Assembly: GCA_903854475.1 (NCBI GenBank)
Contig: CAINWP010000313.1
Coordinates: forward strand, 1 to 34,789
DNA length: 34,789 nt
Origin: an uncultured Verrucomicrobiota bacterium
Lineage (GTDB): Bacteria > Verrucomicrobiota > Verrucomicrobiia > Limisphaerales > UBA9464
Direction of reading: 5' to 3'
The position numbers were made by a program, and so were the translations under genes. A model generated the notes under the pieces. It did no database searches, had not been told where the DNA came from, and saw only the letters and a program-made list of their open reading frames with translations. Shown here in pieces: positions 1 to 34,789 of this stretch. Positions within the stretch are counted from its first letter, which is position 1. The number at the start of each line of letters is the position of its first letter.

Positions 1-983
1 ATGAATTTGAACCCCACCGGGGTCTCGTGAACGGGCACTCCCAACAGCTCGGCCACCGCATCGACCTGATGGCTGGTGGGAACCGTGCGCACCACCGCAC
101 CGGTCCAGCCGCGGTTCTTCTTCAGGTGATACAAGGCCAGGGCCAGCACTTGGTTCGGGGTGATCCAAGTGCCGTCGCGATCCACGATGCCAAAGCGGTC
201 GGCGTCTCCGTCGAGGCCTAAGCCCAGCGTCGCCTTGCCTGCCAAAATGGACTCGCGGGCCGGTGCCATGCCCTCGGCATTGGGTTCCGGATGATGTCCG
301 CCGAAGCTGGGATTCAACGTGTCGTGGAATCGTAGGACCTTGGCCCCACCGTCTTCTTCGAGCAGCGTGTCGAGGTACCCGCGGCCGGTCCCGTACATCA
401 ATTCGACGGCGATCTTGAGCTTGGCCTTCTTGATGACGGCGAAGTTGATGTGTTTGCGGAGCTGCTTGAGGTAGGTCGGCGCCGGGTCGATCTCCTTGCA
501 GCGGAACGAGCCGACCAATCCGGCCTGGAAGGTCCAGCCCGATTCCTGACGGTGGCGGATATGGCCTTCGATGCGGCCGGTGACTTCGGGCGGAGCGGCC
601 GCTCCGTTGGACCCGCTGAATTTGAGGCCCTGGTATTCGGCCGGGTTGTGGCTGGCGGTCATGTTGATACCGCCCAAGGCCTTGCGCACTCGAATCGCGT
701 GGGCGATGACCGGGGTCGGAGCGTCGCGCTGGCAGAGCAAGGGAATTAGCCCGTTGGCGGCCAGCACCTCAGCCACGGCCAGTGAGAATTCGCGGCCCAG
801 GAAACGGGTATCGTGACCGATGATGACTTCCCGTTTTCGCGAAGAGCCGGCGTCTCCAGCCGATTTAATTTCCTCGAGCAAGTAGTCGGCAATGCCTTGC
901 GCGGCGAACCGCACGTTCTCGAAGGTAAAGTCCCGGGCGATGAGCCCACGCCAACCGGAGGTGCCGAACTTGATCGAAGTCAC
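1..983 (-). CDS. Phosphoglucomutase/phosphomannomutase family protein (3' end outside window)
   Basis: An alpha-D-phosphohexomutase, which moves phosphate between C1 and C6 of glucose or mannose in the cytoplasm, supplying sugar nucleotides and polysaccharides. Reading leftward, the N-terminus has the FGTSGWRG segment typical of the family. The catalytic phosphoserine loop is TASHNPAEY and the metal-binding loop is GLDGDADRFG; the gene runs off the left edge after the segment PVGFKF. About 327 residues of an expected 450-470 are present. The start is called at GTG 981-983 (VTSIKFGTSGWRG) because it directly precedes the conserved fold. No clear ribosome binding site is seen and the frame stays open upstream without an ATG, so the exact start is uncertain. 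The gene lies about 100 nt downstream of the DUF1501 gene on the same strand. Glucose or mannose preference cannot be decided from the visible part. Confidence 0.88.
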   Translation of the reverse strand, partial: MTSIKFGTSGWRGLIARDFTFENVRFAAQGIADYLLEEIKSAGDAGSSRKREVIIGHDTRFLGREFSLAVAEVLAANGLIPLLCQRDAPTPVIAHAIRVRKALGGINMTASHNPAEYQGLKFSGSNGAAAPPEVTGRIEGHIRHRQESGWTFQAGLVGSFRCKEIDPAPTYLKQLRKHINFAVIKKAKLKIAVELMYGTGRGYLDTLLEEDGGAKVLRFHDTLNPSFGGHHPEPNAEGMAPARESILAGKATLGLGLDGDADRFGIVDRDGTWITPNQVLALALYHLKKNRGWTGAVVRTVPTSHQVDAVAELLGVPVHETPVGFKF

Positions 984-1084
984 CGGGGAGTTGTCGACCG
1001 CCAGCCCGAAGATTTCAAGCCGGCCGAGGCCTTTTCTTGAATTGGGATTGCCCGACGTTCCATACCCGAGCTCCGCAACCGAAC

Positions 1085-2740
1085 TTAAATCAAGTCGGGC
1101 TCGCCGGTGACGCGGACCTTGTCCTCAGACTGGATTCCGCCGGCTTTGAGACTTTGTTTCAAGTCGGCGTAGCCAGGAATGATGCGATTGAGTTGCTCTT
1201 GGCTAGCCCCGAGATGGTCGCGGATGACCTTGCCCATCACCGAGCGGAAATCGGTGGCCCGTTGCAAGTAGCGGCCGGTGCTCTGGAACATCGAGCCATT
1301 CATGCCCGTCTGCCAGGCCACCGGATCCGACGGGCCGCAGTTGAAGACACCGCTGTGAGTCACCTTGCCGGTGGCGTCGGTGCGCAACCCCTTAATGCCA
1401 CCGCCGGCGACGTACATGACGCTGGCCTCGGCGTGGTCGGTGCCGTTGTCTGAATTCTCGATGGTGGTACGACCGAATTCCGACAAGGTCACGATGACCA
1501 GGTCATCCCAGCGGCACTGGTCGGCATACTGGCGGAAATACTGCCGGAGCGCATAAATCGACCAGCCCACTCGCTGCAGCAAATTCGCATGGGCACCCGT
1601 GACTCCGCCTTGGTTGCTGTGGGTATCCCAACCGTCGATTTGAGTGCCGGCCACCAAGGCGTCGGTTTTGTTGAGGACCAGTGCGGCCGACTTGAGTTGG
1701 TTGAAGTAGCCGTAGGCGGAGGTGGGGACCACATAGCCGGGATTGGTTGCTCCGGACGGTCCGGCACCATTCTTCGCGTTGGTGGTCGGGAACAGCGAAT
1801 AAGGTTTGTTGCCGTCCGAGTTTTGGTTGTCGACGAAGGTGTTGCCGGCCTCGCTGAAATCGATGCCAGCAAAAATCTCCAGCGTGCGTCGCATGTTCTC
1901 GTATTGCTGCTGGAGCAGATCTCGGTTGGCTTTGTCGGGGAAGGTGGCTCCCGTGGCTGCCTGGAGTGCGCGGGCGGTCTTGAGATTGCCGTCGGCTGTA
2001 TTGGGTACCCCGAGCAAATCGTAGCGGGTCGGGTCTGAAAGATTGGTCATCGCCGCGCGCGATCCCCGCAGGAGGAGTGGCAGCGAGTTCTGGAAGGAAA
2101 CCCCAGTCAGCGAGTTCTTTCCCGGACGCCCTGATTCAACCATGGCTCGGTAGAGCAGGCCGTCTTTGACCATGGCGGTCCGGGGGGCACCGGTTTCCCA
2201 GTAGGATTGAGAATCGAAGTGGGAACGCGATTGTTGCGGATAGGCCACCCGGTGAATGAGTGCCAATTCGCCGGCATTGTAGACCGGGGTCAGAAACTTG
2301 AGAGCGGGATGCAGTCCGGCAAATCCATTGCCCAGCGGGAGCGAGTAGGGGTAGGCGAAGGTGGCTCCGTTAGTGCCCGCTTCCGGAAACAACGCTTTGC
2401 CCTGCACATTCCAGCTTTGCGCGGGATCGACTGGGATGGCGATGTTGTCGCGGATTTTGGGGCCGTAGGCGTCGTCGCCATGGGGGATGACGTTGTTGAG
2501 CCCGTCATTGGCCCCGCGCAGAAAGATGAAGAGCAGTTTCTTGACGCGACCATTGGTGCCGGGCTGTCCGAGCCCGCCTTCTGCGAGCGCCTTTTGGACG
2601 AAGAGTGGAACGTCGGTCAGCGAGCTCAGGGCGGCCGTCGCTGCCAGGCCGGTGGCGGTGCTGAAGAAGTTTCGGCGGGTGAGGATTTGGGGCGTGTTCA
2701 TGGCGCGGGAGTTGGAGCGATTTTCAGTGCCGGACCTCAT
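1085..2740 (-). CDS. DUF1501 family protein with Tat signal
   Basis: A DUF1501 protein of 551 residues, a family of unknown function that is abundant in Verrucomicrobia and Planctomycetes and fold-related to alkaline phosphatase/sulfatase proteins. The N-terminus carries a twin-arginine motif (TRRNFFS, about residues 21-27) followed by a hydrophobic Ala/Leu stretch, so export in folded form is likely. Family segments include FLRGANDGLNNVIP early on, SHFDSQSYWETG in the middle, and LSEFGRT followed by a DHAE block and VAGGGIKG near the C-terminus. The start at 2740 overlaps the stop of the DUF1800 gene (ATGA) with AGGA a few bases upstream; an internal ATG at 2701 would give a more conventional Tat leader. 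DUF1501 and DUF1800 genes are habitually paired, and their tight coupling here suggests a shared extracytoplasmic role. The substrate is unknown. Confidence 0.9.
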   Translation of the reverse strand: MRSGTENRSNSRAMNTPQILTRRNFFSTATGLAATAALSSLTDVPLFVQKALAEGGLGQPGTNGRVKKLLFIFLRGANDGLNNVIPHGDDAYGPKIRDNIAIPVDPAQSWNVQGKALFPEAGTNGATFAYPYSLPLGNGFAGLHPALKFLTPVYNAGELALIHRVAYPQQSRSHFDSQSYWETGAPRTAMVKDGLLYRAMVESGRPGKNSLTGVSFQNSLPLLLRGSRAAMTNLSDPTRYDLLGVPNTADGNLKTARALQAATGATFPDKANRDLLQQQYENMRRTLEIFAGIDFSEAGNTFVDNQNSDGNKPYSLFPTTNAKNGAGPSGATNPGYVVPTSAYGYFNQLKSAALVLNKTDALVAGTQIDGWDTHSNQGGVTGAHANLLQRVGWSIYALRQYFRQYADQCRWDDLVIVTLSEFGRTTIENSDNGTDHAEASVMYVAGGGIKGLRTDATGKVTHSGVFNCGPSDPVAWQTGMNGSMFQSTGRYLQRATDFRSVMGKVIRDHLGASQEQLNRIIPGYADLKQSLKAGGIQSEDKVRVTGEPDLI

Positions 2741-5295
2741 TGTTCCTGAAAACGGGGTGAACTCAGCAGTAGGGCGGCGAGGCCACGCACACGGGTGTCG
2801 TAGTCCTTGGTTCCGGGAACCAAGTTCGCGAACTCGGAGGGCGTGATGCCGTTGTCGGTGGTGTTGAGAAACTGGATGCTCAGGGCCCGGTATTGGCTGA
2901 GGTTGGCGGATCCTTCTGAGGGAAATAGCAACCGGAGCAGGTAATCGGTGACCGCTTCGGCAGAACGGTTGGCTCCGTTGGTCAGGCGGAGCGCCAGCAG
3001 TGCTGAGGGATCGACCCGGCTTGAGCCCAGAGAATCAGGTGAGCTGCGGACGCCGGTTCCGCTCGCAAGGCCGGAGCCCGCCAAGGCCAATGACTGCACG
3101 TAGCGCAATCGCTCGCTGAGGGTGCCCGCGCTGATCCAGCCACCGGCATCTTCGGCATACCCGTCCGGCTCGGCCCGGTCAAAGAGGCGCATGCGGCCCG
3201 CCCGGTCGAGCAATCCACCGGAGGCCACGAGGCTGGGCGCGTCGGCGCTCGCAGTGAGGGCTCCGTCAGGCTTCACGGCCCGGAACGCACGCAGCGTCGA
3301 GGTCGCGAACTCCAGCGGTGTCTTCACCTTGGCAGCCGCCGTGTTCGGGTTGCGGAAGAGATCGCTCTTGAGGAGGACCCTCAGGACCTCACGCATCTGA
3401 CCTTTGGGGCCCCCGTTTGTGGGGTTCTCCCAGGCCAGCATGCAGTCGTGGACCAGCGACTCTTCGGGCGAGGTCTCGGCATCGGTAAAGTCGTAGCCAT
3501 GGTGGAAATTGTCGTGCACCAGCAGGCGGCAGAGCTTCACCGAGAGGTATTCTTGGGTGAAGGGTTGGTCGGCCATGTGCCGCAGGATCTGATAACCGTC
3601 TTGGATGCCGTTGGTGGTGGAGCCGTTGCTGAGCTTCAGTCCGTACGACCGACCGGCCCACGGAGAACCAAATCGAGCAGGAACAGTTTTGGGTGAGTTG
3701 GTGAGGATATTTCCTTTGGCGTCCCGTTCATGAAAGACCCACTTGATTCGGGAATCGTGGCGTTCAGTCCGGTAGCGGAAGGACCAGAGACCGGCGAGAT
3801 TTGTGACGCTGTTGCGTTCGGTGGCGTTGGTGAGCCCGGAGTTAATCATCACCGTCGTCCGCGTTGCGAACGGATTGGCTGCCTGATTAGTGGATAAGAG
3901 TTCGACGGTCCATCCGGACCAGGCGCGGGAGATTTGCTCGATGTCGCCCTGGTCGTAACCGTTGTCCACTCCGAAGGTGAAGAGCTCGCACAGTTCGCGG
4001 GCGTAGTTCTCGTTGGCGATGCGGTTGGTCTTGGTGGTGGTGTCGTAGTCGCCCCGCGAGAGAACGGTGTCGAGGTAGATGATCATGGCCGGGCTTTCGG
4101 CACTGATCTTCAGGAGGTCGTGGAAGGTGCACTGCGGATTCAGGAAGGCCTGCCGCCAGCGGAGGTTTTCCTTGAACTCTTGACGAGTCGATTCCGGGCC
4201 TGACCAGGCATTGGGCAATCCGGCCCGGTCATCGAAGTAGGTCAATCCCTTGGAGTATTCGGTGACGAAGTGGTTCTCCACGAATTGTTGAAAAACCTCG
4301 GCCAATTGGCGTCGAGACTGCACGGCGTGGAGCACATGCCAGGCCCGCAGGTCGGCGATGGTGGCCGTGCCGTTCTGAAGCCGGGCGTAGTAGGGGACTG
4401 GTGATTCGGCATCGCCTTGCAAGGGGACGGTGATGGCGATGCCGCTGCCGCTGAGCCGCACGGTGAGTTGCAGGCTTGAAGGCTGGGCCAGGTACCAGAA
4501 ACTCAGTGTGTAATTCGTCGAGGCGTTGAGCGCTGTTGGAATTGTTTGAACGACCGCGTCGGTGGCGGTGCTTCCGGCCGCCGCCTGGACCAGGTGGAAG
4601 GCGGCGTTGCCCCCATGCACGAAATCCATGGTTCGCGCCGAGTTGGCGGTATTCGTGGTCGTGGACCAGTTGGCGGTCGCCAGCGGTTGCTCGAAGTCGC
4701 TGTTGAGGAGCAGATTGGGGGCGGTACCTGTGTCTGAGGCGCCGGACACGAGTCGGAAATCGTCAAGGTACGCATCGCCCGCACCGCTGAGATAAACGTA
4801 AAGTTTGGAGGAGGAGCCGGTTCCTGTGATGGTGATTTTCCGCCAGACAGGATCGCTTCCAGTGGTTTCATCAAGATTTTCGGCAATCCTTTCCGGTGCC
4901 AGTTGTTCCTCGATGTAAGCGTCGGTGCCGAGGGTGGCTAGGCGATCGAGTTCGTCGGGTGTCGGGCCGTAGGCAATGCGGTTGAGCAGCGTGCTGGCGC
5001 GGACTGTGTCGGCGGCCAGCGGTACGGCTTCCAGGCGGTAAAAGCCCGAATCACCGGCTGCGGCCGCCTCGGCGGTCCACACGGTGCCCAAGTGTTTTCC
5101 AGCCACGGTGCTGCCCGGCGTCCCGAGCGGGTTGCTGCCACGGACTCGGTATTCTGAGACCGAGGGGAGCAAGCGAAACTCGAGGGACGGACGCCCGTTG
5201 GTCCAACTGAGTGAGAGGATGTCTGGTGTTTCGGCAACCATCCGTGCCCACCCCATGGTCATCCCGAGCAGCCACCCGATATAAAACAGTTTCAT
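2737..5295 (-). CDS. DUF1800 family exported protein with jelly-roll-like insertion
   Basis: A DUF1800 protein of about 852 residues, counted from ATG 5295. This ATG is preferred over an upstream start at 5352 because it opens a signal peptide (MKLFYIGWLLGMTMG). The N-terminal DUF1800 segment is at about residues 101-140 (LLNRIAYGPTPDELDRL). The family core resumes near residue 305 and contains the hallmark NENYARELCELFTFGV (from N428) followed by a YDQGDIEQISRAWSGW block. Between them, at about 146-300, lies a beta-rich insertion resembling carbohydrate-binding jelly-roll modules (segments YLDDFRLVSG, LLLNSDFEQP, YTLSFWYL). The function of DUF1800 is unknown. It is co-transcribed, by position, with the DUF1501 gene (4-nt overlap) and lies 105 nt downstream of the gingipain-like gene. 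Confidence 0.88.
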   Translation of the reverse strand: MKLFYIGWLLGMTMGWARMVAETPDILSLSWTNGRPSLEFRLLPSVSEYRVRGSNPLGTPGSTVAGKHLGTVWTAEAAAAGDSGFYRLEAVPLAADTVRASTLLNRIAYGPTPDELDRLATLGTDAYIEEQLAPERIAENLDETTGSDPVWRKITITGTGSSSKLYVYLSGAGDAYLDDFRLVSGASDTGTAPNLLLNSDFEQPLATANWSTTTNTANSARTMDFVHGGNAAFHLVQAAAGSTATDAVVQTIPTALNASTNYTLSFWYLAQPSSLQLTVRLSGSGIAITVPLQGDAESPVPYYARLQNGTATIADLRAWHVLHAVQSRRQLAEVFQQFVENHFVTEYSKGLTYFDDRAGLPNAWSGPESTRQEFKENLRWRQAFLNPQCTFHDLLKISAESPAMIIYLDTVLSRGDYDTTTKTNRIANENYARELCELFTFGVDNGYDQGDIEQISRAWSGWTVELLSTNQAANPFATRTTVMINSGLTNATERNSVTNLAGLWSFRYRTERHDSRIKWVFHERDAKGNILTNSPKTVPARFGSPWAGRSYGLKLSNGSTTNGIQDGYQILRHMADQPFTQEYLSVKLCRLLVHDNFHHGYDFTDAETSPEESLVHDCMLAWENPTNGGPKGQMREVLRVLLKSDLFRNPNTAAAKVKTPLEFATSTLRAFRAVKPDGALTASADAPSLVASGGLLDRAGRMRLFDRAEPDGYAEDAGGWISAGTLSERLRYVQSLALAGSGLASGTGVRSSPDSLGSSRVDPSALLALRLTNGANRSAEAVTDYLLRLLFPSEGSANLSQYRALSIQFLNTTDNGITPSEFANLVPGTKDYDTRVRGLAALLLSSPRFQEQ

Positions 5296-5400
5296 AATAT
5301 CCAAAGCGGTGTGTGACGAATGTGACGGTATGGCTAGCAGGTACAGGGCCAACGGTTCCAGACCGAAACGCGAGATCTGGACTTCACAGACAAGGCGGGT

Positions 5401-8400
5401 TCAGGGCCTCGCATAGCTGGGGGCGGTCCACTGCCGATATCGGCCGGACCCGTTGGTTACGCTGCCCAGGCCCCGAAGGCGGAAGGTTTTGCCGCCGTTA
5501 CCGGATTCGAGACGGAGTCGCGTGGTCTCGGGTGGGAGTTCTTGGACTTGTGTCCACGTGGCGGAGTCGTTGGCGGGGGCCGAATCGATACGGTAGCCGC
5601 CGGTGGTTTCGGGCGAGGCATTCCAGGTGAGTTCGGTGACGCCGGCCTGAGTTTTGGCTTCGAACGCCGATGGGGCCTGGAGGGGGTGTTCCAGTAGGCA
5701 GGGGTCCCCCAGCAAGTAGGTGAGTCGAGCATTCACCGAGCCGTTACGTTCGGCCGAATCGGTGAGCAAGGCGTGGACGGGGGCCCCGGCGTGCACGCGG
5801 TCGGTGATCCAAGGAGCAAAGGCGTAAGCGGTGCCGGCCAGTAGCACTGAGTTCTCGGTGGCGAGGCAGGTCCGCAGGAAGTCTTCGCCATAGCCGCTGT
5901 ACCACTGGCCGAGAAAGGAGCCGAAGGCGAAGAGGAAGGCGACTCGAGGGATATCACCCGGCCGTTTCCAGGCGACATTCTTGGCGAAGTGGCTGTGTCC
6001 GGGCTTGGCCGCCCCGGTCATACCCAAGACTCCGAAATGGGAGTAGTCGGTCTGGAAGCCCCAGCGAATGGCCGGTCCCTCCTGGAAGAGGTCGGTATTC
6101 CAAGCCGCCGACGTCAGGGGTTCTAATTGGCCCAAGCGCGGCGCGATATGCACCAAATTCCGATCCACCAGTGCGCCCAAGACATTTGCGTATCCGATCG
6201 CGGAGTCTTGGAAGGGGAGTAAGCCGCGTCGATAACGCCAGTCCTTGTCGAAGTAGCGATTCAGCAGGGCGACCTCGACTTCGAGGGCGTTTTTTGGGTT
6301 CCCCGTCAGATCGGCGAATCGGCTGTCGAAGTGGGAGAGTCGGGCAAAGTCGATGCGCCCCAGCGGTACCTCGATGCGCCCGGCGCTGCCGTCGGGTTCT
6401 CGGGGGAGTTCGTTCTGGTCCCAGCGGCCATCGCCGGCCTCGTTGCCCAAGATGCAATAGGTGCATTGGCTGCGCGGGCAATCCGGGCAGCCGGTCTTGA
6501 AGGATTGGGTGTCGGTCCAGGTTCCGGTGAGGTCGCCGTAGAAGAGGTCGGCAGGCCAAGCGCCTAGGTGGATGCCTGCCGGATCTTGGCAATTCACATG
6601 GCCATCTTCGGCGGCCCAACCGCTTTGGGGGATGGTGGGGTGTCCGATGAGGACCGCCACGTGAGTTCGGCCGGGATGTGCTTCGTACTCGCGTCGGATG
6701 AGCGCCTTAATAGTGAGTAGATTGGCCCGGTTTTTCGGGAGTGCTTCGGCGTCATACCGCCGGCAGTCGAAGTCTTGCGGGTCGGCGTCCACGTGGCGCG
6801 TTACGCGGTGTTGGACGACTTCCCAGCCGTCGGCGATGAGGTCAGCCCGGTAGCGAGCCAAACTTTCGGTCAGGCGTTCAGCGAGGGTGTCATCTACGAG
6901 TAACAGGGCCCGGCCCCGGTCTGCTGGGGGTGGGGTGTCATGGGCCACGCAGAGTTCGAGCGGCGGTCGGCCGTTGCGCAAGACTCGGTAACCGTAGGTC
7001 TGCCCCGGTCGCACGCTCGAGTCAGTGAAGACCGAGGTGCGGGCGTCGCGATCGATGATTTCCCAAGCGGTGGGATTGGGCCCCCAGGACTTTCGCGCGA
7101 TGGGATAGAAGCCACCCAGATCGCCGTCGCCTTCCCAGTCGCGTTGGAAGGTAAGTCGGATGCCCGAGGGGAGCGACTCCCCGGAGATTCGGTCGGTGTC
7201 ATCCGCTTCGAGTGGGCGGTGTTCGCCCCGAACGAGGCTGTCCGGCGGGCCGGGGTGACCGAGGGTTCCGGCCAACAAGTGGTTGCGCAGGAGGACTCGG
7301 TCTAGTCGTCCAAGAGCTGGCGATTGGCCGTCAAGCGCGTTGCCCAGGCTGAAGGTGTTGAGGTCATTGCGCGGGCTGGGCGGACGGGAGTGGGATTCCC
7401 GCGGAAGGCGTTCAAAGGTGTCTGCGCTGAACGAGAGGCGTAGGGTCCAGTTGGTTCGTCCTGTGAAGGGGCGGGACTGAGTGGCCGACCGGGGCAGCGG
7501 CGACCAGAGGGTTTGTTGGAAGTTCTCGGAGATCCGGGTGAGTGCCAGTCGGCGGCCGGTGGCATCAATGACCATCCGCAACCCTGGGGCCTCCAGAAGG
7601 ACGCAGTCGGCACCGGGGGCGTCGTTGGTCGCGCCATGAAACCAGTCGGGCGAGTAGTCGAGAGCGATCGATCCGTGGAGTGGCTGAAGATGGGTGCGGG
7701 TGACTCCGTCGCGGTTCCAGATCAGCGGGTAGAGCAGCACCTGCCCGGAACGGTGAAACCCCGCCGCGCTTCGGTCGAAGGAGGGTTCGCGCGAGGCCGA
7801 GGATCCGGGCAGGGGCATCGCACCGTCCCCGGACTCGAAGCGGTCGGTATCGAATCCGAAGGAAGCGAGAACGCGGGGCTGGGCGCTGAAGCGGTTGTCC
7901 GGATCGGTCCCGTCGAGGAATTCGTCTAGGTCGCTGCGCCCGTCGCCGTCCCGATCACCGCGGCCGGGAACTGGGCGTTTTTTGGGAGCGGCCGTCGATT
8001 GCGGCACCTCTATTTCGCGCCTCAGCGAGCCCGAATCGAGCCAGCGGAATCCTCGGCCTGGAGCTTCGCGAAGCACCGTCGCCGCCGCCAGTGTCACCAC
8101 CGCATTGCTGACGGTTGTCCCTTCAATCCAGTAGTCGATGGGCCAGTGGTGGAACCCCAGTTTGATAGGGTTGATGCCCCCGGCTTCCGGCAGGGCTTGG
8201 TCCCGGATGGCACGGGGTGTCAGGTAGAGAGTTTGGGTGACGAGGGATGGCAACAGTTCTGGGGGCAGGACAGTCATGGCTGGAAGAGCCACGGCCAATT
8301 CGGGGTCTAGTAGGCCGTGGCCGAACCCGGGGCGGATCCGACGGCTACCCGGGGGCAGGTAGAGCGAACCGGCTACCTCAACAAAAGCATCGGTGACGGA

Positions 8401-9213
8401 GATCGGGATGACGGCATTGGGGTTACCCTCGCTCGAGGCATGGGTGTAGCCCTGGATATCGGTCACTTCCCCAATCACGCAGCGCAGCAATTCGAGGGTG
8501 GAGTCCACCGGTTTGCGGTTGAGGACCTCGGCACGGGCGATGGTGAGTTGCTGGCCGTTCACCTGGCTCGAGCGGAGGTCGCTGAAGGGTGCCTTCACTC
8601 GATGGAAGAGGCCGTTGCGCAGCGACAGGGTGCTGTGGGTCGATTCGATGCCGACCAGGCAATGCTGCACCTGGAAATGCCACAGCGCGGCGGTCGTTCC
8701 GGTCCAACGCAGGGCCACCCGGGCGTGGGAGATGCGGAAATCATTCCAGCGGGACAGGCCTGACTCGAGGCGTGCGCCATTCACCGACAAGGCGACGTCC
8801 GCGTAGGAGCCCGAGGAGGGATTGCCGGTCGAGCCTGACACGGGTTCTCCCACCGAATCGTCGTCGGAGGCCGTGAACAGGATGGGCGCCTCGGGTGTGG
8901 CCTGCCAGGAAACCCGGGCGTCTTTCCCCAACTCCAATCCCGCCGAACGCCCCGGCAGGAACTTCAGCACGCAGCCGGCTTCGAAGCGCACGGAACCCTC
9001 CAAGCGGACCGGTCCTCCGACCAGGTAGGTGACTCCAGCCCGAAAGGTGCGGTCTTTGCCCGGAACAACCTCAACCGGTGCCGACAAAATCGGGAGCCAG
9101 CCAGCCAACAGGCACAGTAAGGTGGGCCAACGCAGCCATGTCGCCGGACCTAGATGATAAAGACGCGCCGTAGCTATTCCCGGACCGTTTTGTATGGGCC
9201 TGAGGTCTGTCAT
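5401..9213 (-). CDS. Large exported gingipain-fold (peptidase C25-like) protein
   Basis: About 1270 residues from ATG 9213; a TTG at 9255 would add 14. A hydrophobic stretch (WPTLLCLLAGWLPILSA, about residues 29-45) is a probable signal peptide. Residues about 50-370 are beta-rich and look like a solenoid or polymorphic beta-helix region. A calcium-binding thrombospondin-3-like segment (DRDGDGRSDLDEFLDGTDPD) lies near 418-440, and a beta-sandwich-like region follows. From about 766 the order of elements matches gingipain (C25): RALLLVDDTL, VAVLIGHPTIP, ADLFYGDLTGTW, then VPLGRIDFA, and near 1093 a FLFAFGSFLGQW block where C25 enzymes carry the catalytic Cys. No Cys is present there. A Cys4 cluster (C909, C912, C917, C920) interrupts the domain. 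The C-terminus is fibronectin-III-like. Fold assignment is by motif order only, and proteolytic activity is doubtful. Confidence 0.65.
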   Translation of the reverse strand: MTDLRPIQNGPGIATARLYHLGPATWLRWPTLLCLLAGWLPILSAPVEVVPGKDRTFRAGVTYLVGGPVRLEGSVRFEAGCVLKFLPGRSAGLELGKDARVSWQATPEAPILFTASDDDSVGEPVSGSTGNPSSGSYADVALSVNGARLESGLSRWNDFRISHARVALRWTGTTAALWHFQVQHCLVGIESTHSTLSLRNGLFHRVKAPFSDLRSSQVNGQQLTIARAEVLNRKPVDSTLELLRCVIGEVTDIQGYTHASSEGNPNAVIPISVTDAFVEVAGSLYLPPGSRRIRPGFGHGLLDPELAVALPAMTVLPPELLPSLVTQTLYLTPRAIRDQALPEAGGINPIKLGFHHWPIDYWIEGTTVSNAVVTLAAATVLREAPGRGFRWLDSGSLRREIEVPQSTAAPKKRPVPGRGDRDGDGRSDLDEFLDGTDPDNRFSAQPRVLASFGFDTDRFESGDGAMPLPGSSASREPSFDRSAAGFHRSGQVLLYPLIWNRDGVTRTHLQPLHGSIALDYSPDWFHGATNDAPGADCVLLEAPGLRMVIDATGRRLALTRISENFQQTLWSPLPRSATQSRPFTGRTNWTLRLSFSADTFERLPRESHSRPPSPRNDLNTFSLGNALDGQSPALGRLDRVLLRNHLLAGTLGHPGPPDSLVRGEHRPLEADDTDRISGESLPSGIRLTFQRDWEGDGDLGGFYPIARKSWGPNPTAWEIIDRDARTSVFTDSSVRPGQTYGYRVLRNGRPPLELCVAHDTPPPADRGRALLLVDDTLAERLTESLARYRADLIADGWEVVQHRVTRHVDADPQDFDCRRYDAEALPKNRANLLTIKALIRREYEAHPGRTHVAVLIGHPTIPQSGWAAEDGHVNCQDPAGIHLGAWPADLFYGDLTGTWTDTQSFKTGCPDCPRSQCTYCILGNEAGDGRWDQNELPREPDGSAGRIEVPLGRIDFARLSHFDSRFADLTGNPKNALEVEVALLNRYFDKDWRYRRGLLPFQDSAIGYANVLGALVDRNLVHIAPRLGQLEPLTSAAWNTDLFQEGPAIRWGFQTDYSHFGVLGMTGAAKPGHSHFAKNVAWKRPGDIPRVAFLFAFGSFLGQWYSGYGEDFLRTCLATENSVLLAGTAYAFAPWITDRVHAGAPVHALLTDSAERNGSVNARLTYLLGDPCLLEHPLQAPSAFEAKTQAGVTELTWNASPETTGGYRIDSAPANDSATWTQVQELPPETTRLRLESGNGGKTFRLRGLGSVTNGSGRYRQWTAPSYARP

Positions 9214-9732
9214 CAGTGGTAACGCTGAGCTTCGTCGAGGCTGCGGCCAAGGCAAACCGTCCTAGGCCCCGGTTCGAGACATCTTTTGGTCGATGAATGT
9301 CTGGGCTGCCTTCCCGGGGCTGGCTCCGCGGGACCGCGCCTTGCCTGCAAGGCACCGCTTCACCGGTGAGCCCCCTGTAGGCCGGGTCCCCCGACCCGGC
9401 GTCTGGAGCTCGCAGGAAGGCGCGGAAGGATGGGGTTTTCGCGCCGCGCGCAAGGGGATTTTGGTTTTGCCTTCAATGCTCGATCCGGCCCGGTCCCGCT
9501 GCTGCTAGGGGAGACCGTTGGGTGTGAATGTATTCCTACAACAGAGGGGACTGCGAAAAGGACTTTCAAGTATCAAGCCTCTCGCCCCGCTTTCCATTCA
9601 CTTGGTTATTTTCCGATGAGGTCCCACCGCTGCGGCCTAGGCTCGACTTTGCGAGAAGGGGTTGGTAAGTCCTCGCAACACAACCGCCCGAAGGTGTGCC
9701 GTTGAGCACGGGGTGGAACATGCAGGCTGACA
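9214..9732. other. Intergenic spacer between divergent genes
   Basis: About 0.5 kb between the divergent gingipain-like gene and the FKBP gene. It contains the hairpin cluster at 9338-9400 and no coding frame that resembles a known protein. Both flanking genes must have their promoters here, but I cannot point to a convincing -35/-10 pair. Confidence 0.6.
9338..9400. repeat. REP-like cluster of short palindromes
   Basis: Three palindromes lie in 63 nt. 9338-9353 has a 6-bp stem (GCCTTG/CAAGGC) with a 4-nt loop. 9361-9368 is the palindrome CACCGGTG. 9381-9400 has a perfect 8-bp stem (GCCGGGTC/GACCCGGC) with a CCCC loop. The GC-rich inverted repeats in a spacer resemble repetitive extragenic palindromes. 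Only one copy is in the window, so repetitiveness is inferred. No RAYT transposase is adjacent. Confidence 0.45.
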
Positions 9733-10671
9733 ATGAAAACACTTCCGATCTTCCTATTGTCCGGCGTTCTGGCCGGTTCATTGCTGGGGCAGAACAACGC
9801 CGTCAAGGTGTCTCCAGCTCCCGCTTCGGGCGCGTCTACCAATGCACCGGCCGTCGACCCTGGGGCTGGTAAGTTTAAGACCGATCTCGAGAAGCACAGC
9901 TACGCCATGGGCGTGCTCTTGGCCGGAGACATCAAACGCCAGTTGTCGCGTGGCAGCTACGAGCACGATGCTGAGATCGTCATCAAGGCGTTCTCTGAGG
10001 CGCTCCGCGGCAAGCCGACGGTGATCACCGACGGTGAGGCCAATATTATTTTGCGGAACTACAGCACCGAGATTCGCAAAAAATCTGAGGAAAAGCGCAA
10101 GGAAGACGGTGAGAAGGCCAAGGTGGTGGGCGAGGCATTTCTGGCGGCCAATAAGGCCAAGGAAGGCGTCAAGGTCACAGCCAGTGGTCTCCAATACAAG
10201 GTGCTCAAGGCGGCTGAGGGCGCCAAGGCCAAGGGCGATGATGTCGTTGAGGTGCATTACCGCGGAACGCTGGTCGATGGGACCGAGTTTGACAGTTCCT
10301 ACACTCGCGGACAGCCAGCCAGCTTTGGTCTGAGCCGGGTGATCAAGGGATGGACCGAAGGGTTGCAGCTCATGACGGTGGGCTCGAAGTACCAGTTTGT
10401 GATTCCTTCGGATCTGGCTTACGGACAGAACGGTTCTCCGCCGAAGATCCCGCCCCATTCCACCCTCATCTTCGAGGTGGACTTGCTGAACGTGAAGCCG
10501 CAGGTCGCGCCGCCGCTGCCCAGCAGCGTTACCAGCGATATTATTAAGGTTCCGAGTGCCGATGAGTTGAAAAAGGGCGCCCAGATCGAGGTGATTAAGT
10601 CTACCGATGCCGAGCGTCTCCAGAAGGAAGCCGCCGAGCAAAAGAAGAAGGCCGACGCTCCTAAGAAATAA
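9733..10671 (+). CDS. Exported FKBP-type peptidyl-prolyl cis-trans isomerase (FkpA/Mip-like)
   Basis: A 312-residue peptidyl-prolyl isomerase that should assist protein folding outside the cytoplasmic membrane. Residues 1-19 form a signal peptide (MKTLPIFLLSGVLAGSLLG). A low-complexity Ala/Pro/Ser linker follows, then an FKBP_N dimerisation-type helical domain (about 48-140, including EKHSYAMGVLLAGDIKRQ), and an FKBP_C catalytic domain (about 150-255). The catalytic domain shows VEVHYRGTLVDGTEFDSSY, VIKGWTEGLQ, and the YGQNGSPPKIPPHSTLIFEVDLL signature. The C-terminus extends about 55 residues as a Lys-rich, probably disordered tail that is not part of the standard FkpA layout. The gene stands alone between a long spacer and a strong hairpin. 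Confidence 0.93.
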   Translation: MKTLPIFLLSGVLAGSLLGQNNAVKVSPAPASGASTNAPAVDPGAGKFKTDLEKHSYAMGVLLAGDIKRQLSRGSYEHDAEIVIKAFSEALRGKPTVITDGEANIILRNYSTEIRKKSEEKRKEDGEKAKVVGEAFLAANKAKEGVKVTASGLQYKVLKAAEGAKAKGDDVVEVHYRGTLVDGTEFDSSYTRGQPASFGLSRVIKGWTEGLQLMTVGSKYQFVIPSDLAYGQNGSPPKIPPHSTLIFEVDLLNVKPQVAPPLPSSVTSDIIKVPSADELKKGAQIEVIKSTDAERLQKEAAEQKKKADAPKK

Positions 10672-10695
10672 CAGGCTTTTAGGCCCTTTTCGAGC

Positions 10696-10726
10696 GCTGC
10701 GCCGCCGTGAACTACGGCGGCGCAGC
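10696..10726 (+). terminator. Hairpin terminator after the FKBP gene
   Basis: Perfect 13-bp inverted repeat (GCTGCGCCGCCGT / ACGGCGGCGCAGC) with a 5-nt loop, 25 nt after the FKBP stop codon. There is no T-tract behind it, so it may act as a weak or factor-assisted terminator or as mRNA end protection. Confidence 0.65.
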
Positions 10727-10833
10727 CATTTGATGGGCAGGTCCACCCTCGGAGGGTCGAGTTTCCTCAATCTGCCGCTTGCATGTCCCGCGGACTGGAG
10801 TACCTGTCATTTCAGGAAATAATACGTCTGCGT

Positions 10834-12114
10834 ATGAAAACGGTGGAAAACTACGATTCGGTGATCATTGGGGCAGGTCCAGCTGGTTGCTCCGCGGCGA
10901 CCGCCCTAGCCATGCACGGTCGGAGAGTCTTGCTGGTAGAACGGGAGAAGTTTCCCCGGTATCATATTGGCGAGTCGATGATCCCCTTCACTTATCCGCC
11001 GTTGGAGCGGATCGGGATGATTCCTAAGCTCCGCCAGTCGAGCTTCATGAAGAAGTATTCCGTGCAGTTCGTTTCCCCTTCGGGCCGTGCTTCGCAACCG
11101 TTTTATTTCTTCAACCGGTATGATCGCGAAACCGTGGCGCAGTCTTGGCAGGTCCTGCGCAGCGAGTTCGATCAGATGATGCTCAACAATGCCCGAGAAC
11201 ACGGCGTCACGGTTTGGGAAGAGTCGGAAGTCACCGAACTGCTACAGGACGGCGTGGGTACTTATTATGGTGTCCGGGTCAAGTCCCGCGAGCATGGAGA
11301 GGTGGAGGTTCGCTCCCCAGTCACCGTGGACGCGACGGGGCGCGAGGCCATCGCTGCCACTCGCAATGCTTGGAGGCGTGGTGATCCCAAGCTCAACAAG
11401 GTCGCCGTGTGGACTTATTACGAGGGGGCCAAGCGGGATACCGGCATCGACGAGGGAGGCACCACAGTGGCTTTCATCCCGGACAAGGGTTGGTTCTGGT
11501 ACATCCCTCAGCACAACAATCGGGTGAGCGTGGGCGTGGTGGCCGACGGCAAGTATCTGACCCGTGAAGGTCTCAAAGACCCTGAGGCCATTTTTCAGCG
11601 AGAAATCGGTCAAAACAAATGGATCCAAGACCATTTGTCCACGGGTCGAGTGTGCGATCAGTACTGGCTCACGGCCGAGTACACCTTTCGCTCCGAATAC
11701 TGTGCCGACCGCGGATTGGTGTTGGTGGGCGATGCCGTGGGCTTCTTGGATCCAGTGTTCTCTAGTGGCATGATGATTGCACTGAAGACCGGGGTGGCCG
11801 CCGCGGACGCCATTCATGCAGCGTTGCAGGCCGGCGACGTTTCTCCGGAGCGATTCACCGAGTATGGTCGGGTCACCCGTCAGAGCATCGAGAACATGCG
11901 CAAGCTGGTTTATGCCTTCTACGACCCCAACATCAGCTTCAAGACCATCACCGACCAATTTCCGGATTTGGCCAATGACCTCACCGATTGCTTGTCGGGC
12001 GATGTGAATAAGGACTTCACCCGGATGTTTGAGGCATTCTCCCACTATACCCCGATTCCTGACGAGTTGCCGTATGGTGCTCCGAAGCTCGCGGCGGCCG
12101 CCGTCGCTGCCTAA
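10834..12114 (+). CDS. FAD-dependent oxidoreductase of the flavin-dependent halogenase family
   Basis: A cytoplasmic flavoprotein of 426 residues. The N-terminal FAD-binding Rossmann motif is VIIGAGPAGCSAA (G13-G18), followed by an acidic strand end (E36) and HIGESMIP (residues 44-51). Two features match flavin-dependent halogenases rather than simple monooxygenases: GWFWYIP (219-225, the WxWxIP motif) and FLDPVFSSG (304-312). The FxxK position that holds the catalytic Lys in phenol and pyrrole halogenases is also present (F71-K74). The family includes geranylgeranyl-reductase-like proteins, so halogenation is a hypothesis. The start at ATG 10834 places the FAD motif at the usual distance from the N-terminus; ATG 10783 would add 17 residues. 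No carrier protein, prenyltransferase or flavin reductase gene is adjacent. Confidence 0.75.
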   Translation: MKTVENYDSVIIGAGPAGCSAATALAMHGRRVLLVEREKFPRYHIGESMIPFTYPPLERIGMIPKLRQSSFMKKYSVQFVSPSGRASQPFYFFNRYDRETVAQSWQVLRSEFDQMMLNNAREHGVTVWEESEVTELLQDGVGTYYGVRVKSREHGEVEVRSPVTVDATGREAIAATRNAWRRGDPKLNKVAVWTYYEGAKRDTGIDEGGTTVAFIPDKGWFWYIPQHNNRVSVGVVADGKYLTREGLKDPEAIFQREIGQNKWIQDHLSTGRVCDQYWLTAEYTFRSEYCADRGLVLVGDAVGFLDPVFSSGMMIALKTGVAAADAIHAALQAGDVSPERFTEYGRVTRQSIENMRKLVYAFYDPNISFKTITDQFPDLANDLTDCLSGDVNKDFTRMFEAFSHYTPIPDELPYGAPKLAAAAVAA

Positions 12115-12240
12115 CAAAACCCACGGCCTAGTTATCGACGTTGGCCGAGGGCAGTATTGAGGTCACCAATGAGGTCGATGATAGCGCTCTTGCCTTCGGG
12201 CTAGATTCCCGGATTCTCTGGGACTTTAGGAACTGATCTT

Positions 12241-12516
12241 ATGGCCGTACACGTCCGCATTCCCACGCCGCTGCGCAAGCTCACCCACGACGTTGAACTT
12301 GTTCAGGTGAGCTCTGGCACAATCGCCGGAGCGATCGCTGAGCTGCAGAACCAATTTCCCGGCATCGCCGAGCGCCTGATCGACGAAAAAGGTGAGGTTC
12401 GACGCTTTGTGAACATCTACCTGAACGAGGAAGACATCCGCTTCCTCGACAATCAGACCACCGTCATCAAGGACGGCGACGAGATTAGCATCATTCCGGC
12501 GATAGCCGGGGGTTGA
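12241..12516 (+). CDS. MoaD/ThiS-family sulfur carrier protein
   Basis: A 91-residue beta-grasp (ubiquitin-like) protein ending in the Gly-Gly tail (PAIAGG) that is adenylated and thiocarboxylated by E1-like enzymes in this family. The segment LNEEDIRFLDNQTTVIKDGDEISIIPAIAGG (described here by its parts NEEDIR and GDEISIIP) is typical of the CysO/MoaD-like carriers. These donate sulfur to cysteine or methionine precursors or to molybdopterin. The next gene is a NIL-domain protein, a pairing seen in sulfur amino-acid loci, which favours an amino-acid role over cofactor synthesis. No activating enzyme, cysteine synthase or JAMM protease lies within the window, so partners must be elsewhere. A spacer of 126 nt separates it from the flavoenzyme gene. 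Confidence 0.85.
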   Translation: MAVHVRIPTPLRKLTHDVELVQVSSGTIAGAIAELQNQFPGIAERLIDEKGEVRRFVNIYLNEEDIRFLDNQTTVIKDGDEISIIPAIAGG

Positions 12517-12551
12517 TTCTTTTTGGCTGTCCCAACCTCTCTAACGGCACC

Positions 12552-12899
12552 ATGCCCACCAAAATTTCCAAGCCTTCTAAGGCCATAACACCTCCCAAGG
12601 GTGCTCCCAAAGCTTCCAAGGCAGTCAAGCCGCTGCGAAAGAGTTTGGACTCTGACAAGACCGCCGCTCGTTTCTGGCTGACCTATCCGCCTCAGCGCAT
12701 CAAGGCGCCAGTGATTTGGAAATTGGGACATCAGTTCAAGCTGGTGACGAGCATTCGCCAGGCGAGCGTGACCGATGTGGTCGGTATTGTTTGCTTGGAA
12801 ATCGAAGGGGCTGCCTCGGAGATCACCGCCGGGGTGCAATGGCTGAAGAAGCAAGGTGTGCGCGTCGAACCGGTAGAGCTGAGCGCGGTCGAGTCCTGA
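12552..12899 (+). CDS. NIL-domain protein
   Basis: A 115-residue protein from ATG 12552; a TTG at 12513 overlapping the upstream stop would add 13 residues. The first 35 residues are Lys/Pro/Ser-rich and probably disordered. The rest is a NIL domain, a ferredoxin-like ligand-binding fold known from the C-terminus of methionine ABC transporter ATPases: ARFWLTYPPQ at the start, VIWKLGHQF, then VVGIVCLEIEG and VQWLKKQGVRVEPVE at the end. In stand-alone form it accompanies sulfur carriers in cysteine/homocysteine loci, probably sensing or handling a sulfur amino acid. Position directly after the carrier gene suggests one transcript. It is closed by a strong terminator. Confidence 0.82.
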   Translation: MPTKISKPSKAITPPKGAPKASKAVKPLRKSLDSDKTAARFWLTYPPQRIKAPVIWKLGHQFKLVTSIRQASVTDVVGIVCLEIEGAASEITAGVQWLKKQGVRVEPVELSAVES

Positions 12900-12986
12900 A
12901 ATTGCTCGGCGAAACGATCAACAACACGATCAACGCCATTGCTCTCAGGACCGTGAGTCCCTGAGTTTCGACGCTGATTAGTTTTC

Positions 12987-13030
12987 AACAGGCCGAGCCC
13001 TAACAAGGGTCATCGGCCTGTTTTATTTTC
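12987..13030 (+). terminator. Rho-independent terminator after the sulfur carrier/NIL genes
   Basis: Inverted repeat AACAGGCCGA (12987-12996) / TCGGCCTGTT (13013-13022) with a further short pairing in the loop, followed by TTTTATTTT. The stop codon of the convergent TPR gene (13010-13012) lies inside the hairpin, so the element separates convergent transcripts. Confidence 0.85.
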
Positions 13031-16000
13031 CACCCGCTTGGCTTCCACGCGGTCGTAGTTCAACGGGCCCACCCAACGGGTGTTGAACTGCTGGTGCAGG
13101 GCATCGCTGGGGAAGGACGGGCGGGCCTCCCGGCCATGACGCGCGTCGTCCATGCCATGCCAAGGCAGGGGCTCAATCCGGTCTCCGGCGGCGACATGGT
13201 AATCGGCATCCTTATTCCATCCGACGGTCCAGAGGAAGAATCGCCGCGCGTGTCCGGAGGGAATCTTCGGTAGGTCCTCCGAGGCAAATGACAGGGTCAA
13301 TTCATCGCCCGCAGCCACCGTCACCACCCCGTTGTCCTCGGCTGCAACGAGCCCATCGACCGATCCATATCGGGTGGCCCAACCGCTGGGGGTGATTCGC
13401 CACGAAGGGCGCTGACGGACACTCTCATGCAAGGGGGTGAGCGGGTCTGAGGGGCCCGTGGCGGCAAACTCTCCGTAGCCATGCCAATGGAGATCGGTCG
13501 AGGTGGGACGCCGAGTGCCAACCTCGGCGGGTTGGTTGTTTTGGAACAGGGCGATGCGGTCCCAGTGCAATTCAAACGCGTAGGTCAACCGCAGGCGTCG
13601 AGTGCCCGCCGGCAGGTGGCCTCCCAAGGGCACGAGGATGGTCTTGGTGCGACCGGCGGGTGCGCCAACGCTCACTTCTCGGAGCGGTTGCCATTGGTTC
13701 GGAGCCGTCTCTGCTTCGAGCTGGGGGAAGGGGAAAGGCAACTCCGGATCATGGCTGCCGGCAATGTTGGCCATGCCGCCGCCGAAGCGCAGCCAACCGC
13801 TGAGAGCCAGGGTAAGTCCCGGGTGGTTGGTCAGGGGCCCAAAATCCAGAACGATCGAAGTGGATTCTGACAATCCTCGCAGTTGGGGAGCCCGCAAGCG
13901 CGGTGAAAACCGTTGTCCGTCCTCTTGATCTAAGGTGGCGGTCAGAGACGAACCATCGCCTGCCTGGGCCTCTCGGAGCGGAACACGACCCGAGAGAATC
14001 CGTAGTTCGTGGCGAGGGAAGGGCGGTCCGGGCACCAGTTTGCTGGTGGAATGGGCCTCAGCGTTCGCCGGGATGTCGACCCAGCCGAGCTTGGCTTCGT
14101 CGAGGTAGAGTATTTCGCGCAACTCCTCGGTGAGTTGCACGGTGTAGCGGCCCTCTTTGGGGACGAAATCTGCTGAGCCGCCGAGCGATACCCATTCCCG
14201 AGGGTCCGCCACGATGTTGTGGCCGGGCCGAGAGGGCAGTCCCACGGGCGCGGAGCTGAGGATGTCGGTCAGGAAGCGGAACCGGGTGCCGTCCCAGGCG
14301 TAGAGGTAAGGGCAAGAGCCGGTCGGGTTCTTGGGTTCGATGAGATCAATCACCTGCTTCGGGTGGGCGCTCACCCCAAACAAGGGTTGGGTATCGGCCC
14401 AGCGGGCGAGGACCGTTTCGATGTCCTTGTGGCGTCCCACGCCGATCTCCACGGGCTTGCGCTGGACGCTGCGCAGGGCTCGCCAATTACCGGCGTTGAG
14501 CTCGATGTGCAAGCCGATGCCGCTGAAATTCGATCGGTTTCCAATGGGGCGAAACTTGACCAGGCCATTGGCGTTGGCCCCGTCGTTGCGGAAGAATTGG
14601 ACTCCGCGTCCCTGGCTCTCGAGGAGGCAATCAATGTCGCCGTCTTGATCAAAGTCCGCGAAGGCGGCATGGCGTACGTTGGAGCCCGCCAGGCTCTTGA
14701 GTCCCAGCGACTCGGTCATTTCGTGGAAACCCCGGCGGCCGCGGTTGCGCCAGACTCGGAGTCCATCGGTGCCCCAAGAAATTAGGTCTAGCCAGCCATC
14801 GTTGTCATAGTCGAGGGCGCGGATCTTTTGGATCCCGTTTTTCTTGGCCGGAAGGCGCACGGGTTCACGAAGTCCACCGAAATACAGGGCCACTGCGGTC
14901 TCGGTCACCAGGACCACGTCGGCCCGAAGGTCGTTGTTGAAATCACCGACGGCGAGGCATCGAGCCACTGGCCAGTCCGTGGGCTGAGCCATGGCCGACA
15001 AGCCCTCCCGACGTTGGTTGGACAGGATCCAGGGTGGCTCTCCCTTGCGCGTGAGCAGCACATCCGGGAGGTCGTCGTTGTTCCAATCTTCGATGGTCAC
15101 CGAAGTAACACCGGTAATATCAAATCCATCGCCCGGACCTGCTTTGCGTTCGCGGAAGATGGCCGTTCCGTAATTGGTGAAAGCCCGAAGACGGCCTTCC
15201 GGGGTGACCGCCAGTAGGGCTAGTTTACCGGTGATGTCGATGTCACCCAGGGTGGCGTCCGTTCCTTTCAGAGCCCGGATCCCACCCAGAGCTGATCCGT
15301 CGGTGATGAACCCATTGGTGGCGAACTTGAGCAATTGAGACCCTTCGGATCCCACGAGTAACGCATCGTCGTAGCGGTCGTTGTTCAGGTCTCCAACAAC
15401 GATTTCTTGAACCTTACCAACCGTGGAGGCCAAGGGTTCGGACCTTGCCGTGAATGTGACGTTCGAGTTCCAGAGAAGATGCAACCGCCCTTGGTCATCG
15501 TTGAGCAAAACATCATTCCAACCGCGACGGTTCAAGTCGAACAAACCGAACGGGCCTCTGAGTTGACTTGCCTCCGGGCCCAGGGCTCGGGCGGTGTCCT
15601 CCACAAATTGGACAGAGACCGGATCGGATTCGGGCTGCTCGAGGGCGAACGGGGCGAGAATTTCGGTGTACTTGCATTTCTCGAAGAGAGCCGGGTTGTC
15701 GGCCGCCTGCGACTTTCCGGCTGCGACCCGTTGGTGCTCGGCCAGCTCAGCGGATGCCTGCTCTCGGGCCCCCTGCCGCAGGTAGGCCTGGCTGAGTTGG
15801 TAGTGGGCCGAAGGGTGATCCTTGTCGAATTCGATCACCTCGACGAATTGCTCAGCGGCGTCGGGAAAACGTCCCCAACCTGCATAGGCGAGGCCCAACT
15901 GGAAGCTCACGGTGTTGAGGGTGCGGTCGGCTTGCTTGGCCTCGGTCAGCGACTGGACCGCGTTGGAAAAGGAGCCCAGGCGTAGATGAGCGCAGCCGGC

Positions 16001-16342
16001 CAGGTAATGAGCTGCGCCCCGGCCGGGTTCGACTTGCAGCGCCTCACGGGTATGGACCAGAGCCTGGGAAGGTTGGCTCGCCAAGAGGAAGGCGTTAGCC
16101 AGGTTTAGGTGGACGTCCGGATTGGACGGGTTCATCGACAAGGCCACTTGGAAGGCTTCGATCGCCCGCCGCGCATCGCCCGCGGCGTAGTAGCCACGAC
16201 CGGCGTTCATGTGGGTGGCGAACTGGGAGTCCTCGTTGGAGGCCCGGTTGAACCACCAGGCCGTCGCCGCGATCCCAATAATAAATAGGAAAATGCCCAC
16301 CACCAACGCGGGTGCGGCCGGGGATTTCTTCGGAGGACTCAT
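13010..16342 (-). CDS. Membrane-anchored TPR / FG-GAP (VCBS) / UnbV-type repeat protein
   Basis: 1110 residues. A single transmembrane segment lies near residues 12-31 (ALVVGIFLFIIGIAATAWWF), followed by about five TPR units (about 40-205) and then FG-GAP/VCBS propeller repeats (about 310-600). The latter carry calcium-loop motifs such as DLNNDRYDD, DWNNDDLPD, DFNNDLRAD, DYDNDGWLD and DFDQDGDID. An ASPIC/UnbV-like segment ends in RWADTQPLFGV. The last 430 residues begin with CPYLYAWDGTRFRFLTDIL (about 675) and contain beta-sandwich-like stretches without a recognisable enzyme motif. The protein should sit in the inner membrane with its domains outside and may act as a scaffold or adhesion protein. 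No substrate is evident. dapF lies 85 nt upstream on the same strand and may share the transcript. Confidence 0.85.
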   Translation of the reverse strand: MSPPKKSPAAPALVVGIFLFIIGIAATAWWFNRASNEDSQFATHMNAGRGYYAAGDARRAIEAFQVALSMNPSNPDVHLNLANAFLLASQPSQALVHTREALQVEPGRGAAHYLAGCAHLRLGSFSNAVQSLTEAKQADRTLNTVSFQLGLAYAGWGRFPDAAEQFVEVIEFDKDHPSAHYQLSQAYLRQGAREQASAELAEHQRVAAGKSQAADNPALFEKCKYTEILAPFALEQPESDPVSVQFVEDTARALGPEASQLRGPFGLFDLNRRGWNDVLLNDDQGRLHLLWNSNVTFTARSEPLASTVGKVQEIVVGDLNNDRYDDALLVGSEGSQLLKFATNGFITDGSALGGIRALKGTDATLGDIDITGKLALLAVTPEGRLRAFTNYGTAIFRERKAGPGDGFDITGVTSVTIEDWNNDDLPDVLLTRKGEPPWILSNQRREGLSAMAQPTDWPVARCLAVGDFNNDLRADVVLVTETAVALYFGGLREPVRLPAKKNGIQKIRALDYDNDGWLDLISWGTDGLRVWRNRGRRGFHEMTESLGLKSLAGSNVRHAAFADFDQDGDIDCLLESQGRGVQFFRNDGANANGLVKFRPIGNRSNFSGIGLHIELNAGNWRALRSVQRKPVEIGVGRHKDIETVLARWADTQPLFGVSAHPKQVIDLIEPKNPTGSCPYLYAWDGTRFRFLTDILSSAPVGLPSRPGHNIVADPREWVSLGGSADFVPKEGRYTVQLTEELREILYLDEAKLGWVDIPANAEAHSTSKLVPGPPFPRHELRILSGRVPLREAQAGDGSSLTATLDQEDGQRFSPRLRAPQLRGLSESTSIVLDFGPLTNHPGLTLALSGWLRFGGGMANIAGSHDPELPFPFPQLEAETAPNQWQPLREVSVGAPAGRTKTILVPLGGHLPAGTRRLRLTYAFELHWDRIALFQNNQPAEVGTRRPTSTDLHWHGYGEFAATGPSDPLTPLHESVRQRPSWRITPSGWATRYGSVDGLVAAEDNGVVTVAAGDELTLSFASEDLPKIPSGHARRFFLWTVGWNKDADYHVAAGDRIEPLPWHGMDDARHGREARPSFPSDALHQQFNTRWVGPLNYDRVEAKRVENKTGR

Positions 16343-16427
16343 GCGGGTCTGGGTAACTTACTTTGAAATAGCAAAAAGCAACACCCTGACGGCCCGGGCG
16401 ACTGCGCGGGATCCAGAGCGGGCGGGG

Positions 16428-17243
16428 TCAGACCAGGATTTGTCCTTCGAAGACGAAGGTGGCCGGTCCGCCGAGTCGAACGTCACTGAAACCTCCGCGG
16501 TCATCGGATTTGAAGGAAACACTCAATTCATCACCGCCCTGCACTTGAATGCGGATGGGTGAAGAGAAGCCGTGCAGGCTTGAGGCGACCAACGCGCTAG
16601 CGGTGACGCCGGTGCCGCAGGCGAGAGTTTCTCCTTCGACGCCCCGCTCATAAGTCCGCACGCGGAGTTGATTGGGGCCGATGACTTGAACGAAGTTCAC
16701 ATTGGTACCGCGCGGCTTGAATTGCTCGTGCCAGCGCAGTTCCGAACCCAATGGCTGGACCATGGCCTTGTCGGCGTCTTCCACGAACACCACGGCATGC
16801 GGCACGCCGGTGTTGATGGAACTGACCTCCAAGACTCCGGCTTGTGTCGTGACCTTCTCCGAGAGGCGGAGGTCGTGCGGAGCCGTGAGATTGATGGTCA
16901 CCCGCTCTCCCTGGAACTCGGCGGTGATCACGCCGGCGGCGGTTTCAAAGGTCACCGTAGGCTTGGTCCAACCGGTGGCCCGCTGGATGTACCGCGCAAA
17001 GCAACGGGCGCCGTTGCCGCACATGGCGGCATCCGATCCGTCGGAGTTGTAGAAGCGCCAGGCCCAGTCGGCCTTGCCGGTGAGGCTGGGCACCAGAAGC
17101 ATGAGGCCATCGGCTCCAATGCCGAACTGCCGGTGACACAATTTGGTCACCTGCTCCGGAGTCAGCACGATGCGGGCATTGCGGTTGTCGAGCAGGATGA
17201 AGTCGTTGCCGGCTCCGCTCATCTTGTGGAACTCCAGAGTCAT
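16428..17243 (-). CDS. dapF: Diaminopimelate epimerase DapF
   Basis: 271 residues, the usual length. It converts LL- to meso-diaminopimelate in the cytoplasm for lysine and peptidoglycan synthesis. The N-terminus FHKMSGAGNDFILLDN and the FGIGADGLMLL block are family signatures. The two catalytic cysteines are in MCGNGARC (Cys75) and LACGTGVTA (Cys209). The substrate-contacting NTGVPHAVVFV and the RTYERGVEGET segment are present. The start ATG at 17243 gives the canonical N-terminus. The gene diverges from panC across a 135-nt spacer. Confidence 0.96.
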   Translation of the reverse strand: MTLEFHKMSGAGNDFILLDNRNARIVLTPEQVTKLCHRQFGIGADGLMLLVPSLTGKADWAWRFYNSDGSDAAMCGNGARCFARYIQRATGWTKPTVTFETAAGVITAEFQGERVTINLTAPHDLRLSEKVTTQAGVLEVSSINTGVPHAVVFVEDADKAMVQPLGSELRWHEQFKPRGTNVNFVQVIGPNQLRVRTYERGVEGETLACGTGVTASALVASSLHGFSSPIRIQVQGGDELSVSFKSDDRGGFSDVRLGGPATFVFEGQILV

Positions 17244-17378
17244 GTTGGAGGTAGATCATAGGCCGATGTCCCGTTGCGACAAGAGTTCGGGAAGGTTTGG
17301 AATTCTGACGCGTCAGGGCGCCCAGGACTGGGATCGCCGTGGGCTTGAACTTCGCCCAGTCGCGCGCAGGCTTTCCGT

Positions 17379-18245
17379 ATGCGAATCATCCGCTCGCCCA
17401 AGGCCATGCAGCGTCAGGCGCTGCAGTGGCGGAGTCGGGGCCTCCGCGTCGGTTTTGTGCCGACCATGGGGTATCTGCATGCCGGTCATTTGAGCTTGGT
17501 ACACGAAGCTCGGCGGCGGGTCGGAGCCGATGGAGTGGTGGTCGTCAGCATTTATGTGAATCCCACCCAGTTCGCACCGACTGAAGATTTGGCCAAGTAC
17601 CCCAGAGACTTCGCCCGGGATTCCAAGTTGTGCAGCGAGGCAGGGGTAGACGTGATCTTTGCGCCGACAGACAGCGACATGTATGCGGGGCGCGAGGACG
17701 GGGATTACTCCACGTATGTCGTGGAGGAGGGGTTGACGCAGGGTCTGGAAGGGGCTTCGCGTCCCACCCATTTCCGGGGCGTGACTACTGTCGTGGCGAA
17801 GCTCTTCAACTGTGTGTTGCCCGAGGTTTCGGTCTTCGGGGCCAAAGACTGGCAGCAGGCATCCGTGATCCGGCGCATGGTCAAAGACCTTCAGTTCCCG
17901 ATCCGGATCGTGGTGGCGCCAACCACGCGCGAATCCGATGGCCTGGCGATGAGTTCACGCAACCGCTACCTGCAACCCGAGGAGCGGGCGCAAGCCACTG
18001 TCTTGTGGCGTTCCCAGAAATGGGTCCGTCAGGAGGTCCGGCGATTTGTGGACGGTGTTCCATCAGCCCGGCTCCGCCACGAAGTGGAAGCCTTGGTGGC
18101 TGAGTGTCCGGCCGCGCGCCTAGACTACGTCGCCTTCGTCGATCCGGACACACTGCGGCCGGTGGACTCGGTCCGCCGAGGGCATCGCATCGTTCTTGCG
18201 GTCTTCGTCGGCAAGACGCGCCTCATCGACAACGGCGCGATCTAA
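17379..18245 (+). CDS. panC: Pantothenate synthetase (pantoate-beta-alanine ligase)
   Basis: 288 residues. It joins pantoate and beta-alanine with ATP cleavage to make pantothenate, the coenzyme A precursor. As a class-I nucleotidyl-transferase fold it shows PTMGYLHAGH (HxGH at H34-H37), the VNPTQF substrate segment, RPTHFRGVTTVVAKLFN, VFGAKDWQQ and the KMSKS-equivalent MSSRN (191-195). All catalytic segments are intact. The gene stands alone, 22 nt from the convergent ankyrin lipoprotein gene; panB and panD are not in the window. No obvious Shine-Dalgarno sequence precedes the ATG, as for most genes here. Confidence 0.96.
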   Translation: MRIIRSPKAMQRQALQWRSRGLRVGFVPTMGYLHAGHLSLVHEARRRVGADGVVVVSIYVNPTQFAPTEDLAKYPRDFARDSKLCSEAGVDVIFAPTDSDMYAGREDGDYSTYVVEEGLTQGLEGASRPTHFRGVTTVVAKLFNCVLPEVSVFGAKDWQQASVIRRMVKDLQFPIRIVVAPTTRESDGLAMSSRNRYLQPEERAQATVLWRSQKWVRQEVRRFVDGVPSARLRHEVEALVAECPAARLDYVAFVDPDTLRPVDSVRRGHRIVLAVFVGKTRLIDNGAI

Positions 18246-18267
18246 AAAGACTCCAAGGTCCGATCGT

Positions 18268-18816
18268 CTATCGCAGCAGGTTGGCGATTTTTGGGCGAGT
18301 GGCCTTGAGTTGTTCGTAATCGAGTTTCAAGCCCGCGGGAGCGAGAACGGCCTGCAAGAAATCGTAGATGCCTTTGACTTGATCGAAGGGTACCGAGACG
18401 GAATTTAGGGCCGTTGTTCCTGCGTTGTCTTTGGCGAGTTTGTCAGCGCCGTGAGCCAACAGGTATTGGACGATTTCGGTGCGGCAGAAGAACGCGGCGA
18501 CCAAGAGGGGAGTACTTCCGTCGTTGTTCCGGGCGTTCACATCGGCTCCCGCCTGAACCAAGGCTCGCACCGCTTCCAGTTGGCCAAACACCGCGGCCGT
18601 GTGCAACGGGCTGCCCCCACTGTCGGGCGCTTTTTCGTTCAAATTCGAGGTGGCCTTAATGTGCTGTTGGATGGCCTCGAGGTTTCCGGTTCGGGCCGCT
18701 TCTTGGATGCTGATGGCCGGCGGGGCGGATTTGCTGGCGCTGGGGGGCGTGGGCTTGCCGCACCCCGACAGCAAAGTCAGCAACAACAGGGACGTGGCGA
18801 GTGTCGTTATTTTCAT
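18268..18816 (-). CDS. Ankyrin-repeat lipoprotein
   Basis: 182 residues with a lipoprotein signal peptide ending in LLSGC (lipidated Cys19), so it is likely membrane-anchored on the outer side of the cytoplasmic membrane or in the outer membrane. Ankyrin units occupy about residues 37-145 (for example GGSPLHTAAVFGQLEAVRALV and a second unit with GSTPLLVAAFFCRTEIVQYLL, each named here by parts). The C-terminal tail, LDYEQLKATRPKIANLLR, resembles the end of the cytochrome-ankyrin fusion encoded upstream (LDLGFIRQERPRLAQRLRE). Ankyrin repeats mediate protein binding. The gene follows FecR after 111 nt and is probably the last gene of the cluster. Confidence 0.82.
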   Translation of the reverse strand: MKITTLATSLLLLTLLSGCGKPTPPSASKSAPPAISIQEAARTGNLEAIQQHIKATSNLNEKAPDSGGSPLHTAAVFGQLEAVRALVQAGADVNARNNDGSTPLLVAAFFCRTEIVQYLLAHGADKLAKDNAGTTALNSVSVPFDQVKGIYDFLQAVLAPAGLKLDYEQLKATRPKIANLLR

Positions 18817-18927
18817 TGGTTCAAATTCAACGGATGGAAAACGGGAATCCTGACAGCAATTTTCAGCGCGCGAGCGAGGATGGCTGGATTTGCGGCGAAT
18901 GCCACCAGATGGCTTTGGATCATCGGG

Positions 18928-20265
18928 TCAGGGGACAGCGGGAGGGATCACCTCGACCTGGAAGAGTTCCAGTCCTGCAGGATGGGTGAGAGTGTGACAA
19001 AAAACCGATTCAACGGTGAGTTCGAAGGGGCGCGCCGGGAGCTTCTTCGACAGGTGTTTCAGGTCAGGGTCCAAAATGAAGTCGCGAATCGGAAGGGTCA
19101 CGTCGAAAACTTCGCCAGCGCCAAACTCGTAGGGGCTGCGGGCCGTCAGGAAGCGACCGGCGAATGCGCCGCCAGCATCCCGCAGGTGGACGCCGAAATA
19201 GACCGTGCGCGACACCCCCAGACGCCCGCGGACGCGCAAATGGGTGTCCGGATGAAGCGTGACGGGCGGGGCATCCCATTTGGAAACCCGCGTCGCGGCG
19301 GCGAAAATGGTCCACCCCAGTTGGGTGGTGTACGGAACGGCCAATAACGCAGCGTCGCGGCCTGCGGCGGGCGGCAACCATTTGCCGAGCGAGCGTTCGG
19401 GTCCGAGCGGGAGGCGGCTGGTCCAGTGGTCGACCGGTGCCAGAGCGGGCGCGACGGTGAACTCGTGGTCGGCGGCGGCCAAGACGCGATGTCGGGTGGG
19501 GACATCGAGTTCGGCGCCGTCGCTCAGGCGCTTGACGCGAACCGTTCCCTCGCTGACGTCGAGACGGGTTGCGCTGGTATCCGTCTCGATCAGGAACTGG
19601 GTTCCGAGCACCTCCATGAGTGCGGAGGTCGTCTGAATAATTAGGGGCCGGCCGGAGGGTTGGGGAGGCACATGGGCAGAGGCGGTCCCGGATTTCAGGT
19701 GCAGCCGTTTCTGTCCTAGATCGGAAAAGGTCAGTGTCGAGTTGCCGGTGATCGCGACGGTGGTGCCGTCGGGGAACTGCAGCTCGAACCATGAGAGCGG
19801 CTCGATGCCCTCGATAATACCACCTTTAAGTTTGGTTCCGACCTGGAGATTCCGCACCACCTGGCCGCCATCACCTGTCCATTGAATGGCTCCGTCCAAT
19901 GCGGTGATGGTCGCTATTTCGCCACGGTGTTGGAATTTGAGAAATAGCAGGGCTGCGCTCAGCAGGATTGCGATCGAGGCGGCGACGGCCAGCACGGCGG
20001 TGAACCGTCTCGAAGGGATAGAAAACCCAGCGATACCCCTCCTGGTTGGCGCGGCTGGGGTGTGCTCGTGCAATAAGGCCTGCCGTCCTTGGATCTCGCG
20101 TTCCAGATCGGCAATCATCACTGCTTGTTCAGCCATTTCACGCAGGAACCGGCGGGATTCGGGATCGTGGCGCAGTGAGGCCACGACTTGATCCGCTTCG
20201 GTTTCTGACAGCTGCCCCTCCGCATGGCGCACCAGCCGTTCAAGGTTGGAATCTAGTGGGTTCAT
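18928..20265 (-). CDS. FecR-domain membrane regulator
   Basis: 445 residues. The cytoplasmic N-terminus (1-85) is helical and Glu-rich, suited to binding a sigma factor. One transmembrane helix lies at about 89-110 (TAVLAVAASIAILLSAALLFL). The exterior FecR domain (about 118-275) includes FELQFPDGTTVAITGNST, LHLKSGTASAHV and LGTQFLIETD...LDVSEGTVRVKR. The remaining 170 residues are beta-rich and resemble jelly-roll modules attached to FecR proteins in planctomycetes and verrucomicrobia. It starts within the sigma-factor stop codon (ATGA, 20262-20265), so the two are translationally coupled and should act together as sigma factor and membrane regulator. The signal sensed is unknown; the absence of a TonB receptor gene nearby argues against classic iron-citrate sensing. 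Confidence 0.82.
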   Translation of the reverse strand: MNPLDSNLERLVRHAEGQLSETEADQVVASLRHDPESRRFLREMAEQAVMIADLEREIQGRQALLHEHTPAAPTRRGIAGFSIPSRRFTAVLAVAASIAILLSAALLFLKFQHRGEIATITALDGAIQWTGDGGQVVRNLQVGTKLKGGIIEGIEPLSWFELQFPDGTTVAITGNSTLTFSDLGQKRLHLKSGTASAHVPPQPSGRPLIIQTTSALMEVLGTQFLIETDTSATRLDVSEGTVRVKRLSDGAELDVPTRHRVLAAADHEFTVAPALAPVDHWTSRLPLGPERSLGKWLPPAAGRDAALLAVPYTTQLGWTIFAAATRVSKWDAPPVTLHPDTHLRVRGRLGVSRTVYFGVHLRDAGGAFAGRFLTARSPYEFGAGEVFDVTLPIRDFILDPDLKHLSKKLPARPFELTVESVFCHTLTHPAGLELFQVEVIPPAVP

Positions 20266-20804
20266 GGTGCTTCAGGCTTCAAATCGAGGCCGGAGCGGTC
20301 CCGCTTTCCATCGATGCAGAGCCGGAGGCTCTCGTGCAACCGGGAGATGCGCTTGTAAATTGCGTTGAGGCCGATGCCCATGCTGCGTGCGACCTCTTCG
20401 CAATTGTGCCCATCGAAGTAGCGCAGCCTGAGAATGCGGCGGGATTCTTCGGGTAACGAATCCATGCACTCGCGCAAGGCATCCATCTTGGAGCCCTCGG
20501 GCTGAGCCACCGCGGACTGCCACTCTTGCTCCAGCAGTTCCATGATCTCTGGATCCAGACCCGAAGTCTCGCGCCGGTGGCGTCGGAGCCAATCAATGCC
20601 TTCGCGGCGGGCAGTGATAAACGCCCACGAAAGAAGGGCGCTTCGGCCGTCGAACGAGAGGTCCCGGGTCAGGGCCTTCACCGCGACATTCTGAAAGATG
20701 TCCTCGGCCGCATGCGTATTGCGGACCATGAGCCAGGCGGCTGCTGAAATGCGCACCCGTGCTTGCATGAGAGTTTGAAGGACCTCGTACTCGGAAAGGA
20801 TCAT
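20262..20804 (-). CDS. ECF-type RNA polymerase sigma factor
   Basis: 180 residues from ATG 20804. Region 2 includes HAAEDIFQNVAVKAL and the -10 recognition/melting helix LLSWAFITARREGIDWLRRH. Region 4 carries the helix-turn-helix LPEESRRILRLRYFDGHNCEEVARSMG, closing with NAIYKRISRLHESLR. It is similar in style to the Rhodopirellula/Verrucomicrobium sigma-70 subfamily. The ATG overlaps the stop codon of the upstream cytochrome-ankyrin gene (ATGA, 20801-20804), and its own stop overlaps the fecR start in the same way, so stoichiometric expression of three proteins is built in. A frame extension to 20978 lies inside the upstream gene and is not expected to be used. Confidence 0.88.
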   Translation of the reverse strand: MILSEYEVLQTLMQARVRISAAAWLMVRNTHAAEDIFQNVAVKALTRDLSFDGRSALLSWAFITARREGIDWLRRHRRETSGLDPEIMELLEQEWQSAVAQPEGSKMDALRECMDSLPEESRRILRLRYFDGHNCEEVARSMGIGLNAIYKRISRLHESLRLCIDGKRDRSGLDLKPEAP

Positions 20805-22447
20805 GGGAGGGAAGGCGTGTCGACCGGACTGGGGGCGGAGTCCTTGGCCGGTTTCGCAGCCAGTTCGCGGAGACGCTGGGCCAATCGAGGTCTCTCCTGG
20901 CGGATGAAACCCAGATCCAGGGGGGCGTCGGCCGATGCTGCGATGAATCCGTAGAACTGTTCGAGGCCGGGGTTCCAAGGTCCTGACACCACATCGGCAG
21001 GCGATTCTTTGCGGTGGTTGCGCTGGCTAAGGCGCGCTCCGTTCTCGATTAAGAGTGTCACCAGTTCGGTTCGTCCGAGGAATGCGGCCGTATGGAGCGG
21101 CGTGTTGCCGTCACGATTGGTGGCTGAAACGTGGGCGCCGTGCTCAATGAGATAACGGGCCAAGTCCAAGCGATCGTGCAGGGCGGCGACGCTGAGGGGT
21201 ACAGCACCGCTTTTCGGATCTGGCTCGTTCACGCCTGCGCCGTGGGCGATATGGCGTTGGGCAGCCTCCAAATCCCCGCGAGCGATGGCCGACGGCAGGA
21301 GGGCCGAAGGACTGCCACGGGCGTCATCCAGATGGCGTGCTAATGCGTCGGCCGAAGCCTTGTTGTCCACGACCTGAAAAATGAACTCGTTGCTGAAGAG
21401 TCCGTCCGGGTTTTGAACTTGGAGTAAATGGAGTCCGGAAATCGGCAAGGCCGCCAATTGAATGACGACCGTCTCCCGGGGCTCCAAGATCACGGAGCCT
21501 GCCACGCGTCGGCCATTGACGAACAAATGGGCATTCTCGCGGAAGTGGCGGCCACTGAGCTTCATGCGTGGATAGCCGGGATAAAGGATCGGGAACTCTT
21601 GGCGGCCGCTTTGTTTTTGAATGGGACCCAGCGTCCACAGAGCAGGTTGCGGGTGATCCACGTCAACCTGAGTGCCCAGACGCGCAGTGAATGTGCCGAC
21701 GAACTGGCCGCCCGCCGCCATCGCGATTAAATCGGATCGGGCGAAGGTTTTTCCGGCATGATTTCGGTCGAGATAGCTTCCGGTTTTGGCGTTCCCTTTG
21801 AATTCGAGCGCCATCGGCGTCGATTGGCCTTCGTTGATCTGAACTCCCTCGCCCTGAAGCACAACGCCGCCCTCCGCAGCCGCCGTTTCCAGGGCATCCA
21901 AGAGACCCCATGTGAACGCAGCGGAAGCGGTTCGCTGATCCAAAGTCACTTGCCGGGCAAAGGCTCCGGAGAAACCGGTGCTGCCCTCAAGGACCATGTT
22001 CCAGACCGGGTCGAAGCGTTTGCGAGCACCCCAAGCGAACTGCCAGATAGTGCGTTCGGGGGCACCTCGCTCGGCGGCCCCGCGGTAGAAGTCGAAGTCG
22101 ATAATGTTGAGCCGGCCCTGAGGCAGGGTGAACCAGCGATCGTAGGCGCCGCGCCAAGTGGGGGCGTCCATGCCAGTGCCGGGGGTCTTGGTGCTGGTCC
22201 AAAACGGCATGCGATGGCAGTCGCCACAGACGTTGGGCTTGGATTTGGTGGGGTCGTTGTCGCCGTCGATGTGGAAGAGTTTGAACCCGTTCCGGGCCTC
22301 GGTGGAAAGGGCGTCGTCGAACGAGCGTCGTTGGGCCGGAGGATAGGGCACCGCCAAAAGGAATAGGGCCATCGCATCGCGATCCGCCGCTGAACGTCGT
22401 CCGGGCTTTTTCTCGTCATTCCGTTTCGAGTCCCCTTCCTGGCTCAT
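20801..22447 (-). CDS. 3' fragment: second heme site and ankyrin repeats
   Basis: Downstream part of the frameshifted gene. The apparent ATG at 22447 is an internal Met of the full protein. The fragment begins with DRDAMALFLLAVPYPPAQRR, then the second heme motif VCGDCHRMPFW (C74, C77, H78 of this frame) and WRGAYDRW. A middle beta-rich region (about 220-370) has an IPT-like GHLFVNGRRVAGS style. Two to three ankyrin units follow (about 395-500, with GNTPLHTAAFLGRTELVTLL). The last 40 residues match the tail of the ankyrin lipoprotein at 18268-18816. Without the first fragment there is no signal peptide, so a product of this frame alone could not be exported or receive heme. Confidence 0.8.
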   Translation of the reverse strand: MSQEGDSKRNDEKKPGRRSAADRDAMALFLLAVPYPPAQRRSFDDALSTEARNGFKLFHIDGDNDPTKSKPNVCGDCHRMPFWTSTKTPGTGMDAPTWRGAYDRWFTLPQGRLNIIDFDFYRGAAERGAPERTIWQFAWGARKRFDPVWNMVLEGSTGFSGAFARQVTLDQRTASAAFTWGLLDALETAAAEGGVVLQGEGVQINEGQSTPMALEFKGNAKTGSYLDRNHAGKTFARSDLIAMAAGGQFVGTFTARLGTQVDVDHPQPALWTLGPIQKQSGRQEFPILYPGYPRMKLSGRHFRENAHLFVNGRRVAGSVILEPRETVVIQLAALPISGLHLLQVQNPDGLFSNEFIFQVVDNKASADALARHLDDARGSPSALLPSAIARGDLEAAQRHIAHGAGVNEPDPKSGAVPLSVAALHDRLDLARYLIEHGAHVSATNRDGNTPLHTAAFLGRTELVTLLIENGARLSQRNHRKESPADVVSGPWNPGLEQFYGFIAASADAPLDLGFIRQERPRLAQRLRELAAKPAKDSAPSPVDTPSLP

Positions 22448-24092
22448 CGTCGCAGCCAGACCGGCGTCGATGAGGTGACGGGTGCTCGATTCCTGCGAGT
22501 CGACGCGGCTGTTGGGTGGGACAACGGTGTGGAGGTGTGCCGAGTTGATCCACGCCGTACGGGTCGCCGAGAGTGCCGTCCCAATGGTAGGGCTCCGTCT
22601 CGCGGAGGCCGCGAATGGGCATGGTCAAGCGGGGCATGATTTGATTGCCACCGGTCACGATGGGCGTCTTGAGGACCCAGAGCAATTGATCGGTATGCCC
22701 GTTGGGGTGGCAACTGGCGCACGAAAAGGTGCCTGTGGTGGAAGAAGACGCGGTCTCGAAAGCGATGCGCCCCCGTTTCACCTGCGCATGGGTGGGGTCG
22801 GCGAGCACGATGGTATCGATCACCTCTGGCTTCGAGGAGCGCGAGAGGTCCACGAGAGAAACGGTGTCAGCGGCGGCATTCAGCACCCACGCCCGCGACG
22901 GCGAGCCATCGGCGCTGCATTCCAGCGCGATGCCCTGAGGCACCGCGCCGACGGTAACCCGTCCGAGGATCTTCCCCGTGGCGGCGTCGACGGTGAAGAG
23001 TTTGTCCGACCCAGCCGCGGACACCACGAGCGTGGAATTGTCGTCGCTAATCTGGATGGCGTAGGGCGTCGCGAGGGCCAAGCCTTCTTCGGGGTGCTGC
23101 GGCGGCAGCGGTTCGAGGTCGATGAAGGTCGGCGGGTTGGTGCGCCCAGCCTTGGAGGGGATGCGAGTGATGCGGTTGAGGAATGCGCGGTTCTCCAACT
23201 CGGCCAGGCCCTGTTTGCGCGTCCCGGCGCGGCCGTTGACGTCATTGCGCGCATCCGTTTGTGCAATGTAAGTAACCCCGTTCGAGTCCACGGCCAGTCC
23301 GTAAAGCAAGGTACCCAGTGTAGAGACAGTCTCGACGAGTTGGTCGGTCGTTGTATCGAACACGAACAAGTCGCGATCCGGCACCTTGGGATTCTTGACG
23401 ATGTCCACGACGTGACCCAGGGAAAGCACGTTGTTGGTGGCGATGGAGTGGTTCCATGCATTGAACGTCACGAGGTTGCCGTCGGGCTTGCCTGTGCCAC
23501 CAGAAAGCTGCGTCTGGTTTCCAGACTCGAACGGGATCACATAAAGCTTCCCCGCGCGCACCAGAATCGCCCGCGGGTCTTGTGCGGGAAGGTCCAATCG
23601 ATGGATCACGGTGCGCCGGGCCACATCGATGACCGCGATTTGGTTCTCGGAGGACAGCGCGACATACGCCTTGTCGCTGTTGGCGAAGGCGATGCCCACC
23701 GGCTCATCAAAGCGCGTCGCCTTCGTGGCTGAATCCAGGTCCTGCACCGTGGCGATGACTTGCAGGTGCGTCGGACTCGATGGGTCCGTGTCGATCACGC
23801 TCACCGAATCGGAGACATGGTTCGCAACCCACACTTCCCTGCCGTCGGGTCGGGCCGCTAGGGAGACGGGTTCAATGCCGACGTGGATGCGGGTGATGGT
23901 TTTCCGGCTGCGGGCTTGGATCACGTCAACCGTGCCGGCCGGAGTATTGGCCGCGAAGACGAAGCCGCCCGCTAGGACGATGGGTGAGGCTTGCGGACTC
24001 AGGAACGTGGGGTGACCCACGCCGGCATTCAAGGCGCATTGGCTCAGGCCGCAGAGCAACGCGGCGCAGAGGGCTTGAGAGATGCGTTTCAT
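22416..24092 (-). CDS. 5' fragment: signal peptide, beta-propeller and first heme site
   Basis: Upstream part of the frameshifted gene. From ATG 24092 (a TTG at 24098 is possible), a signal peptide (about 1-24) leads into a propeller of YVTN/YncE type with repeated VSVIDTD / VWVANHVSDSV-like strands (about 40-440). The first c-type heme site is CASCHPNGH (C458, C461, H462), followed by MPRLTMPIRGLRETEPYHWDG, a segment typical of di-heme cytochrome peroxidase-like domains. Residues beyond about 515 are out of frame. The gene follows the prepilin-like gene after 54 nt, so it could share that transcript. Confidence 0.8.
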   Translation of the reverse strand: MKRISQALCAALLCGLSQCALNAGVGHPTFLSPQASPIVLAGGFVFAANTPAGTVDVIQARSRKTITRIHVGIEPVSLAARPDGREVWVANHVSDSVSVIDTDPSSPTHLQVIATVQDLDSATKATRFDEPVGIAFANSDKAYVALSSENQIAVIDVARRTVIHRLDLPAQDPRAILVRAGKLYVIPFESGNQTQLSGGTGKPDGNLVTFNAWNHSIATNNVLSLGHVVDIVKNPKVPDRDLFVFDTTTDQLVETVSTLGTLLYGLAVDSNGVTYIAQTDARNDVNGRAGTRKQGLAELENRAFLNRITRIPSKAGRTNPPTFIDLEPLPPQHPEEGLALATPYAIQISDDNSTLVVSAAGSDKLFTVDAATGKILGRVTVGAVPQGIALECSADGSPSRAWVLNAAADTVSLVDLSRSSKPEVIDTIVLADPTHAQVKRGRIAFETASSSTTGTFSCASCHPNGHTDQLLWVLKTPIVTGGNQIMPRLTMPIRGLRETEPYHWDGTLGDPYGVDQLGTPPHRCPTQQPRRLAGIEHPSPHRRRSGCDDEPGRGLETE

Positions 24093-24146
24093 CTTCAAAA
24101 AATCTCACGAGTGCAGTGCGTCGGTCAGCTCAGCGGTCGTCATCGG

Positions 24147-24953
24147 CTACTGGATCCGATCGGGTGGGACCGGCGGCATGCTCCGGAAGCCGGCGGTGGT
24201 GGTCCAAAGGTTGAGCGGTGTGATTGATTGACCGTAACCCAATGAGCGGACGCTGCCGTCGACGAAGGCGAAGTTGGATCGTCCTGATCGGTTTCCACCT
24301 CGGCCATGACGACCATGTTCAACCTCGTTAATGTCGTCGCCGCCACCTCGGCCTTGGAGGAAATCCATGTACGCTTGGGGGGAAGGGGACTTCTTTTCAC
24401 CGAACGTAATCGTTTCGGAGGGGTTGGGGATGGCACCCAGTGGAACAGAGTATTCCCAAGAGAATAGGGAGGGAGTGGTGTCCAAAATCACCTGAAAACG
24501 AGCCAATGCCTCGGGCGAGAGGGTCTCTTTGAAATAATCATTCCATCCGTTGGCGAGATAGCTTCGGTGGGAGCCGTCGATGTCGTAGGGGAGTTGTTTT
24601 GAAAGAGGCGGTGGTACGGTGGGTGGCCAAGAGATTTTGGTCGGAGTGCGGGTATCCGAGGGGCATTTCAGAACGCTCTCCGTGTCTCCGTAGTAAGGGG
24701 AAAGGGGTTGTGTCCAATAAGGAGCCCCCTGCCGCGGCGGATCGCTGTCATGGTGATCATTGGCGTAACCCAAGAGGGCCAGGTTGAGTTGCCGGAGATT
24801 CGATTGGCACCGGACACTCAGGGCTTGGGACTTGGATTTGGAAAGGGCGGGCAAGAGCAACGCCGCGAGAAGGGCGATGATAGCGATGACGACCAACAAT
24901 TCGATCAGAGTGAATGCTGATGGGGGGCGAACACGACGAAAGGGGGGTGTCAT
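24147..24953 (-). CDS. Prepilin-type protein (type II pseudopilin-like, H-X9-DG class)
   Basis: 268 residues. A type IV prepilin N-terminus ([25 protein letters not shown], named by its parts FTLIELLVV and LLLPAL) carries a short basic leader cleaved before the Phe, with Ala rather than Gly at the -1 position. The C-terminal domain has conserved Cys residues ([26 protein letters not shown]) and ends with a [16 protein letters not shown] block, the H-X9-DG type ending common in planctomycetes and verrucomicrobia. These proteins are numerous there and their assembly role is unproven. A good ribosome binding site, GAGG seven bases before the ATG, supports the start. Confidence 0.85.
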
Positions 24954-25111
24954 AACTGGACCTCAAAGAAGATAACGATTGATCCGCCAGTTTCCTGACA
25001 ATCTGGGTTTTGGGAGTCCAAAGAAACGATAACTTATTAGGAACTGATCCCAGACCCGAGGGGTTTTGAAAACAGACTCAACCAGGCCTTGCCGCCAATG
25101 TCCCAAACCAA

Positions 25112-25143
25112 GAAAAAACCGCCCGGGTTCGCCGGGCGGTTTT
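25112..25143 (-). terminator. Rho-independent terminator of trxA
   Basis: Perfect 12-bp inverted repeat, aaaaccgcccgg / ccgggcggtttt on the plus strand (25115-25126 and 25132-25143), with a 5-nt loop. Read leftward it ends in TTTTTTC, 26 nt after the trxA stop. Confidence 0.92.
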
Positions 25144-25168
25144 GCAAAACGTTGGACCGAGGTTCGGG

Positions 25169-25504
25169 TCAACCGGCGATGGCTCGGTCGAGGCTGGCCT
25201 TGAGATCCTTCTTGGACTTCAGGCCCACGGACTGCTCGACCACCTGGCCGCCCTTGAAGAGTAGCAAGGTTGGGATGGAGCGGATTCCGAACTGACCGGC
25301 CAGGTCCTGGTAGTCATCAATGTTGACCTTGGCGACCTTGGCCTTACCGGCGTACTCGGTGGCCAGCTCGTCGAGAACCGGACCGAGCATCTTGCAAGGG
25401 CCGCACCACTCAGCCCAAAAGTCCACGAGGACGGGTTGTTCGGAGCCAATGATCTCGGCGGGGAAGTTCTGGGTGGTCGCAGTGATGATGTTGGCAGCAG
25501 CCAT
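25169..25504 (-). CDS. trxA: Thioredoxin
   Basis: 111 residues, the standard size for cytoplasmic thioredoxin, which reduces disulfides in proteins such as ribonucleotide reductase. The active site WCGPCK is at residues 33-38 (C34, C37), preceded by PVLVDFWAE. The cis-proline segment is IRSIPTLLLFKGG, and the C-terminal helix KKDLKASLDRAI is intact. It lies 26 nt behind the tail-anchored protein gene and is followed by a strong terminator, so the two probably form a two-gene operon. Confidence 0.96.
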   Translation of the reverse strand: MAAANIITATTQNFPAEIIGSEQPVLVDFWAEWCGPCKMLGPVLDELATEYAGKAKVAKVNIDDYQDLAGQFGIRSIPTLLLFKGGQVVEQSVGLKSKKDLKASLDRAIAG

Positions 25505-25530
25505 AGTTTTGGAAAGAAAGCCCGAAAGAC

Positions 25531-25959
25531 TTAGTTCGCAACGACGAATTGCGCGGCGACGGCGGCGATGCCGAGGGCCATCGCAGCGAAGGCCAATCCC
25601 ATGTCGAGGCCGCTGATGCTGGCAGGCTTGGCAGCCGGGCGGCTGACCGGGGCAGCCGGTTTGGCGACCGGAGCGGCGGCTGCGGCAACGGGTGCTGCGG
25701 CGGGTGCTTTGGCCGCGTGCGAAGACATTGAGGCTGCCGCCACAGATGCTGCTGGTGCGGGCGCGGCCGGAGCGGCCACGGGTGCTGCGGAAACCGGGGC
25801 GGGAGCCGCTGCGGCAGAAGGCACGCGAATCGAAGGTCCACCCGCGGGCTTGGGCGGAAGGCTGATGCGTACTGTCTGTTTCTTCTGGGCGGACGCCTCG
25901 GCCGGATTCTGGGGTTCGGCAGCGGCGGGCGGGTTGACCGGAGGCGTGGTTTCGGACAT
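25531..25959 (-). CDS. Ala/Pro-rich tail-anchored membrane protein of unknown function
   Basis: 142 residues from ATG 25959, preceded by GAGAG about eight bases upstream. An acidic/proline-rich start (MSETTPPVNPPAAAEPQNPAE) leads to a short conserved-looking block, KKQTVRISLPPKPAGGPSIRVP (named by its parts TVRISLPPKP and PSIRVP). A disordered Ala/Pro repeat region follows (about 55-112). The end is a single hydrophobic helix (about 117-140, MGLAFAAMALGIAAVAAQFVV) with almost nothing after it. The layout fits a tail-anchored inner-membrane protein with a flexible cytoplasmic arm. I do not recognise a named family. It is 26 nt upstream of trxA. The frame extends further upstream to 26136, but that part overlaps the divergent epimerase gene. 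Confidence 0.72.
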   Translation of the reverse strand: MSETTPPVNPPAAAEPQNPAEASAQKKQTVRISLPPKPAGGPSIRVPSAAAAPAPVSAAPVAAPAAPAPAASVAAASMSSHAAKAPAAAPVAAAAAPVAKPAAPVSRPAAKPASISGLDMGLAFAAMALGIAAVAAQFVVAN

Positions 25960-25975
25960 AGGATTTTCTCTCAAA

Positions 25976-26004
25976 ACGTTAGGAATCGAGTTTCGGGGTG
26001 TCAA
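25976..26004 (-). promoter_or_regulatory. Possible sigma-70 promoter for the tail-anchored protein/trxA pair
   Basis: TTGACA (25999-26004) and TAACGT (25976-25981) on the minus strand with a 17-nt spacer. The -35 is perfect and the -10 matches poorly. The start point would be only about 10 nt before the ATG, inside the putative ribosome binding site, so the call is tentative. Confidence 0.35.
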
Positions 26005-26082
26005 CGGGATTGTCCCGCCATATGCATTTGAGAGCGTGTCTGAGTGCTTCATTTTCATCGGCGTTCTTGGCAAGCTCGCGGG

Positions 26083-27042
26083 GTGCATGGCAAACCCATC
26101 GTAGTGACCGGTGGCGCGGGATTCATCGGATCTCACTTGACCGACCGTCTGCTGGAGGCGGGCGAGCAGGTGATCGTTGTGGATGATTTGTCCACGGGTT
26201 CCCGCTCCAATCTGACGTTGGCTGAGCGGAATCCCCGGTTCAGTTTCCGCGCCTGCAAGGTTTCAGAATGCCATGATCTAGAATCACTCGTGGCCAGTGC
26301 CGCGATGGTGGTGCACTTGGCGGCTGTTGTGGGTGTGGAACAGGTGATGCGTTCGCCCATCCGTACCATCGAGACCAATCTTGGCGAGACCGAGGTCGTG
26401 CTGGCTGCAGCCTCTCACAGTGGCACACCGGTGCTGCTGGCTTCGACCTCCGAGGTGTATGGGAAAAGTTCCCAGCCAGAGTTTTCGGAGACCGATGACT
26501 TGCTCATCGGCCCATCGACGTTGGGACGCTGGAGTTATGCCTGCTCCAAGCTGATGGATGAGTTTTTAGCGATGGCCTACTACCGCGAGCGCGGAGTGCC
26601 GGTGCGCATTGTGCGTTTCTTCAACACGGTGGGTCCCCGGCAGACCGGAGCCTACGGAATGGTCATTCCGCGCTTTGTGGACTCGGCCCGAGCGGGCCGC
26701 CCGGTGCAAGTTTATGGTGACGGTCGTCAGTCCCGATGTTTCTGCCATGTGGCCGATTCCGTCGAGGCGGTCCTTCGCTTGATGAAGTCCCCGGAAGCGG
26801 TGGGGCAAGTGGTGAACGTGGGCAACGACCAGTCAGTGGAAATCCGGGAATTGGCAGAGCGGGTGGTCCGGGTAACGCAGTCGGCATCCCGGGTGGAGTT
26901 GGTTGCCTATGAGACCGTTTTCGGTCCGGGTTTTGAAGACATGCGCCATCGCAAACCCAGCCTGAAATTGCTGGAGCGTCTCACAGGGTTTCGCCCTCGG
27001 CGGACGCTGGATGAGATCCTGAATGATCTGATGGGGGCCTAA
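26083..27042 (+). CDS. NAD-dependent sugar-nucleotide epimerase/dehydratase (extended SDR)
   Basis: About 319 residues from GTG 26083; GTG 26044 would add 13. The NAD-binding motif VVTGGAGFIGSH is at the extreme N-terminus, which decides the start. VVDDLSTGSRSNL follows, then the active-site ASTSEVYGKS and the catalytic SYACSK (YxxxK). The RIVRFFNTVGPRQTGAYGMVIPRFV segment resembles UDP-glucuronate decarboxylases and UDP-glucose 4-epimerase relatives. The product would be a modified nucleotide sugar for envelope polysaccharide; the exact reaction cannot be fixed from motifs. The gene diverges from the tail-anchored protein gene, and no other sugar gene flanks it. Confidence 0.88.
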   Translation: MHGKPIVVTGGAGFIGSHLTDRLLEAGEQVIVVDDLSTGSRSNLTLAERNPRFSFRACKVSECHDLESLVASAAMVVHLAAVVGVEQVMRSPIRTIETNLGETEVVLAAASHSGTPVLLASTSEVYGKSSQPEFSETDDLLIGPSTLGRWSYACSKLMDEFLAMAYYRERGVPVRIVRFFNTVGPRQTGAYGMVIPRFVDSARAGRPVQVYGDGRQSRCFCHVADSVEAVLRLMKSPEAVGQVVNVGNDQSVEIRELAERVVRVTQSASRVELVAYETVFGPGFEDMRHRKPSLKLLERLTGFRPRRTLDEILNDLMGA

Positions 27043-27073
27043 GCCGGACTGATCCAACTTTAAAAAATTGTTC

Positions 27074-27106
27074 CCGCTCAGACGAACGACTGAGGCGGTC
27101 ATTTTT
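27074..27106 (+). terminator. Possible terminator of the epimerase gene
   Basis: Imperfect hairpin with CTCAG/CTGAG as core stem and flanking CCGC/GCGG pairing around an 8-nt loop, followed by TCATTTTT, about 32 nt after the stop codon. Confidence 0.5.
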
Positions 27107-27270
27107 AGCCTCATGCCGGCCGGGTATGTCTCGAAGTGAACTCAGGGAGCGCTCGTTTGTCTGCCCGTTCGGCCGCTCTCCCATGCGGTCAATTTCTCGC
27201 TGAGACCTTGCTGGGCGCTTCGATAGCGATGATCTCATTGCTTCCGGAATATCCTCGAGCACTGGACCAA

Positions 27271-27298
27271 AAACCCGATCGAGAAAACCCGGTCGAGA
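27271..27298. repeat. Two tandem copies of a 14-bp unit
   Basis: AAACCCGATCGAGA is followed directly by AAACCCGGTCGAGA, with one difference. The repeat lies between two convergent terminators. No function is evident. Confidence 0.5.
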
Positions 27299-27313
27299 AA
27301 AATAAAATCGGCA

Positions 27314-27346
27314 AAACAAAAAGGCACCCCGGTGGGGGTGCCTTTT
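27314..27346 (-). terminator. Rho-independent terminator of the second prepilin gene
   Basis: Perfect 12-bp inverted repeat, aaaaggcacccc / ggggtgcctttt (27319-27330, 27335-27346), with loop GGTG. Read leftward it is followed by TTGTTTTG, 40 nt after the stop codon. Confidence 0.9.
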
Positions 27347-27386
27347 GTGTGTTCAGCCCAGAAGGGCCAAATCCGATGCAAACAAC

Positions 27387-28148
27387 TTAGTTGCCAGCAG
27401 CCGGGAAGATGAAGTTCTGCGCGCCGGAGGCGGCAGCGGAGTCGCGGATCTGATCGCGGAAGCGGCCCGAGGAAACCTGCTGCACGGAGCCGTCACCCAA
27501 GAGGATGTTGCCGGCGTTCTGATGGATCGCGCTGGTGTATCCGATCTTGTTCAGGGTCGCGACGGCGATGGCACCGTTGGCGTCGGGGGTTGCGAAGATG
27601 ACGTGCTTGCCGGCCAGCTGAGCTTCGGTTGAGCCGTTGGTCACGTTGCGGTCGCCGCCCAAGATGCTCTGGGGCTGCTCTTCAGTGGCGGTGGTGCCGA
27701 GGAAGTAGCTCGGAACCTTCTGGTTGTTGGCGAGGGCCAAGCGCTGCACCCCCACCCAGGTGTTGGAGGCAGTGTAGCGGCTGCCGTCGGACGGGCACCA
27801 GACGATCTTCGGGGTGCTCAACTCGTTGGACACGGCAGCGAAGGCGGCGGTGACGTTGTTCGAGATGGCAGTGGCGGGAGTGCCAGCCGCGGTGGCGTTG
27901 ACGAGCGAGACACCGCCCTGATCGGGGCTGACCTGCCAGGGGTAGGCACCATTGAAGTCTACCGCGAAGGTGCGGAAGGCCAGACCGATGTTCTTGAGGT
28001 TGTTGACGCAGGAGATGCGGTTGGCGCGAGACTTGGCCTTGGCCAGAGCAGGCAAGAGCATGCCGGCCAGAATCGCGATGATGGCGATAACGACGAGCAA
28101 CTCGATCAGCGTGAAAGCGCCGAGACGTTGTTTACGGAGACGATTCAT
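27387..28148 (-). CDS. Prepilin-type protein (type IV pilin/pseudopilin-like)
   Basis: 253 residues. A basic leader [11 protein letters not shown] is cut before [20 protein letters not shown], again with Ala at -1. The [34 protein letters not shown] stretch (named by LLPALAKAK and [12 protein letters not shown]) is the usual continuation of the N-terminal helix. The globular part has one pair of Cys residues (CVNN, WCPSDGS) and the ending [17 protein letters not shown]. It is typical of abundant verrucomicrobial pseudopilins; whether it builds pili or a secretion pseudopilus is unknown. The gene is monocistronic: a strong terminator follows, and sigma-70-like and sigma-54-like promoter elements precede it. 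Confidence 0.86.
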
Positions 28149-28187
28149 AGGATTTAGTTAGTGAAGTTAAGGGCTTAAGGTGCGGCG

Positions 28188-28215
28188 ACTGTAGGCAGTC
28201 AACATAGGGTGTCAA
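28188..28215 (-). promoter_or_regulatory. Possible sigma-70 promoter of the prepilin gene
   Basis: TTGACA (28210-28215) and TACAGT (28188-28193) on the minus strand, 16-nt spacer, about 40 nt before the ATG. GTTGAC is repeated about 12 nt apart here, which leaves the exact -35 position open. Confidence 0.5.
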
Positions 28216-28233
28216 CGCCATTTGTCCCGTTTC

Positions 28234-28250
28234 AGCTATGGAGATGCCAT
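28234..28250 (-). promoter_or_regulatory. Possible sigma-54 element upstream of the prepilin gene
   Basis: On the minus strand, ATGGCATCTCCATAGCT keeps TGGCA, the GC doublet and the exact 10-nt GG-to-GC spacing of -24/-12 promoters. The predicted start is about 75 nt before the ATG. The same bases form a palindrome (GAGATG-C-CATCTC, 28241-28253), which is an alternative explanation. Confidence 0.35.
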
Positions 28251-28328
28251 CTCTCTAAAACAGGGTTTTCATTGGTCTTTCGCTGATTTTTACAGGATGC
28301 GTCAGCGTGCACTGCGTGATCTCGACGC

Positions 28329-28354
28329 ATACGAAGAAAATTTTTTCGTCGTAT
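28329..28354. other. AT-rich imperfect inverted repeat
   Basis: ATACGA (28329-28334) pairs with TCGTAT (28349-28354) with A/T-rich inner pairing, and TTTTTT follows on the plus strand. It resembles a weak terminator or a regulator site; no plus-strand gene lies before it. Confidence 0.3.
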
Positions 28355-28379
28355 TTTTTCAGAGGAGGTCCTGAGAAAG

Positions 28380-28406
28380 AAAAAACCCGGGCAATCGCCC
28401 GGGTTT
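28380..28406 (-). terminator. Rho-independent terminator of the glutamine synthetase gene
   Basis: Perfect 10-bp inverted repeat, aaacccgggc / gcccgggttt (28383-28392, 28397-28406), with loop AATC. Read leftward it continues into TTTTTTCTTTC, about 40 nt after the stop codon. Confidence 0.92.
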
Positions 28407-28447
28407 GTGAGAGTCATTTCGGGAGGGCGCTCAGACGCCCTGGCCGA

Positions 28448-29476
28448 TTACGGCGTGGGAACCGTTGCGATCGTCTGAAGGATGCGGCTGGCGATCGCGT
28501 ACGGGTCGCCTTGGGAGTTCGGGCGGCGATCTTCAATGTACCCCTTGTAGCCGTTGTTCACGAAGCTGTGGGGAACTCGGACCGACGCGCCGCGGTTGGC
28601 CACTCCGTAGCTGAACTTGTCGATCGACTGGGTCTCGTGCAAACCCGTCAGGCGAAGATGGTTGTCCGGTCCGTACACAGCGATGTGCTCGTTCTTGTAT
28701 TTGTCGAACGCCGCCATGAGGGACTCGAAGTAAGGCTGGCCACCCGTCTCGCGCATGTAGGTCGTCGAGAAATTGGCATGCATGCCCGAACCGTTCCAAT
28801 CCACGTCTTTGCCGAGGGGCTTGCAGTGCCAGTTGATTTCAATGCCGTACTTCTCGCAGAGGCGCATCATGAGGTAGCGAGCGACCCATACCTGGTCGGC
28901 GGCCGTCTTGGAGCCCTTGCCGAAGATTTGGAATTCCCACTGTCCCTTGGCGACTTCGGCATTGATGCCTTCGTGGTTGATGCCCGCATCGAGGCACAGC
29001 TCGAGGTGCTCTTCGACGATTTCGCGAGCGATGTCACCGACGGCTTTGTAGCCGACGCCGGTGTAATATTCGCCCTGAGGATACGGGAAAGTGTCGAGGC
29101 CAGCGGGGAAACCGAGCGGACGGCCGTCTTTATAGAGGAAATACTCCTGCTCGAAGCCGAACCAGGCGCCGGGGTCGTCCAAGATGGTTGCGCGAGTGTT
29201 GCTCTGATGAGGAGTCACACCATCGGGCATCATGACTTCGCACATCACCAGAACCCCGTTCTTGCGGGTGGTGTCGGGATAAACGGCCACCGGCTTCAAG
29301 ACACAGTCGGAGCTACGACCCTCAGCCTGACGGGTGGAACTGCCGTCGAAATTCCAGAGGGGCAATTGCTCCAGCGTCGGAAGGTTCTCAAATTCCTTGA
29401 TCTGGGTTTTGCTGCGGAGGTTGGGGACTGGCTGGTAACCATCGAGCCAGATGTATTCCAATTTGTATTTAGCCAT
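28448..29476 (-). CDS. glnII: Glutamine synthetase type II (eukaryote-like)
   Basis: 342 residues. It makes glutamine from glutamate, ammonia and ATP in the cytoplasm. Size and motifs are those of GSII, not the 470-residue GSI: YIWLDGYQPVPNLRSKT, LPLWNFDGSSTRQAEG, WFGFEQEYFLY (metal-binding Glu residues), GINAEVAKGQWEFQIFG, NGSGMHANFST, and RLTGLHETQSIDKFSYG followed by NRGASVRVP and YIEDRRPNSQGDPY. GSII is not regulated by adenylylation, as the Tyr site of GSI is absent. The start is set at ATG 29476, since an ATG at 29527 lies upstream of the predicted sigma-54 start point and would not be transcribed from it. It is likely nitrogen-controlled together with glnK-amtB. Confidence 0.95.
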   Translation of the reverse strand: MAKYKLEYIWLDGYQPVPNLRSKTQIKEFENLPTLEQLPLWNFDGSSTRQAEGRSSDCVLKPVAVYPDTTRKNGVLVMCEVMMPDGVTPHQSNTRATILDDPGAWFGFEQEYFLYKDGRPLGFPAGLDTFPYPQGEYYTGVGYKAVGDIAREIVEEHLELCLDAGINHEGINAEVAKGQWEFQIFGKGSKTAADQVWVARYLMMRLCEKYGIEINWHCKPLGKDVDWNGSGMHANFSTTYMRETGGQPYFESLMAAFDKYKNEHIAVYGPDNHLRLTGLHETQSIDKFSYGVANRGASVRVPHSFVNNGYKGYIEDRRPNSQGDPYAIASRILQTIATVPTP

Positions 29477-29826
29477 GGATGTGAATGGTAGTGACTGCAG
29501 CGAATCGTCCCGATGCAGCGAATTCATGAAGCAGGGCAGGTGCCATGATTCGTTCGCCGCACTTCCCGCCTGGGGAAATGGGATGTTTTCGGGGGAAATG
29601 ATAAACTTAGCAGGCCGGCTCGCCTACAAATTTTGCGCGAAGACCGATAAACGAGTGTTGATTGTTGTTCTTGATGGGTAAAAAGAATCAAAGTATCCGC
29701 AGGGTCGTTGGATAGTTCAGGGCAGCAGGGTAGCCATGGTGGTTGCTGGGTTTGACCCATCCTCGGTTTCTATCGGCTTCCCCACTGGCCGGACGGTGGT
29801 GGGTCTTCTACTGTGTCGGCACGCTC
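29477..29826. other. Divergent regulatory spacer
   Basis: About 350 nt between glutamine synthetase and the kinase-like gene. The side near glnII holds the sigma-54 element. The rest is A/T-richer than its surroundings (29610-29700) and should contain the promoter of the kinase/phosphatase pair, but I see no convincing -35/-10. Confidence 0.5.
29529..29546 (-). promoter_or_regulatory. Sigma-54 (-24/-12) promoter of glnII
   Basis: On the minus strand the sequence ATGGCACCTGCCCTGCTT contains TGGCAC, the GG-N10-GC spacing and CTGCT of the RpoN consensus. The predicted start is near 29519, giving a leader of about 43 nt before the glnII ATG. RpoN control of glutamine synthetase under nitrogen limitation is well established in other bacteria. 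No palindromic NtrC site is evident nearby. Confidence 0.75.
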
Positions 29827-30234
29827 ATGTTGAAGGTCAAAGACACACTGCGGTCCACGGTTCACCTGAGCTTTGATGGACGGGTGATCAAGACTTACCA
29901 CGGCCCCGACGCCACTCTGCGATTCGAAACCGAGGTGAAAATGCTGAAGTTCTTGGAAGCCCAAGGGTGCCCCTTCGTGCCGCGACTCATCGCGGAAAAT
30001 TCGAACCTTCCTCAAATTGTTACGACCAATTGCGGGCAACGGGTCGAACACTTGGATTCTGAGCGGCTTCAAAGCCTCTTTGCCGAGTTGGAGACCTATG
30101 GCGTTCGGCACGACGATCAGGCTGCGAGGAATGTCACCTACCGGGGTTCCGACGGACGTTTTTGCATCATCGATTTTGAGTTTGCGACTCTGCTGAACGC
30201 GTCCTCCTCTGCATCCTCTGAGGGCCTTGAATGA
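29827..30234 (+). CDS. Minimal protein-kinase-like protein (Bud32/RIO-like motifs)
   Basis: 135 residues from ATG 29827 (the frame is open to 29743). A compact kinase-fold candidate. VIKTYHG supplies a beta-3 Lys (K22) and FETEVKML a helix-C Glu (E34 or E36). RHDDQAARN fits H-x-D-x4-N of the catalytic loop (H95, D97, N102), and IIDFEFA gives a DFG-equivalent Asp (D116). Only about 20 residues follow, so almost the entire C-lobe is missing, and no Gly-rich loop is visible. The key catalytic residues are all kept, which argues for activity or nucleotide binding rather than decay. Its stop overlaps the start of the PP2C gene (ATGA, 30231-30234), so an antagonistic kinase/phosphatase pair is plausible. 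The target is unknown. Confidence 0.65.
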   Translation: MLKVKDTLRSTVHLSFDGRVIKTYHGPDATLRFETEVKMLKFLEAQGCPFVPRLIAENSNLPQIVTTNCGQRVEHLDSERLQSLFAELETYGVRHDDQAARNVTYRGSDGRFCIIDFEFATLLNASSSASSEGLE

Positions 30235-31079
30235 ATGCCACGACCTGTGACATCGCCCGCTTCCGCCTGCACTGGTCTGGTTGTTCCGACCGCGGGAAGG
30301 TTCGCGCCAACAATGAGGATGCCTTCGTGGGGTTGCGGTTCAACCGGCAGGAGTTGGAGCGTCTGGGCAAGGAGGGTCAGGCGGCGCTTCAGACGGCCGA
30401 TTTCGTTTTTGCTGTCAGTGATGGCATGGGGGGCGCGCAAGCCGGAGAATTTGCCAGTCGGATCGCCGTCGAAAAGGTACCTCAAATTTTGCCGAAAGGA
30501 TTTCGTCCAGAATTCGAGCATCCTGAGGCCAATTCTGCAGGGGTGCTCTTGCAGGCGCTCTTCCAGGAAATTCACAAGGCCCTCGTCTACCTGGGTCAAA
30601 GCTATGAGGAGTGCCGTGGCATGGAGACGACCCTGAGCTTGTGCTGGTTTGCTCCGGGACTTCTGCACTTTGCCCATGTGGGTGACAGTCGAATCTACTA
30701 CCTGCCCGCCAACGGAGGCATTCGCCAGCTCACCGAAGACGACACCCACGTGGGTTGGCTGCATCGGCAGGGGAAGATCAATGAGCGCGAGGCCAGAACC
30801 CACCCGAGGAGGAATGTGCTCCAGAAGGCACTGGGAGGAGGCAATCAGTTCGTGGATCCCCAGATCGGTTCCGTTGCCTACACTGTAGGCGATCGATTTT
30901 TGCTCTGTTCCGACGGTTTGGTTGAGGGTTTGTATGATGCCCACCTGCTGGACTTGATCGGGGTAGCCGGAGTGGCTGGAACGCAGGAAGGATTGGGGCA
31001 GCGCTTGGTGGAAGCCTCTGTGGCGGCCAGTGGTCGGGACAATACCACAGCCTTAGTGATTGAAGTGGGAGGAGTCTGA
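30231..31079 (+). CDS. PP2C-family serine/threonine phosphatase
   Basis: 282 residues, a complete single-domain, metal-dependent phosphatase of the bacterial PrpC/Stp class and soluble. Motifs in order: SDRGKVRANNEDAF (D30), VSDGMGGAQAGEFASR (D64 metal ligand), GMETTLSLCW, HFAHVGDSRIYYL, LTEDDTHVGWL, RRNVLQKALGGG, LLCSDGLVEGL and SGRDNTTALVIEV. All metal-binding Asp residues are present. The gene is translationally coupled to the kinase-like gene before it and converges with amtB; no terminator hairpin of its own is seen apart from the shared one at 31134-31161. Confidence 0.94.
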   Translation: MNATTCDIARFRLHWSGCSDRGKVRANNEDAFVGLRFNRQELERLGKEGQAALQTADFVFAVSDGMGGAQAGEFASRIAVEKVPQILPKGFRPEFEHPEANSAGVLLQALFQEIHKALVYLGQSYEECRGMETTLSLCWFAPGLLHFAHVGDSRIYYLPANGGIRQLTEDDTHVGWLHRQGKINEREARTHPRRNVLQKALGGGNQFVDPQIGSVAYTVGDRFLLCSDGLVEGLYDAHLLDLIGVAGVAGTQEGLGQRLVEASVAASGRDNTTALVIEVGGV

Positions 31080-31130
31080 CCTCGGGGGGCAGTCCGGCCC
31101 ATTCCGTAGGTTTGTTTGGAGCCGGACAGC

Positions 31131-31161
31131 AAAAAACCGCGCCGGTTTCCCAGCGCGGTTT
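31131..31161 (-). terminator. Rho-independent terminator of amtB
   Basis: Inverted repeat aaaccgcgc (31134-31142) / gcgcggttt (31153-31161) with a 10-nt loop. Read leftward it ends in a run of six T, about 28 nt after the amtB stop. Confidence 0.88.
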
Positions 31162-31188
31162 GAAGTGCGTTTCGGGTTATCCGAAATG

Positions 31189-32604
31189 TTAGCCGTGGTA
31201 GCCCTCCTCGCCGTGCTCGGCGAGGTCGAGACCATTGATTTCCACTTCTTCGGTCGGGCGGAGTCCGACGAGCGCCTTTACGATGTAGGCGATGATGGCT
31301 GTGGCCACGACGCTCCAAACGATGGTCAGAACGACCGCTTTGAGCTGAGCACCGAGCAAGCCAACCTTCAGGCCTGCCACCACCGAGTTGGCCTTCTCGT
31401 CGGCCAGGATGCCGGTGAGGATAGCTCCCAAGGTCCCGCCGACGCCGTGCACACCGAAGGTGTCCAGAGCGTCATCGTAACCGATCCACTTCTTAAGGAA
31501 GGAGCAGGCCAAGTAGGGAACAATGCCGGCCAAGACGCCGACGAGGACCGCGGAAGTCGGAGTGATGAAGCCGCAGGCCGGAGTGACCACAACCAAACCA
31601 GCGACGATGCCCGAGCAGAATCCGAGGACGCTGGGCTTGCCGCGAGTGATCCACTCGATCATGGGCCAGACGAAACCGGCGGTGGCGGCAGCCAAGGTGG
31701 TGGTGGTGAACGCGTTGGCGGCGATGGCGTCGGCGCCGAGTGCGGAGCCCGCATTGAAACCGTACCAGCCGACCCAGAGCATGCCCGTGCCAACCATGCA
31801 CAACGTCATCGAGTGCGGGGTCATGGGTTCACGACCGAGTCCCTTGCGCTTGCCGAGGATGATGCAGAGCACCAAGGCGCTCCATCCTGAGGTCATGTGC
31901 ACGACGGTACCACCGGCAAAATCCAGTGCCTTAATGGCGGCGTCTTTGTTCAGCGGTCCGCACATCAAGCCGGTGGTGGACCAGACCATGTGGGCGAACG
32001 GGAAGTACACCGCGAACATCCAGATGGTCACGAACAGAAGCACCGCGATGAATTTCATGCGCTCGGCGATGGCTCCGATGATCAAGGCCGGGGTGATGAT
32101 GGCGAAGGTCAGCTGGAACATGGCCCACATGGAATCGCTGATCCAGTAGTAGCCTGCGCCCACGGCCCCGGACTCGACGCCCTTGAGCATCGCGTACGCA
32201 GAATCGCCAATGATTGCGTTGCCGGCACCGAACGAGAGGCTGTATCCGATAGCCCACCAGAGGATCGTCACCAGTCCGGCGATGCCCATGCACTGAGCCA
32301 GCACCGAAAGGATGTTCTTTTTGCGGACCAGACCGCCGTAGAACAACGCCAATCCGGGCATGGTCATGAACAGCACCAGCGCGGTGGAGGTCATTTGCCA
32401 GGCGTTATGGCCTGGGCCTGGACCGGCAATCTTGCTGGTGACGTTGGTGTTGGCAGCGGTGGCGCGGACGGAGTTGTTAACGTACGCCTCCAAGTCGGCC
32501 AAGCGCTCTTCGACGCTGGGGTCGGCGGCGCGGGTATCGACTGCGGCAAACGCCAGAAGGGCGCAGGTGAGTGTCAGGAAAAATTTTCTAAAAAACGTTT
32601 TCAT
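31189..32604 (-). CDS. amtB: Ammonium transporter Amt
   Basis: 471 residues: an N-terminal signal peptide (MKTFFRKFFLTLTCALLAFA, cleaved near ADTRA-A), a periplasmic stretch of about 45 residues, then eleven transmembrane helices of the Amt/Rh family. It conducts ammonium across the inner membrane. Family segments include GLALFYGGLVRKKNILSV, FQLTFAIITPALIIGAIAERM, DFAGGTVVHMTSGWSALV and WVGWYGFNAGSAL, with DTFGVHGVGGTLGAI near the C-terminus. Pore His residues lie in VVHM and GVHG. The C-terminal cytoplasmic tail is about 30 residues, as needed for PII binding. It lies 66 nt behind glnK, the usual order. Confidence 0.96.
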   Translation of the reverse strand: MKTFFRKFFLTLTCALLAFAAVDTRAADPSVEERLADLEAYVNNSVRATAANTNVTSKIAGPGPGHNAWQMTSTALVLFMTMPGLALFYGGLVRKKNILSVLAQCMGIAGLVTILWWAIGYSLSFGAGNAIIGDSAYAMLKGVESGAVGAGYYWISDSMWAMFQLTFAIITPALIIGAIAERMKFIAVLLFVTIWMFAVYFPFAHMVWSTTGLMCGPLNKDAAIKALDFAGGTVVHMTSGWSALVLCIILGKRKGLGREPMTPHSMTLCMVGTGMLWVGWYGFNAGSALGADAIAANAFTTTTLAAATAGFVWPMIEWITRGKPSVLGFCSGIVAGLVVVTPACGFITPTSAVLVGVLAGIVPYLACSFLKKWIGYDDALDTFGVHGVGGTLGAILTGILADEKANSVVAGLKVGLLGAQLKAVVLTIVWSVVATAIIAYIVKALVGLRPTEEVEINGLDLAEHGEEGYHG

Positions 32605-32670
32605 CTATTTTTGGGTCCTTGGGTCCAGTAAGGGGTGATTGGGGCTGGGAGTAGGAGGGATGCCTTCAGT

Positions 32671-33117
<447 letters not shown>

Positions 33118-33142
33118 CTACCATTTCGGCTTAAAACCATGG

Positions 33143-33160
33143 AAGCAGCAGGGATGCCAA
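33143..33160 (-). promoter_or_regulatory. Sigma-54 (-24/-12) promoter of glnK-amtB
   Basis: On the minus strand TTGGCATCCCTGCTGCTT keeps YTGGCA, the GG-N10-GC spacing and CTGCTT. The predicted start is near 33133, leaving a leader of about 124 nt. It closely resembles the element before glnII (TGGCA, then CTGCTT at the same spacing), consistent with one nitrogen regulon. Confidence 0.7.
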
Positions 33161-33354
33161 TCACATTTTCGCTTTGGTTTATGAGGCTAAAACTGAGGAA
33201 AGGCTGGAAAAACCCTTTGTGATTTCCACCCGTCGTTTTCGAGTCGAAAGCCGGGGTGGTTCTTTTTGACCAGTCAGGTGAAAAAGGGCAGGGAGGCTGT
33301 GCAGAAACAGAAGTTGAATCCGTCACACCCCGTGATGGAGCGATCGGTCTTTGC
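33161..33354. other. Upstream region of glnK with structured elements
   Basis: About 190 nt between the sigma-54 element and the transporter stop. A two-tier inverted repeat lies at 33226-33259: outer stem CCACCC/GGGTGG, inner TTTCGA-G-TCGAAA. A smaller repeat (TCAC-N5-GTGA) lies at 33323-33335. These could be a terminator for the transporter transcript or binding sites for an activator; they do not match the NtrC consensus. Confidence 0.4.
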
Positions 33355-34789
33355 TCAAGGCTTGGGCGGCAACGACGGACCCAACAGCAAAACGGTGCCT
33401 ACGATAACAACCCAGCCGACGACATCGAGCCACAGCCCGTGGCGCATCATGGTCTTCAGAGGGATGCAGCCTGTTCCGTAGGCCATGGCATTGGGCGCAG
33501 TGGAAACCGGTAACAAGAAGCCCATGGAGCAGCCCAGGCAGGTGGCTAGGGCGGGCTTGAGGGGATCTATACCGGCAGCCTGCGAAACAGCGATGGCAAT
33601 GGGCACCACCATGGTGGCCGACGCGGTGTTGGTGGTGGTTTCACTGACGAGTATGCCAACCCCTGTGAATAGTAGGGTCAGGCCCACCACCGAATGACTT
33701 TGAAACAGCGCTGCCAAGCCGGAACCAATCCAGTGGGCCAGGCCGGTGGAAAACATTAATTCGCCCAGACACATGCCTCCGGCGAAGAGCAGGATTGTTC
33801 CCCAATCAATGGCTGCGGCGTCCCGCCACTCCAGGGTGAAGGAATCTCGTTGAGAACTGGTGGGCAGGAAGAACATCGCTGAAGCCGCCAAAAGGCCGAT
33901 GATGCTTTCTGGAGCGTGGGCACTGATCCATAAATAAGCAGGACTCGACGATCCTCGGTCATCCAGGGCCGCGATGAGTCCGGGCAAGATCCACAAGCCT
34001 ACTGCCCCCAGGAATACAGCCACCACATTCAATTGCCCGCGGGTCCAACTGCCCAGGCTGGCCCGTTCCGTCGCCAGCCAATCGCGGTTGGTGGACAGGG
34101 ATACGGTCGGAATCGGGCAATGTCGGCTGAACCGCCAAACCAGAAACCCTGTCAGAACGATGGCAATCGGAAGTCCCAGACCCATCCATTGGAAGAAGGT
34201 GATTTTGTAACCCAAGAGCCGCTCGATGGCTCCGATCCCGATAAGGTTGGGCGGGGTGCCGATGGGCGTGGCCAAGCCGCCGACGGAGGCCGCGAAGGCG
34301 GTGATGAGCATGAGCCCCGCAGCAAATGGCGTGGCTTGATAATTAGTCATTCCTTGGCGAGAGCCCAATTCGGCCAAAATCGACAGGCCGATGGGCAGCA
34401 TCATGGCCGTCGTGGCCGCGTTGGAGACCCACATGGAAATCACCGCCGTAATGCCTGCGAAGGCGGCGTACAGGCGGGTGGGGCTGGCTCCGACCCAGGG
34501 CATCGCCAGCAGCGTGAAGGCAAAACGTCGGTTGAGGCCGTGTTTGAGCATCGCTTCGCCCATCATGAAGCTGCCCATGAATAAGAAGATAACCGGGTCG
34601 GAGAAAGGCTTGAAGACCTCCCGTGCTGAGCCTAGCCCAGCCAGCACGCAGAGCGACGGTGCCAAGAGCGCCGTCGCCGCTAGAGGAATGGCTTCGGACA
34701 TCCAAAGTGTCAGTGCCATGCCGACGATCGCAAAGAGGTGTCGAGCCGGAACGGACAATCCTGGGAATGGAATAAACCACAGCACGACC
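33355..34789 (-). CDS. DASS/SLC13-family anion symporter (5' end outside window)
   Basis: About 478 codons are visible; the gene begins beyond the right edge, as the first helix is incomplete. It is a multi-pass inner-membrane carrier of the divalent anion:sodium symporter family, importing dicarboxylates, sulfate or related anions. Family segments: LTLWMSEAIPLAATALLAP, the first SNAATTAMMLPIG motif (SNT-type), GGLATPIGTPPNLIGIG, WGTILLFAGGMCLGE, the second motif ETTTNTASATMVVPIA (NT-type) and GFLLPVSTAPNAMAYG. Both Na+/substrate hairpin motifs are present, so it should be functional. The substrate cannot be assigned from the sequence. It lies upstream of glnK on the same strand, but the spacer makes co-transcription unlikely. 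Confidence 0.9.
   Translation of the reverse strand, partial: VVLWFIPFPGLSVPARHLFAIVGMALTLWMSEAIPLAATALLAPSLCVLAGLGSAREVFKPFSDPVIFLFMGSFMMGEAMLKHGLNRRFAFTLLAMPWVGASPTRLYAAFAGITAVISMWVSNAATTAMMLPIGLSILAELGSRQGMTNYQATPFAAGLMLITAFAASVGGLATPIGTPPNLIGIGAIERLLGYKITFFQWMGLGLPIAIVLTGFLVWRFSRHCPIPTVSLSTNRDWLATERASLGSWTRGQLNVVAVFLGAVGLWILPGLIAALDDRGSSSPAYLWISAHAPESIIGLLAASAMFFLPTSSQRDSFTLEWRDAAAIDWGTILLFAGGMCLGELMFSTGLAHWIGSGLAALFQSHSVVGLTLLFTGVGILVSETTTNTASATMVVPIAIAVSQAAGIDPLKPALATCLGCSMGFLLPVSTAPNAMAYGTGCIPLKTMMRHGLWLDVVGWVVIVGTVLLLGPSLPPKP

Follow-up and report, generated by a model that had tools for sequence, protein, structure and literature searches.

The atypical kinases Bud32/PRPK and RIO share a motif set and the kinase-core fold with the small protein described below, which we call the mini-kinase, but they keep a C-lobe after the metal loop, which the mini-kinase lacks, and the latter falls far under the Bud32 cut-off. 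OspG and SteC are injected effectors, and we know of no PP2C partner gene for either of them. Compared by their description in PMC13395416, both are minimal kinases with a depleted C-lobe, like the mini-kinase; OspG is reported there to require a bound partner, further cutting of SteC, whose C-lobe is small, gave an inactive construct, and SteC retains the substrate-binding helix F, which is absent from the mini-kinase. The closest solved structure, as judged by Foldseek, is that of the tRNA kinase ArkI/Ark1 (COG2112). According to the account in PMC9095486, ArkI has DFE in place of DFG and no subdomain VIII, as does the mini-kinase, but it carries HGQ, extra C-lobe helices and a YKR motif, whereas the mini-kinase has H-x-D and ends soon past DFE. 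ArkI acts on tRNA, with KptA as the eraser (PMC9095486), while the mini-kinase is paired with a PP2C-type phosphatase. This phosphatase has the fold and metal residues of Stp1/PstP and PphA; in contrast to these, its partner gene encodes something other than a Hanks kinase, and its score stays under the Stp1 equivalog cut-off.

The third gene of interest at this locus encodes a glutamine synthetase (GS) of the GSII type. GlnE controls GSI by adenylylation, which has reversible covalent control of GS in common with the switch proposed here, but GSII is another enzyme class and the chemistry would be different. Plant GS belongs to the GSII type, and we know of no settled account of post-translational control of bacterial GSII. 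Plant GS is phosphorylated, by kinases described in a 2015 review as still to be identified (PMC4515544). The kinase-phosphatase pair is not described in the titles and abstracts of the open-access papers listed for Verrucomicrobia in combination with PP2C, kinase or glutamine synthetase, and a text search of PMC1821047 gave no match.

The mini-kinase locus

The window, i.e. the whole stretch of DNA analysed, is a 34,789-nt contig (CAINWP010000313.1, assembly GCA_903854475.1) of an uncultured Verrucomicrobiota bacterium (Limisphaerales, UBA9464). The neighbouring genes (glnII, amtB, glnK) were named from sequence, and homologues were then found in relatives. The features are the following.

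28448-29527, minus strand: GSII-type glutamine synthetase gene, glnII (ORF; shares its 78 class genomes with the mini-kinase)
29530-29545, minus strand: sigma-54 -24/-12-like site TGGCACCTGCCCTGCT, directed towards glnII (pattern; intergenic regions of relatives)
29827-30234, plus strand: mini-kinase, kinase-fold protein of 135 amino acids (ORF, conservation, AlphaFold2 model, Pfam APH), with K22 at 29890-29892, D97 at 30115-30117 and D116 at 30172-30174, and also E36, H95 and N102
30231-31079, plus strand: PP2C-type phosphatase of 282 amino acids (Pfam profile, metal-site residues, Foldseek matches to PstP and tPphA)
31134-31161, minus strand: terminator-like hairpin in the gap between the PP2C gene and amtB (consensus scan)
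31189-32604, minus strand: amtB, ammonium transporter gene (linked in nearer relatives)
32671-33057, minus strand: glnK (PII), T-loop YRGSEY (homologues in relatives)
33144-33159, minus strand: sigma-54-like site ahead of glnK (one match to the pattern, window only)

As the initial annotation had stated, the pair is set between nitrogen-assimilation genes, with glnA/glnII (minus strand) to its left and amtB and glnK (minus strand) to its right, and the ORF coordinates bear out the ATGA overlap of the mini-kinase frame with a complete PP2C gene. The glnII ORF as called begins at 29527, but relatives align from MAKYKLEY, at 29473. No sigma-70-like site for the mini-kinase was found in 29400-31250, and Rfam gave no match at gathering score in 27000-34000. 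The hairpin comprises 12 pairs with T following on the minus strand; the terminator-like scan yielded 2 sites against 2.4 expected.

Relatives were collected by an exact-peptide-pattern scan of species genome contigs, the best 80 of 242 being kept. Among these 80, all labels were Verrucomicrobiota or its subgroups, except for one locus labelled Proteobacteria (L048) and three labelled only 'bacterium'. Of 59 genomes searched, the window's own and those of relatives, 41 have the mini-kinase. K22, the helix-C residue E36, H95-x-D97-x4-N102 and D116-F-E, placed in the 135-residue frame as in the initial annotation, are invariant in 88/88 distinct proteins from 110 loci, collected in overlapping sets; in a wider set of distinct mini-kinase proteins, with class-wide loci added, K22, E36, H95, D97, N102 and D116 are each retained in 154/154, so that their occurrence cannot be due to chance. 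C48, P52, G70, T104, Y105, G110 and E118 are likewise found in 154/154. The annotated start is supported by the invariance of M1 and K5-R9 over 80 aligned rows. Cys48, and N68-C69-G70, which is nearly invariant in the 88 nearer proteins, have no role that we are aware of.

Across 109 unfused loci of the nearer set, counting duplicates, the mini-kinase is 124-142 residues long and, as had been noted in likening it to much longer Bud32/RIO kinases, extends just 6-24 residues beyond DFE. Small size is therefore a trait of the family and not a truncation in the window genome, and the chain stops too early to include an activation segment, APE or helices F-I. Of the Hanks-type features, the protein thus has the equivalents of the VAIK Lys, helix-C Glu, HxD, Asn and DFG Asp (154/154), and lacks, besides the elements just named (the same 109 loci), the glycine-rich GxGxxG loop, its beta1-beta2 consensus being KDTLRATVHL.

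Structure prediction of the protein alone, proposed at the outset as a check, gave a kinase fold. The AlphaFold2 model, built on 80 aligned sequences, has a mean pLDDT of 90.9 and pTM of 0.83, and contains, by our own assignment, helix C, an alpha-E-like helix and five strands in the N-lobe and core, the strands belonging to the N-lobe, besides the catalytic and metal loops; the last listed element is a strand at 120-122, and residues 126-135 have pLDDT below 50. In a Foldseek search of the PDB the best match was Ark1 of G. acetivorans (E 7.4e-7, TM 0.68 by query), followed by Rio2 and archaeal Bud32. In VIA, ACVR1, PRPK, Rio2 and Ark1 were effectively tied at Z 12.3-13.2 (PRPK 13.1, Rio2 13.0), with archaeal Bud32 at 11.3. 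Thus, the kinase fold is well supported and the nearest family is unsettled. Profile searches against kinase superfamilies, also proposed initially, were divided in outcome. Pfam APH (PF01636) matched residues 72-122 with 25.7 bits, above the gathering cut-off of 23.2, the best stretch spanning only profile positions 146-199 of 239; it was matched by 80/80 members of alignment A1, and Kdo kinase by 60/80, at E <= 0.01. Bud32 (TIGR03724), on the other hand, scored 17.9 bits, far under its curated cut-off of 125. The HGQ loop and C-terminal YKR helix of ArkI are missing, D97 replacing Q in 154/154 proteins and the C-lobe being absent, and a PDB sequence search with the mini-kinase matched no kinase. 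The model and these comparisons support well a predicted kinase N-lobe and catalytic core without a C-lobe.

A mobile-element or phage origin of the mini-kinase was considered and rejected, P0001 being without a match in plasmid or phage collections. Separately, phrog_3297, a phage family of 160 positions labelled 'kinase', matches mini-kinase residues 16-122 at 2.8e-5, and kinases of similar small size may occur in phages.

The PP2C partner

The phosphatase matches Pfam PP2C_2 (PF13672) with 62.7 bits (cut-off 24), and its metal-site positions D30, D64, G65, D228 and D270 are invariant in 143/143 aligned PP2Cs. Its nearest structures in Foldseek are PstP and tPphA, while for the Stp1/IreP equivalog NF033484 it scores 173.8 bits, under the curated cut-off of 230.

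Conservation of the gene pair in relatives was another expectation that held. In 79 of 80 loci from named genomes (L002-L081), the mini-kinase gene is followed on its own strand by a PP2C gene, whose start is estimated to lie no more than 60 bases from the kinase stop in 65 of them and no more than 458 bases in the remainder; at the one other locus (L045), the contig stops 21 bases past the mini-kinase. A profile search of 387 Verrucomicrobiota genomes returned 79 mini-kinase genes in 78 genomes, all of one class. PP2C follows 60 of these genes, is fused with 11 in one frame and is separate from seven; in one genome (G374) mini-kinase, PP2C and GSII are all apart, with PP2C on a different contig. 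In the seven genomes with separate genes (G309, G236, G365, G335, G385, G377, G326), the mini-kinase is elsewhere and PP2C stands divergently next to GSII. The nearer set holds one more fusion (L106). A model of a fused chain reached a pTM of 0.68, too low to define how the domains are placed relative to each other; two of 19 in-frame kinase/PP2C pairs, with several stops between the genes, were left out of this analysis.

Weak profile matches in three genomes outside the class (G264, G325, G398) were judged by eye to be unrelated, longer proteins of other build; no PP2C of matching kind was found in the 6.5-12 kb examined at these loci, and they were set aside from the two-by-two table given below. 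The ORF from 4631 at one of them (L141, in G264) encodes a 456-residue protein that by eye resembles a methyltransferase ending in a small kinase domain (HRD...N, DFE); its similarity to the mini-kinase is weak, and the layout recalls WbdD.

Association with GSII

With the window GSII as the query (E <= 1e-60), GSII was found in 86 of the same 387 genomes, namely the 78 mini-kinase genomes and eight others, all of them outside the class. Both genes were thus present in 78 genomes, the kinase only in none, GSII only in eight and neither in 301; as the 387 genomes are not independent, a Fisher value for this table should not be read as a probability. The two genes are adjacent in 65 of 79 pairs and not within 3 kb in the other 14. 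One genome (G412) has two fused kinase-PP2Cs (L192, L172) and two GSIIs, each pair adjacent, the second GSII being about 50% identical to that of the window; the module appears to have been duplicated or acquired twice. Genomes with both genes and with neither coexist within the family-level groups f27, f29 and f35, among the genomes listed, and at least 41 class genomes have neither mini-kinase nor GSII.

GSII lies upstream and divergent in 67/80 nearer loci (within 600 bases in 64 of them) and in 54/66 class-wide loci; it is downstream on the same strand in 5/66 class-wide loci, as well as in L212 and L213, and seven f27 loci have the order kinase-PP2C-GSII, all on one strand. As control neighbours, DASS, epimerase and pilin genes recur in 10, 5 and 10 of 80 loci, respectively, although they are located farther out and contig ends depress their counts.

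Of the 59 genomes that make up the nearer set, 40 carry both genes, 16 have neither and two (G058, G036) have GSII without the kinase, while in the remaining one (G018) the mini-kinase is present and GSII is cut by a contig end. G058, of the same order and 95% complete, is a genuine exception to the tie: its GSII, about 80% identical and split over two contig ends, stands next to amtB-glnK, and the search gave neither a mini-kinase anywhere in the genome nor a PP2C close by. At its locus L230, glnK, amtB and the start of GSII share a strand, and neither the kinase nor PP2C was matched there. The GSII of G036 is 61% identical, and the genome search there gave no mini-kinase. Thus, across one class of Verrucomicrobiota, there is a strong association in which the mini-kinase and PP2C accompany a eukaryote-type GSII with few exceptions.

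Control by sigma-54 had been claimed for both glnII and the glnK-amtB unit, and a sigma-54-like site is supported for the former. Scanning the divergent GSII-kinase regions for sites agreeing at 9 or more of 11 positions (best site per region, near-duplicate regions included), we found a sigma-54-like site in 114 of 118, compared with about 12.5 expected from Markov resampling; in every passing region the best site points to GSII, never to the mini-kinase. The site upstream of glnK did not fare as well: in the window, 6 occurrences of the pattern with at most one mismatch were found against 3.95 expected, which is not above chance. A sigma-54 gene is encoded in the window genome.

Sequences of 126 GSIIs from kinase-bearing genomes were compared with 14 others, leaving out matches shorter than 320 residues, with stops, or from the duplicate loci L082-L110. 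No Ser or Thr was clearly diagnostic of mini-kinase genomes in this comparison; the positions that come closest (189, 238 and 304) carry Ser/Thr in half of the 14 others as well. R331 (counted from MAKYKLEY) alone passed the diagnostic filter, being present in 126/126 and 1/14, respectively. Among the matches listed, GSII encoded on rhizobial plasmids shares about 71-81% identity with the verrucomicrobial enzyme. At six such plasmid loci (GSII 76-79% identical), the surrounding 2-4 kb gave no match to the mini-kinase or PP2C, and the mini-kinase had no match in the plasmid collection.

Possible substrates and mode of action

The association of kinase, PP2C and GSII suggests that ammonium assimilation is under a dedicated phosphorylation switch not recognised before. 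The reading we prefer, to which we give an even chance of being right, is that the two proteins are a covalent-modification pair devoted to ammonium assimilation through GSII, with the GSII oligomer as the most likely substrate and a partner protein of GSII as a possible one. A kinase core of about 125 residues would bind ATP through K22, E36 and D116 and transfer phosphate by means of D97 and N102, PP2C would take the phosphate off again, and the surface of GSII would stand in for the missing substrate-binding C-lobe. The predicted fold and the GSII gene association, directly computed or observed here as were the other traits, are joined by invariant transfer residues, intact PP2C metal residues and natural fusions, and together with the near-strict tie to GSII these fit reversible phosphorylation of GSII or its partner. 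From them we infer catalysis and antagonism between the two enzymes; GSII as the direct substrate, and an effect on its activity, would follow in the same manner. More tentatively, and with the chances leaning somewhat against it, a kinase that stands alone, with about 125 ordered residues and no C-lobe, could use the GSII oligomer as a surrogate C-lobe and, together with PP2C, set GS activity by reversible phosphorylation throughout the class. The occurrence of GSII without the mini-kinase in G058 and G036 weighs on the preferred explanation, and the rhizobial plasmid GSIIs with neither kinase nor PP2C nearby, and the want of a diagnostic Ser/Thr in GSII, speak against it. The inactive SteC construct (PMC13395416) counts against it too, as does the fused-chain model, which shows no fixed arrangement of kinase and PP2C.

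For an ordinary protein kinase working by itself, the lack of a C-lobe is a genuine difficulty; GSII or PP2C would then have to present the substrate. This lack also lends weight to a competing explanation, which we consider unlikely though the strongest of the alternatives, in which the kinase-fold protein is a barely or non-catalytic ATP/ADP-binding subunit regulating PP2C or GSII, PP2C is the sole working enzyme and some other kinase supplies the phosphoprotein. The HxD Asp and the Asn of kinases, here D97 and N102, serve phosphotransfer, beyond nucleotide binding alone, and their retention in 154/154 proteins speaks against such a subunit, as do the seven genomes that keep the mini-kinase away from PP2C. 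The end of the chain 6-24 residues past DFE in the 109 nearer unfused loci would nevertheless be expected of it, the 11 natural fusions give a fixed stoichiometry with PP2C, and a SteC construct without much of its C-lobe is described as inactive (PMC13395416). By analogy, the need of OspG for a partner and the inactivity of the shortened SteC would fit a partner-dependent mini-kinase and equally a regulatory subunit.

It is also conceivable, with a still smaller probability, that the pair acts on a different nitrogen protein, the most plausible being PII (GlnK), modified at Ser49 of the T-loop as in some cyanobacteria. There, the PP2C PphA dephosphorylates PII, the PII kinase was described as still to be identified in a 2015 review (PMC4285133), and SpkB was put forward as a candidate in 2023 (PMC10651672). 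At first we favoured PII as the main target, given the neighbouring GlnK and its Ser49: amtB is near the pair in 57/80 and glnK in 48/80 nearer loci, 48 of 49 linked GlnKs have the YRGSEY T-loop, and tPphA is among the closest structures to the phosphatase. However, PII occurs in 265/387 genomes, most of them without the mini-kinase, including at least 22 of the class genomes with neither mini-kinase nor GSII, and one mini-kinase genome (G204) gave no PII match. Because PII does not follow the mini-kinase whereas GSII does, PII was demoted as a target. Furthermore, amtB or glnK is near the pair in just 4 of 33 wide-class loci with both flanks covered, although these flanks are only about 3 kb each and more distant linkage is therefore possible, and the window genome has GlnD-like genes (three matches, all under the family cut-off, the best with 433.9 bits). 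The link to nitrogen status hinted at in the initial annotation is thus strong with respect to GSII class-wide (78/78 kinase genomes), while the glnK-amtB linkage is found mainly in nearer relatives; the original inference is strengthened, and our results support redirecting it from general nitrogen status to GSII.

Least probable, and in our opinion quite unlikely, is that the protein resembles ArkI or APH in function and phosphorylates RNA or small molecules: Ark1 is the top Foldseek match, DFE also occurs in ArkI (PMC9095486) and the A1 members match APH and Kdo kinase as given above, but ArkI is described with HGQ, a long C-terminal YKR helix and a basic surface (PMC9095486), whereas the mini-kinase has H-x-D, no C-lobe and slightly acidic residues 1-124 (median net charge -1, positive in 34/154), and its PP2C partner suggests a phosphoprotein substrate.

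If the more tentative reading, with GSII as a surrogate C-lobe, is true, it would provide a further solution for the control of GS, beside adenylylation by GlnE and control by bound proteins. The mini-kinase would then perhaps be the smallest free-standing kinase, and it would test how little of the kinase fold suffices for phosphotransfer. The three-gene module makes the question of GSII control directly testable in culturable Verrucomicrobiia.
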